Assembly (NCBI RefSeq): GCF_029227915.1
Contig: NC_079882.1
Span: 28,014,001-28,078,000, forward strand
DNA: 64,000 bases
Source of the DNA: Hydractinia symbiolongicarpus
Lineage: Eukaryota; Cnidaria; Hydrozoa; Anthoathecata; Hydractiniidae
Reading direction: 5' to 3'
This document shows, piece by piece, positions 1 through 64,000 of this stretch. Made by a program: the position numbers and the translations under genes. Numbering within the stretch: position 1 is the stretch's first letter; every line of letters begins with the position of its first letter. The notes below the pieces were generated by a model that was not told the DNA's origin, did not search any database, and saw only the letters and a program-made list of their open reading frames with translations.

Positions 1-345
1 ATGAGAATGGTTAGGTGAATCTGTAACGCCAGTCTGAGAGACAGAAAGGGTTCAGATGAGCTAAGAAGTAGGCTAAGAATTAAAGATGTTATCCAGATAA
101 GAAGATTGAATTGGTTGGGACACTTGGAAAGAATAGAGGAGGATAATTGGGCAAGAAAGTGTAGAGACTTGATAGTTTCTGGGGCAAAGCCCAGAGGCAG
201 ACTGAGAAAGACTTGGCATGAGGTTATAAGGAGTTTAGATCTAACACAGTCTAGATCAGATTGGAAGAGGGTCATTTATATACCCTGCCCAAGCCATGCT
301 AGCATGGAAAACGGACGTTAAGCCAAGAATGATGGTGATGATGAT
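1..345 (+). mobile_element. LINE 3' end fragment (RT C-terminal tail)
   Basis: This is the last part of a non-LTR retrotransposon reading frame, open from 106 to 321 with upstream remnants from base 1. The peptide has the W-GHLERI-ED...KPRGR-RKTW pattern seen at the C-terminus of many invertebrate LINE reverse transcriptases. A TGG codon appears to have become TGA near base 16, so the copy is dead. It ends in a GATGGTGATGATG-type tail at about 333-345. Related pieces lie at 783-945 (inverted), 51903-52090 (inverted) and 61692-61830 (internally deleted). Confidence 0.75.
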
Positions 346-782
346 TAAGTATATTATTATAGTTTTTTTCTGTTAGCTTTTCATATTATTTTAAAAACTT
401 GACGCATTACAATGTCATTTAGAATGTTTTTTTTCATTGATGTCGCACAAAAAGTGAAGATCAGAAAAATGTGGTAAAATTTAAGTGAAAAAATTGATAT
501 TTTTAATTAGATTTTTTATCCAGCATTCAAAACTAATTTTTTTATTTTCATAGGTTTCTGAAGGGTAAAACCTAAAGTAGAGTCTCTGTTTTTATGTATT
601 ATAAAGTTATTTTTGAATAAATATGAACAATTTAATTAACAGTCTGTAACACTGAGTTGCTACAGTGTCCTGCAGCAAACCAAAAGTGTCATGCAGTGGC
701 TGCCATATATAGTCAAGGATACTGCTACAGCAAACTTAGAATATAGCATTTTCATGTGTTGGATAAATTATATTAATGACTT
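346..782. other. AT-rich spacer, no gene seen
   Basis: There is no convincing reading frame or RNA gene between the two LINE fragments. Confidence 0.6.
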
Positions 783-945
783 TTAAACTCAAGCTCCTCT
801 GTGTCAATTATATCCTTCTGCCAAGTCTTTGTCAAACTATCTCTGGGTTTTGTCTCTGGAACTAAAGACTGTAAACTTCCTTACCCAATTATATATCATT
901 CCTTTCAAGTGTCCCAACCCATCTTCGATAAGAGCTTCCACATAA
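783..945 (-). mobile_element. Inverted, decayed LINE tail fragment
   Basis: The reverse complement aligns by eye with bases 110-240, sharing GGTTGGGACACTTG, GACTTGGCA and the region around AAACCCAGAG. It is the same LINE family as at 1-345, in opposite orientation and with many substitutions. It encodes nothing intact. Confidence 0.6.
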
Positions 946-1363
946 AGTGGCAAACATCAAAGTTTGTACTTTGGGTGCCACTAAAATAAATAAAATTTCT
1001 AATAGGAGGTTCACAGGACAATGATTTTCATATATCAACAACTTAGATAAAATTGATAGTTTTGATCTTGTAATTGTTGCCCTAAGTTGCTGGAATCATT
1101 ATATGGGTATAACGCTGTAAAACTCTCTTTCTTTCATTTTATGGCTTATTCAGGAAGAGGTACTGAAGTTGACGTTGTCTAACTTTTAGGACAGCTTTTT
1201 ATGGGTTGAGAATCAAACACTGTTGTAAATCTATGGCAGTTTGTAAGTTGAAAATGCAAAATGCAGATCTAAATTTGCTAGACTGGTTAGATGTAATTAG
1301 CTGCTAATGTTATATACAATTTTAAATTTACCTTTTCAGAACAAGTTATACTATATCATTAAA

Positions 1364-2455
1364 ATGCTTCGTTTTGGTCAAAATGCAAGAGTTTTATTTC
1401 AAAGATATCATTCAAGATTATTATCAACATCAAAGTTGTTATGTAAAAAAAATGATGATAACCAGAAAAGCAAGAATTCGAATATTCAAGACCTTCTTAG
1501 TTCTATGGAAGAATCTAGTAGAGAACCTGTAGAATCATTACAAAACCTAATGAAAAGTATGAAGACTAAACAACAACTTGCAAAGACTAAAAAACAAACA
1601 AGGTTGAAGCTTACGAAGCAAGATGTAAGGAAGCATAAAGAAGGAGAACATTTTTGGTTCAGACAAGAAGAAACCAATTCAAAGTTAGAGAGTGACAGTG
1701 CTATAAATGATGACACTGAACAGCTGGAAAATTTGATGCCTGAAGAGGATCTTACCAGTAGAAGTATTATTGAAAATTATAACATTGAAGTTAGCCAGAA
1801 ACTTCAAGTTTCACAGCTAAAAGATGATATTCTCCAACGTGGAGACAGTAGGAGTGTATCCAAGTTGATGACAGCTTTGATTGATGAGATTGATGAAGAT
1901 TTACCGAATCCAGAACAGAAACTGAAAACTTTAATGAATGCTATGAGCAAAAAAGCACCAGAAAAAAGTTTTCAAGAGGAAGAACAGTCTACCTCTCTAC
2001 GTGATATGAAACAAAGAAGGAGAGGGGTTAGTTTAACATTTGGAGAAACAACAAATCTCTTTTCTGGCAAACTCTTACAAGAATCTACATGTGTTGCAGA
2101 GAAAGTTTTTTTACTTGAGAAGAAGTGGCAGGATGACCTTCAATCTTTACTTCCAGAAAGCATTCCTCAAAACTCCTTTGAAGAAAGTATGCTAGATATT
2201 GATAGACAGTGGAGGTTTCCAATTGATAATGAACAAGATATGGGAATTGAAGAAGAAACGACATTTGATCAGCATGTATTTTTAGAATACTTACTAGACG
2301 AATTTCCAAGAGAAGGTCCTATTCGAAAATTCATGGAGTTGGTTGTTACAGGACTTCAACAAAATCCATATTTGACTGTAGAGGAAAAAGAAAGTAGAGT
2401 GTTTTGGTTTAGAGATTATTTTCAAAAATTTCCAGAGCAAGATATTATGTTATAA
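1364..2455 (+). CDS. mrps31: Mitochondrial small ribosomal subunit protein mS31 (MRPS31)
   Basis: An intronless reading frame of 363 residues if it starts at the ATG at 1364. An upstream in-frame ATG at 1307 is less likely because the residues from 1364 form a basic, hydroxylated, Arg-rich presequence (MLRFGQNARVLFQRYHSR) typical of mitochondrial import. The middle is charged and of low complexity. The last 65 residues carry the family hallmark: HVFLEYLLDEFP, GPIRKFMELV, GLQQNPYLTVEEK, and a W-FR-YF ending. MRPS31 is a metazoan-specific protein of the mitochondrial 28S subunit. The length is close to the vertebrate protein (about 395). A poly(A) signal follows about 100 bases downstream, and the LRR gene starts about 740 bases further on in the same direction. 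Confidence 0.9.
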   Translation: MLRFGQNARVLFQRYHSRLLSTSKLLCKKNDDNQKSKNSNIQDLLSSMEESSREPVESLQNLMKSMKTKQQLAKTKKQTRLKLTKQDVRKHKEGEHFWFRQEETNSKLESDSAINDDTEQLENLMPEEDLTSRSIIENYNIEVSQKLQVSQLKDDILQRGDSRSVSKLMTALIDEIDEDLPNPEQKLKTLMNAMSKKAPEKSFQEEEQSTSLRDMKQRRRGVSLTFGETTNLFSGKLLQESTCVAEKVFLLEKKWQDDLQSLLPESIPQNSFEESMLDIDRQWRFPIDNEQDMGIEEETTFDQHVFLEYLLDEFPREGPIRKFMELVVTGLQQNPYLTVEEKESRVFWFRDYFQKFPEQDIML

Positions 2456-2557
2456 CATCACATGTATACCTGTTCAGCCTACAGTGTCTCTTGTGTGAAT
2501 GTTTGTTTTTTTAAGTGGTTAATCTAAGCATAGTAAAGGAAATTACTCTGTTTTTTC

Positions 2558-2563
2558 AATAAA
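2558..2563 (+). terminator. Poly(A) signal of MRPS31
   Basis: AATAAA (overlapping a second AAATAAAT) lies about 100 bases after the MRPS31 stop, a normal distance for a short 3' UTR. Confidence 0.6.
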
Positions 2564-3197
2564 TAAATCTCAATACACATTCATGATGATAGCCATGTTA
2601 AAAAGAGGGTATATATAACTGTTATCACTGATATAAAAAGTTTGATATGGTGCAAAATGAAAACTCTTATGCACATAGGTTTTTTATCAAATACTTTGAC
2701 TATTATACGCCAATATTTTAAAATCTTTTTTTCTTTTGTTGTTACGAACTGTCACTAGAATGTGTTAATTTGAACCGTTTGATAAAGAAAACAACCAGAG
2801 GTTTTTTTATTAGTTTAGTGATGTGTGTGCTAGTCAAGTTAACAAAAAGATATCATTTTAAGAAGAATTGCACAAAGTTTATATAACTATCTGTTTAAGT
2901 AAACATGTTCTTCTTTTATATACATTTAACAAATTCATATATACTTTATAAAATGGATTTGTCAACTTTGCATGGTTTCAAATTTTCCTAATAATAATTG
3001 GCATAGCTTTATTCTTATTAGAAATGTATGGAAATTTTTATTATGAGATTCAAAATGGTGTATAAAAGTATTCTTGTTTTTGTTAAGTTGTATTTGCATA
3101 TATTTTTCTTTTAAAATTGTAGTATATAGTTAGAAAACTAAGAAATAATGGAAGATGAAAATTTATTTTCAAATGGGGGATCAGTTGACGCCCAAAT
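2564..3197. other. Intergenic, likely promoter and 5' UTR of the LRR gene
   Basis: AT-rich. An 18-codon frame beginning ATGGAAGATGAA at 3148 ends at TGA just downstream and overlaps the LRR start at 3198 in another frame, so it could act as a short upstream ORF. Nothing else is recognised. Confidence 0.45.
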
Positions 3198-6100
3198 ATG
3201 GTGATTTCGACATTACAGTCTATTTGTTTTGATGTAATCCTACAGCAGTTTTATAATTATCAAAATGGTGGAACTTCCAAGTGTTTACTTAATGAGCTAG
3301 AAAAGGGGAGAATTATTGACTTATTTTTAGATGGAATTTTTACACGGCTTGTGGATCGATATCCTCTCATTGTCTGTGATGACATCATTAACCTCTTATG
3401 TCATTCAAACCTGAAAACTGTCTCATTGAAAGGATGTAAAAATGTGTCAGCCAGTGGATTGAACACTATTATTGAAAGGTATGTGTTTTGATAATTGCTA
3501 AAGTTCAATTAATTTGAAAATAAGTTAAAAGTACTTATTTTCAAGTACATTGAATTACTCTACTTCATCCTTATTAGTATTGAGTACTTTCTCAACAGAA
3601 ATAACTTTTAAAATTTCATAATTGCTAGACGTTTTTGACTTCAAAATTGCCTTCCGATTTTCTCTGTGTTCTTTTATTTAATTATAAATTCTGCTTAGTC
3701 CCCTTTTCAAATATTTTCGAATAATTGCATTGGATTTGGAAATATGTTAGGTCATTTAGTTGTTGGACTTGTCAGGGAAATTGCATTTTTCATTAAGTTG
3801 GTATATGGTAGCAGTGGCAGATTTTTAAGGGTTTTTTTGACAATAACAAAGCTTGCTGTTTGACTTCTGCTGAAAAAATTTTAACTGAAGTTTTATAAAG
3901 TAAGAGTTTTCATAAACACCTGTTTCTCGAGTGAAGCTGATGATTATCTGGTGACTTTTTCATGTATTGTTACAATATATGCTGTAAATACTCATATATG
4001 TATTATAATTTTTTATAGATGCAGCAAATTAGTAGCGGTGGATTTATCAGAATGTGATCATCTCGTTTCAGCCAACTTGTCCAAAATTTTAATTAAAGGT
4101 GCAAAAAATCTACGTATTTTGAAACTGGACTCCTGTGATACGTTAAGTGACAACACATTCAAGGTTCTCAACTTTCCTGTTTTTACAATTATTTTATAGT
4201 TGTCTTTTGACCTCGATTGAATTTATCCCAACTTCTTCTATGACTGCAGTTTTTATTCTATTCATAATTTATTGTGTTCGTTTGGGAATACTCTTGACAG
4301 TGGATTCTAACATTTTAGGATATCTGGAACTTTGACCTTGACGTTTTATCAAATACCAACTATATACAACATCATCCTAGTCTAGTTTTAACAAAAGCAG
4401 TAAGAATTAATTTATTTGCGCATCATTTAACTACTGTCAATGTTAGCGGATGTCGCAATATATCTAGTTCCTTTATCCGCTACTTAATGTCAGTTGCTCG
4501 TTCAAACCTGCAGTCAATAAATATTTCTTGGACGAACATTGATTGCATGGCATTGGTTTATTTGTCTGGGTACACTCTGTCTTCTGCGGTGCACATAGCT
4601 GTCAATAATGATACCACAACACCTGTCCCCTACCTGGAAGAACTTATCGAACAAGCAAAAGTTTATGAATTCCAGAACGAATGTGTAGAGCAGCTTGATA
4701 CCGCAAACTTATCAGAGGAACAAAGTGCATCAGTGTACCTGAAGCAGCTGTGTGCGTACTGCACACAAGATCTTGCATTGCGAAAATATTCAACGTCTAC
4801 ATTTGATATGTTTTCAGAGTCGTACGAAGACTATGAAGTTATTGATAGTCAAGTGGTTAAACTTTTCAAGAATCAAAACTATTTTGCAAGGAACTTTTTG
4901 GAGTCTAGTAATAATACCGCTTCGCTGGATTGGGACGTTTTATCAGTTAATGATTGCAATGTCTCACTAAGGGCAGACGTTTGTACTTGCACGTCGCCTT
5001 CGAATTTATCATCACCAGGAATTGACAGTCCATCTACAGATACTAAGTGCAAGGTACTACTGAAATCAGAAAAATCTGAGGACGATTACAGACAGCTGTT
5101 TACTCCAAACATAACGAGTGTGGATATAACACAAATAGATTTTTACGATTTTGAAATAGGAAAGAAATGTTTGGAGTTGTTTGCAAAGTCCAATCCAAAG
5201 CTGAAGGAGTTTCATACCTCTTGGGAAGAAGTGTATGACTATGTTCTTTCCAGTATTGTTTCTAATTGCTGTGACATACAAACATTGTCTTTGGTTAGTG
5301 TAAAATTTTGTTAAATAATCACATGCGAAATAATTATTGGACATCTTATGTCTCCTTAATTCATTTGATTTGCACTAAGTAATAATTTTTATGCAGGCCT
5401 ACATGCGTTTAAAGTCTATTTTGTTTAGCAAAACTGCTGATGAAGAATTTTGAATACACTTTCTTTTTCACGCTGTTTAATGTTTATTGTAGTAGGTGTA
5501 ATTGACTAGCTATTGTTTCATGACATTTCATTAATGTATCAGCAGCTTTTTTTCATCTTTTGTGTTTATTAATTATATTTAGGTAGATTGTGAGAGAATC
5601 TCGAATGATGGGATTTTTGAACTGGCGAAACACTGCAAAAAACTTAAAGCCGTCGATTTAAAAGGTGTTGCGTTTGTGTACGATGCTGCCCTGCTAAATT
5701 TAATCGACAACAACAGTGAACTGCAGTATTTATATTTTGCTGAATCAGCACTCACTGATGTAGTCCTACAAAGAATATCAAAAAAATTAAACAGAACGGT
5801 GAGTTCACATACTTTTTCGTTAATTTCAAATTTCCTACTCCGTTCGTTTTTGTTTTCTACCTTTGTGTGCAAGTTTATTACAAGAGAAATTTTTTCCACT
5901 AAAAAATTAATTTGTGATATTTCCATGCATATGAAGAGTTTCACCTTGATTAAAATGGTTGTAACAGTTCGGTAAGATTTTAAAAGCCTCTTATAATAAA
6001 TGGGGCAGATCTTTTAGAACCCTAAATTGATCTTAAAACATCGAAGTTGTAATAGTTCATATGTCGTAGCTCCGTAGCTATTGCAGTCAAAAGCGTGATG

Positions 6101-7942
6101 CTTAAACAATTTATCTTTTTTCCTTTGGTGTAAAGTTATTTAGTGTTCTGAGGTTTTTGCTTCATGTTTGAAAAATATCAAACTTGTTCTTCAAATGAAT
6201 TCGATGCGCAGAATTACTTTTCTTAAATCAACCTAATTTTTTATTAACATGTACGGATGTTAAATAAGGAAAGTAAAAATCAGACGGATCAGTGTCAACA
6301 CACCAGGTTGATCATATTCTAAATTATTAAAAAGAAATTAAATGTCTTAATGTTTTGAGCAAAATGTCCTGTTCTCCTGTTATATTATGTCTGATTGTGT
6401 GAAACTGTCAAAGTTTTTACGTTGCAGCAATCCGTGGTGGGGCGCTTATATTCCAATACGTTATGATAATCGAACATTGTTCAAATGTACTAGCAAAAAA
6501 AGTTAGTTCTGTTCGCATTTTTATCATTTTTGTTCTTGCAGTTGAAACAGCTAGATTTATCGTGGTGTGAGAATATCACAGATAAAGGAGTGATCCAGGT
6601 CTTGTCATCGTGCACGGAACTTTCCTCTCTCGATTTACGCCAGTGCGAAGTGACTGCTGACACAGTGACGGCGCTAGCAAAATACGGTGGGAATCTCACA
6701 TCACTTGGATTATGCGGAATTAAGGGTAAGGTTTTGTTAAGTATTTTTAAAAGCTATCTTGTGTTATGCCGACCAGAATATTTTTTTTTGTCACGAGCAT
6801 ATGTTTCTATTGTTACAAAACATGCAGAGTTCAAATTTTCCTACTTTATTGACTTTTCGAATTTCTGGGAAAAATTATGGACAAGCAATAATTATTCTCC
6901 AGAAATCATCAGTTCGCAAAAATTATTGCACATGGAATGAATTTTTTGGTCTTCCACTGATTAGTATTTATGTCAATCATCTTCTTGCAATAAGTTACAC
7001 ATTGCATTTCAAGATCTCTATAGAAAGTCACGCACATTGCAAATATTTTGGAATATTACAGCACGTGTTTTTTATTTTTGCGGATGAATAAATTTGCAGG
7101 TTTAAATGATGCAAGTTGTCAAGAAATGGTGAAATCGATGCCTCACCTTCGTACAGTTGATTTCAGTTGGAACTCCTCCTTGGTTGACGATTCGATATCT
7201 ACTTTGTTCCTTTCGTGCCCATGTTTACGCGAAGTCACAATTGCCGGTTTAAAAAGAATAACATCGAAGCCTTTTCTACCAATCATATCAGATTATGGAA
7301 TATGGCGCAGAAAACGCGAAAGTATTTGTTCTAAATTGCAAAGAAAATTTGGAGGAAGTACAAGAAGCAGACAAAAAGATATTTCTGATTATGAGGTGAG
7401 CTATCTTTTATGTTGAATGAAATAATATTTTTCAATTATTCTACTACTTTTTTTTATTTAATTATTTTTATTATTTTTTGATAATGTAAGTCAAGGTGGT
7501 TATAAATAAAAGAGCTGAATGAAGAAATCTTTTTATGATATACAATATTGCAATATGATTTTTGGGAGGCGTTCACAAATTATATTTTTCGTCTTTGTAA
7601 TCATATATTGTCCCTTAAAATGATATATTTTGCCATTTTCAAGGATTTGTCATCTAACATTTTATAATTGAAATTAAACACATTTTAATAGAACCTTTTT
7701 ATCGTTTTTTTTTTTAAATTTTATTGTTTTAGATATTACATCCAGATTTTTACATGCCATTCCGTTCTTCCAACTATGTTCCACACCTTCAGAAGTTGAC
7801 ATTGGGATACTGCGACAAGCTGAACGACCTCCATCTGGCGGAAATCGTGGCTGTATGTCGTGGAACGCTTCTTATTGAAGATTATTACGGCGAAGCTATC
7901 AAGCCGAAGTGGTCGGACTCGCCGAGAACTAAAATTAATTAA
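3198..7942 (+). CDS. Leucine-rich-repeat protein of the AMN1/FBXL type, seven coding exons
   Basis: Spliced model: 3198-3478, 4019-4163, 4319-5293, 5583-5798, 6542-6725, 7100-7395, 7733-7942, giving 768 residues with all phases consistent. Donors are GTATGT, GTTCTC (weak), GTTAGT, GTGAGT, GTAAGG and GTGAGC. The protein has cysteine-containing LRRs such as LKTVSLKGCKNVSASGL, LVAVDLSECDHL, LRILKLDSCDTLSD, LKQLDLSWCENITDKGV and LTLGYCDKLND. It ends with a CRGTL-IEDYYGE-IKP tail common in LRR proteins of the F-box class. No F-box is visible. The N-terminal 70 residues (TLQSICFDVI then FTRLVDRYP) could be a degenerate VHL/F-box-like adaptor helix set, but this is uncertain. LRR proteins of this kind often serve as substrate receptors of cullin ligases; that role is inference. 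The start is chosen because an in-frame TGA lies 12 bases upstream. Confidence 0.8.
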
Positions 7943-8232
7943 AGATGTTGTTTTATGTTTATTTTTAAATGCATAAATATATATTTATCTATACACTATA
8001 TTTAAAATACTTTATATATTTTCGATTACTTTGGAAAGCGTTTTGAAAAGTATTTGGTTTGTACAAATTATGCAACATCTGAAACCATAGATTGTTTTTT
8101 AAAGAAGTCAAGAAGGACCTGGGAAATTCATATATAAAAGTCAAAGAAGAGCAAGAAAACTTATCTTTGCAACAATAATTTTTTTAGCTTAATTTTTCAA
8201 ATCGGGTAAATTTCTAATATGAACATGGTTCT

Positions 8233-8238
8233 AATAAA
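8233..8238 (+). terminator. Candidate poly(A) signal of the LRR gene
   Basis: AATAAA about 290 bases after the stop codon; it is the clearest signal in the 3' flank. Confidence 0.4.
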
Positions 8239-10213
8239 GATTGAGTTCTGAAGTAAGATGCATCTTTTGGTGTGCTTTTTGAAGGGAAGTCGAGAGCAAA
8301 TACTAAGCTATCTAAACGCTGCGAATCTTTCATTGATATTCCTTATTGCTTATTTAGATATCGCTGTCTCCCTCTTTTAAGGGAAGTTTTCCTTTTTAAA
8401 ATCTTAATAAGGAACTGGAAAATATCTTAATATTCCTTCGCAATTTGATTTGATTTTTTACTTCATTTTTTTAATTTTGTTTTGATTAAATATCCTATAA
8501 AGAGTTTTATTAAAACTTAATGCATCTTATTGACTCGACCCTTTTACTTTCCGTTTTGTTCAAGTTGAAATAAATTTAAACTTTTTTGATCCTTTTCCAA
8601 AGAAACAACCAATCAAGTTCGTTGAAAGTTTGAGTAGAAACGGACGATTTTTGTCCCGATTTGGGGGATTTTACAGTACATAGTGTCTGTCAAATCAGAG
8701 AAAGACGAAGAAATCCAATCCAAATACCTTAAAAAATTTAAGAAAAAACAAAAATTTACGGAGAAAAAGCTCGTGTATAAATAATACAATGTAAAATGTC
8801 ATTAAAGCACGGGTATGAATATACGTTGTTTTTATAAGAAGATGAGCCGCATAAACCTAATGAAGAAAATATCATGAAAATCCCCGACCTCAACGTGTTA
8901 AGATCTAATTTTTGGAAATCTTAATACTAAACTACCATAATTTCAAAACGCAACACACTGACAAGTTTCGTTTTTCTTTGAAGGAGGACTAAGTTGTGCT
9001 AAAAATGTTCATTATAGCGTATGAACTGTGCTAATTTTTTTTCTACGGTTTTAGCTGGTAGAACTTTAATATGAGCTTCTTTTTTTGTCGGGTGTCTAGT
9101 GTAGCGGGACGTAAATTATTAGTTTTTGAGTGTTGATAACAGAACTACCCTGCTCAAAAGGTACAAAAACCTATTATTTTTACAAATAAATCATTTTGAA
9201 TTATTATTTTATGTTCAGTTGGTTTCGCCAGTTTCACCAAGCTACAACGGTCGTTTGTTATTTTTTTTTGTGATCTGAAATTATATGAAGCTTGATTTGT
9301 ATTTGCTTACATGGAGTTTCAACAGGCTAAAATTCTTTTTTAAAAACAAAATTTCTTAAAAATAGTTGTTTTAATTGATTTTTACGTTTTATCTAGTTTT
9401 CAAAAAGTGGTGTTTACAAACTCATTTTTCTACTTTAATATTATTCTTTTGTCTTTTACAGTGCCAGCTGAAAATAATGAATTATTAATAGCGTGATCAC
9501 CTTTTCTGCACAATTGGAGAACTAAAGAAAATAATCTTCCGTAAAGGACTGTAATAAATCAGTAATACGCCGTAGAACTTCCTGCCGAAAAGGCTGGTTT
9601 ATTTTATGTTTGTAATCGAGAAATATAAAGTCAAATAGAACTACTCTCGCCGCGTTGGCAGTGTCGGTGAGAGCTTTCTATTCGGTAAATTACCACCTTG
9701 CGTGACGTAAGTCCGCGGGATGCAAATAAATGCATTCTGAATAAACAGTGCGAGGGAATGCTTAACAGATAAACTCCTGTGTGTGTGTTGTGATTGTCTG
9801 AGAGTGATTTTATTATTATGTTTTGAAACAAATATCTTTCGCAGAATTAGACATGAGTTATCACTTGAAAGAAATGAAAATTAGATGTATTTTAATTTAT
9901 TACTATAAAAACAAAGGATGTCTCAAATAAAATACGTAGCTATAATGTAGTTTACAGCTGCCGATAAAATATCTTAGTTAATTATAACGTAACAAAGAAA
10001 ATAGAGGAATAAAAACTAAGAAAATTTCGGCCTATATTCCGGCATTTCGTTAAGAAAATTGAGGCTCAGTTAAAAAAAAAATTTTCTTATAAAAAAAAAC
10101 GTAAGGAAATTTTTGTGGTCATTGCTGACTCCTGAAAAACGAAAAAAGCGTAAAAAAATGGTAAGAAGAATGTCAAAGTTATCAGAGTAATACAACCGAC
10201 AACCCTGAAAAAG
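8239..10213. other. Intergenic, no gene seen
   Basis: AT-rich sequence with no ORF that looks coding. A local patch at about 9640-9760 is less AT-rich and has motif matches (see 9703-9727). Confidence 0.5.
9703..9727 (+). promoter_or_regulatory. CRE-like and octamer motif pair
   Basis: TGACGTAA (9703-9710) and a perfect octamer ATGCAAAT (9720-9727) lie 9 bases apart in a GC-richer patch. These match CREB/ATF and POU-class sites. With sites this short, chance occurrence is possible. Confidence 0.25.
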
Positions 10214-10759
10214 CAGTACGCTCCCGATAACTTAACTCGAACCCCCAATAACTCGAACTTCAGTAACTAGAACTGTTATTGAATTCCCGTTGAGCCTTCA
10301 CTAATACTTTCTCACAAAATTCACTCGATAACTCGAACATTCGAAGTCGAACCATTTTTCCTGTCCCCTGAACAGAAATTCCCCCGACAACTCAGTAAAA
10401 AGTGACTACTTTTTTTTCAATAATATAAATTGTTCTTCCAAAGTTGACAAAAACTTTTTCTCCCGTAAAATGTATAATGCACGGAACTTGAAAACCCTCG
10501 CCATCGCCAAGGTTTAATCTTTTTCCAGTTACCGCTACAATGAAACAGAGTCACATTAGAACTTTTTTCAGTGATATATAACTATGACTGTATACCTTTC
10601 TTGTTAGAATAAAAAAGAAAAAAAACTTTTAATAACTTAAACTATTTTCACTTATCGGCCAAAGTTCGAGTTATCGAATGCCCCAGTAGGTCGAACATTC
10701 GATAACTCGAACTGTTTTTTTTTTGTCCCTTGGAGGTTTGAGTTCTCGGGAGTGTACTG
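10214..10759. mobile_element. Pogo/Tigger-type MITE with ACTCCCGATAACTCGAA termini
   Basis: The left end reads CAGTACGCTCCCGATAAC and the right end is its near reverse complement (...CTCGGGAGTGTACTG), followed by TA at 10760. Behind the termini the motif AACTCGAAC or its complement recurs several times on both sides. There is no coding capacity. TIRs of this type are known from non-autonomous Tc1/mariner and pogo elements, which duplicate TA; the left TA is not preserved. Confidence 0.75.
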
Positions 10760-11058
10760 TATATTAGGAAAAGCGAAATGTGACTGCGGCCATAAATCCG
10801 AAACTACTTATGATTCGTTCAACCTCCTTCCTAGGACTTGTTAGGCTTTTTTTATATTTTGACGGCCTAAGAGTTGAGATATGACGCCACACATTTCTAA
10901 AATAGGCTAATACAATAATTTTGAATTTCTCCAGCATTACATGCTACGGCCTGATTATTTGTAGTCTTGTTAGGAATGATTTCACCCTTACATCCGTAAG
11001 ATTAACGTTTAGACGTACATGTTTTGATTTGTGACCCCACTTACCCCTATTCCACTTC

Positions 11059-11091
<33 letters not shown>

Positions 11092-12277
11092 ATTTACAAA
11101 CAAACAGACGGAGTTGTACTTTTTCTCTGTGTATCGAGCCTTTAAATTTTAAGGGAAAACCAACCGCTAAATTTCATTGTCACTTTCTAAATGTACTGGT
11201 AGAAACAGATATTACTAGGTATCACCTCAAACAATTGGAATCTATTTCTTTTTTGCGTGTTGCATTTTATCAAAAAGGAGCGTGAGCAAGTAAATCTTCA
11301 ACTTAATCCCAAAATTTAGTGTCTTCTCAACTTTTTAGCTTACATGTAGCTGTTGTTTGACAAGACATGCGCTGGCGCACGCAATGGGGATAAATATAAA
11401 AGGTTGCAGAAAAATTCCTTAATTATGATTGGACTAAATAACAATAACAAAAAATTCTCGACCGTGATTGGCCGGGGCTATCTTTCCCTCAGGACAGGCA
11501 TTGTGTTTCTCTTTTCTACAAATAACGCGAAGACATAATTGACATCTTGTCAATCACACTGGTTAAAAATATGTAAATTTGTCACTTAATTTTCTAAACA
11601 AAAATGGACAAAAGATCGATTACTTTGATTCACAAAATTTTTTTCTTTAGTCATGTGATTTGATTTGATTTTGATGTATCGACAAAAAACATGAAGTATA
11701 ACAAATTAGCAACAAATCTTCCGGTTTAAAACTTTGTCCCAATTCTGAGTTTTTAGTTAAGTTTCGGTTGCAACAACTTTTTTAGTTATATATTTACAGA
11801 AACGGAGCCCAAAAATGACGATGTTGGTCATTTAGGATATATTTTTTTATCTTTTTTATTTGATGTAGAAGAAAGGCAATGTAAATCTCAATAACAATCC
11901 AAACTTAAATTCTTTGGTTTTGATAAAGATGCCCTGGGGAAGAGGTTGGTTTGACGATGACAGTATTGAATTCAGTTGGTGACGAGGGCGTAGTAAAATG
12001 GTTAACGTCACAAATGAAGTAAGTAACGCCCTATCTGAAAGTAGAAAAAAAAATTAAAATCCATTTTAACTGTTGTAAAGGTGCAGCAAAAGTTGTTAGC
12101 AAAGTTCTGTTTTATATGCTTGCACACAGAACTCTTTCCCAGTTACAGATAGAACGCTAAGGTTAACACCTGTTTCGTCCATTTTTCGTGTCCCAATTTC
12201 TTAATGTTTTATAACGTGAACATTAAATGAAAATATATTTATTTTGCGATAATTTGATCTGGTAAATTAACCTGTTA
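10760..12277. other. Intergenic with a CA microsatellite
   Basis: No gene is seen. A (CA)n run occupies 11059-11087. A 61-codon frame at 11353 has no recognisable features. Confidence 0.5.
11059..11087. repeat. (CA)n microsatellite
   Basis: About 14 uninterrupted CA units. Confidence 0.95.
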
Positions 12278-12862
12278 ATGGAGTGTGACGCAGGTCTGCC
12301 ATATATGTTACTTTCGTTTGACATCAAAAATGTTTTTCTGCTGCAAACAAAGAGAGGAATTTATCTTATCCGTTTTTTGTTACGTCATAACTATAACATG
12401 TCCGAATTATTACTTCACTCTGTAAAAAACATATCTCCGCTTGGAAATGGAACAATAATAACCCTCCAATTTAATCAGTTACTCTGTCAATATTCTGTTG
12501 TTGTGTTAGTTAAGGATTATTCACTCCTATATAGCGAAAAGTTAAAAAGATATTTGTCGAAGCGAAAATCGGGCTTTCTGGTTAGTCTAAATTCTGCGGA
12601 AAAAATACTTGGAAGCATAAAATGTGTAAAAACATTGTATATATTAAATAGTGGTCTTCGTGAGAACTTGTTTTTGTTTAACTTGAATGCATCTCATTTC
12701 CCCTTATTTAATGAAGTAGATATTTTCTACGGTTTTAGCGAAAGTTATACTTTGTCAAGGGAAGAATTCTTAATGGATATGATAGTATTACCTAAGACGA
12801 ACAAAAGTTTTTTTTTCTTTTTTAGTGGTCTCGATGAAAAATTTATAACAGCAAATGTTTAG
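12278..12862 (+). CDS. Unrecognised 194-codon ORF
   Basis: A single uninterrupted frame from ATG at 12278 to TAG, with an in-frame TAA just upstream of the ATG. The predicted protein is Leu/Ser/Asn/Phe-rich, has alternating hydrophobic segments but no clear transmembrane helix, and ends with a run of Phe from a poly-T tract. No family is recognised. In sequence this AT-rich a frame of this length is uncommon by chance, yet there is no splice-site or homology support. It could be a lineage-specific gene, a decayed retroelement piece or a chance frame. Confidence 0.3.
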   Translation: MECDAGLPYMLLSFDIKNVFLLQTKRGIYLIRFLLRHNYNMSELLLHSVKNISPLGNGTIITLQFNQLLCQYSVVVLVKDYSLLYSEKLKRYLSKRKSGFLVSLNSAEKILGSIKCVKTLYILNSGLRENLFLFNLNASHFPLFNEVDIFYGFSESYTLSREEFLMDMIVLPKTNKSFFFFFSGLDEKFITANV

Positions 12863-15800
12863 GTTTAATTTCCATGAAAATTACCGTATTGAAAAAAAAA
12901 CTTCCTGCCTATAATTATTGTGTACCCAGGGTACTTGACCTGCTTTATTTATTTTCAGACAACCTTAAATATATTAGCCAATCAATTTATCAAACGACAT
13001 CACAACCAATAGGATTAGCCTTCAGAAAGTAAACAACGCGACGAAGTCTCCTAAAATTTGTCAACAAATTCTAATCGAAAAGAAAGATGTAACAGGAAAA
13101 ATATAAATGCTGCTTTATTTGCACGAAAAGTATGTTTAGGTATACCAGAGAAATTAGTTTGTCAAGAGTTTGACATGTCTGCGATGTTTAAGGAAGAATC
13201 TAATCCAACACTTTGTTATTTTCCACGAAATGTGTCAATAAGAAAGCCGGTGTTATCCATTTGCTTATAACCAAAACCTTGAAACTCTTTTTAACAGTTC
13301 AAACTAGAAGGATAGATTTAAGGAAATATGATAAAAAAATCTACATTTCCCGAATATATTTATTTTTCAAGGTTATAAATTATTCCACCTTTAGTTTCTT
13401 GAAATTGGCGTTACTTTAAAACCTTGTTAGCTACTCGAAGCGTTGATTGTCGAGTCTAAAGAAAAAACCACCCCCTTTTTGGCCGACGTCTGATCTCCTC
13501 ACACTCTCATGTGCTGACAAATGTTTTTACTTGTACATTTTTAGTGTGCAGAAATAATCGAATCCAATCGAAATCAAATAACTAGGAATTAGGTAACGTA
13601 AAAACAGTTTACTGTTAGCAGAGCCATATTGATATGAAATTAAATTTTTTCTGGTAATCCTTTCAAAGTATGCTATTCAAACGTAAACACCTTTAAAATC
13701 CTTATCAAGTTTCCTACGAAAGTTTAAAGTTAAATTTTTTTTTTTTTTTTTTTTTTACATTTTATGCCTGGTTTCAAAAATAACGAAACTCCGAAATAAT
13801 AGAAAGCGACAAAGTATTTACGATTAGTTTCGGGTTTTAAGCCGAGGAACAAAGCCCCCCGGAAAAAGTTTCAAGACATTTTTATTAATTTTGAATTTTT
13901 GTGATCAAACCACAAAGGTATCGGATTTAAAGTGCAAAACAAACGATAAGAAGTAGTTTGTCAAACCTTAGGAGACACGCTGTACGCTGTTTAATACATT
14001 TTTCAAAAGATGACAAACTGGAGGAACGGTATGGATTTTCCAAAATATCCATACCGCTTTTTTTTTCCAAAAAATCTGTGGCCAGTTTTTATCATTGCGG
14101 TGGTAAAATGAATACAAAAATACCATACCGACATATTTTTTTTGATATAACAAGAAATAAGAAAGGTTTTAAAACCAAAAAAGGTTTGCATTTAATAGGA
14201 ACAGGATTAATACCGTGGTCTAAAACATGACAGAACAACATTTTTCTTGAAACAATAAAAAACGTCATATGATTTGCGTGGAAAAGTTCTCTGCTACTAA
14301 TAGTGAAATTTGAACTATTTTATTTATCTCAAATTACTGCTTACAAAGCTAATAAATGGAAAAAGTAATCTCCAGAAAATTATGGCTCAAGCAGCCTTAT
14401 GGGGTAATGTGTATATCGACAAATTTGTTCTATATCTCTTTTGAAGATCACCTGAGTCTTACATTTTTCAACTATGACTCGCATTTTTAAATATGGCATC
14501 AAAAAACTGCGGTCTGTCCTCAAAATTCTTAACTTTGATGATAATTACAACACGTGAAACTAACTGTTCCCACATATTAAAATTTAAACGCGGTGACTTT
14601 TCATCTATCGCTTTTCAGTTCTCTGAGAAAATGCGTTTCTTTTTCAAGACGAATCGTTACACCCATGTTTAAAAAGATAGAAAACGTACTGAAATAAGGG
14701 TGAAATGTTAATTGTGTTAATTATGGGTATGCAGAACAAACTTAAAAGTGTTAAATAATTTTCGATAGTAATTTGGAAAATACAAAAACTTCAGGTAGTT
14801 GATGATATGTTACAATAAGCAATGCTCACATTTTTCCAGTTTTACATTTTCCCGTAACTTTTTAGAAGGTTAATTTTATAAGAACAATAAGGCTGGAATG
14901 ACTATTGGCAAGGCTGAATTTTTCCTAATATTTTTTTCGGGAAATATCTTTCGAAGCAGACCTTTTCGTCGAAAACTCATACTTGGACAAAAAATATTTT
15001 AGATAGGACTAAGAAGAAGAAATAAGAACAATTTCAGGCTAAATATGCCAAAAAAATAAGAACATCCCAGGTCGAGGCCAGATTTCGTAGCTCTTATGAA
15101 AAAAGTGTATAGTTATGAAGACTTTCTATTATTGTTAAGAAAAAGGTGATTTTTTCAAAGAGCTGCGAAGAAGAGCGCCAGATATTAGAATATAAATGGA
15201 GGCTTTAGTTGACTTTGCTAATTTGTGTTTTGATAAAAACGGATTGAGATAAAAAAAAATGAGGTTAAATAAAGAAGAAAGGTTAAAGCGTGGCTACATC
15301 TGTTTTTAAGTTTATTAAAAATGTCCAAAAAATTCTCAGTTCCTGAACCGTTTGCGTCAGGAATCCTGTTCGCTTTCGCACGGAAAAATTAATCCACTGA
15401 TTTTTAATTAAACAAGCCAAATAACTCACGGGAACACACCTACATCGATTTTGTACTTTTGCAAGAGGATTTTTTTTGTAGGGTTCAAAAAATTTCCTGT
15501 TTCGTAAATCGATTGTAATTAAATTTGTACAAAGTGCAATTTAGAAACGGAGAATCTTAACAGGAAAAAAAAGTCAAAAAATTATTTAAAAAATATTGTC
15601 TGGACTTTTTTGTATCTGTATAAAAATGCTGTTAGGATGACCTGTGATTTATTTTCCCAGCAAACGACAAATAACATGCTAACGGAAAGGTTTTTGCCAA
15701 AAAAAAATGTATATCAGCAAGTGTACCTCAATCTGAAAAAATAGACTACAGGTTCAACCTGTAGCTTGTTAGTGCATTCTATGTTCCAACCTCGACCCCT

Positions 15801-16299
15801 GGGTCTCTTTTTTTTAACTGGACAGCGTCCCTTATATCAAAAAAAGAAAAAAAGCCCTAGATCGAGGTAGTCGATTTGCGAAAAAGCCAGAACCTGATTA
15901 GTCCGCTGATGATACCGAATTGTCAAAAGTATGAGTTTAGCGTGATAGTTGAAATATTTTGCATGCCAGCCAAAATTCCTACAACCATTTCGCTTAAGAT
16001 TTTCTAGTGACGAATGCCTAAACTAGACCCTTTTTTAACATCGAATTTTTTTAGATTATTATTTCCCGGATTGACCGTGCTACAGAAATCTAAAAGTGGG
16101 AATAGAAAAGCCATTGTATGTTTTACATAACTCTTCCACTAATTTTAGTAATCTACATTATTCACAAAAATATTAGAATGTATAATAATTCATTTCATAG
16201 TAATAAAATTAAATACGGCCAGTGTTGTGCCAAATGGTATAAATATAAATATATATATATATCGATGATGATGAATTATATATATATCGATGATACAAT
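12863..16299. other. Intergenic, probable 3' flank of the ETS gene
   Basis: AT-rich, with a poly-T run near 13733-13756 and TA repeats near 16250-16290. Frames at 13058, 13213 and 13958 are short and unsupported. Confidence 0.45.
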
Positions 16300-18478
16300 T
16301 TACGCTGCCCACGCATGCCTTCGATGACTTGCATCGTACATATAGTCATCCAACGAATCATATAACGAGTCGTATCGTATAGTGTCAGTATCGTGTCGAA
16401 GATAATCGTATCCCATGAACGGATCCACTCTTCGGTTTAGTTTAAGTTTTTGTTGAAGTTCTAAAATATTTCTTTCTTGCTTATCGCGAAGATCTTTTTT
16501 CGTTTCCTTTCGTATTATAAATTCTTCATTTTGTGACTGTTTAAACGATGAATAGTTCTTCATGTCTGCATGATGAACGACGAGTTCTCGTGGAGACATG
16601 CTGCCGTATGACTCACATTCACTCGCGTCATCGCTGATACTCCCACCATGTGGGGTACACGCAGAACATTGGCACGTATCACCAGGATACTTCCGTTTGC
16701 GCGCTAAACTTACGAAGCTTTCTTTCTTTAGTTCTGTGGGTTGCATTCTGTCAAGTAATGGCATCGATCTGTAAATCTTTGTTTTGCATGCTTCCTCATT
16801 TGTTTTTATTGCTTTAAATGCTGACCGTCTGTCGGCGTCCCTGTTCATGAAACTATCGCAATTTTTCCCCAATAACATAGGAGCATAATTTAGAGAAGAT
16901 TGAAAATGGATTCTTTTATTTAAAAGCTCTTCAGGCTTAAATATTTTCGTTTTTGTGAATGTTTGCTGAGGAGTAGGCTTAACCGGTTTTATTTTAATTG
17001 GCTCAGAAGTGTTTTTTCTCTTGACTTTAACAGGAGGCGGTGTTGGAGGGGTGTCACATTCCCCTCCATCTGGTGAATCCGGACTCGAATCAAGTACAGT
17101 CAGATCTCCAGTAAAACCTTCACTCGCATCAGCATCTACTTTTTCCATCGTCATACCGCTCGTATTTATAAATTGGGAAAGGTATTTTTTTGTTCTTCGC
17201 GACATTATGAAACGGTATGTGTATCGCCGACCTGACACCTGAATAAAACAAAAAAAGAAATCGTGAATTAGGTGATATTTCCTCTTGCATACCTTACGTT
17301 AGAGCAAGTACGACCATAAAGTTGTTCTTTTCGCATTTTATTTTATCAGATTGTGAAAAAGACAACACACCAGACATTAAACTAGTAGCAAGAAGTAATT
17401 ACCTTTTCGATAATACTTTTCCCATAGTAATACCTCATTGCTCTTCCTAATTTTTCATACGTCATGTCTGTTTTGTTTTTCACTGATCCCCATAAGTCCG
17501 CAACGGCCATTGTGTCTTTTATACGAAACTCGAGTACACGATCGTGACTCCACTCGATATAACGAGCTATCGTATCGCGATTTAACAAGTGAAGGAGAAA
17601 TTGCCACAATGGGATGCGTTGTCGATGTTCTGTAAAAAAAATTCGGATCAAATAACAGGAACATGTTATCATTACCCCCGTCGCATTTAAATTGCAATTA
17701 CGACAGAGCATGCCTCGTTTATGATCTCCAACAATAGCACGATAGCTTTTTCATAATTACATCCAATTTGCTAATTTGTTTTCTTATAAATGCATAAATA
17801 TATACATAAAAATATAGGATATATGTTTCTCCATAAAAATAAATTTGAATTTATACATAAAAGAAAAGGTTTCGAAAATACTCGACATTTTTTGAGAAAT
17901 ATAAGTACAGAGAGCAAAATGTGCTGACAGTTTTAATGACCTAAAGTTTCTCTTAATACTCTAAAACCCATGTTGGCAAATCTTAAGTCTAGAATAATAA
18001 CTTACGTCGTTTATTTTCTGTCACCGTTTCTTTACTAAAGTTCTCGTACTCTTCAACACTAAATAGAAAAGAAAAATATTTAAAATCGAAAGTACAAAAC
18101 AAATACTGAAAGTGGTCATCAGAAAACAATTAGCTTACGAAACTCGCTTCGAAATTAACTTTTTTTAGTCGATAATTGGACTAAATAGCGCCAAATATGT
18201 CACATGGAATCGAAACTAAACACGTGTCACTCAATCTTAAAACCTAAAACTCACCAGGGAACTTCCCTTATAAGCATAATTTACATTACCCTTTTTTCCC
18301 TGTCTTCTACTCTTAACATTTCCATGTCAAAATGTTTCTCCTCGCAGTATTTAAACTGAGCAAACAAAATTAAAAAAAAAATAAAATAAAAAAAAAATAA
18401 AGCTAAAAAGTTGACTTACTTATCTCCCAACACATCTTCAAGTATTTGCCTTCTTAATTCTGAGCACTGGTCTTTCAT
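16300..18478 (-). CDS. ETS-domain transcription factor, four coding exons
   Basis: Spliced on the minus strand: 18478-18420, 18058-18006, 17629-17403, 17238-16300 (425 residues, phases 2, 1, 0). The ETS domain covers residues about 43-123: IPLWQFLLHLLN, I-W, VADLWGSVKNKTDMTYE, then KLGRAMRYYYGKSIIEKV and GRRYTYRF across the last splice junction. The two recognition-helix arginines (GRAMR) and the YYY motif are present, so it should bind a GGAA core in the nucleus. The MTYEKLGRAMRYYY and EKVSGRR features resemble the ELF/ESE branch more than ETS1 or ERG, but the paralogue cannot be fixed by eye. The N-terminus is only 42 residues, acidic, with no Pointed domain. The 300-residue C-terminal region is probably disordered, with a PPTPPPVKVKRK patch (possible NLS) and a CQCSAC motif. 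Confidence 0.88.
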
Positions 18479-19636
18479 CTTGATCCTTTATGCGTATACC
18501 CACGTGTACTCGCGTTGGCGTTCTCGCGTTTCTTGTCTTCTTTACAATCACTTTTCAAGACTCAGCTTCTATGGTATGTCAGCTTGCTTTCCTTTAACTG
18601 CTGTACATCATCATATGAAACCAGAAACAATAATATCCTCTAAAAGTGTGTTGCAATTGATTTTAATATTGTCAGCTTAACATAAGGAAGACATTACGTG
18701 TCTAATCAGGGGGTAATTAATTACCAATATTGGTATATAATTATATCTTACTTTCTATATTAGCATCCCCCTTGTCTCGATTGTCATTGTACGTTAATTA
18801 ATAATTAACTTTCAAGCATCCAATTAAGAGGAAAACTTCCTACGTTATCAGATTGGGATAGTTTTTTTTTCAAAATGTTTACTACGTAGGCTTTCTTGGT
18901 CTGCCATTTTTAATTTTAAAAAAGACGTTACACCAACAGCAATTTTAGCTAATTGGATTGCGTACACCTTATAGTGAACTTCCAATTTTATGTTATACCC
19001 AAGTGTGATAATGAATTATTATTGATATCGATAGCAATATCTCTCAAAGTAAACAGTGTTTCGTTGCTTAGTGTTATGTGTTATGAAAAAAACGTCATTT
19101 TTTGTTTCAAATTCAAATCTTTATTTTATATCGAAGATTTTGGCGCAGGTTAGGTCTCTTTTTCGTCGCTCTCTGAGAAAGCTTCCTCCATCAGAAGGCA
19201 TGGGAAAAAATTACTTTAATTGTTTGTTACGAAACTTTATAATGACATAAGTTATAAGACAAGCGTGGTTATAATAGTTCTTATGACCTGCAACTTGATA
19301 AACATGATAGATGCATTATTAGTTTCAGTAAAAGACTATGCGGAACAAATGCGACAAATGCACAAAACTCAACTATTAAGATTTGCAAAGAACAACGGGG
19401 ATCTAAATGATCGCAACAGGAAAATATATGGTACACAGTTTTGATTAGGCGGTAATGTTGAAATAAGTGATGGATGAATGCACCTAATATATTTTGTCAG
19501 TTTGCCAAAATTGGAATTCGGCATTGACAATGACCAGAGAAAGTAGAAGATGCAAATTGTCCTATCGTCAACTCCTGTTCGTTGTTGAGCAATCGACAGA
19601 CAAAACAGAAGAAAAGTAGCCCTTAAACGTTCTTAA
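18479..19636. other. 5' flank of the ETS gene, no gene seen
   Basis: Likely promoter side of the ETS gene. Short frames at 18953, 19056 and 19220 overlap one another and lack coding features. Confidence 0.45.
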
Positions 19637-19709
19637 GTTAGCCACTCTTCGACGAGTTAGCCACTCTTCGACAAGTTAACCGCCCTTCGACGAGTTAACC
19701 GCCCTTCGC
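19637..19709. repeat. 19-bp minisatellite, four copies
   Basis: Units AGTTAGCCACTCTTCGACG and AGTTAACCGCCCTTCGACG alternate over four near-perfect copies; the last is partial. Units 1-2 and units 3-4 form two subtypes. Confidence 0.9.
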
Positions 19710-22700
19710 TATTCGTCTGTAAATTTTTTTTCGTCGTAATAAACTCTTTTACGACAACGCGCTTGTCTTGTACTATCCCAGCTGCCTTGCGTTTTGTTCT
19801 CACAAACTATTCGCATTATTTTTAAAATATAAAAAATTTTATATTTTGTTTATTGAACAATAAAGATTCTGTGATGTGACAGCTTTTCTCTTCAAACCCT
19901 ACGATGGTTGGATTACGAAAAGGGACAAATATCAATAATTTTTTTAGAAAGTATATGATACAAATTATTTGTTCTTGTCATAGGGCAGATGAAACTGGGG
20001 AGCGTCAATTCCCACCATAAACACACATCACACACATTTGTGCTATAGGAGCAGCTGGTAACCGCCAACTATCATGACGATCAGCGATCTAAAAATTTTG
20101 ATTCAAGTGTTACAACCTTTCTACTTCAAGAATCGCTTCGCCAGCCCTGTGACCGAGAACAGTCCCCTGGGTGTCTGTTGAAATTTGTACTTTAATGTCT
20201 AAAGTCAAGATGTTTAATTAGCATTTATCAATTCAAAAATCTTCGTCTGAAAAAAATTGTTATATCTTTCTTTTAACAATAGAGGATTAGAAGTAAGCAC
20301 AAAATAATTAGACAGATGTCTGTTTTTTTCCTTGTCTACTTTGGTCAAATTAGCTTCCTTCAAGCTAGCATATCTTACATGTAACATGTAAAACTTATAT
20401 TACCAATATATAATAAATTGCTTTTTAATGCGAACGCAGTCGTATTATTTTCCGTTGTCAATGATTGTGGTCAGCAAAAACTTATTTAAACACGCGGGAA
20501 TATAGCGGCCGAGCTTGGTCATGCTTCATTTGTTTATATGCATTAACAAGCGGTCTTTTAAACAACCACCCAATAGATAAGACAAGAAATTTTACATGTA
20601 TTGGCAACGATGTTCTAAAAGCGTGGAGTGTATATCAAAGCAATGCAAGAGAGACATTGAAGATTTACGTATATAGTATATATACAGTTTGATTTTTATA
20701 AGAAATCGTTCACATTGCGTACATGTGAACGATTAGTTACCAGTATTTGCCTAAATTATCATTATTATTATTATTATTATGTACAGCCTAAATTATCCAA
20801 AGTAACAAAAAATCACTGTGCAATTTTCATTTCAAGAAAGACTCTTTAAATGCACCGAGAAATAACAATTGATTAAGCCGATAAGTTAATAAAAAAGTAA
20901 TAAAGTCGCTTTCTACTGATCAAGCTTACAAATTAGTAGGTAATCTAAACTTCCAATTGTGTTAAGTGAGTGTCAAACAGCTGTTTCTTTAATCTGGTGT
21001 GAAAGTAACCATATTTGTTACGCTTTTGATTTTAAGTGACTTGTCATACAATCTGCACAAGTCCATAATTGTGAAATTAATCTCTCACAATTATACAAAG
21101 CAATAAAATCCTGTTGATGCTCTGTTGATGCAACTGACTCGCAATTTAGTGTACCAAGCTATGCCTACACAGTACTAGCACATTGTAATGCAACATATCA
21201 AACCCTTTCCTTAGCTCAACCAGACATTTTTCTTATTTGTTAGTCAAACCGTTTTGAATAATCGAGAAAAGAATAGAAAATGACAACTTACTGCAATGAA
21301 CCGCACCAGGTCGAAGAATCAATGGCACTGCGAGATTACCACACAGTTCTGTTCTTCTTGTACCAACACAATGTTGGTTAATCACTTGGTGACGCTATTT
21401 AACTCGCGCGAGTTTACCCAATCAAAATTACATACACGTGTATTTTGAGCACAATTAGTTCTATTATCTTATTATTTCGCAATATCACTGATTACCACTT
21501 CGAACCCATATCTCCAGTTGAGACATGATAAAATGCCGTCTGTGCAAATTAAAACCGTTGAAATACACGCAGCTATGCCGGTAGGACGCGTGCAGGAATG
21601 CAAGACACGCCTTAGTAGCTACGTGACTTGATTTCTGAAAATAGGCCTTAAACTACAACCAGAATCCCATGTAATAAGCAGTAAACATAGAGGAATGCGT
21701 ACGAAGTTGGAAAAAATGCAACGTAATGGACGCATAGTCATGTTATGAGAAGTCGTTTAAAATCAATGCTCAAGTCGGTTGATGATCGAAAAAAATATTC
21801 ACTATAATATATTTAAGAAGGAATTGACAATTATACTAATTAAGAGTACGCTATTCTTTTAATGTACCACTAATGAAGCTTCATTAAAACGAGACATTAA
21901 TCAAAAAAAGCACGCGGTAAATTTTACGCTAACGATGCTGCATGCGTTATTAATAGGTTGATTTGATGAAGAAGCACACTAGAAGAAAATGAGGCATTCC
22001 AATTTATATCCGTTTTTATAATTAATAGCGGAACACATAAATTAATGAATTCTTTTTTTTATCAGACATTACGCAATGAAACAAAAAAGATGTTGTTTTT
22101 TTGTTTTATTTCATATCGACCGGATCACTTTTTGTCAGATAACACTTCTATTATATTTTCTGCTCTGTATTGGTTTTTCCTTTGTGTTATGTAGAAAATA
22201 GGTAATTTTTTGTACTATTCTATTTCCTTTTATTCAAAACTCTTTGCACTGGATCAACCTCTTTTCTAGGGTCTCTTTTCCTAGGACCGTTATGACAAGT
22301 GGCTTTGGAAACGAGGCTGTGCTGGAAACTGACTTATTGACTCTCTATAATAATAGCTGTTGTTCACCTATCTGTTTGTACTGGTGTTAACAACGCACGA
22401 AATCTTGACGCAGTAAATAACAATTGCGATATAGCTTTATCGACTTTGCTGCGACGGGAAAACTCCCGTTGATTTTCACCGGGGTAATGACTAATACTTA
22501 TATAGATAATTGCAGTCCACAATTTTACGCCGTAAATTCGAATTTCTGTTTTATCGTATCTATTTATAAGGTCATATCACATTGTATTAGTCACGTGTTA
22601 CGCAACTTTCGCAACACACAATCATGATGATACGAAATTGTGGAATAATGTTTCATCTACCTCATTTCAGCAGCTATCGTCAACCGCTAACACACGTAAT

Positions 22701-23238
22701 GTAGTCGTGCATCCTTTATAAAAATACTTTTATATTTTACGACACGTATGAGATAATCAACCAATAGGAGGGCGATGAAAACATGTCATTACTCAGATAG
22801 GTTGCAGAGCAATCTCCGGAAGTTCTTAGAATCAGTTTTAGGGAAGAATTTTGATTTTTAATACTGATATTCTATTGTAACCTAGAAACAATGTTCTAAA
22901 GAATTCTTATCTAGACACGTTAAAAATAATGACTACCGTTTCAGTGAATGTCAGAATCGCTTGTGTTATGTAAAATACATGGTTACGGACTGTATATTGC
23001 ATGCACTCGAATTGACGTTCTTTTCTTTAGATGGTCATGCAAGAATGAAGTCCTTAAATACGCAAAGGGGACACTGATTTTAAAGTTTTTACCAAGGAGA
23101 CGAAGATAGAAAGGTGCACGCTTAAAATCCTATTTTCGTAGAAAATTGGACTCCACTATCTACCTATACTTTTGTTATCACGCTGTTTTTTTTTGCGATT
23201 CGTTGGTAAAATATTTGCCAACTGTATGATATATACTA
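19710..23238. other. Intergenic, no gene seen
   Basis: Contains an (ATT)n run at about 20757-20781 and a perfect 11-bp inverted repeat with a 9-base loop at 20704-20734. Frames at 20465 and 22424 have no coding signature. Confidence 0.5.
20704..20734. repeat. Short perfect hairpin
   Basis: AATCGTTCACA and its exact complement TGTGAACGATT are separated by 9 bases. The function is unknown. Confidence 0.7.
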
Positions 23239-23372
23239 TCTATATTAAAATACCCGTATACGTCTGTCCGTCACACAAAATGGTAGCTTAGCTGCGCAAG
23301 TAGCGAGACGTACGCAATGCTGTATAAAAAGGACGGGCAAATCCGTGGAATTTTCCACGGACTAACGACTAG
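23239..23372 (+). mobile_element. Non-autonomous Helitron-like element (134 bp)
   Basis: It begins TCTATATTAAAATACCCG, preceded by A. It ends with a perfect 8-bp-stem hairpin (23343-23360, CCGTGGAA...TTCCACGG) followed by 12 bases ending in CTAG and then T. A 5' TC, a subterminal hairpin, a CTRR end and insertion between A and T are the defining Helitron marks. No coding capacity. A relative lies inverted at 24951-25073. Confidence 0.7.
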
Positions 23373-24950
23373 TATATTACATAGTATTATAGACAGTTTT
23401 TACTAAATACTAGTAAGAGTGTCTTTTCTTGCACTAACCAGCTATCTTAACCTCGTCCCAGGGTTCTTCTATGCCATGTGATACTGACAAGACGAAATAT
23501 CATAGGTGCAAAGAGCCTAGGGACAAAGTTGTAAAATATTGTTCACAAAAAGGAAACACGTTCTCATTTCACTGTATCTGACAAATTTTATGAAGTGCTT
23601 TTCCGGACGTCGTGAAAATCATGGGAAACTTCAAATATTTGTGCTTATTTTCAGATGAAATAAAATATAGGTGAAATAATTCAACCTTCTAATTTTTCAC
23701 CTATTCGCAGCCACATTGTCCTTATAAAGTATTTTGCTACTATGACAATCACCCTGAGTATAATTAGGGTATATCAAAAGCTAAGTACAAGACAAATATT
23801 TAACAGTTTTTATCAAATCGTCAATCCCAACTCGCTTTCTTTATCTTACAAATCTTTTGATCCGGGCGACCTGCAGAAAATTTCTTGCCCAATCACAAAA
23901 GGCTGGATATACAAGCTTAAACTATGCTGACGCGATAATTCTATGAGACTTTGTGATGCATGTTGTTTTCAGGAATTTAGAAATTTCAAAACAGCCGTAA
24001 AATCGCCATTTTGAATTTTTGAATACACTGGTAGACGATAAACTACATTCACTTCACCGCAAACAGACACATAACAAACCAAAAACAATTACTTTTGTAA
24101 GAAACATTGAGTTTATTTTAAAAATTACACATCTTGAAACATATTAAAGTTGGTATGGCGCTTGCACAACATTTGTCGTAAGCTGTTTTGGTTGTTTACA
24201 CTTTAAGTTTAAATTGTTTTTTACGGACTGCGCAGACAAATCCTACTTTTACGATTCGATAGATAATTGAGTTTGTCTAAACGAATAAACTCACTTTGTT
24301 ACTATATACCCAGCTTTACGTTTCTCGATTGCGTTCTTAAAACTCGTGAAACAATAAAGTCACTTACATATTTGCACGCGTACTTCCTTGTTATATTTTT
24401 TGATACGCACTTTCTCCACAAGCTGGCGATTAAACAACTAACTTATGTTTTATAATTAATGACAACACTGACTCTTTTCCCACTAAAGCTACCCACGCTT
24501 CTATGTGCAAGTTTTTTTAATGAAAGCGAAATTATAGTATCTGTCCTACAACTTTCGCTCTTGCTGAAAGTCTAGTATCGGTTTCCATATGATGAAAAAC
24601 AATTCATAAACACAAACTAATTCTTATCGACACACCTTGGAAAAAAAATCTAATCTCATTATAATAATAAAAGCTTTCTTAAATCCCTAAAAATTCTATT
24701 TCTTGATGCAGTATACAAAAACCAGGTTGCAAGCCTGGTAATTGCTTCCTTGTCAAAAAATAAATAATTAGTCGAAATACTTTGTTTCATAATCAAAAAA
24801 TAATTCCAAAATAACAACTTCCTTATCAACTGGCAAACAGACGAATAAAATGCAAAGCAGAGAATGTTTTCATGGGGTACGCTGATTTTTATTCTCGTGT
24901 CCTATGGCAGTTTTTTTTTTTTTTTTTTACTTCAAGCTGTTAAAGAATAA
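23373..24950. other. Intergenic, no gene seen
   Basis: AT-rich. A hairpin ACCAGG...CCTGGT sits at about 24719-24740. No coding feature. Confidence 0.5.
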
Positions 24951-25073
24951 CTAGTCGTCAAGCTGTGGAAAAATCCACAGGGTCCTTTATATATCGCATA
25001 TTTCGTGTTTTCGTAACACAACTTTTTTCTCGCGCACAAACAGACAGACGGACGACGGCTATTATTAAAGAGA
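24951..25073 (-). mobile_element. Second Helitron-like element, inverted
   Basis: Read on the minus strand it starts TCTCTTTAATAATAGCCG and ends with hairpin CTGTGGA-AAAA-TCCACAG in complement (24963-24980), a short spacer containing GACGA, and CTAG. Shared with the 23239 copy are the CGTCTGTC-type block near the 5' end and the GACTAG end. The two copies are diverged, so the insertions are not very recent. Confidence 0.6.
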
Positions 25074-25396
25074 GGTGTTCCCATCTAAGTTAGTTCGTTA
25101 AAATGTGAAATAGAATTCACTATTGCGTGTCTTCATGTCTTCAAAAACATTCTTTTGTTCTTATTTTGTCTTTCAAGTACACGCCTTCATATAATGTACA
25201 CAGAATAAAGAAGATATGAGACAAGAAATCTTACATGCATCTCAAATTGTACATGATCTTACACAAAAGAACAAACAAAAGATCTATTTTGACAATTCGT
25301 AAAACGTTCACAAAAAAATAAAATATGAACGTTTTCAACGCGACGGAAGCACTATCACCAGCAATTTCCAATGTAAGAATGTAGTATAAACATTGG

Positions 25397-25432
<36 letters not shown>

Positions 25433-27109
25433 CGCAGAAAGTGCGCTCGTAGTTCAAACGAAAGAACAAAATTGAAATAGAAAGGAAAATTTTTCTGCAC
25501 CTTAAAATTCTTTGACATTTGAGTTTTTCACAAGAGGGTTTGTGTACTAAAGTGGTTAAAGAAACGAAACTTCTCTATCAATAAATATCCCAACAAGTAT
25601 TATCGATTTTCAAATGTCTACCCTTCTGCGGTTTAAATGCTATCCTCTGCTTAACTGGAAACCATTTATTTCTTTATGATCCGAGTAATTTTGTAGCTGA
25701 GAGAATCAGTTGTATTTATCAAGCGCGTCGCGAATTGCAGGGTGTAGCCCAAAAACTTTTAATTGACGCGTTGTTGCTCACATTACTGAAATGTCAAACG
25801 TCATAACGTTTCATCACAATTATTGACGTTTAGTTCACACCCTTCTTATTTTTAAGACGCCCCAAGGAATAAAAGTTATGAAATATACCTGGGCATGTGT
25901 ATATCGCATCAAATTTGCTGTAATAAATCTTGGCGGTTGATAATATATCAACAGCATAAATTGTTTCATGCGATTTCACTCAAGTGTGTGTTCCTCTATT
26001 CTTCGCAGAAGCTATATGTTATGTGTGTATTTTCTTTTCTTTCTTGTGAGAGAAAGATTTTAATGAAAGTTAGTATATAGAAACAGGTGAAAGGAAAGAA
26101 AAAAATTCACCCACATTCATTTCCAGAATTTTTGTTTGAACATCTTTCCCTCGTAAGTGATACAGCTGGTTTTACATTTAATCAAAATAGCAAATAATTT
26201 TTCTTCTTCTTCTCTTTCCTCTGATTTTTGTATTTTCTTTGAAAAACAATAATATATATTTGTACGTTTTCTATTAAAATATCTTCCTTTCTGAGAGTTT
26301 TATTTGCTTTTTTTCTTTGACAAAACTTCAAAAACTTATGACAAATATTATTTCTCCAATTATTTTTTTATGAACCTATATTTAGTGGGTGCCAGTAAAA
26401 AGGACACGCCCCCTTGTGTTAAAGAAAATCGTAACTTTAGAGATTTGACTCAAATTAAATCAAAATAATATAAGGAAGGAAGATTTTTTGTTTTCTTTTT
26501 TTTGGTTCTTAAAGCCATGTCGACTAGAATAGAACCTCGCGAATTGTAACAATAGTGGAATAAAATATTGTAAAAGTGAACATTTCATGAATTTTATACT
26601 GAAGTTACAAGAAAACAATGGCGAAAAGCAAAATATGAAATGAAAGGTTGCGAATTTCCGTCCTTATTTTATGCGGAATTTAAACCTGCGAATACAAAGA
26701 TTAATTCCATTCCCTCCCCTCTTGAAATTTTTCCTTCCCTATTCGCTACGTTGCGAGGCGGGTCTACATGTAGATAATTTCATTTTTACCCAAGCGCACA
26801 AACTCGCATCTTATAAAACTATTTTCATCCTTCTTTAGTGTTGCTATTAACTGAAGTAAAAATTAAAAACAAAGGAAAAAGTAGAAAAGAAGAAAAAGAG
26901 AAAAAAAATGTTGCTGTTGTGATTCTTCAGTCCTATTTAGAACAGAAGCTTAAATAATTTCTGAAGAAATATTTACAGCGCTATCTTTTACACGGCGATC
27001 AAAACATTAACCAAAAAAACAAAACATCAATATATACATAAAAATGGAGGTGTGCCATGCGGGATAATAAACCCACAAAAGTCTAGCAGTAACAGAACTG
27101 ACGTTTATG
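25074..27109. other. Intergenic, probable 3' flank of EXD1
   Basis: Contains a (CAA)n run at 25398-25433. No gene is recognised. Confidence 0.5.
25398..25433. repeat. (CAA)n microsatellite
   Basis: About 12 uninterrupted trinucleotide units. The poly-Cys frame read from the other strand is an artefact of this run. Confidence 0.95.
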
Positions 27110-30100
27110 TTAGTGAAATTTCTTTAACACGTTGATCCTTTCTCCATTTACGATGTCCTCTCCAACCATAGATGCTACGTGAGGTGTATCTAAAAGTTCA
27201 TCATCTGAAGGGAAATCATAACTTTCTCTTTCTGTCGTAAAAACACGACGTGTAACCGGTTCTGTTTTCGTGTTCTTCAAACTTTGCTCAATCAGTAATT
27301 GATGTATTCGGCCACGCCCTCCTACATTGGGCGTCGTGGTAATATTGACGCCCTTAGGCGAGATAGATACTTTCTTACTCTGCTTTTTATGCCTTTCCGA
27401 ATCAGCCGTTAGTTTCGGGTATTCTGATTCATTTATTGACGGCGGTGTAGTAGGGTTACTGGGACTTTTTGTTTCGTTTTTTGTTTTTGAGGTATTTGAA
27501 CCTAGGTAATTTTTTATCAATTGTTTTCCAGCTGGCGTCATTTTTGCCCTATCAGCGAAAGTTTTACTCTTTATACTCATCTCTGATATGGAATCACACG
27601 CAGAAGATAAGTATATACTTGAATCATCAGAGTCCGACGTTGACATTTGAAATTCGTCATAAAAACTTTTTTCGTCAAATTTATAAGGATCAGATTGAAA
27701 ACGATTGGAGGTTGGTTGATTATCATTTTTATTGTCAGAATAATTTGAAATGTTACTTCTGTCATCTACATTATTAGTCTTTGATATTACACTTCCTCTT
27801 GTCGTCGTCGTCGCCTTACTTGCGGCGTTCACATCTTTTTGTATAACACTCGCTTGCGTCGTTACTATATTGTTTTCAGCGCGCGAATTATTAGTTTTTA
27901 GTATTGGTTTCGTTGGGTTGAGAAGAGGCGTCTTTCTGTCCATACATTCCACAATCTCACCGTGTATCTCGCGATGTCTTTCTTTAAACTCTATCCCAGT
28001 ATCCCACGGACCTCTTCGCTTCATACTTTCCTCAAAACTTCCGCTATTGTAGTTCTCTAATTCTCTTTCTTTCAGAAAACGTCGATTGTTGCGTTTATTT
28101 TGATTGTTGTGATGTCTCCCCTGCTCTTTTAACCCTGAGATTTTTTGAAACCCCTCTGGCAATCTTTGTCGATTCACCTTTGTGGAAAAGTGGAAAGCGG
28201 TAAAAAACTCTCAAATATACTCTGTTATAATGTGTTTTTATAAGCGCTAGGTATTACAGTATAGACTCTAGGAAATTACACAATTGTGCTTAGCAAAGTC
28301 AAAAAAATCTACTCACCAGTTTGGCAGCATGGTTAGACATATCTCTCACACTGTCTAGGTAAACATCAACACCACATAGATATTCTGCCAGCAAACGTTC
28401 CATCATAACAGGGCGCAGTTCTCGAATATACATGGCGGCCTATAAAAAAGAATATTCACAAGCATTAGGACATGGTAACCTGGAGAGAAAAAAAGGCCCG
28501 AAACTGAAGATTTGAGCTGTGTTTGATATTTAAATTATTTTTTATTCTATCTGATACTTCATTTTAGGCTAGAAATGACAAGTCTGTTTAGTAAACATGA
28601 AAGGTGAATTCAATTTTTGAAATACTTCGAAAGACTAATTCCTAAACAAAGGGATTTTCTAAGTGGAATCTAAAAAATGAACATGTTCCCTCTTTAAAAC
28701 TCTCTACGAGGCACGAATAATATATTTCTTGTATATCAGCCGTGTACATCCTCCCGAATTATTTACTTTTGTACATGCTTGTATACTATATACAAGCATT
28801 TGTTAAAGCAAACATAAATACAATTCTAGTAAAGAAGAATAAGGGGTGGGGGCGTAGGGCGTATTACATATCAAATTCAGGAAGCACTAGTTATTGTTAA
28901 AAAGCAAAAAAAATCTTTTTAAAGAATCGTCACGTTGTTACTAAATTTTGCAAGTTTAGTATCAACAATGCTAAAGAAATTTATGAAAGTAAATTAAAAA
29001 AAAATGTTCAATGTTTCGTTTATTTGGACATTTGCTTAATCAAATTTTAAAGGTTTTCTATATTGTAAAAATTATTATTGGTGCTTTCTATAACAGTTGA
29101 ACCTTGAGAATTAAAAAACAATGAAAGATAAAAAATTGCAAACACTGTAAAATAATCCGCGATTTCACCCTGCACATTGCTGGCTACCCTGGAGAAATGA
29201 AACCAAACAAAGCATGGACTAAACATAAGTACAGCCTTAAAGCAGAACACAGGTAACAAAAAAATAATTGGTTTTAAAATAATGACATCTTAAAACATCT
29301 CTTTAAAAGTTGAAGACTGACAAATAGGCTTTTGAGTATTTACACGCTTCTAAACAAAACGTGTGCTCGAAATGTATGTAACAAAATGATTCATAAAAAA
29401 GTCATACCATAGCACAAACTTTAAGAAAGTCCATCTCAAGTGGTCTTTCCAGCCATATGTTTATATTTGCCTGTGAAGGAAGAATAAAAATTAAACAATG
29501 GAAGCTTCGCTAATCACTACTACTGAAACAGCATTTTGTACCTGTAACAATTTCTTCTTTTCACTTTCAAACGTGCAGTCACTGGGATTGATGTTTAAAT
29601 AAGTAACAACGCATTCTGTTAGGCTGGATACCTCTCTGAAGAAAAACAAAATCCAAAATAACTTTACCGCTTAGTTTACAAAGGTCGTAGAGTTCGTAGG
29701 TCGTAGTTGTAGAATTTAAACAGTCATTGAGTAGTTGAAATGACATATTAAATGTAGGCGGATTAATGAAGTTAAAAGAAGACCAAAATTATTGTCCTTG
29801 TCAATAATCCAACATACATAAATAACAAAAAAGATATTAAAGATGCAATTTTTGCAATATCAAGGATTTAAGACCTAACAGGTGCAGTTTTGTTGATCAA
29901 AGCGTTGGGAAAATCATAGTGTTACTATTTTTTGACATGATGTTTAAGAAAATCTATAATTCATTTTATAAAACACTGTAAAAAGAAATAATTTACTAAA
30001 CATATAATAATTTTAAAAAAAGACAAGTTTACCGCGGAAAAAACCCAGTGGATTGCTTGTGAATAAACGCATCCGCAACCTGTAGGGAGAAACATTTTAT

Positions 30101-32985
30101 GTATGCAAAATTGTTAACATTAAAATAAACATTATCAGTAAAACTGGCAAAAAAAACATAAACATTTAAAAACCACAAAACTATATCAATCCTGAATTTT
30201 AGAGTTGAAAAATAAACATTGTTCTTTTACTCTCTGTTTCCAAGTAATTATTGGTGGTGAGTTTCTTCAATCCATCCCCACCTCTCTGCTAGATATAATC
30301 ATTACACAAAAGGTGGATTATATTCTTCTGATTAAGGGATGGTCTATCTCCTTAAATTCACATAATTAATGTGACACGCAAAGTTACTATAGCATGGTAT
30401 GAGCTATGCTTTGTATCTTTACTTATCTTCTTTTTTTCAACAAACTCGTAACTACATGGAGAAATAAGAAAGACACATTCGTACCTGCGTATCAAACACG
30501 TTGACAGGTTTCACATTATATATGTAATGAAGACAATCGCTAAGCATGCGGACGTCGTGTACAACCTATTCATAAAGATTCAGTGACAAAAAATAAAATA
30601 AAAATTAATCATCACGGTGGAAAGAAATTCTAATTTGACGATAACAGTGGTTTGCTTTCAGTGCAAGTATACTTTCCCTTTGTTGTTATAAAACCAGCCC
30701 TAAACCACTACAAAAGACACGTTTTCTATTAAATTACAAATCAGGGTAGTTTATTGTTCTTTTTTTTTTTTTTTGTCCTCTTCTACATTCGATTAAAAAT
30801 AATGGTAATCTCACATCACTTACTTTTAATATGTTTTTATCCTCTAGTATACTTGCTATCCCTTCAGAAAAACAATCTTTGCCTATTGACGCAATGTCAA
30901 ATATATATACCATCTTCCTTGTACCAATTAACAATAGATTTATGTCTCCAAAGCGACTAATGTTTCGTCCTTCAGCAACCAAAGATATAACTTTTTGTGA
31001 TTTTACTTTAGAAATCTAAAGTGTCATGTAAAACATCAAAAATATGACGCTTATCTAGCAACATTCACCTGCAGTAAGGATAAATGGAACTTACAGCATT
31101 TGAGAAACCATCTCCAAGTTTTCCAATGAGTACAGCTGAAGGGGGTTCTTTTAATTCATTAGCGATTGGCTTGATATATTCGAATCCACTAAGATCTAAC
31201 CGAAGAAAATCAGTAATGGGCATGACAGGTTTGCTATTAACTTACAGCAAAAAAAGCATTTTCGATGCTAACATGCTTTCCAAACAACAAAAAAATATAT
31301 TTTGTGACTGTCAGAATAGCCACTACTTCCAAAAAACTTTTAGCAGTTCCTCTTATTATAATGAAAGGAGACTCACACAGACTTGGATCCATTTGTGGCA
31401 TTTGAAACAGAGACGTGCCAGTATCACTTGCATCCATGAATATATCTTGATCTTGTGTCACATCTTTATTCATTTTCGTTACTTTTTTATTGTTTGATTT
31501 CATCACTGACTTGTTGCCAACTGTTTTCACTCTTTCATTATCTTCGCTTTTAAAATAAAACAGATCACAACATGTTGCAAGTTTAAAAAAGATCAAATAC
31601 AAAAAATTATACAATAAGTTGCTAAATTATTTTATCTATCCCCTGAAATCCAATATCATGAAATGTTAATCAAAAGACGAACTATAAATGAACTGGGGAA
31701 GACCATTTTGAAAATATTATGATTTGCCACATTAAAATGATTTTTACAAATGTTTGACAATATATGATTTGAAACTAAAAAACTAATTTCATGTTTTACC
31801 TTCTTTCTACATCATCGTCCAACAAAGTCACTAAAAATTAAGATTTTATGAGGATAATACATTATGCAATATATGAAGCATTAGGTGAATTTTCAAAATA
31901 GTTTCACAATAGTTCATTTTATTAAAGCGTAAGAATTCATAGATTTAATACATGACAAGATTATGTATATATACAGGAAATGAAGATTTGAGGAAGTTTT
32001 TTTCGGTCTTACTGCTCACGGAGAAAGTTCATATACAAAAAGAGATAATCTGCACAAAGTTTGTTAAAAACGTGAATAAATCTAAAAGGGATCATAATAA
32101 AAGGAAGTTTGGGCAACAGAATATTATATTATATACACAACTATTAATTTTTTTTAAATAGTCTGAAAAAAAGGATATACAAGGAGCCTTTAAAACTAGT
32201 TCCTATATTTACAGGAAAAAAGCTTAATTTTAAAGTTAGACAATAGTAAAAATTTGTCTTGAAAAAAATTTTTGTCGTTGAGATATTCACATTTTAAGAT
32301 TAAATTGCACCAAAAACACTAAATGAATTCACAAATTCTTAAAAAACGCATTACGAAAAAACCACCTACAATCTTTAATTTGATCTCCAAAAAAATGTTG
32401 TTCCATTTTCATGATTTCACCAGTTTTACAATCTTTGACTAAATTAAAAAGTTAGATCAAAGTATAAAAAAACAAAAGTTGTTACAATACTTAACAGACA
32501 GCAATGTTTCATTAATCACAAGGTTTACTTTGTCTTGAATATACATATATAAGATTCTGGCTTGTAAATAAATGCACAAATATTCCTGTCGGTACCCACA
32601 GAATACATTTGGCTTATAGAAGATTTGGTTAGATTTTGGTCTTATACTTTGACATTTTAACACAGTAAAAATTTAAATTGTTGTTTTACAATCTTTTTCT
32701 GAAATTAATAAAAATTATTAAAATTAATTGAGTTCGCCTCTTCTCAGAGGGTAATTCAAATTTGGATAGCAAAATAATTAGCAAAAATCTAGCTTGGTGG
32801 TTTTGTAAAGAGCCTCTTGAAGAAATTTGAATCATAGCATCAGTACAAATTAAGTACAAATTAATCTAATTCGTACCTTTACGAAGAACTAATTTTAGTT
32901 CTTTTTGATCTATACTCTTTATAATACCTTCACAAAATCCATCACCTGTATCAATCCTCACACGACGTCCAGGAAACCTGTCCAT
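27110..32985 (-). CDS. exd1: EXD1-like piRNA-pathway protein (3'-5' exonuclease fold, probably inactive), twelve exons
   Basis: Minus-strand exons: 32985-32877, 32438-32370, 31830-31800, 31546-31377, 31240-31095, 31015-30824, 30565-30485, 30079-30033, 29635-29542, 29470-29408, 28439-28317, 28177-27110; 730 residues with all phases compatible. An Sm/LSM-like fold lies at residues 1-60 (RFPGRRVRI-TGDGF-EGII). The exonuclease fold covers about 175-375: VISLVAEGRNISR, VVHDVRMLSDCLHYIY, NVFDTQVADAF. The first motif has VAEG where active DEDD enzymes have D-x-E, and no Y-x3-D is visible in motif III, so catalysis is probably lost, as reported for mouse EXD1. Mouse EXD1 is an RNA-binding partner of TDRD12 in piRNA biogenesis. 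The tail (376-730) is mostly low-complexity with GGRGR near 661-665, a possible Tudor-ligand site. The acceptor at 31241 has an alternative about 30 bases downstream at the CTTAG/GTTAG sites. Confidence 0.88.
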
Positions 32986-34384
32986 ATCACTGATTAGAGA
33001 GTACTTCAATGTTATTTGCACTTGCTTAAATTAAAAATAGATAATTATATATACTAGCCTTGTTGTTTTGCAGTAGTTGCACATTTAAATATTTAAATTC
33101 AGTATACATGTCTGGTGTGTGATCATTACACCCCGAAAACGTATACATGCTATACAAGATTCTTACACTCTACTATAAAAAATAATGCAAAAAATTGTGA
33201 ATCAAATTACAAAAGCAGTAAAAATCACACTGAAAGTCTTTCCAATGAAGAAAAGGCTACGCTTGTGACACTTTGCACTCTCAAATTGTTTCTATAGTGT
33301 CAAGGCGTACAATTTTATTCTGCAATTACATCCTGCGTCTACAATGGGGGAGAATATTATGACAGGTATATATTTCCTTGTATTTTCGCCTTATGCAGGC
33401 TTCTCATTTTGTAAATATGTGCTTACGTGATCAATGGCTTATGCCAGTTGACCACGTTACGCAATTGTGCAGCGTACGTAATTTGCTCCAAGTACGCAAT
33501 TTCTAAAATGGCTATTTATCTGTTTAACAACGCACGTATAAAGGATGTTATGCGTGCGATACGGGCTCCAAGTTTAAACTGTGTTGCGCATTCATTTTCG
33601 GTAGAAAAGTGGGGGACGTTTTGAATCATAAACTCCAAACACGATGATTGAGCGCCTACTGGTCTCTCAATCTTAATTGCCTTTTCTACAAGTCCAAAAT
33701 AGTATGTATGACCATACTGTCATTGTAATAAATGGTTTCCAATTGTTTTGTCAAATGAAGAAATTATCTACAATTAAATCCATGATAAAATGTTTGTTCC
33801 GCCTGTAAGTTCAGTTTTGCAGACTTGATTCATCCGTGCTCCGTCAGCGTTCTCCTCCGCATCAGTTAAGAACCGCATGGCTGGATTTCTTGTGTAAGAC
33901 CTGGTTACCAACGACGAACGGGCCAGGCAAAAGAGATTTATGTCTACGTAGTTCTTTCAATTAAGTCAGGAGTCTGAATTAGCTAGGATGGTCAGGTTGG
34001 CTATGAATAGGCTTGCTCGTGGATTAAAAAGAGCAGAACTATTCAATAATTCTCAGATCTAAAAGTAATCTGTCAACGGAGGTGCACGGTCACTTCCAGA
34101 GAGATTTTTATAGTGGTTACCTTTCGCTAGCTAATTATTCCTCCATTTCCACATTTTTTTATTCTTTCCCCTACGAACTAGGTTTGTCATCACCCTGGGA
34201 AATTTTAAAAATGGCGGATGTAGCACAATTGTGATTCGTCAATTAAGCAAAATGTCAATCATCACTACGGCAACAAAGCTAAACCGAATCGTCGAATAAA
34301 ATGTTAAAACTGGTAGCAGTATGACCAGGGAAACAATGTCCACTCTTGTTATAGTTAAGCGATTACAGTTTAGTTTTTGAAGAA
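32986..34384. other. EXD1 5' flank and intergenic DNA
   Basis: No gene is seen. Short frames at 33115 and 33427 are unsupported. Fragments with CCCTGGGAA and ACCAGGGAA near 34193 and 34323 resemble ends of a palindromic repeat. Confidence 0.45.
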
Positions 34385-34426
34385 GTTTAGCCAGCTAGCA
34401 AGCTACAGCTTGCTAGCTGGCTAAAC
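34385..34426. repeat. Perfect 42-nt palindrome
   Basis: The arm GTTTAGCCAGCTAGCAAGCT (34385-34404) is followed by AC and then its exact reverse complement (34407-34426). It sits in a TAGC-rich region; similar CTAGCTAG-rich patches recur near 35050-35160, 39240-39400, 40300-40390 and 47070-47350. Confidence 0.95.
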
Positions 34427-35226
34427 ATCTTATCCAATGAAATTAACAGCTAGCTAACTAAAAATAAGGTTGAACACAATTTTTAGGATTCTTCATAAAC
34501 ATAAACATTTTATTTTTAAAATTTAGCCATTTCTACAAGCTGTATATAAATGCTAAATGTATAACACATGCTCTACCAGCTACCTAGCTAGCTACGATTT
34601 TTACTCTATTTTACTAATTTAACTCTATAACTCTATTTTACTAATTTTTATGAAAATACTTTGCAATCTTGTGTTGCTACGAAGTTTTGGAGATTTTTAC
34701 TCTATTGTGTCCAAAAACTGGCCGGGTCAAATCAACAGTACCCAAAATATGATGTTTTAATTTGTCGTAGAATGTTTGTTGGGTCTTGCTAAAAACAGAG
34801 CTCATGTGGTACATCCCTTCTTTAAAATCTAAAAGGCGCCGAAGATGGGGGCCTAACATGGTCTTTTGCCCAATCTTGTGTGTCACATCCTGCCCAGTCT
34901 TAAGACTGGCCGACCAGTCAATTTTATGTCCAAAGATTGAGCAGCGTCCTAGGATTGGGCAAAACAACACTAATACCAAAGCTTTGTTACGTCTAACACA
35001 AAGATAGAGAAAGAGAGTGAAAGTGAAAGTGACATAATATTATCAGCTGGTTAGCTAGCCAGCTACAAATAAATTCAACTGATAAATGAAAACTATTGCT
35101 CTAATGTCAAAAAATATAAATTTCTGTCATATCATATAAAAAACAAAGCTAGCTAGGTAAAATGTCTCCTTTACGCTACAAAATAGCTACATGCACTTGT
35201 TTTATAAACTCGAGGAAAGAGGTTAA
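34427..35226. other. TAGC-rich repetitive spacer
   Basis: Contains partial inverted repeats around TTTTGCCCAATCTTG (34863) and GATTGGGCAAAAC (34955). No gene. Simple AGAGAAAGAGAGTGAAAG-type sequence lies near 35007-35030. Confidence 0.45.
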
Positions 35227-35400
35227 AGGGAAGAAATTTTCGCGGGAAGAAAATTTCGCGGTTTTCGCGGTTTTTGGAAAAAACCGCGAAATTTTCTTCC
35301 CGCGAAAATTTTAAAAATTCACCGACCGCGAAATTAAATTCCCGCGAAATTTTTCGAAATTTGTTGACCGCGAAATTAAATTCTCGCGAAAATTTTTGAT
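35227..35400. repeat. Left TIR and subterminal GCGAAATT repeats
   Basis: AGGGAAGAAATTTTCGCGGG at the edge, then several CCGCGAAATT and TTCCCGCGAAAA blocks in alternating orientation up to about 35395. Confidence 0.85.
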
Positions 35401-35526
35401 TTTATTTGCATTGGAATTATAAATTCAGTGAAAACTGAGAATGGAGAAATGGCATATACATAAAAGTATCTTTTCTAACATAAGAGATGCTCTAAGAATT
35501 ACAATAATCAATAAAACTTTCATTAA

Positions 35527-36150
35527 TCAATCAGAGTCAATCGTGATAATCTTTTCCGTTTTCTTCTTGCCATCTCGCCTTTTAGTAGTTGTTTTAATGC
35601 TAATGGTCTTGCTAAAAAAACTTCGGATATCTTTCTGATTGCTCGCTTCATCTTTGGACTTGCTCTTCTTCGATTGGGATGAAGTGGAAGGTAAATTGAT
35701 GCTTTCCTCGGTCACATTATTAGGTTGTAAAAAGGATCCCAGATTTTCCTCATTCTTGGGTTCAATGTACAATTCCTCTATAAGTTGTTTATATTTTTCC
35801 ATCAACAGAAGGTTAATACAAATACCAGCAATTTTCACTGTGATTTTACATGGAATCTCCATACCGCCTTGAACGATGGGAGAGCGTCTATAATGTTCAC
35901 TTGTAAGCTTGGCATTAACGATTGCTCCTCTATCCATGAAAAATTTTGTAACACGCGAGATCTCTCGTGGAAGATGACCAACTGCATTTGTATCTCCTAT
36001 TTCGCAAACCTTGATCGCGAAACGATCAAAGGGATTTCCAAACTCGTGATGACATTCTAGAAATTGTTCTCTCTGAGGATTCCAAAAGCTTTTATAATAA
36101 TGGTATCCTCTTACTGCTGCTGAAAATTCGAAAACTTTACTGTACGCCAT
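35527..36150 (-). CDS. Transposon-encoded HIRAN-domain protein with PIP box and SIM-like C-terminus
   Basis: 207 residues, ATG at 36150. Residues about 8-108 match the HIRAN fold: VRGYHYYKSF, then NPFDRFAIKV, then VGHLPREISRVTKFFMDRG; compare NPYDxxAIKV and VGHL in HLTF. HIRAN domains of HLTF/Rad5 proteins bind single-stranded 3' DNA ends at stalled forks. The rest is a Ser/Lys-rich linker with basic stretches (KKSKSK 161-166; KRRDGKKK 190-197) that fit nuclear localisation. QKDIRSFF (172-179) fits the PCNA-binding PIP consensus Q-x-x-[ILM]-x-x-[FY]-[FY] exactly. The last residues IITIDSD (201-207) fit a SUMO-interacting motif, hydrophobic core then acid. No helicase, RING or nuclease domain is present. 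I infer a replication-coupled accessory factor of the transposon that reads DNA ends and PCNA. Its role in transposition is unproven. Confidence 0.85.
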   Translation of the reverse strand: MAYSKVFEFSAAVRGYHYYKSFWNPQREQFLECHHEFGNPFDRFAIKVCEIGDTNAVGHLPREISRVTKFFMDRGAIVNAKLTSEHYRRSPIVQGGMEIPCKITVKIAGICINLLLMEKYKQLIEELYIEPKNEENLGSFLQPNNVTEESINLPSTSSQSKKSKSKDEASNQKDIRSFFSKTISIKTTTKRRDGKKKTEKIITIDSD

Positions 36151-36655
36151 CTTACAGTGACAGTAACTTTCTTCTGTACTTTCTTGTTTCCTTCTTGTCT
36201 CAATAAGTTTGTCCTCATTGTTTGACTCTCTTTTACTTCAGTCTCCTTTACTTCAGCGAGTAAGGGGTTTCCCCCTCAAACAATAGGATAAACACGCGAG
36301 AAAATTGTTGTCTGGAAAATTTTTCTTTTCGAATGTTCATTTATTTGCTCTCATCGAAGGGTTTCCCCCTCAAACAATAGGATAAACACGCGGGAAAATT
36401 GTTGTCTGGAAAATTTTTCTTTTCGAATGTTCATTTATTTGCTCTCCCGAAACAAAAAAAAACCATTGAAAGTTTTTAATAGAAATTCGTCTCGTTTTGG
36501 ATATATAGAAATGGTCTATTAAACCACAAATTTTGTATATTTGTATTGTTCATCGATCAAAATATCTTTCACTCGTGTTCTTGAGTTTGGGTGATAAACT
36601 GACACATGTAAACAAACGCGTTCATGTGAAAAAGACAAAACAAGACGAAAGAAAA
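36151..36655. promoter_or_regulatory. Divergent promoter region between HIRAN and transposase genes
   Basis: 505 bases separate the two start codons, which face away from each other, so both promoters must lie here. It contains the 88-bp tandem repeat at 36265-36446. No clear TATA box can be assigned. Confidence 0.55.
36265..36446. repeat. Two 88-bp direct repeats in the divergent promoter
   Basis: Copies at 36265-36352 and 36359-36446 start GGGTTTCCCCCTCAAAC and end TTATTTGCTCTC; I see one difference (ACGCGAG against ACGCGGG). The period is 94 bases. A role as shared enhancer or autoregulatory site is inference. Confidence 0.9.
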
Positions 36656-38433
36656 ATGTCAAGTTCAGGTAACACTACTTTTTATTATTAACTTTCATAT
36701 TGTAATACTTACTTTTTAAGCAAAAATCTTCCGAGTTTAAAGCCTTGTTAGAATTATTAAAATTCTAAAGCAGTTGATATTTATTTGATACAAATGTAAT
36801 ACCCAGATATCCCTTTAATTTTTCAGAATCGTCGCGTAACTTGCAGAGAGAATCAGGTTTAGGACCGTTAGATTTCCAAGCTGCTGCCCAAGCCGCATCT
36901 ACTCCTCGAAAGACCAACAGAAAGTCCTACCAAAAATGGTCAAACGAAGACAGATTTAATATCGGCAAATATGCTGCAATCCACGGCCCCGCTGCTGCTA
37001 CGAGGAAATTTTCATCAAGAAGCCAACCATTGAACGAAAGTACTGTTAGAGGGTGGTGTAAACTGTATCAAGACGAGGTAAAAAAGGCGAGTAAGGAGAA
37101 GCGTTCTGTCGGACGTGAGTTGGCAGTTCTCAGAAGAGGTCGACCACTTTTACTAGGAACTTTGGACCAAATGGTCCAAAAATTTCTACTGGCGGTGCGA
37201 AACAGAGGGGGGATAATTACGTCTGCCATTGCGGTATCAGTTGCCAAAGCTCTAATTGCACGAAACCCACAGTTAAATTTAGCACACATCGATCTCGATT
37301 CGTCATCTTGGGCTAAGAGCTTATTTCAAAGAATGGGGTTTGTAAAACGCATGAAAACAACAGGAAAGGTCGAAATACCCGAAGGAGCGAAAAAAGAAGC
37401 ACAACTACTCTATTTGCATGATATCGTATCCCTTGTCGAAGAACATAACATTCCAGACAGTCTCGTAATGAATTTGGACCAAACTCCACTCAAGTACGTA
37501 CCAAGCGGCAACCATACATTGGCCAAAAAAGGCACAAAGTCTATCGGAATCGCAGGCTCATCTGATAAACGTTGCATAACAGCTACCTTTGTGGTCACAT
37601 TGGATGGAAGCTTCCTACCAATCCAACTTATTTACGGCGGAAAGACTACCCAAAGTCTCCCAAGATTCAAATTCCCTGATTCATTTAGCTTGAGTGTTAA
37701 CCCAAAACACTTCAGTAATACAGCAGAATCAATAAAAGTTATCGATGAGGTTATTCTACCATATGTCAAGGCTCAGCGAGAAGCACTGGGAAAGCCAGAC
37801 CAAGCAGCTCTCTTGGTATTCGATGTGTTTCGTGGCCAAATCACCGACGAAGTCACGTCTCACTTAACACGAAATAACATATTTTTCATCATGGTACCCA
37901 ACAATATGACCCATCTATTCCAGCCGCTGGATTTAACAGTAAACGGCCATTGCAAGAAATTCATGAAAAGCAAGTTTTCTGATTGGTACACACAACAGGT
38001 TCAGAACGCCCTTGATGCTGGAGTAAAAGTGGAAAACATCAACATTGAGTTCAAACTAACGACTATGAAACCATTACATGCAAGTTGGATTGTGGACTAC
38101 TACAATCACATCGCCTCAGTAGCTGGTGTTGATGTTATTGTTAAAGGTTGGAAAATTGCTGGAATTTATGATGCGATAAAGAAAGGAAAGTTGAATCTAC
38201 CAAGCGTCGACCCGTTTAATGAGATAGCGCCGTTGGCTATGTCACCGGATGAGATTGCTAACCAGCCCAGCTTCATCGAAGTATCGGACGAGATACGGGA
38301 AGGATACGTAAACGAAATCGTAGAAAATGATGAAGATGACGACGACAATGATGATGATGCAGAATGGGGGTTCGAAGAAGACTTTGATAGAAACGCATTT
38401 GACTTCATTATCGATGATGAATGTAACGAGTAA
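36656..38433 (+). CDS. Pogo/Tigger-type DDE transposase
   Basis: Two exons, 36656-36668 and 36827-38433 (539 residues). The first exon gives MSSS plus one base; donor G|GTAACA, acceptor TTTTTCAG. The N-terminal part has a psq/CENP-B-like helix-turn-helix (residues about 36-90: KWSNEDRFNIGKYAAIHG, STVRGWCKLY), then a second HTH unit (RGRPLLLGTLDQMVQKFL, about 108-150). The DDE_1 core has catalytic Asp at about 222 (MNLDQTP), 337 (LVFDVFRGQ) and 373 (HLFQPLDLTVN), that is DD36D. The tail is strongly acidic (DEDDDDNDDDAE). No PIP box is visible, unlike the reported Drosophila pogo transposase. It should cut and paste the element by binding the GCGAAATT-type ends. The frame is intact. Confidence 0.92.
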
Positions 38434-38458
38434 TTAACAATTTAGAAAGACTATTTTT

Positions 38459-38565
38459 TCTCGACCGCGAAAATTATATTTTTTTCTCGACCGCGAAATT
38501 AAATTCCGCGAAAAAAATCGTTTTGATCAACCGCGAAATTAAATTCCCGCGAAAATTTCTTCCCT
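38459..38565. repeat. Right TIR and subterminal GCGAAATT repeats
   Basis: Three TCGACCGCGAAA or CAACCGCGAAATT blocks followed by the terminal TTCCCGCGAAAATTTCTTCC end, complementary to the left TIR. Confidence 0.85.
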
Positions 38566-38885
38566 TAAGGTAATTTTTTTCTGTCCCGCAAACCTCTACC
38601 ATGTAAGATTTCAGAGTGTGTAAATACGGACCCTGACCCTGGCCCTTGGACTGAAAAGCTGATTCCTGTTGTCGTCAGCCAGAAGAACCAGCATAATTTT
38701 TTTATTACTGACTGCTTAAAATTGATTTGTGTTATCTAAGCTTTCTTCGAGAAAAAAAATCTAAATCAACGAAATAATTAAATCCGTAGAAAAATACACT
38801 TAAGCAGAAAAGCAATTATATTTGAATTTAGAATATCCATAGTCATAAGAAAGACTCTCTCTTGTGACTATGGAATATCCTATGA

Positions 38886-38990
38886 TCAACCTCGTTCCCA
38901 GGGCAATTTTTCGCTTTTTTGATATCCGAGACGGGGCGAAGAAATGACCCTGGGCCAGGGGCTGGGCTGTTTAAAATCAGCACGATTCGG
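38886..38990 (+). repeat. Palindromic repeat family member, CCTCGTTCCCAGGG type
   Basis: It starts CAACCTCGTTCCCAGGGC and contains GATATCCGAGACGGGGCG and GAAGAAATGACCCTGGG. The reverse complement of 40690-40790 carries the same blocks in the same order. Probably a small MITE family; the ends are not fixed. Confidence 0.5.
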
Positions 38991-40689
38991 GCTGATTTTT
39001 AATTTATTTAAAATTTGGTCGTTTTGTTAAGAATTGCATGCGGACCGCCGAGAACACCGTATTGCTATAATTTATGCAAAACAATCTTGGATCGAAATCA
39101 TGGATAGGGCTTTATTTTTAATCAGAAACAAGTTAGTTAAAGTGTTTTGAGTTTTTGCTTTGAAAAAACATGATTGCAGTGTTGGCTTCGCTTTTTTTAA
39201 ATACATACAAATTTTAAATATATATTTATTTTAAAGTTTTCAGCCATCTATAGCTAGCTAGCCAGCAAAGGTCCAAGACGTACTTTTGTAGCTACAAAGA
39301 TTGTGCAAACCAAGGTAGCTAGCTATACACTTTTTTCATTATGATTTTTAGCTATCTTTATTTCATATTATAGTTAAAAGTGAAAGTACTTTTAGCTAGC
39401 TTCCAAGTCACAGAATTCTCAGGGGTTTTGTGATTAGAATTACTGAAGATGCCTATTATTATTTTATTATTGAAATTATTTACCCAGGATAGCCTCTTCA
39501 GTTCCTGTTGATACTGCTATCAACAAGGGTCCTGCGAAGGGGGTCCTAGCACATTTAAAGCCATTTGAGCTACGAAAGTCTTGCAAGCGCAGCAATCACT
39601 CAACTAGACAACCACCTAAGATATCAATCCTATTCTCATGTTCAACGCTAAGCAAAAAGGATAGATTCACACTTTTTATAAAATTGTATTGTCTAAAAAA
39701 TTTTACAATTGTTAGGTCAAAATTTATAATTGTCTTTATAGAAAATCTTATCGCCCTGCTTTAAATGCCTAAACTCGAAAAGTATAGCTATTACAGAATC
39801 ATTTTTTATGCTAATCCCATCAGACCAGCCTAAGAGCATCTCCTAACAAGTTTCAACTCAATATCTTTCTTTTTCATCCTTCTCTTTTATCATATTACAG
39901 TTTCGGTTTTCACGAAACGAGTCCCTGGAAACTCCTTAACAACTAAATGGCCATTATGGTCACACCAATTGACTTTTTTCAATAAATTTATGTTTGATGC
40001 TTTACTAAGAGATTAAAAGTCATAAAACATAGGATGTTGTACTTCATGCAGTCAGAGAAAATTGTTATTTAATCTGTAAAATCGATTTAATAAAGCGTAT
40101 AACTATTTAGTTAATTAAATGGTATGAACTTCTTAATCCAGTTTTTTAATCTTTTTCAACCAAATCAACAGCATATGTTTTTTGTTGTTTATGTATTCTG
40201 CCTTGAAAGAATATAAGCCAGAGTGTAAAAGAAGGTCTGTTTAGGAGAAATAGGATTAGTTGTGTATACCTGTAGCTATATACCTTGTGTTGTATTTGAG
40301 CTAGCTAGATAGCTGCTAAACATGTCTTCAAAGAAACCTTCATTGTTTTTTACTACAATTTTAGGCACAAAAGCTAGCATAGCTAGCTTTCTAGTCTAAA
40401 CTACCTCCTCAATTGCACTGCAAAAAAAAACAGAAGCTTACCTTAACAGCCTCTGAGTGCGACTAAAAGCTATTTAATTTTGTTTGGACATTAAGCTATA
40501 CTAACAATGCCAAATATTTTATTTTTCACAAAAATAAATTTAGTCCAGCAGAACATAAACATTCCAGCGTGCCTTTCGCACATAAACTTAGCCGCCATTA
40601 TTGTTTTTCTGTTATTATTCAATTTTTTACGCATAAATTAATTTATCCTCATAATTAACGGAAACTTGAGAAAAACCAATCAGATCTCG

Positions 40690-40790
40690 GAACTGACCAG
40701 TGTGGTCCAAGGGTCATTTCTTCTCGCCGTCCGAGATTGTCAGAAAGAGAAAAATGGGCCTGGGTACAAGGTTGTCCTATGATGGGATCA
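40690..40790 (-). repeat. Second, inverted member of the CCTCGTTCCCAGGG repeat
   Basis: It contains GGGTCATTTCTTCTCGCC, GTCCGAGATTGTC and CTGGGTACAAGGTTGTCC, complementary to blocks at 38886-38990. Confidence 0.5.
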
Positions 40791-40872
40791 TCAGGCGTCG
40801 GGACGGCGATTGTCGCCGTCCCATTGTCAAAGATACAAGATTCCTTGGCGAGCAGAGTTTTACTCACACTAA

Positions 40873-41601
40873 AGGCCGGTTTCCATACAACTGCATTTTG
40901 CGCCCAGTCGTAAAAAGCGCCGTGACTTTTGATCTACGCATGCGCATTATCAGAATAATGCCGCTGACCTCGCGCTTTTGCATGCGCTGGGGCGATTTAA
41001 AAAAAGTTGAACAGGTTCTACTTTTGGCGAGCTACATTTTGCGCTTCAGCTTAACAGCCAATCAAAAGGTAGCAATCTACATGAGTTACGAAAGAATTTT
41101 TAATTAGATCATTTCAATATATGGTTAGCAACATCTCGTTTCTGTGTTAAATTTTTGTCAAGCCAAATGAATGTAGAGAATCAGAATATGTATCAATCAA
41201 GTGAAGTAGATGAAAAACAAAATAACATTGAGTCTGTGGAGGCACAAAGAAACAACATTGTAAACAAACTTAAAAAGACTACTCGTGATCTGACGACATT
41301 AAATCCGTAAGCAAAACGTTGTATAGTCCTTTGATTCTTCTTTCTATGGAAAGTCGTCTCATCCACATGTTTTTCTTACGTATTTTACAACGTTGTTTAT
41401 TTCTACGCCATAAAAATATTGCTAGGACTACTCTCAAATTTTGCAGCACCAAATATCAGCAGCAACAATATTTACATCAACCATGTTTTGCAAAAAACAC
41501 GTGAGCAAAAATCGCTAAATGGAAATGGTTCGGTATATGTGATAAAAGTCGCGGCGCATTTTACGACTGGGCGCAAAATGTAGCTGTATGGAAACCTGCC
41601 T
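40873..41601. mobile_element. Harbinger-like MITE with about 50-bp TIRs and TAA duplication
   Basis: The left end AGGCCGGTTTCCATACAACT and the right end (complement AGGCAGGTTTCCATACAGCT) stay complementary for about 50 bases through GCGCCCAGTCGTAAAA. TAA flanks both sides (40870-40872, 41602-41604). A 3-bp TWA duplication with GGCCGGTTTCCA-like TIRs is typical of PIF/Harbinger elements. At 729 bp it is too short for a transposase, but it holds one exon-like ORF at 41167. Confidence 0.8.
41167..41310 (+). CDS. 47-codon exon-like ORF inside the Harbinger-like MITE
   Basis: ATG at 41167 opens a hydrophilic, Asn/Gln/Glu-rich peptide (MNVENQNMYQSSEVDEKQ...) that runs through VEAQRNNIVNKLKKTTRDL to a stop overlapping a consensus donor (CC|GTAAGC at 41307). 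It looks like a first coding exon kept or captured by the MITE. No family is recognised. Confidence 0.35.
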   Translation: MNVENQNMYQSSEVDEKQNNIESVEAQRNNIVNKLKKTTRDLTTLNP

Positions 41602-41873
41602 TAAGGGGGATTTCAAAAAAGCAAATTGAACGGCGCATTTCGGTATTGTTTGTTGTGATTTTATTTCAAAACATTTGCTGTGCCGAAAAAAGCAGAAACA
41701 GTAATTCTTGACCCCCGCTTGATAATTTTTGATACATAACGCGAGGTTTTAATCTTAAACCGAGAGGCTTTAATCTCAAAGAGTTTCTACTTTTTAAGGG
41801 CAAAAAGCAATCACCAGAACACAAATATTAGTGTCTATTTTTGGAAAAACTCGTTACTTGAAACTTTCTTTAA

Positions 41874-42715
41874 GGTGGCAGTAACCCTTTTTTAGCTGTC
41901 TAAATAGCTGAATTATTTACTCAGTGTTTTATTTATACCTTTTTTTTACTAGTTCTAGAAATATAGGCCTTAATACATAATAATGATTTTAACTTAACAC
42001 TAAAATTGCTGAGTCAGCAGCAATTTCTATTTGAAAATGTATCATACACAAGAAAAAAATCGGCTTCTACGAGCTCTAACTTTATACAATCTCGCTATTT
42101 TTCATCAGCTTCTGTTTTTAAATGAACCTTGGGTTACCCCTGTTAAAACGGTGTGCGGGTTTTTTTTGTTTATTCTTATTTTTTTAACAATAGCTTTTTG
42201 TTTTTTTTTTAAAGATTCTTCGTTAGCATTCCCTGCTGCATCGAATGCTGTTAAAAGAAATATATTCTGAATAAAAAGATTTCCGCACACCGTATTATGG
42301 CTGCATGATTAACGAAGCATGTCTGAAAATTTTAAAGTAAAACAAAAATGCTATCGAAAGTTAAAGCTCGTGCAGTGCAGCATAATGAAGATCGTCTGAA
42401 ACTTCTACATAATGCGCCATCTTTGTTGTTATTAACGTTTCTCTTTAATAATTACGTCATTTCTTTCTGTACAATTTCGCAAGCGCGCAGACTATATTCG
42501 GCAGAACTAATTAATTATTTTTGATTTTTATTTTAAAGAGGAATTTTTGAGGCTGAATATTTTTGGTAAAAGATCATAGTTTAGGTATAAAATCGTGACA
42601 AGTTTGTTATAACAGAAAAAATATGGATATATAGTCTGAAAATAACTTTTTGTAACTAATTATGTAAAAAAAAAAAATCCGATTTTTAAAAGGGTTACTG
42701 CCACCTTAAAAGAAT
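41874..42715. mobile_element. MITE with GGTGGCAGTAACCC termini and TTAA flanks
   Basis: GGTGGCAGTAACCCTTTT at 41874 is matched by AAAAGGGTTACTGCCACC ending at 42715. TTAA precedes (41870-41873) and follows (42716-42719), which fits a piggyBac-like 4-bp duplication, though shorter A/T boundaries are possible. A smaller inverted-repeat unit may be nested at 42148-42293. The 79-codon frame at 42031 is unsupported. Confidence 0.7.
42148..42293. mobile_element. Possible small MITE nested inside the TTAA MITE
   Basis: ACGGTGTGCGG (left) and CCGCACACCGT (right) are exact inverted repeats 146 bases apart, with no obvious target duplication. Confidence 0.45.
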
Positions 42716-43277
42716 CTTAAAGAGAATCCTAAAAAGCTATACATTTTGTATTTTAAATAAATTTGCTGCATATTTTTTTGTTTCTCGTGTGGAAATTAAA
42801 ACATATTTCCCAATTCACCGTCAATTTCGCCATTTACAATTCGCTCCGTGAAAATCCGCCTTTAAATATCAAAATAATTTGTTTTATTCTGTATAAAATA
42901 AAAAAGTGCACGTGATTATTGCATTAAAACAATAAAAAGTTCTCAGGAGAGAGTCGAGGGGTAATTTCTCGCTAGATTAAAAATATTACAGTGCACCGGT
43001 CGTTACCGGTTCTTTAAGCTCAAATCGCTTAAAGAACTAATTTAAAAAAGGCATGTGCGCAACGATATTTAAGAAATTGACATGATATTTGTGAACTAAA
43101 TGAAGTATTACACCTTCTGGATCTCAACAATGCAGCTTTTTTTGCTAAATAATCAACGTGATTGGCGTATAAGGGCTACCGGTGCATAAGCTGAAAGTGT
43201 TCTGAAGCTTGAAGTGCCGGGTTTTTTTCGCAAAAGACAGTAGACTTACAGTGCCGGGTTTTTTGCAGTGATACTTA
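42716..43277. other. Spacer with repeated AGTGCCGG motifs
   Basis: CGAAGTGCCGGG-like motifs at about 43213 and 43250 recur after the next MITE (43970) and, inverted, near 44700 (ATACCGGCACT). They may be ends of an older element interrupted by the 43278 MITE. No gene. Confidence 0.4.
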
Positions 43278-43939
43278 AGCGTAGTTTCCGCCAAATGCGT
43301 TTATCATTAAACATATGTTTGTTACTAAACTCATGAATGGGTTTATTTTCATCTAATTAATTATGCAATAAGATAATGTGTTCACACTGAACTTAATTTT
43401 GAAACGAAAGTTACGTTTTGTGACTTGTTAGTATGGTTGTGGACAGCGAGGAAATTTGAACCTTTTCACAAACTAATTTTTAAATATAAAAATAAAAACC
43501 AATACTTGTTTATACCCTAGTTTTCATTTCTCTCTCTCCAATGCATTTTCTTTTCTGACTATTTTATTTTATCCATTGTCAGCTTTATTAAAAAGACAGC
43601 TCATACAGTGCTTTTTCTCTTCCTGATTTTATTACATATTATTATTTTTGCTTTTTTTCACTGTCATTTTTTCTACGCGTGCAATGGTCTCGTGGAAGCC
43701 ACTCTCACTTTGAGCATTGGCGGTAAAAACAAAAGATTTCTTTGATGTTGAATAAACTCATGTTCAAGGCATGATTTTAATATGAAAACTTTTTGATACT
43801 AAACGCATGCATAATCATATGTTTATTGCATGTAAAATCATCATGCGTTTATTTTTGGCATTTCCACCTATAAGTTTAACCTTAAAACTTTTAAAATAAA
43901 CATATGTTTGTCAATAAACGCATTGGTGGGAACCAGGCT
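43278..43939. mobile_element. Harbinger-like MITE with TTA duplication
   Basis: The left end AGCGTAGTTTCCGCCAAATG and the complement of the right end (AGCCTGGTTCCCACCAATG) share GCGTTTAT and then AACATATGTTTG further in. TTA flanks both ends (43275-43277, 43940-43942). The TIR start resembles that of the 40873 MITE (GG-TTTCC), so both may depend on related transposases. No coding capacity. Confidence 0.7.
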
Positions 43940-44002
43940 TTAGAGAACCGTTTTTTTTTCGTAAAAGATAGAGTGCCGGTTTTGCATACGCCATTTGTCC
44001 TT

Positions 44003-44331
44003 TTACCCAAAAACTTCTTGCTGCAACGTCAGTTGTTGCTTTCGTTGGTCGTTATTGGCGGTCAAAGGCTGTAGAAGCGGTTCCACAATAACTTCCTGGC
44101 ATACCTCTTTTACACCATTTCCGCTGTGCAATTTCGAAGCTCGTTGTGTCTGTTGATTATAAATCCGCCTCGTGGACAGGAAATAGCGTGTTGGACATCG
44201 AATGGGACGGAGCAGACACATGTCGTTAGTAATCGTTCAAGTGGGATCACATACAGAAGACGTAAAGCATCCCAAAAAGATTGTTTGTCAATTGCGAACC
44301 CATGTTCTTGAGTGGAATAACAGTTAACCAA
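44003..44331 (-). pseudogene. Frameshifted retroelement ORF fragment
   Basis: Two overlapping minus-strand frames form one decayed product: a FWDALRLLY block, a CVCSVPFDVQHAISC cysteine/histidine block and RHNELR in the upstream frame, then KEVCQEVIVEPLLQPL in the other frame. This order (C-x-C...F-V-HA-SC...GGF...RHNE-R...EP-LQPL) is one I associate with reverse-transcriptase polyproteins common in cnidarian genomes; the class is uncertain. One frameshift and the lack of an upstream RT mark it as dead. Confidence 0.55.
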
Positions 44332-45729
44332 ATCGATGACCCATTTTCTAAGCTGGCTTCAAGGGCTTTAATTTTTTTCGAGGTCGGTAAATTTGTTCTT
44401 TGATTTCATCGTTAATATTCATAAGCGCAGAAAGACTGCGTGAGTATTTGATGTGCGTGGGATATTCTTTTCAAAATGTGCGAGAAAACTATATTACGCG
44501 AAACTAACAAAAACGAATTTTGTGCCGCCTTTTCCCACAGAATGATAAAAGTGAAGAGCGCAATACAAAATTACACTTTTAGCAGTATTCCGAAAGATAT
44601 GTAATACATCGAGTTATACAATCCGCAGAAGTTGGTCCTAACGTTAACGATTTCGTAAATGACCTTACAACAAAACAGCATTTTTTTCACGTAAAAATAC
44701 CGGCACTAGAAGCCACAGAATCTGCTGGTTTATCGTGAATGAAATAGTAATTTTTACACAAATAATTTAAAAAATAACGAACTTTTTTATGTGGGTTGTT
44801 CTCAAACACACGTGGGTGGTGGACAAGAAGCAGTGATTTAAATTCTCTTGGTCTATTAGCCAAATTCATAGGCCGGAGGAATTCCTGAGAATATTCTAAA
44901 ATAAGAGGGTGTCAATAAGCTGCAAACGAACATATATAAGGGCGAGTTCGGGCAACTTTTCGAATTAAATTAGCGGTTGTCTTCCAAAACCGCCCGCACT
45001 TTCCCGAACTTGCCTGGAGCATTTCCAAAATTCATTTCCTTGTAACATACCTTGTGGACGATAGTTGGAAAAAGGTGCTTTAAGAGAAAGGAGTTAATAA
45101 AGTTTATAAGTTATTTATCAAGTAAATTTTATCAAAAACCATCAAAAACAGTTATTTTAAGAACTTTGCTACCACATAGTTTATTTTATGGTCTATGCGG
45201 ATTTTTTCGGGTGAATACTTGAAGTTTTTTAAAAACGCCAAAGAAGCAAAATTGCAAAATAATTAATTAATTAATTATTTATACAATAATTAGCTATAAT
45301 ACAAAAAAATAAGGCATATTTTAGGTCTGTAAAATATATGTGTCTAAAATGCCAACTACCGTTTCTGGTTCACAGCATATTCCTCTTTGTGTGTTCAAGT
45401 TCAGCGGACGTTTGATCTGGACCAAAAGACGGGAGGTCAAAATCCGGGGGTGGGGGGAGTACGAGCCGTACTTATTGCATTACTTACTATTACTTTAACT
45501 CCTCGATCCAAACTTATTTGTTTTATTAGAAAAAAGATACCCTAGCGTTATGTGCAAAAATATCAGTCCTATTTCTTTACGCTGATTTTATATGATTTTT
45601 TTGCTATCGAAATTTTGAGAATCTCAATAATTCTCTTGGTATACCTCGCGTGTAGCAAACGTGCTCCACAATTTCGCTTCGCTCGCGAAGCTCAATTGCA
45701 ATCGGAGTTAACATCAGTAGGAAAAGATT
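44332..45729. other. Decayed repeat spacer
   Basis: No intact gene. An imperfect inverted repeat lies at about 44944-45012 (GCGAGTTCGGG and CCCGAACTTGC). A 64-codon frame at 45552 is not supported. Confidence 0.4.
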
Positions 45730-45906
45730 ATGATAGAGGAAGATGAAGAGACATTACCCATTTCAACTGCAGTCACACATATACGCACAAAACTTTGTTT
45801 TGCTCTGTTGAAATCTGGTTTAATATGTTCGAGAAGTTTATATAAAAAGTTCGATGTAGGAGATGATAGTGTGGTTGATCATGAAATTTCAAAGTTGAAC
45901 TGTTAA
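45730..45906 (+). pseudogene. Possible retroelement C-terminal fragment
   Basis: A 58-codon frame whose middle (THIRTKLCFALLKSGLICSR) resembles the IRTK-SF-L-RS-L-C-RG tail I associate with the same cnidarian RT polyprotein class as 44003-44331. It ends at TAA shortly before the Penelope insertion site. Similarity is judged by eye only. Confidence 0.35.
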
Positions 45907-46019
45907 ATCGTTAACATATTCATGTTGTGTTATGTAGTAAATTAGTCCCTCGTAATCATATAATGTTCTAGTTATTAATGAATTCTTTATAGGTTTGCCT
46001 TTTCATAGTTAATTAGCAA

Positions 46020-46255
46020 ATATTTCTTGGGTTTAAGGCAATAAATAACAAATTAAATTTTGATAAATTTTCTCCCTGATCTTTGTCAGAGCATCTTCAG
46101 ATCCCAAGTAAAAACGTCTTTCAACATGCATGTACAAAATGTTAAAAATTCTCTTGATAAAAATAAAATGTATAAAAATCGTTTATTAACAATAAAAGTC
46201 GTTAAAAATTATAGTATGTTTTCCCAAATTTCAGATAATCGTCTTATTTCATCTT
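46020..46255 (-). repeat. Left Penelope terminal repeat (contains RT ORF 3' end)
   Basis: Nearly or fully identical in complement to 50766-51001. Read on the minus strand it carries the last codons of the RT/endonuclease frame, its TAA (46209-46211) and the 3' UTR. Confidence 0.85.
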
Positions 46256-46289
46256 TTTTGTTCAATAAATCCGATTTATCCCAGCCGGC

Positions 46290-46640
46290 ACAAGACGTCT
46301 TTTAGACGTCTTAAGATGTCTTTTTTTAATCTTCTGTTAGAAAACGCTATTAAGATGTCTTTAATGCATCTTCTTAAGAACGTCTTTCAAAAGACATCTT
46401 TTATACGTCTTTTGAAAGTAAATAAATGCGAATCCTGTAGTATACGCATTTTAGATGTCTTTTAGAAGATCTTTAAAAGACGTCTTTTAAAAGACATCTA
46501 AAAGTTATCTAAAATATATCTTTTAAAAGACGTCTTTCTCTTTTTGCTATAATGCATCTAAAACGCGTCTTTTAAAAGACGTCTTTTCCTACTTCTAAAA
46601 GTGGTCTAAAATGCGTCTTTTAAAAGACGTTCGATTTTTT
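46290..46640. repeat. Subterminal GACGTCTTTTAAAAGACGTC palindrome array
   Basis: About ten copies of RAGACGTCTTTTAAAAGACGT-related units, each self-complementary, in the left end of the CACTA element; fewer copies lie at 49160-49210. Dense subterminal repeats are the usual transposase binding platform of CACTA elements. Confidence 0.85.
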
Positions 46641-47738
46641 ATATGGAAAATTCGATTTAAAATAACGGGGGTGTTCGCAAACTTAGTTAGCATGTTTATT
46701 TTGTAGGAAATCAATTTTTCACGAAATTGAAAGTGGTAATTGTCACTTTTAATTATTTTTAAATACTAATGTATTTTGGCGACCCTTCATAATACGTTTT
46801 TATTTCATTACGTCGTAATTTTGTTTTCCTGCACCCCCTGACGGATATTCTTTGACACTTGACCATTGGAACACTCAATAAAAATTGGCGGTAGTTTCAT
46901 GAAAGCATCTGCGGGATACCGGTCGTTTAAAAAGTAAGTATTTTTGTTTTGTGATTCTCGGAATAGAGTACAGCGGTTTTTAGTACTAAGTCTAAAGGTC
47001 AAATTCGTGTTCGGTTTCCCTGGACACAAAAAGTCGGTCCCGGCCATCTTTTACAGAAAGATGGCGATATGTAAACAAGCAAACCCAGCTAGCCAGCCAG
47101 TAGTCAAAAAAAAGGACAAAGACTGGAAAGAAAATATTAAAGAAATCAAATTTGTTTTCTGGTTTTGGTGTTTAATGAAGGAACCGTTATTTTTATTCTA
47201 TATGCTTTTATTTTTAGACAAAAACTATTTCTTTTAACCTTGAAAGAAATTGAGAAAATGTATATATTTTGTTTTTGTTATACACTGCTGAAGCTAGCTA
47301 ATTAGTTATTAGGTAGCACCTAGCTATATAGGACGCTAGCTAACTTCAAGCTAAATGGAAAATACTGTCTAATTTTATCTTTATCTAACTCTAATCCTAA
47401 CCCTGTCTTATTGCTCTTCGGTACAAACTGTCAATGGAAGCTCTGCCCTCCGCCTTTCTTCCTTTACCAGTCAATCAACAAAGTCAATTTTTCATATTTA
47501 CCATTCATGACACTGTCCAGGTGTTTCAGAGTGATTTTAATCTGCAGAAAGTTCAGTTATGCCATGTTTACATAATATCAACATACATAAAGAGACCACA
47601 TAACTAAAAACTAATTATATTTTGGTGTCATTAATGAAAACATGTTTTGGTAAAATAAAATTTATATATATATACATTTTGTTTTTTAAATTTGAAACAA
47701 ACCTTCAACTAAATTTTCAGATACTGTCACTTTGGGCA

Positions 47739-48761
47739 ATGAATGATTCCCGTCTCCGCAAAGAAAGGAGATTGGTTAATCAAAAAGTTGACGAGATTTT
47801 AAACGGTGAAGATAGTGATCAACATGACCTGTTAAGCAATCCTTCTGACAATGAAAATGATAGATGTATCAGTTGTGATGACGAGCCTTTAGATTCCTCA
47901 TTCTCATCAAATGAAAATGAAATTCTGTATAACAGTCTGGATACAGTGACCAATCCAGAATCATTAATTTTATCTGACATTTCACGATGGGCAGCTAAAA
48001 GTGGATGTTCCAGAGAGTGTTTAAATCAACTTTTGTTGATATTACGTAAACATGGCATGACTGAACTTCCTGCAGATAGTAGAACTCTACTTGAAACACC
48101 ACGTCATGTCGAAACTGCTCATAAATGTGGTGGAATTTATTCTTATGTTGGTATTGTTAAACAAGTGAAAAAGATGTTAAAACTTCACCACTGTCTTATG
48201 AATGAAAACAATCTTTTTTTGACAGTAAACATAGATGGCCTTCCTTTGTCAAAGTCATCTCAATCACAGTTATGGCCGATCCTTGGTTCGTTGAACAACT
48301 CTGACAGTGTTTTTGTTATTGCTCTCTATCATGGCACCTCAAAGCCCAATTCTACAAATGAATTTTTGGAAGATTTTTTAAACGAAGTAAATTTTCTTCA
48401 GATAAATGGCCTGGAAGTTGAGGAAAAAACATTTCAATTTTTTTTAAAAGCATTTGTATGTGATGCACCGGCAAGAGCTTTCTTGAAGTGTGTAGTCGGT
48501 CATACTGGGTATTATTCATGTGAGAGGTGTAATATAAAAGGCCAGTATATTGACAACCGAGTAGTATTTCTTCATGATGGTTCAGAAATAGCAAGGAACG
48601 ATCAACATTTTAAACAATTTTTATACCATCCACACCAGAAATGTATCAGTCCATTAGTCTCTCAGCTTAATTTTGATTGTGTGTCAAAGTTTACATTGGA
48701 CTATATGCACCTTGTGTTGTTAGGAGTGATGAAGCGTATGTTGCAGTTCTTAACTAACTAA
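47739..48761 (+). CDS. CACTA-type transposase, C-terminally truncated
   Basis: 341 residues from the ATG at 47739 (after a TTTTCAG acceptor at 47714-47720; upstream codons are open but not conserved). The N-terminus is acidic (EDSDQHDLLSNPSDNENDR). The transposase core has NIDGLPLSKSSQSQLWPILG with the first Asp, FVIALYHGTSKP, FVCDAPARAFLK with the second Asp, a CERCNIKGQY zinc-ligand block and LDYMHLVLLGVMKRML. The frame ends in a TAACTAAACTAA-type simple repeat where family members continue for several hundred residues with the third acidic residue. Truncated by the repeat expansion and later stops, it is likely inactive. Confidence 0.8.
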   Translation: MNDSRLRKERRLVNQKVDEILNGEDSDQHDLLSNPSDNENDRCISCDDEPLDSSFSSNENEILYNSLDTVTNPESLILSDISRWAAKSGCSRECLNQLLLILRKHGMTELPADSRTLLETPRHVETAHKCGGIYSYVGIVKQVKKMLKLHHCLMNENNLFLTVNIDGLPLSKSSQSQLWPILGSLNNSDSVFVIALYHGTSKPNSTNEFLEDFLNEVNFLQINGLEVEEKTFQFFLKAFVCDAPARAFLKCVVGHTGYYSCERCNIKGQYIDNRVVFLHDGSEIARNDQHFKQFLYHPHQKCISPLVSQLNFDCVSKFTLDYMHLVLLGVMKRMLQFLTN

Positions 48762-48791
48762 ACTAAACTAAACTAACTAAACTTAACTAAA
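48751..48791. repeat. (AACTA/AAACT)n simple repeat ending the transposase frame
   Basis: TAACTAACTAAACTAAAC-type tandem units interrupt the transposase coding sequence; recognisable coding resumes just after with GPLQIRLSSN. Confidence 0.8.
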
Positions 48792-50765
48792 GGGCCACTT
48801 CAAATCAGGTTATCATCTAATCACATCTCACAAATTTCTTCTCGCTAAGATTATTTATTATATTGTGATTGTTTAACACCCTGTCTATAAAAAACTTGTT
48901 AAGGATTCAATTTCATTGGCATTATTGTTTACTTTTAATAGTTCGGCTTTCAATAATCTGTCATCAATATTGACACATCAGCCTTGCTTTGAAGAAAGTG
49001 GAAACACGTACGTTTTTGATTTAATTATTTTATTCGTTGTGTGATAATATGTTTGTAATGTGAAAATGTATGTGTAATGTTTTATTGAGTTTTTGGGTCA
49101 TTCTGAAGATTAGTTTCCGAATTTTTATAGCTCTCAAAGTTCATCAAAAAAACCATCATTAGACGTCTTTTAGAAATGCGGAAGATGTCTAAAAGACGTC
49201 TTTTAGACATCTTTGTGCCGGCTGGGATGTTGTTTAATCGCTAATGCCTCTTTAAATTTTCTTTTAATAAAATTGTTTTCCCTATAGAGAATTTCTATTT
49301 TCTCAAAGTTCATTTCGTGTTTTGTTTCTTTAATGTGTTTGGACATTCCAGAGACGTTTTCTTTATCGTTTTTTGCGCCATTTTTGTGTTCTTTTATTCG
49401 TGTTGTCAACTTCCTTCCTGTTTCTCCTATGTAATATTTTCCACAATCTCCACACGTTACTTTATATACAACACCTGATTCATTGTCCTGGTTTCCGTTT
49501 TTCAATATTTTGTTGCCTTTTACAACATTTTTTAGCGCTTTGTTTTTCGTATGTGTTAATTTTACATTAAATTTCTTGCATACTCTGGCGATTTGTTCTG
49601 AGATGCCTTTTTCATAGGGTAAAAACAATCGAATTGAATTCGTGTCGTCATCTGTCTGGTTTCTTCCATTACATTCTTTGTTTAATGTTTCTTTTATCGT
49701 TTTTGTTACGATGTTCTTGGGAAACTCATTTAATTGCATAGTTTTTTGTATATAATTCAATTCTTCTTTGAGGTCTGCTTCTTCTGTGCAAATGGTTTTT
49801 GCTCTTCTCGTTAAAGTTTTAATTGTCGATAGTTTTACGTGTAAAGGTTGGTTTGACGTATAATTAGTGTATTGTCCCGTATGCGTAGGTTTTTTATACA
49901 CTTTTGTTTTCACTGTATTATCATCTTTTCTCATTATTAAACAATCCAAAACTGGGATCTGGTCATCCTTTTCTTCCTCCGCTGTGAATTTTACCTTTGA
50001 ATGAATGTTATTCAGCTCATTTAAGGTGTCCTCCGTTTTATGTTTTGTAACAGTGAACGTATCGTCTACTTTTCTTAGCCAAATTCTTGGTGCGTGTAAC
50101 ATTGAGTAGATACTATTTTCTTCTATTCTTTGAATGTAGATTTCGGCAAAACATGGCGACGCAGGTGATCCGATGAAGAGACCATCCGCCTGGTTGTAGA
50201 ATTTGTTTCCTATTTTGAAGGTCATAAATTCAACTGAGATTTTCACGAGACGTACTAAGGCTTCTTTATTAACATTTGTTTTAAAAGTGTCTTCTCTGAT
50301 TCTCCTTTCTACTTCATGTATGACTTCAGATTTTGGTAGGGAAGGGTACATATCTGCAATATCAAAACTCACCAACTTCTCATTCTCGTCCAAATTAATT
50401 TCTTTTACTTTGTTAACAAATTGCTCCGTGTCTTTTATGTATGATTTTGCTGATGTTGTTAGATATTTAAGTTCTTTACTAACAAATTTAGCAATTTTGT
50501 AGAATACAGATCCTTGAGTGTTTATTATAAGTCTGACCTTTAGTGGGTTTTTATGAGTTTTTAATGATGGTCTTGCCATAGGTGTTGACGGCGTAATTTG
50601 TTTTAATTGTTTCATTTGTTCTATCGATAACATGTTTTCTTTTCGGAGATTTGCGATTTCCTTGTTAATAGCCGTTTTTGCTTTCTCAATATTATCACTT
50701 TTCAGTTCTACATATCTCTCTTTGTTGGATAATTCTTGATGAAATAAGACGAAATAAGATGAAAT

Positions 50766-51001
50766 AAGATGAAATAAGACGATTATCTGAAATTTGGGAA
50801 AACATACTATAATTTTTAACGACTTTTATTGTTAATAAACGATTTTTATACATTTTATTTTTATCAAGAGAATTTTTAACATTTTGTACATGCATGTTGA
50901 AAGACGTTTTTACTTGGGATCTGAAGATGCTCTGACAAAGATCAGGGAGAAAATTTATCAAAATTTAATTTGTTATTTATTGCCTTAAACCCAAGAAATA
51001 T
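50766..51001 (+). repeat. Right Penelope terminal copy, inverted
   Basis: Complement of 46020-46255. It is preceded by a short GAAATAAGAT tandem array (about 50750-50780). Confidence 0.85.
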
Positions 51002-51013
51002 GTTCTAGTTATT

Positions 51014-51902
51014 GTTGTAAAATTGCTTCGCAATAAAGATGGAGCAGCAAGAGGCGAAAAATGTTTATAGTGTACTAGTTTCAAGCTGGAGCTTCAAAGA
51101 AGAAGCTCAATATTAAACAAAAAATCTCATCTAAAAATGTTGGAGAATCGGAGGAAGGGTAGCCAAAGGCACAGTGAAATTGGCGGCAAGGCAAGGGAAA
51201 CAGCAAGGCAGGGACAGGGATTGACTACATGGTGCATATTTTCAGTCTAGATTGCACGTGTTGTGCCTCTGAAACTCATTTTAGTTGTCTTATAGACATG
51301 TGCTTGGAATTAGTTTAGTAAGAAGCCAGTATAGCAAGTTATATAGAGAAAAATGTGCATATTTTTTATCATATCTGACACCAAGTATAATAGAGAAATA
51401 TTGATATCTTTAACATAGCTAGTTAGCTGTCTGAGAGCTTAAACTGACTAGGTGCTAGGCAAGAACTAAGTCTCTCCCAAGCACCTTCGATTTGTTTATG
51501 TATTTAGGTAGCTAAAAATTTATCGCCAGTTATGTCTCACTCACTTTTGGTAATAAAAACCCGGGTCGGTAAGACGGAAAAAGCCGGGGAAAAAATTTTG
51601 CGAGATATTTTTCAAAAGTAAATTTTTTTTCGCCAGAACTAATTTATGCAAAATTGACAAAAACTCTGGAAAATTAATTTTGGTAAAAATTAATTCCTAA
51701 AGGCAGTCCTGTGGCTACTGACTGTTTACAGGACGGCGAAAAAAAGTCTACAAACAATGTCGATTGGTGCTATACTGTCTTGGCCCTGGAAAAAAATTGC
51801 TTGCTTACTATCTGAAAAACCCGGGGAAAAATACGCCTGACCGACTCATTTTTGTGGGGTCTTCAGGACGGAACACAACATATTTATGATGGTAGCCTAA
51901 CA
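51014..51902. other. Spacer, no gene seen
   Basis: No coding frame is supported. A CCCGGGTCGG/CCGGGGAAAAA patch lies near 51560-51830 (AAAAACCCGGGGAAAAATACG). Confidence 0.45.
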
Positions 51903-52090
51903 CCATCATCATTCTCGGCTTAACGTCTGTTTTCCATGCTAGCATGGGTTGGACGGGGTATATTAATGACCCTCTTCCAATCTGATCTAGACTGTGTTAG
52001 ATCTAAACTCAACTTCCTCTCTATCAAGTCTGTCCTTATAACCTCCTGCCAAGTCTTTCTCGGTCTTTGGATAAATTTGAGATTAAAAGT
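51903..52090 (-). mobile_element. LINE 3' end fragment, inverted
   Basis: The minus-strand peptide has RPRKTWQEVIRTDL and SLDLTQSRSDWKRVI, matching the 1-345 element but retaining a segment (ERKL) that copy lacks. It is the same LINE family, 5'-truncated. Confidence 0.7.
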
Positions 52091-52155
52091 CAACTTGGTT
52101 CCTATGATTTTAAAAATATTGGTTTTTAATAACTTTAACAACTATAATACAATTA

Positions 52156-52225
52156 TGGCACGTGGCCTTGTAGTTATGGAGTTTGCTTCGTAATCATAAG
52201 ATCCGTGGTTTGGTCCACAGCGCGG
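52156..52225 (+). mobile_element. Possible tRNA-derived SINE head
   Basis: TGGCCTTGTAGTTATGGAG resembles a pol III A box and GTGGTTTGGTCCAC resembles a B box, spaced as in a tRNA, with a CTTCGTAA loop that would carry a CGT (Thr-like) anticodon. The acceptor stem does not pair, so this is not a functional tRNA. Confidence 0.4.
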
Positions 52226-52370
52226 GGTATGTTTAACAAGTGTCTTCAGGGTTCGAATTAGAAAATTAGAGTTGGTTTGCAAAAATTTTGGCACTCTGTA
52301 ACGAAGTAAACCACTATCTACATGTGGCCTGGGAACACCTTAGATCAATTATATACCATTTTTCTATTGT

Positions 52371-52529
52371 CGTTCTTTTTTATTAAGTTTTTAAAATGCG
52401 ATCTAAAAAAGCATTTCTATTGCCGTTCTTTGTTCTTAAACTTTTATAATGCGTTCTAAAACACCATTTCTATCACTGTTCTATGTTCTAAAGTTTTTAA
52501 AACATGATCTAAAAAAGCATTTCTATGGC
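52371..52529. repeat. Three tandem 52-bp units
   Basis: Units start at about 52371, 52424 and 52476 and share GTTCTWWGTTCT, TTTTAAAATGCGATCTAAAA and GCATTTCTAT. Related units occur in inverted orientation at 53255-53400. Confidence 0.7.
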
Positions 52530-53254
52530 CGCTTAAATATATTCCATTCGCAATTTTATCATTTTTTTGCAGTGCTTTGCAAAAAGGCATTTCGATTCGC
52601 AAATTGGGAATTGCGAACTACTAATTCTACAGCTACTGGTCAACCCATGCCATGTGAGGGAAATTGTGTAGGTAATGCCAGTGTATGCTTATGTATACAT
52701 TCTGAACACAGGACCTACATTAATAACAGTGTTTCAAACACTGAAGGGACTATATCCTGTATAAAAATACGGAATAATAATAACACTTTACAGGTGCATA
52801 TTTTATATTACACTTTGAATTTACAGCACACATAGCCTAGTTAACTTTTCCTGTAAAAACCTTTTTTATTATGCTACACAGGAGCTACAGTAAAGTCCAG
52901 ATGTAAACGTACCCTTACGTACAAGTTTCACACCCTTTTCTCTGAGGCAGTAGTTATTTATCTTTTGTTCTTAATAATTATCTTGCGATTCTTGTAGTCA
53001 TTAACTTGCGTGTAATAAACAAAAGATTCTTAAAGAACAAACATAGTGTGAACATTCCCAATAGCATATTTATAAATGTTATCAACTCTATCAATGTCAC
53101 ATAAAGAGCCATTGTTTAATAGTTTTATTAAATAAAAGTTTTGCGTGGAAACTAAATGGACTAGCGAGAAGGTATTTTTTGTTGTGCGGGGTCAATAAAG
53201 CTTTCATGCGATAGGAATAATTATATTTTAACAAAGATTAAAACTTTAATTTGA

Positions 53255-53400
53255 TAGAAAAGCTTCATCAGATTGCGTTTAAAAAATTTAAGAACTTTGT
53301 CAAAAAGCTTTTTTAGATCGCGTTTTAAATATTTAAAAAACAAAGAACCGCGTAGAAAAATTTTGTTGGATCGCATTTTAAAACTTTAATAACGAAGAGA
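53255..53400. repeat. Inverted relatives of the 52-bp units
   Basis: Blocks such as AGCTTTTTTAGATCGCGTTT and TTGGATCGCATTTTAAA are complements of the 52371-52529 units at the same spacing of about 52 bp. Confidence 0.55.
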
Positions 53401-54239
53401 GGTGATAAAAAATTTTTTTTAAATTTCGTTTCGAAAAAATTTATATTTTTTAAGTTTGTAATAACTCTTTATCCGAGATTTATTTTTTGGAAAAAGCATG
53501 TGTTTTTGACCAGAGAAAATCTCCCTACAATGAGCGTTTCCACCTTTTATTTGTGTCAAAAGTTATATTTTTAGACTCTATGGTATTAAAATTTAAGAAC
53601 AAAATGTTTTCACCATAAGTGTTTTGATCTTTCAAGAACATCAAAAGTTATTTTTTTAGATTTTTTCTTTCTTCGGTATTGAAATTTAATTTGTTTTCGA
53701 AATCTTATCTTGAAATGGAAATGTCCCTAACATAAGGTTTTTTCGTTTGCGTTGTTAAACGTTGCTTTTTATAAGAAGAACTTCTAAAGGTTTTGCATGT
53801 TAAAAAAATGAAATATTAAAACGTTTTAAAAAGTAGCAGCATTAGTTTTTTTTTTAAATATTTTGACCATTGAATTTGTTGTTTTTTAAAAGAGCTTGTG
53901 TTTTTAAAATATATGGAGATTAAAATCATGTTACTTACTTTAATTAGTTTCGTTGTTAAAAAAATAAATATTCAATGGCCTTCGCGTTTAATTTTTTCTC
54001 ATGCGGAGTATTGTTTATAAACAATGTTTCTTGCAATATTTTTCTTTTTAACACAAAGCAATTATTTTCGCCAATTATTGTGTTTTTAAATTAAAGCAAT
54101 TATTTTTGCAAGTTGAGCGTACATGTTCCCTTACATCTGGACAGTACTAAGCGTCTTTAGTGCAACTTCATACCGTGTTGCACATCCGTATAGGCATAAT
54201 AGATTTTCTAAGAAAGTACCGTGGACGGGTAACAGATGA

Positions 54240-54650
54240 TTATGTTAAATCTATGTTTAGATGCAATGCACCCTGTCAAATTGTGTTAACATTGATGAAA
54301 CTGAAAACTGTATACCATCATCATTAAAAGCATGGATTGACAAAGAGCTAAGAAGTGGAGTAGTTTACAAAATTCAATGTCCATGCTATAACACATGCTA
54401 TGTTGGACAAACAGTCAGGCATTTAATTACTCGCTTCAAAGAACACCTGTAAGCCTCGACACCAGTTAGATAACATGCCAAGCGTTGCTGTAACCTGGAA
54501 ATTACAAACAACAAACTCTCAATCTTAGGGTAAGCACACCGCTGTGCAGAATATTTAATGACTTTGGAAGCTCTGTGGGTCAGGGCAATCAAACCCACTT
54601 TAAACACCAAAGATGAGTACAGAAGCAGGGTGTTAACAATACAAGTTTAG
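54240..54650 (+). pseudogene. Penelope-like element fragment, GIY-YIG end
   Basis: The frame at 54261-54452 contains SGVVYKIQCPCYNTCYVGQT, a GIY-YIG endonuclease start, and stops at TAA. After frameshifts the C-terminus resumes at 54549-54650 as EYLMTLEALWVRAIKPTLNT then DEYRSRVLTIQV and TAG. The TLEAL...LNTKDE-RSR ending differs from the 46-51 kb element, so it belongs to another Penelope lineage. No RT core is seen upstream. Confidence 0.7.
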
Positions 54651-55337
54651 CTGTTGTATATAATGTAAACCACTAACATTTTCTTTTAAACTAATTAAAT
54701 GTTATTCCCTGGTGTGATTTTAACATTTAATTATGCTCATAACTTGAAATGTTGATAGATTTTATCTATATAAATTTTGTAAAAATTGTTTTTTGCTTTT
54801 TAGTAAGTATGAATAAATTGTATTTATTGCTTTTATTTATTTTAGTTATCTTGATGATGGAAGAAAATTCCGAAATATATTGATAAAAAATAAACTCATT
54901 GTTCGTGAATCACCTTTCTAATATCCTAACTTCCATTTAAATAACAACACAGGAAAGAGCTCGTTGTTACCCTGTGCAGCCAAAACAATAACTTAGCAAT
55001 AATTTTATTTTGTGCAAAATAAAAAGACAGTTTATAACCTGTTTTTACTATATTACACCAAAAACAATCATGCAACATTGTTTTGTTTTGTGGGAATATT
55101 TCACATAAACGATCAAAAACTAATTGTGTCACTTCGGTTGAAATAAAAACACCAGAAGCAGCTAAAAAAAAATCACACAGCTGGATAGAAATTTGTAAAT
55201 GCAAAAACGTTTTTGATATAGAAAAAATTTTATTTCTGTAACTTGAGTGAAATTGGTGCATTCTTTCTCATTAAAAAGAATGATGCAAAGGATACAACAA
55301 CCTCTATATTAAGTTTTACTTTAAACCCTCTGTTTTA
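54651..55337. other. Spacer before the Ngaro element
   Basis: No recognised gene. A 111-codon minus-strand frame at 54926-55261 has no known features. Confidence 0.45.
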
Positions 55338-55547
55338 GTGACTCATAAATATATATTTATGAGTGTTTAAATGCACACATATATAGATCTTCTTCCTACA
55401 GTACTCTGGTTTGTATTGCCCATAGTTAGTTCACCATTTACCTATGTGCCTTTTCTGGTCAGCAGCATATTTTTGGTCAGCAGTCTTGCTAGTATTTAAG
55501 CTGCAGTTGCCTCATGGTTTTCCTTTTCAGTTCTAGCAGTTTTTCTT
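55338..55547 (+). repeat. Ngaro A1 repeat
   Basis: 210 bases starting GTGACTCATAAATATATAT and ending CTAGCAGTTTTTCTT; the same as A2 at 59999-60208. Confidence 0.92.
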
Positions 55548-55627
55548 ATGCTTATGTCTGCTGCTTATTAATCCACTTAAATCTAATCAATCAATTTGCA
55601 ATCAAACCAATCTTTGGCTAATTAAAC

Positions 55628-57064
55628 ATGTATTTATCACCTATATGGATGCTGTTATATTTTATCTCACCTACTCAAACGCCAGATGGCTCAGAAGATG
55701 AAGATTCAACTTCTCAAACCTTCCAATCTGCTGCAATGTCTGTCGCTCTTGAGGAATCGTCCACACTCAAAAAGAAACGTATCCCAAAATGTCCTGGCTG
55801 CAAGGCACTTCTGGCTCTACACGACTTTGGTATTCCCAGTCGTCACTGTCCAGGTCGTCGTTCTAGCGCTACCAACACTGTCACATCAGCTGCTTCAGCA
55901 CTTTCCTCAACTATCGCTAATAACCCAATGTCTTCAATCCAAAGATCTTCGCCTCTGCAGTCTCACCTAAACAACCCAAACAAATCTTCTTCACCGTCTC
56001 AGCTAGCTGCTCTTCGAAATCAGCTGGCTGTCTTAGAACAGGAAGAGCTATCCCTAAGGGAAAGTTTACAAACAGAAGAGCAACACCTTCTCAATCAGAT
56101 TGCTGCTCGACAATCAGAATTAGCTAGGCTTCGCTCAGCTTCTTCCAGAAATGACTGCCCAGCACAAATTTTAAGCACTTCCCCGTTGCATCAAACTGTA
56201 AATCCAACCAATCGTGTCCAAGACAATCTCCGCCGTTCACCCCTTGACGTACAACCGCCATCTTGTTTTGCTTCCTTGCTTGCTCCGCAACAGTCCGCCA
56301 ATTTGTTGACCAATCGCACTGTCTTGTCACAACAACAAACACGCTCCCTATCGGATGTTTTTCGCCAGCAAGAAGACCGTAGTTCAGAATTGTTTCTGCG
56401 CCCTGCACTTTCTTCAAACACTGGAAATGGTAAGCCACTTCGTATAGTCGATTTTGTGTCTCGGCTTCGTCCTGTGGAGCAGGAGAAAGTTATTTCTACT
56501 GATCCTGGTTCTCAAACTACGCTAATGTTGGCCATTGGAAATAAGAAGCCAAGACTGGAATCTCTTTCCATGGAACAATATAACATAGCTAATTTGAGAA
56601 TTTTTTATGAATTATTGTCTTCTGCCAGATTGCCAACCTCGTCCGATTTACGTGACTATTTGTCTTATTCCATTAAGATCTTAGAGTTGGCTAGAAAGTA
56701 CACCTGGGAGTCTGTGCTAAAGTATGACGATGAATATCGAATTCTTCAGCACACATATGGCTATCCATGGAGCTTTGACAATAGCCATTTGCATGAAGTG
56801 ATGCTTATACCTCGTTGGGCCTCCCCTCCTGTCTGTAACCCTTCCAGTACCTTAAGTAAGGGAAATTCAGGTTCACCTGCCTCAGGATCGTCTTCAGGGT
56901 TTCCTACACATACTTCTTCCGGTGTGGAAATATGTCGTAATTTTAACCGCCAAAAAGGTTGCCAGAAAACAGAATGTAAATTCACCCACGTCTGCAACCG
57001 CAAAATTGGTAATCAGGCTTGTGGCAAACCTCATTCTGGACAAAACCACAATTCTGACAATTGA
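55628..57064 (+). CDS. Ngaro ORF1, gag-like protein with CCCH zinc finger
   Basis: 478 residues. Near the N-terminus a CPGC...H...C cluster (residues about 56-77) may bind zinc. A Gln/Leu-rich stretch at about 120-175 (LAALRNQLAVLEQEEL) looks like a coiled coil. The C-terminus has a CCCH finger, C-x8-C-x4-C-x3-H (CRNFNRQKGCQKTECKFTH), then a second Cys/His group. This is the nucleic-acid-binding end expected of a gag-like protein. The frame stops at TGA (57062-57064), and the next codon, CTA, continues in the same frame into the RT ORF without another stop. The start at 55628 is the first ATG after A1; an internal ATG near residue 37 is an alternative. Confidence 0.85.
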   Translation: MYLSPIWMLLYFISPTQTPDGSEDEDSTSQTFQSAAMSVALEESSTLKKKRIPKCPGCKALLALHDFGIPSRHCPGRRSSATNTVTSAASALSSTIANNPMSSIQRSSPLQSHLNNPNKSSSPSQLAALRNQLAVLEQEELSLRESLQTEEQHLLNQIAARQSELARLRSASSRNDCPAQILSTSPLHQTVNPTNRVQDNLRRSPLDVQPPSCFASLLAPQQSANLLTNRTVLSQQQTRSLSDVFRQQEDRSSELFLRPALSSNTGNGKPLRIVDFVSRLRPVEQEKVISTDPGSQTTLMLAIGNKKPRLESLSMEQYNIANLRIFYELLSSARLPTSSDLRDYLSYSIKILELARKYTWESVLKYDDEYRILQHTYGYPWSFDNSHLHEVMLIPRWASPPVCNPSSTLSKGNSGSPASGSSSGFPTHTSSGVEICRNFNRQKGCQKTECKFTHVCNRKIGNQACGKPHSGQNHNSDN

Positions 57065-57067
57065 CTA
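57062..57067 (+). promoter_or_regulatory. Candidate stop-codon readthrough site TGA-CTA
   Basis: A single in-frame TGA separates ORF1 from the RT ORF, followed directly by CTA. UGA CUA is an established leaky-stop context in animal and viral mRNAs. Readthrough here would make a gag-RT fusion; this is inferred from sequence. Confidence 0.6.
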
Positions 57068-58690
57068 CCTTCAGAATTTCGCACTCCTCTTAATGTTGAC
57101 TTATGGACCAATGAACTGGCTGAAGACCCAGATCGTGACTTCCTCCTTAATGGAATTCACTGTGGTTTTCAGCTTCTTCCTAAGGACTCTGATTTATTGC
57201 CTGCCGAAATGAATAACTACTTTTCTGTTACCAGTCCTACAGCTCATATGAAAGTAGAAGCTACTCTGCTGGATGAACTTAAAACTGGTAACTATGTTCT
57301 TACTCAATGTAAACCTACCATTGTCAGTGCTCTTGGGGCTGTCCCCAAACCTGACTCTGATGAGTTACGCATTATACATGACTGTTCCATGCCAGTTGGA
57401 AAGGGTGTCAATACATACATTGATATTGAAAAACAAAAATTTCAAACTATTGATGATGCCTGTGCTATGATCAAACAGGGATATTTTATGGCCAAGGTTG
57501 ATTTACGCCATGCATATCGGTCAGTACCTGTTCATCCATCAAACTATGCTGCGCTTGGTCTAAAATGGCGGTTTTCTGGAAGCACTCGATACTCATATCT
57601 TGTCGATACTCGACTTCCTTTTGGAGGTCGAAGTGCTCCTGGAATATTTCATCGCCTTACACAATCTGTTCGTCGTATGATGCTAAGACGAGGTTTTCCT
57701 CTCGTTATTGTCTACCTAGATGATTTTCTTGTTATTGGCCGAACACAGACTGAATGTTATGAGGCCTATAACACACTCTGTAAATTACTTGTTGCACTAG
57801 GGTTTCAGCTTAGCCCTGCTAAGTTGGTCCCTCCATGCCAGCAACTTACTTTTCTTGGAATTCTGCTTGACACTGTGTCACTTACCCTTTCTCTTCCACC
57901 TGCTAAACTGGATGCATTGAGGGAAGTAGTGTCACATTTTTTAACCAAGCAGAGAGCCTCTAAGAAAGAGTTGCAACGTCTTGCTGGTCGCCTAAATTGG
58001 GCTTGTAAAGTCGTGTATGGTGGTAGAACGTTCTTGAGACGTGTCCTGGATCTGATGAACACCTTGTCTTCCTCTGCCTCGAAGTGTCGCTTGACGCTCG
58101 AATTTCACAGGGATATAGCTTGGTGGGATCAGTTCTTGGGTGTGTTTAATGGACAATGCGATTTCTATGACCAAAGACCTATTACCAGTCTGCAAACTGA
58201 TGCTTGCTCTGACGCTGTTGGTGCCTTTTTTGAGGGTGATTGGTTCTATTCTCATCTAAGGGTAGACCATTCCCCTCTTGCCTCTTTGCATATTAATTTT
58301 AAGGAAGCCCTGTGTGTAGTTCTTTCTGCTATTCGCTGGGCTCCCACTTGGCAGAACAAAACTATCCATGTCTTCTGCGATAATACTGCTGCTGTTGCTA
58401 TGCTTAATAAAGGAACTACCCATCACCCTGTTATGATGGACTATTTACGTCAGTTGTTTTGGTTATCGGCTACCTTCAATTTTCGTTTGAAGGCTTTCCA
58501 TGTAGCTGGTGCTCAGAATGTCCTTGCTGACGACATATCACGTCTTCATTCAAGACAACACTTATTATCATTTTTGCACTTTTTGCAGCTCAACTCACTA
58601 ACTTCAGTCTGTGATATGGTTGCCATCAATCATATGTCTGCCTATTCATATTATTTTCTCATTGGTAAGTATACCATCTGTGGTAGCTAA
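57065..58690 (+). CDS. Ngaro ORF2, reverse transcriptase and RNase H
   Basis: Open from the codon after the ORF1 TGA; 541 residues to TAG at 58690. The first ATG is at 57209, so either readthrough or reinitiation is needed for the N-terminal LPSEFRTPLNVDLW segment, which reads like real protein. RT motifs counted from 57197: KVDLRHAYRSVPVHP (100-114), RLPFGGRSAPGIFHRL (139-154), YLDD (173-176), FLGILLD (219-225). The RNase H part has TDACSDAVGAFF, FKEALCVV, FCDNTAAVAML and VLADDISR, the usual D-E-D-D set of DIRS/Ngaro elements. It copies element RNA into DNA in the cell. A consensus donor (G|GTAAGT at 58664) near the end may splice this ORF to the recombinase. Confidence 0.92.
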   Translation, partial: LPSEFRTPLNVDLWTNELAEDPDRDFLLNGIHCGFQLLPKDSDLLPAEMNNYFSVTSPTAHMKVEATLLDELKTGNYVLTQCKPTIVSALGAVPKPDSDELRIIHDCSMPVGKGVNTYIDIEKQKFQTIDDACAMIKQGYFMAKVDLRHAYRSVPVHPSNYAALGLKWRFSGSTRYSYLVDTRLPFGGRSAPGIFHRLTQSVRRMMLRRGFPLVIVYLDDFLVIGRTQTECYEAYNTLCKLLVALGFQLSPAKLVPPCQQLTFLGILLDTVSLTLSLPPAKLDALREVVSHFLTKQRASKKELQRLAGRLNWACKVVYGGRTFLRRVLDLMNTLSSSASKCRLTLEFHRDIAWWDQFLGVFNGQCDFYDQRPITSLQTDACSDAVGAFFEGDWFYSHLRVDHSPLASLHINFKEALCVVLSAIRWAPTWQNKTIHVFCDNTAAVAMLNKGTTHHPVMMDYLRQLFWLSATFNFRLKAFHVAGAQNVLADDISRLHSRQHLLSFLHFLQLNSLTSVCDMVAINHMSAYSYYFLIGKYTICGS

Positions 58691-59699
58691 TTTTTGTATT
58701 CTCCTTCCTCTAGAGTTGCCCCCCTTCGTTTCGGAGTTGGTTCACGACGTTGTCCTTTTTCGGCAGGCCACCTATGCTGAGAATACAAAAAAGAGCTATC
58801 GCACGCATCGCAAGGCTTATGAATGTTTTTGTAGCCAGATGTCTTCGCCACTTGTGCCTGCCTCCACAGATTTTTTATGCCTATATATTGCCCATCTGGC
58901 TAGGTTTTTACTACCACAATCAGTTTGTATGTATCTAAATTTTGTTGGCCTTCTACATCTTGAGATGGGATATGCTAATCCTCTAACCAACAATTGGACA
59001 CTATCCACAGTTTTAAAAGGTATGAAGCGTATGCTTGGTGTTCCGGCCAAGCCACGTCTTCCTATTACCACTACTCTTCTTTTTGGTATTCGTTCTCGCC
59101 TTAACCTAAATTGTAGCTTTCATGCTTCATTTTGGGCTGTTTGTTTAGTTTCATTTTTTGGTCTGTTCCGTAAGTCACATTTATTGCCGGCATCTTCTAC
59201 GATATTTAATCCCCTCAAACAACTAGTTCGGTCTGATTTTACTTTTCATGATGACCATATTCTCGTTCTAGTTAGATGGAGTAAGACCATCCAACTGGGA
59301 CAGCGCACAATTACTGTTCCACTGGTGGCTATTCCTTCTTCTCCTCTTTGTCCAGTTCGGGCTATTTTGCATGCTTTTTCTCTCACTCCAGGTGTTCTGC
59401 CTGATGCTCAAGCCTTTTGTTGGCGCAAATCCTCGATGCTACCCAACTCTATATTGACATATCGGACTTTCATGTCCGTTATGAAAAAAGTGTTGACAGA
59501 GTTAGGGTGTTCTACCTCCCAATATGGTACCCACTCGTTTCGCCGTGGGGGGGCCACCTTTGCTTTAGAGGCAGGCGTTCCCCTGGATGTCATATCCTTA
59601 TTGGGGGACTGGAAATCTGATAGTATGTTTCTTTACCTTCACATGCCCCTTGCTCAGCGGTTTTCTGCCCAACGACTTATGGCATCACACCTTGCATGA
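58611..59699 (+). CDS. Ngaro ORF3, tyrosine recombinase
   Basis: Frame of 362 codons overlapping ORF2 by 80 bases in another frame. The first 35 residues are hydrophobic and probably not coding; the real protein probably starts near LPPFVSELVHDVVLFRQ, reached by splicing 58664 to 58714 or from an unannotated start. A SAM-like core-binding domain covers about 40-150 (TKKSYRTHRKAYECFC). Catalytic residues: Arg187 (GLFRKSHLLP), Lys225 (RWSKT), H308-x2-R311 (THSFRRGG), Trp334 and Tyr342 (MFLYLHMP). All five positions are present, so integration activity is plausible. Confidence 0.88.
   Translation: MIWLPSIICLPIHIIFSLVSIPSVVANFCILLPLELPPFVSELVHDVVLFRQATYAENTKKSYRTHRKAYECFCSQMSSPLVPASTDFLCLYIAHLARFLLPQSVCMYLNFVGLLHLEMGYANPLTNNWTLSTVLKGMKRMLGVPAKPRLPITTTLLFGIRSRLNLNCSFHASFWAVCLVSFFGLFRKSHLLPASSTIFNPLKQLVRSDFTFHDDHILVLVRWSKTIQLGQRTITVPLVAIPSSPLCPVRAILHAFSLTPGVLPDAQAFCWRKSSMLPNSILTYRTFMSVMKKVLTELGCSTSQYGTHSFRRGGATFALEAGVPLDVISLLGDWKSDSMFLYLHMPLAQRFSAQRLMASHLA
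58665..58713 (+). other. Candidate 49-nt intron joining RT/RNase H to recombinase
   Basis: Donor ATTG|GTAAGTATA and acceptor TCCTTCCTCTAG|AGTTG. Splicing would read GAG-TTG-CCC and fuse ORF2 in frame to ORF3, removing the ORF2 stop. The size is near the lower limit for animal introns. Confidence 0.5.
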
Positions 59700-59744
59700 C
59701 ATATTTTATTTTATTTTATTTTCTACTACTACTTTGGATTTGGA

Positions 59745-59998
59745 CTCTATGTTTTCACATATTTTACGTTGTGAGCTATGCTATGTATATATATATTTTG
59801 TTCACGCTTATTAATATTATATAGAGATGTGTTATTACCTTGGCTTTGTTGTTGCTTATATTATATATGTGTTCTACTTTCATTTCATGCTTGTATATAT
59901 TTTCAGCTATTACTATATATAAATGTTTTGTAACTTTTGTCCTATCTACAGCAATAGAACTGTACTCTACAATGATGAGTTTTTATGTGTGAGTTTAA
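59745..59998 (+). repeat. Ngaro B1 repeat
   Basis: 254 bases starting CTCTATGTTTTCACATATT and ending TGTGTGAGTTTAA; the same as B2. Confidence 0.92.
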
Positions 59999-60208
59999 GT
60001 GACTCATAAATATATATTTATGAGTGTTTAAATGCACACATATATAGATCTTCTTCCTACAGTACTCTGGTTTGTATTGCCCATAGTTAGTTCACCATTT
60101 ACCTATGTGCCTTTTCTGGTCAGCAGCATATTTTTGGTCAGCAGTCTTGCTAGTATTTAAGCTGCAGTTGCCTCATGGTTTTCCTTTTCAGTTCTAGCAG
60201 TTTTTCTT
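59999..60208 (+). repeat. Ngaro A2 repeat
   Basis: Directly abuts B1 and equals A1. Confidence 0.92.
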
Positions 60209-60239
60209 CCTCCTCCCTCCCTGCTGCTATTATATATAC

Positions 60240-60493
60240 CTCTATGTTTTCACATATTTTACGTTGTGAGCTATGCTATGTATATATATATTTTGTTCAC
60301 GCTTATTAATATTATATAGAGATGTGTTATTACCTTGGCTTTGTTGTTGCTTATATTATATATGTGTTCTACTTTCATTTCATGCTTGTATATATTTTCA
60401 GCTATTACTATATATAAATGTTTTGTAACTTTTGTCCTATCTACAGCAATAGAACTGTACTCTACAATGATGAGTTTTTATGTGTGAGTTTAA
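60240..60493 (+). repeat. Ngaro B2 repeat
   Basis: Equals B1 and forms the 3' end of the element. Confidence 0.92.
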
Positions 60494-61120
60494 AAAAAAG
60501 GTAAAACTAAAGAGGCTTCTTTTTTAAACATTTATTGTCATATTGGCACCTTTTTTGAGGCGGCAGCATTATATGCTAGACCCCCGGGACCTTGTATTGT
60601 GTTGTAATTTGCAAATCTCTAAAAATACCTTGGGTGGAGTACTAAACGTCGGACTTGGGGTTTTGAAATTCTCAGATCTGATAAAAATTCTAAATGTTAC
60701 TCTTATTCAACAGATTCTTCTCAACAAGTGTGCATGGTTGAAGTTGGTTGATCAAGTATTGAAAGTTATTAAAAGAGTGAAAGAACTGATATGTATAGAT
60801 GCAATCCAAGTTAATTTTGTTTTAGGCTTTCAAAAGATTAGGTGGAGAGAGTACAGTCTAAGTGCAGCAATGCTAGAAGTCGTATCAGCATCATCAAGGA
60901 TTCACTTGTGATAAATTTAGCTTAAACTTTTGTGTACAATAAAGGGTTAAATATGTAAAGTTACGATTAGTAGCATTGAAGCTAAGTAATCGAGTGTGAG
61001 ATTTTACACAACAAAGTATATCTTTAGCTACTGTTGTAATGTTCTACAGCATTTGCCTGTTAGAGAACTATTGTTCCTAATTGATATGTTGTGTAGTGAA
61101 GAAGGTGGCAGAATACCCTA
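60494..61120. other. Spacer with an unexplained 122-codon frame
   Basis: A frame at 60543-60911 (start MAPFLRRQHYMLDPRDL) lacks recognisable motifs; the region may be decayed retroelement sequence. The rest is AT-rich. Confidence 0.4.
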
Positions 61121-61558
61121 AGTGGACAAATTTTGGCAAGGATTAAATTTGGCAAATTTCAAATTAAATACCTGCCAAATTTAACATAGTTTATTGTTTG
61201 CCAAATCAAATTCCCACCAAATTAAAAGAAAAACGTTTTTTTTAATTAATAAAAAAAAAATGTTTTCTCCCAAAAAAATGAATTTTTTTTAAAAATACAA
61301 GTATTTTTTCACTCTCTAATAAATCTTGTGTTTTTATCTACGTTTATTCTTATTTTTTATAAAACATTTCACGACATAAAAATTCATTTCTTCGTGTCAT
61401 TCGCCAAAATAAATTCCCGCCAAAATAAACATTTTTTTGTGTTCGCCAAATTACACCCTTGCCAAATTTATAAAATTTATCATTCGCCAAATTAAATCCC
61501 CACCAACTATTCCATTGTGGTCATTTTCCAAATGCATACTGACCAAAATTTATCCACT
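61121..61558. mobile_element. MITE with AGTGGACAAATTTTGG termini and TA flanks
   Basis: AGTGGACAAATTTTGG at the left is matched by CCAAAATTTATCCACT at the right; TA lies at 61119-61120 and 61559-61560. Internal CGCCAAATTAAATCCC and TTCCCGCCAAAATAAAC blocks parallel the CGCGAAATTAAATTCCC blocks of the pogo-like element at 35227, so the two are probably related families. No coding capacity. Confidence 0.75.
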
Positions 61559-61691
61559 TAAGGTAGATGTTAATGTCAGGACCGAGAGTTATTTTCTTTG
61601 TTGAGAAGCAGAGTCTTGTCTACTGAGATAAAGCAGTGTTAAGAAACAAACGAAGTGAAGCAGGAAGATCTGGGAAGTTTAGAAAGAAAGG

Positions 61692-61830
61692 GTATGAGAA
61701 TGACTAGGTGGATATGCAAACGAGTTGAGATGAGTTAAGAAACTAGCTAACTATTTTTTACTCCATGCAACTGATACTGTCATGGTAAACTGATTTTAAG
61801 CCAAAAATGATGATTGTGATACCTGTGATA
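61692..61830 (+). mobile_element. Internally deleted LINE 3' end copy
   Basis: ATGAGAATGACTAGGTGGATATG matches the start of this window (ATGAGAATGGTTAGG), then the copy jumps to the tail (CCATGCAACTGATACTGTCAT ... AAGCCAAAAATGATGATTG), matching 294-340. About 230 bases are missing. Sequence just upstream (about 61570-61690) also looks like the same RT region. Confidence 0.6.
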
Positions 61831-63177
61831 GGTATCATTCAAATAATAATAATAAAAACTGTTTATCAATTTTGTCAAAACAGCGCACCCAACTTTACAT
61901 AGGTTCTCTAAATATCTGTTCACTTCTGTAGCTAAAAATATATAGAACAAATAAAACAAAAGGGAATACTATTGTAATTCATAATAGTCTTCAGTAATAG
62001 ACTTTCTCCCTACTAGTTATAACTCTTTGATTATTAATTTACTACCCATCTATCGTTGTCATTCTGGTGCTTCTCTCCTCCTAGCTGGAAAAAGGGATGT
62101 CTTATTTGTTAACTGCTGAGACGTTACGGCACAACGTCAATACGTTTACAGTGACGTCAATGAATAAGTCAGATTAGTGGATCCATTGCATTGCACTTTT
62201 AAGTTTAAGGATTAATAACTTAGAAATGGGTGAAAATAACTGACATCATGTCCTGCATGGGTACCTAGAAAATACCTGGGTTTACCCACCCTATTGGAAC
62301 AGACAGGTTAATGACCACACTTTTAAATCTTCAACCTTTCGTCAAAAACTCATCATCCTATACATTTTCTGAATCAAGACCATGGATTCTAAACTTTATT
62401 TTGATGAGTATTTTAAACTCTAAACAATACATACAACGGCTAAAAAAAATTGTGCTAAAGTTTCTTTGTGCATCCATAAGTCATTGCTGATGTCAAAAAA
62501 AGTCAAATAATGCATCTATGTTGTTTTTTCGCCTAAATGGATTTTCTGTGGCTTTATTGATAGTTGTTGTTCAAGATGGAGGTGTCATAAGTATCTTAAA
62601 CATTATACACATTGCAGGTTTTTCAGCTGAAGAAATAAGAAGACCTTGTAAGATATTTGTTTTTAAGACCAAACTGTCTTGACTTTAAATTATAAATTAT
62701 AGCTGTGTGAGTTAAAATTATTTTTTTGGCCATTTCGCTTGATGTAAACCAGGCAAATTATATACTATATTTCTCATGTTGACCCAAGTAGAAACCATGT
62801 TTGTTATCTCCTGTTAGCAATTAATGAGTTGTTTAATAAATTGCTTGAAGTGTAAACATGGTAATTATTGTATTTTAACTTTGATGCAACATAAATGCTT
62901 ATGAGAGTAAAACTATCTCAAGAGTGTTATTTTACTGTCAGTTATTTGTTTTTTAGATGGTCTTTTAAAAAACTCCCTCACATATTTTTAATATGAATAT
63001 TTTCGCTGAGGTTGAGAACTATATTAAGACTGGTGAAGTACTTGAAAGTCCTTCTACTTTTCCAATTAAATGGAAGAGAAAATTCAAAGCCTCAAGCTTG
63101 TGTAGTAGGATGATGTTTGACCTAAATTGTTGTATGAAATATTTACCCATTATTGTTTGTCTTTTTAGACCTAAACA
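61831..63177. other. Intergenic, no gene established
   Basis: AT-rich. A frame at 62993-63196 is open across a possible exon but has no family match. Likely the 5' flank of the gene starting near 63178. Confidence 0.4.
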
Positions 63178-63557
63178 ATGGAAGTGGCAGAATTAAAAGG
63201 TAACAATGCTGATGTACTCCAGTGTTATCCATTGTATGAAAACATATCACATGACCAACAGATTGACCAGACATTTTTCTGGATGGAACAGTGGAGTGAA
63301 AAACAAGTAAGCTGGTTATTGATATATTTCTTTTTTTATATTATTTCTTCAATATTTGATAGAATTTTCTATTTTCTTATTTTTAGATTTGTGTCGCTGT
63401 TAGAGAAATACTATTTGTTAGTTCTTTGAAATCCAAGAAATTGATACGCACAGTTAGTCACATATATGTTAAGGATAAAATAACGAAGTACAAAAATCTA
63501 TCATTCTCTTTTTGCCCGAATGACAGTAACTTCTTTACTAGCAGAATGCTTTTTTAA
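63178..63557 (+). CDS. Possible 5' exons of an unidentified gene
   Basis: ATG at 63178 in a good context (AAACAATGG), preceded by a TTTTTAG acceptor (63163-63169). Exon 1 coding 63178-63306 (43 residues, ending FFWMEQWSEKQ) with donor GTAAGC. An acceptor TTATTTTTAG at 63386 leads into ICVAVREILFVSSLKSKKL, open to TAA at 63557 (99 residues in all), or the gene may splice on beyond the window. The family is not recognised. Confidence 0.4.
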
Positions 63558-64000
63558 ACAGGCTATGTAAAAACAAGAGAGTAACTTGTTGCAAAATGTG
63601 CAAAAGCAAGCAAACAATAAAATTGTCTAGTCATAAACCTGCCTTAAAATATTCGTAAAATTGTACTCTTAGTTTTAAAACAGGTCTAAGTTCACTTCCC
63701 TCAATTTTAAAGAGGAAGTCCATTTTTATAAAATTTAAGATTTTTGAATTTTCCGAATCTTTGAAATAAAAGCTCTCTTTTTTATTAAACATTTTTTAAA
63801 CCAAATAAGATATTAAAAATCAACCTTGACCTCAAATTTGGTCAAAAAATCGTTAATTAATTTTAAAAAGGCATTCCAATATCTAAACTAATATTGTGAC
63901 CTTTAAAAGGTCATAGGGCCTAAGTCTGATAATGTAACAATTATAAATCTATCTTTAAAAACAAATATTGGCATAACTTTAATTAAATTGTAAGTTTTGA
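63558..64000. other. Right edge, no gene seen
   Basis: AT-rich, without a supported frame. It may be intron of the gene starting at 63178. Confidence 0.35.

What the first reader, a model, noticed from the sequence alone, without database searches (positions are those of the whole stretch)
35527..36150. Transposon-borne HIRAN-PIP-SIM protein: a possible transposon-encoded reader of PCNA (or SUMO-PCNA) at replication forks
Seen: the pogo-like element encodes, divergent from its transposase, a 207-residue protein with a HIRAN domain (NPFDRFAIKV, VGHLPRE), an exact PIP-box match QKDIRSFF (172-179) and a terminal IITIDSD that fits a SUMO-interacting motif. Known: HIRAN of HLTF/Rad5 binds 3' DNA ends; yeast Srs2 uses a PIP-like motif plus an extreme C-terminal SIM to bind SUMO-PCNA; Drosophila pogo transposase is reported to carry a PCNA-binding motif. 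Inference: here the PCNA link has moved to a separate partner with a DNA-end sensor, which could couple excision to replication or steer repair of the donor site. I know of no description of this combination in a DNA transposon.
Basis: partly seen in the sequence, partly recalled or inferred. Interest (0 to 1): 0.92.

Follow-up and report, generated by a model that had tools for sequence, protein, structure and literature searches.

The report
Two-gene transposon with PCNA-docking partner
A jumping gene in a marine hydroid carries, beside its cutting enzyme, a second gene whose protein joins a DNA-end-binding type of domain to docking motifs for the replication clamp PCNA and for SUMO; the gene pair and the motifs are conserved across related elements, so this looks like a working second component that may tie jumping to DNA replication or repair.

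The parts
35226..35263 (+). left TIR arm (outer CCTT of other copies missing here)
   Evidence: 38-nt arm, 92% complementary to 38529-38566; 8 of 10 family-1 left ends read TA|CCTTAAGGG
35282..35396 (.). left subterminal 42-bp direct repeats with ACCGCGAAATTAAATTCCCGCG, possible transposase binding sites (inference)
35527..36150 (-). HIRAN-PIP-SIM gene, 207 aa
35896..36132 (-). HIRAN domain, residues 7-85 (fold match extends to about residue 128)
35614..35637 (-). PIP box QKDIRSFF, residues 172-179
   Evidence: pN/pS 0.35 across 8 families against 0.82-0.87 in linkers; short helix 175-178 in the model
35530..35550 (-). extreme C-terminal SIM, IITIDSD, residues 201-207
   Evidence: pN/pS 0.22 at the aligned SIM columns; terminal SIM in 43 of 83 long homologues
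36151..36655 (.). region between the two divergent genes, with an 88-bp tandem duplication at 36265-36446; promoter role inferred
36656..36668 (+). predicted transposase exon 1 (ATG)
   Evidence: read by eye: GT at 36669, AG ending at 36826; introns near the same place in L034 and L037
36827..38433 (+). transposase main exon; catalytic D213, D328, D364 counted from the TTG-started ORF, DD35D
   Evidence: DDE_1 34.1 bits; the three D are invariant in the 24 sequences aligned
38465..38558 (.). right subterminal repeats
38529..38570 (-). right TIR, outer end CCTTAAGG, followed by TA at 38571-38572

Best explanation
The element is a two-gene cut-and-paste transposon of the pogo superfamily. Its second protein is a standing component, not a chance capture. 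It is most likely an adaptor: the HIRAN domain holds DNA ends or ssDNA, and the flexible tail docks on PCNA through a PIP box and on SUMO through the last residues, the same two-point grip by which Srs2 recognises SUMO-PCNA. It would bring the transposase complex to clamp-loaded DNA. It could act at the donor site, steering gap repair after excision toward copying from the sister, or at the target, choosing replicating DNA as Tn7 TnsE does. Shown here: domain, predicted fold, motif presence, motif conservation, linkage to the transposase, recent mobility. Inferred: the binding partners, any contact with the transposase protein, and the step at which it acts.
For: HIRAN. Linkage: 65 of 84 transposase matches have a listed HIRAN match within 5 kb, 65 of 65 divergent (some matches are pieces of one element); 5 of 7 further ones read also carry it. 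Deep lineages: a profile of 36 sequences hits lineage B HIRAN at 102.7 bits and lineage C at 70.4 bits. Beyond this genome: 9 longest-contig lengths of at least 2,500 bases shared between the HIRAN and transposase hit lists, offset control mean 1.2, maximum 6. Selection: pooled pN/pS of 8 families 0.39 HIRAN, 0.35 PIP, 0.22 SIM, 0.82 and 0.87 linkers. Retrieval by residues 1-130 only: PIP-like 59, terminal SIM 43, both 39 of 83 proteins of at least 170 aa, shuffles 0.25, 0.28, 0.000; textbook PIP consensus 16 of 59 against 0.03. Srs2's SIM is its last five residues IIVID (PMC4030836 passage), and SUMO-PCNA contact supports its SDSA role (PMC5441872 passages). Pogo transposase was found as a PCNA interactor in a two-hybrid screen; TnsE uses the clamp plus 3' recessed ends (PMC5371812 passages). 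Internal-deletion copies with short junction overlaps suit interrupted gap repair.
Against: No binding or transposition data. R71 of HLTF is H in 36 of 36. Lineage B has no PIP core in its HIRAN tail and no terminal SIM; lineage C keeps a terminal SIM but no PIP core, so the pair can exist without the full tail. Pfam does not reach its HIRAN cutoff for B (not listed) or C (13.2 of 24.7 bits); they are assigned by the family profile only. HIRAN-only and HIRAN-less copies exist. The looser motif classes were set after seeing family members, and homologues are not independent. Of the 20 Hydractinia HIRAN loci, several have disrupted tails and were left out. 88 of 150 HIRAN matches have no listed transposase within 5 kb, although only 81 of 1043 transposase candidates were scored. 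Insertion orientation gave no clear sign of fork direction.
Confidence: 0.6

Rival explanations
1. The HIRAN protein is mainly a DNA-binding or assembly partner of the transposase (as the Myb-like protein is for PIF/Harbinger elements, recalled); PIP and SIM are secondary, for localisation only.
For: HIRAN is the part kept in all three lineages, while the PIP core is absent from the HIRAN tails of B and C. The pairing is divergent in 65 of 65 listed cases.
Against: PIP and SIM show pN/pS as low as HIRAN's in the eight main-lineage families, which a dispensable tag would not.
Confidence: 0.2
2. It is a counter-host factor: it occupies SUMO-PCNA or DNA ends to block the host's own HLTF- or Srs2-like repair and so protects transposition intermediates.
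For: The architecture imitates a host fork-remodelling domain (HLTF) joined to an Srs2-like tail; Pfam finds no motor domain in it.
Against: No evidence that host HLTF or recombination factors limit this element; nothing tested separates docking from blocking.
Confidence: 0.1
3. The PIP is a CRL4-Cdt2 degron that destroys the protein on replicating DNA and limits activity to other cell-cycle phases.
For: PCNA-dependent degrons use PIP boxes (recalled).
Against: Such degrons carry T-D at PIP positions 5-6 (recalled); here position 5 is R in 34 of 36. It does not explain the SIM.
Confidence: 0.05
4. A host HIRAN gene fragment was captured by chance and drifts without function.
For: Identical recent copies alone could make a single capture look frequent; many copies in the genome are broken.
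Against: Many divergent families, strict divergent linkage, pN/pS well below 1, three deep lineages.
Confidence: 0.02

Closest known systems
pogo superfamily transposons (Passer, Tigger, pogoR, Lemi, Mover, Fot)
   Same: DDE_1 transposase, TA duplication, short TIRs, DD35D as in Passer and Fot (PMC7386202 passages)
   Different: its passages speak of one or two ORFs encoding transposases; no paper of the library holds both words HIRAN and pogo
Drosophila pogo transposase PCNA motif
   Same: a pogo-type transposon that contacts PCNA (PMC5371812 passages); a pogo-ligase hybrid peptide has a co-crystal structure with PCNA (PMC4103810 passages)
   Different: there the motif is in the transposase; here it is in the partner protein, with a SIM and a HIRAN domain
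Tn7 TnsE
   Same: a separate transposon protein with a sliding-clamp motif that binds 3' recessed ends and directs insertion to replicating DNA (PMC5371812 passages)
   Different: bacterial, its clamp is beta, no shared fold claimed or tested; target selection not shown here
yeast Srs2 C-terminal SUMO-PCNA receptor
   Same: PCNA motif plus a SIM made of the last five residues, IIVID (PMC4030836 passage)
   Different: Srs2 is a helicase; the transposon protein has a HIRAN domain and no Pfam motor domain
HLTF/Rad5 HIRAN domain
   Different: R71 is H in 36 of 36; no SNF2 or RING domain found by Pfam

Membership tests
HIRAN domain (PF08797) | curated Pfam score | tested here: met
   26.4 bits against 24.7 for the window protein; lineage C 13.2 bits and lineage B unlisted, so not met for those two
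HIRAN domain (PF08797) | HLTF-like fold | tested here: met
HIRAN domain (PF08797) | 3'-end / ssDNA binding residues | tested here: inconclusive
   N91 35/36, D94 36/36, H110 35/36, Y93 as F/Y 36/36 kept; R71 is H 36/36; N90 is N in 12/36
pogo superfamily | DDE_1 transposase with a DDD triad | tested here: met
   34.1 bits; D213, D328, D364 invariant in the 24 sequences aligned
pogo superfamily | TA target duplication and TIRs | tested here: met
   family 1: TA|CCTT at 8 of 10 left ends, AAGG|TA at 12 of 12 right ends; family 2: TA at 19 of 19 right ends with 19 different flanks, left ends not read
pogo superfamily | placement in a named pogo family by phylogeny | not tested
   no reference pogo sequences were aligned
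PIP-box protein | QxxIxxFF consensus | tested here: met
   window 172-179; family core DIRx[FM]F, Q in 9 of 36
PIP-box protein | binds PCNA | not testable with these tools
   needs a pull-down
SUMO-PCNA reader (Srs2-like) | PCNA motif plus extreme C-terminal SIM | tested here: met
   12 of 12 main-lineage members of the 14 element pairs, read by eye; 39 of 83
SUMO-PCNA reader (Srs2-like) | binds SUMO-PCNA | not testable with these tools
   needs biochemistry
TnsE-like target selector | insertion orientation tied to fork direction | tested here: inconclusive
   neighbours within 500 kb same orientation 29 of 45, P 0.036; 43 of 75 within 1 Mb, P 0.12; no control transposon and no fork map

The most novel reading that the evidence does not exclude
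A eukaryotic functional analogue of Tn7 TnsE: a transposon-encoded protein that reads a DNA end and the (SUMO-modified) sliding clamp together and directs the transposase to replicating or gap-repairing DNA, in a previously undescribed two-gene class of pogo transposons.
Probability: 0.3. Interest if true: 0.93.

Novelty: new variant of a known kind. Interest (0 to 1): 0.8.

Why it matters
How eukaryotic DNA transposons use replication and repair to gain copies is an old open question; PCNA motifs in pogo-type transposases are known but their role is called unclear (PMC5371812 passages). Here the clamp contact sits in a separate small protein with short conserved motifs that can be mutated one by one, in a family whose copies are identical at several insertion sites and may still be active. 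That makes replication coupling directly testable, and would be a natural case of a mobile element carrying a SUMO-PCNA reader.

Tried and rejected
Chance capture: rejected.

Replication-directed orientation: a first pass gave 26 of 36 neighbours within 500 kb in the same orientation (binomial 0.006) and 0.003-0.014 at 1-2 Mb and for all 149 neighbour pairs, but 0.11-0.5 at 300 kb and below. With more insertions and within-chromosome shuffles it was 29 of 45 (P 0.036) at 500 kb and P 0.05-0.16 at 100 kb, 250 kb, 1 Mb and 2 Mb. Treated as inconclusive. The control transposon search did not complete.

Local hopping: among 11 family-1 and 22 family-2 copies, 2 pairs lie within 50 kb against 0.06 expected (P 0.0015), 4 within 500 kb against 0.58 (P 0.0034) and 4 within 1 Mb against 1.18 (P 0.03); the four pairs are each in the same orientation. 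Thresholds were not fixed beforehand. Different flanks were read for the pairs L018/L019 (right flank) and L001/L002 (both flanks) only.

PIP moved to the transposase: lineage C transposases begin MAKVRDLRDFYKSS and the lineage B start that I chose is MALFKYFKK; shuffle P 0.014 and 0.017 for a loose core. Neither has the canonical PIP. Main-lineage transposases can begin MS.[ILV]R (8 of 120 listed; MSYIRKLAKL in family 2), which looks related and lacks the aromatics, so this may be another motif. Left as a lead.

Relatives in viral contigs and genome contigs: none confirmed. Transposase profile against PDB sequences: none up to E 0.1. Tail peptide against PDB sequences: none up to E 10. The Foldseek pdb search and a transposase model were not available.

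Full report

THE ELEMENT. The divergent ORF is a DDE_1 transposase (34.1 against 22 bits) with D213, D328 and D364 invariant in the 24 sequences aligned, that is DD35D. A start at 36656 with a GT-AG intron 36669-36826 is likely (read by eye; introns near the same place in L034 and L037). Family-1 copies have TA|CCTTAAGGG at 8 of 10 left ends and AAGG|TA at 12 of 12 right ends; the window copy and L017 lack the outer CCTT on the left. In family 2, 19 of 19 right flanks differ beyond the same CCTTAAGG|TA end. Four other copies (L010, L011, L013, L014) are 100% identical to the window's over the 3,230 bp compared, so mobility is recent. These features agree with the pogo superfamily as described in PMC7386202 (passages): TA duplications, DD35D in Passer and Fot. 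I did not place it by phylogeny. The host is Hydractinia symbiolongicarpus by the names of P0001 and P0203, whose longest contigs have the lengths of C1 and C4 of this genome.

RECURRENCE. In the own genome the HIRAN query gave 150 scored matches out of 774 candidates and the transposase query 84 matches, 81 of 1043 candidates scored. Of the 84, some of them pieces of one element, 65 have a listed HIRAN match within 5 kb and 65 of 65 are divergent. Conversely, 62 of 150 HIRAN matches have a listed transposase within 5 kb; the lists are truncated, so neither share is a true frequency. Of the 19 transposase matches without one I read seven. Five carry a divergent HIRAN ORF: L060-L064, of which L062 and L063 have interrupted frames and L061 an internal deletion. 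L017 has lost it by internal deletion, and L065 shows none in the 2 kb read. Twelve were not read. A profile of the main lineage scores the HIRAN proteins of lineage B (L059) 102.7 bits and of lineage C (L060) 70.4 bits, although Pfam's own HIRAN model does not reach its cutoff on either. The pairing therefore probably predates these lineages. Paired distances agree over 14 element pairs (Mantel r 0.865, 1 of 20,000 permutations), mostly because of B and C; within the 12 main-lineage pairs r is 0.32 (423 of 20,000).

BEYOND THIS GENOME. Some listed are 70-82% identical over residues 1-130 (for example P0023, P0037, P0034), while the scored list of this genome has no full-length match between 56% and 100%, so relatives outside this assembly exist. 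Nine longest-contig lengths of at least 2,500 bases occur in both the HIRAN and the transposase list (193 and 118 entries; offset control mean 1.2, maximum 6), which suggests the pair sits on the same contigs there. I could not name those organisms. The viral and prokaryotic genome collections gave no confirmed relative.

PIP AND SIM. Eight Hydractinia families (the window's and seven at 41-53% identity to it) keep D-I-R in the PIP in 8 of 8, and a terminal hydrophobic-acidic SIM in 7 of 8; L041 ends just after the PIP. They are representatives that I chose: of the 20 loci fetched, L043, L045, L051, L052, L053 and L058 have disrupted tails, L057 ends early, L049, L055 and L056 are lineage B, and the others are near-copies of chosen ones or, as L054, lack the start. 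Pooled pN/pS: HIRAN plus extension 0.39, PIP 0.35, SIM 0.22, linkers 0.82 and 0.87, with synonymous sites near saturation throughout. To avoid selecting for the tail, I searched with residues 1-130 only (348 proteins, best 120 listed). Of those 120, 37 were shorter than 170 aa and set aside. Of the other 83, 59 have a PIP-like motif, 43 a terminal SIM and 39 both; shuffled tails give 0.25, 0.28 and 0.000. Twenty have neither, several of them visibly cut short or frame-shifted. The textbook pattern Q..[ILM]..[FY][FY] occurs in 16 of 59 tails against 0.03 expected; the 59 are those of the 120 with a tail of at least 30 residues found by the script. The looser patterns were set after seeing family members, and homologues are not independent. 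Across 36 aligned sequences that I picked from both hit lists, I175 is invariant, D174 35, R176 34 and F179 35 of 36, while position 172 is Q in only 9.

DNA-BINDING RESIDUES. Mapped through the sequence alignment, HLTF N91, D94 and H110 are kept in 35, 36 and 35 of 36, Y93 is F or Y in 36, Y72 is Y in 25, N90 is N in 12, and R71 is H in 36. In HLTF the NN90,91AA double change abolishes DNA binding (PMC4666394 passages; section 16) and R71E prevents 3'-OH end binding (PMC11366124 passages). In PMC4666394, of the alanine changes tested at 70, 71, 90, 91 and 110 only the 90/91 double fully impaired function. Binding to ends or ssDNA is plausible, its polarity open.

LIKELY MECHANISM. Srs2 recognises SUMO-PCNA through a PCNA motif and a SIM made of its last five residues, IIVID (PMC4030836 passage), and this contact is needed for its role in synthesis-dependent strand annealing (PMC5441872 passages). 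The transposon proteins end in IITIDSD, TIVID, VIVID, TIIID and the like. Tn7 TnsE combines a clamp motif with 3' recessed end binding to choose replicating DNA, and pogo transposase itself was found as a PCNA interactor (PMC5371812 passages). The partner protein here has the same two kinds of reader. I therefore propose a clamp adaptor. Whether it acts at the donor gap or the target is open. Lead for the donor side: family-1 derivatives with internal deletions whose five junctions overlap by 2, 2, 1, 4 and 2 bp (chance P 0.008; one of them is a small deletion of about 28 bp), as interrupted gap repair or end joining could leave. Lead for replication-linked movement: close pairs of recent copies. 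The orientation test was inconclusive.

AGAINST. Lineage B's HIRAN protein has a Cys-rich N-terminus and an acidic tail without terminal SIM; lineage C keeps a terminal SIM (DVIEID). Neither has a PIP core in the tail (the only loose cores in B, MTKYL and LENYL, lie at residues 13 and 224, outside it). So HIRAN is the constant, and PIP-SIM is a feature of the main lineage, or moves. The main-lineage transposases also share an acidic C-terminal motif (RNAFDFIIDDE in the window) that B and C lack; its role is unknown.

NOVELTY. Searches of the paper library: HIRAN with transposase and transposon (377 papers, 20 listed; the word start also matches other words and names), HIRAN with pogo (0), HIRAN domain with transposable element (4), HIRAN domain alone (113, 40 listed), HIRAN domain with transposon (13), and four or more of transposase, SUMO-interacting motif, PIP box, PCNA, accessory protein, DNA transposon (4). 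Nothing in the listed titles and abstract starts describes this. The library lacks most subscription papers, and Repbase was not searched. I rate it a new variant of a known kind: a pogo-type transposon with an apparently unreported second gene.

Noticed in passing
window 55332-60493: Looks like a recent tyrosine-recombinase retrotransposon (Ngaro/DIRS type, recalled): RT ORF (RVT_1 48.7 bits), recombinase-like ORF (Phage_integrase 22.8 bits, below cutoff), and split repeats 55332-55547 = 59993-60208 (99.5%) and 59745-59998 = 60240-60493 (100%).
   Followed up: partly
window 46010-51011: 250-bp inverted repeats 98% alike enclose an ORF without a Pfam match (47622-48761) and an ORF with a GIY-YIG domain that looks Penelope-like (49203-50633, minus strand).
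   Followed up: partly
window 36841-38433, C-terminal end: Transposase ends in RNAFDFIIDDE..., an acidic-hydrophobic motif conserved in main-lineage transposases and absent from lineages B and C.
   Followed up: no
L059:892-1650 (-): Lineage B HIRAN protein carries a Cys-rich, possibly zinc-binding N-terminal region not recognised above cutoff by Pfam.
   Followed up: no
L060:2268-3758 (+): Lineage C transposase starts MAKVRDLRDFYKSS, a loosely PIP-like N-terminus, while its HIRAN partner keeps only a terminal SIM.
   Followed up: partly
L001, L002 (C3, 203 kb apart): Two copies share one internal deletion that removes most of the transposase and leaves the HIRAN ORF, with different flanks, so a HIRAN-only derivative has moved.
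   Followed up: partly
window 1307-2455: Mitochondrial ribosomal protein S31 gene (MRP-S31, 138 bits).
   Followed up: no
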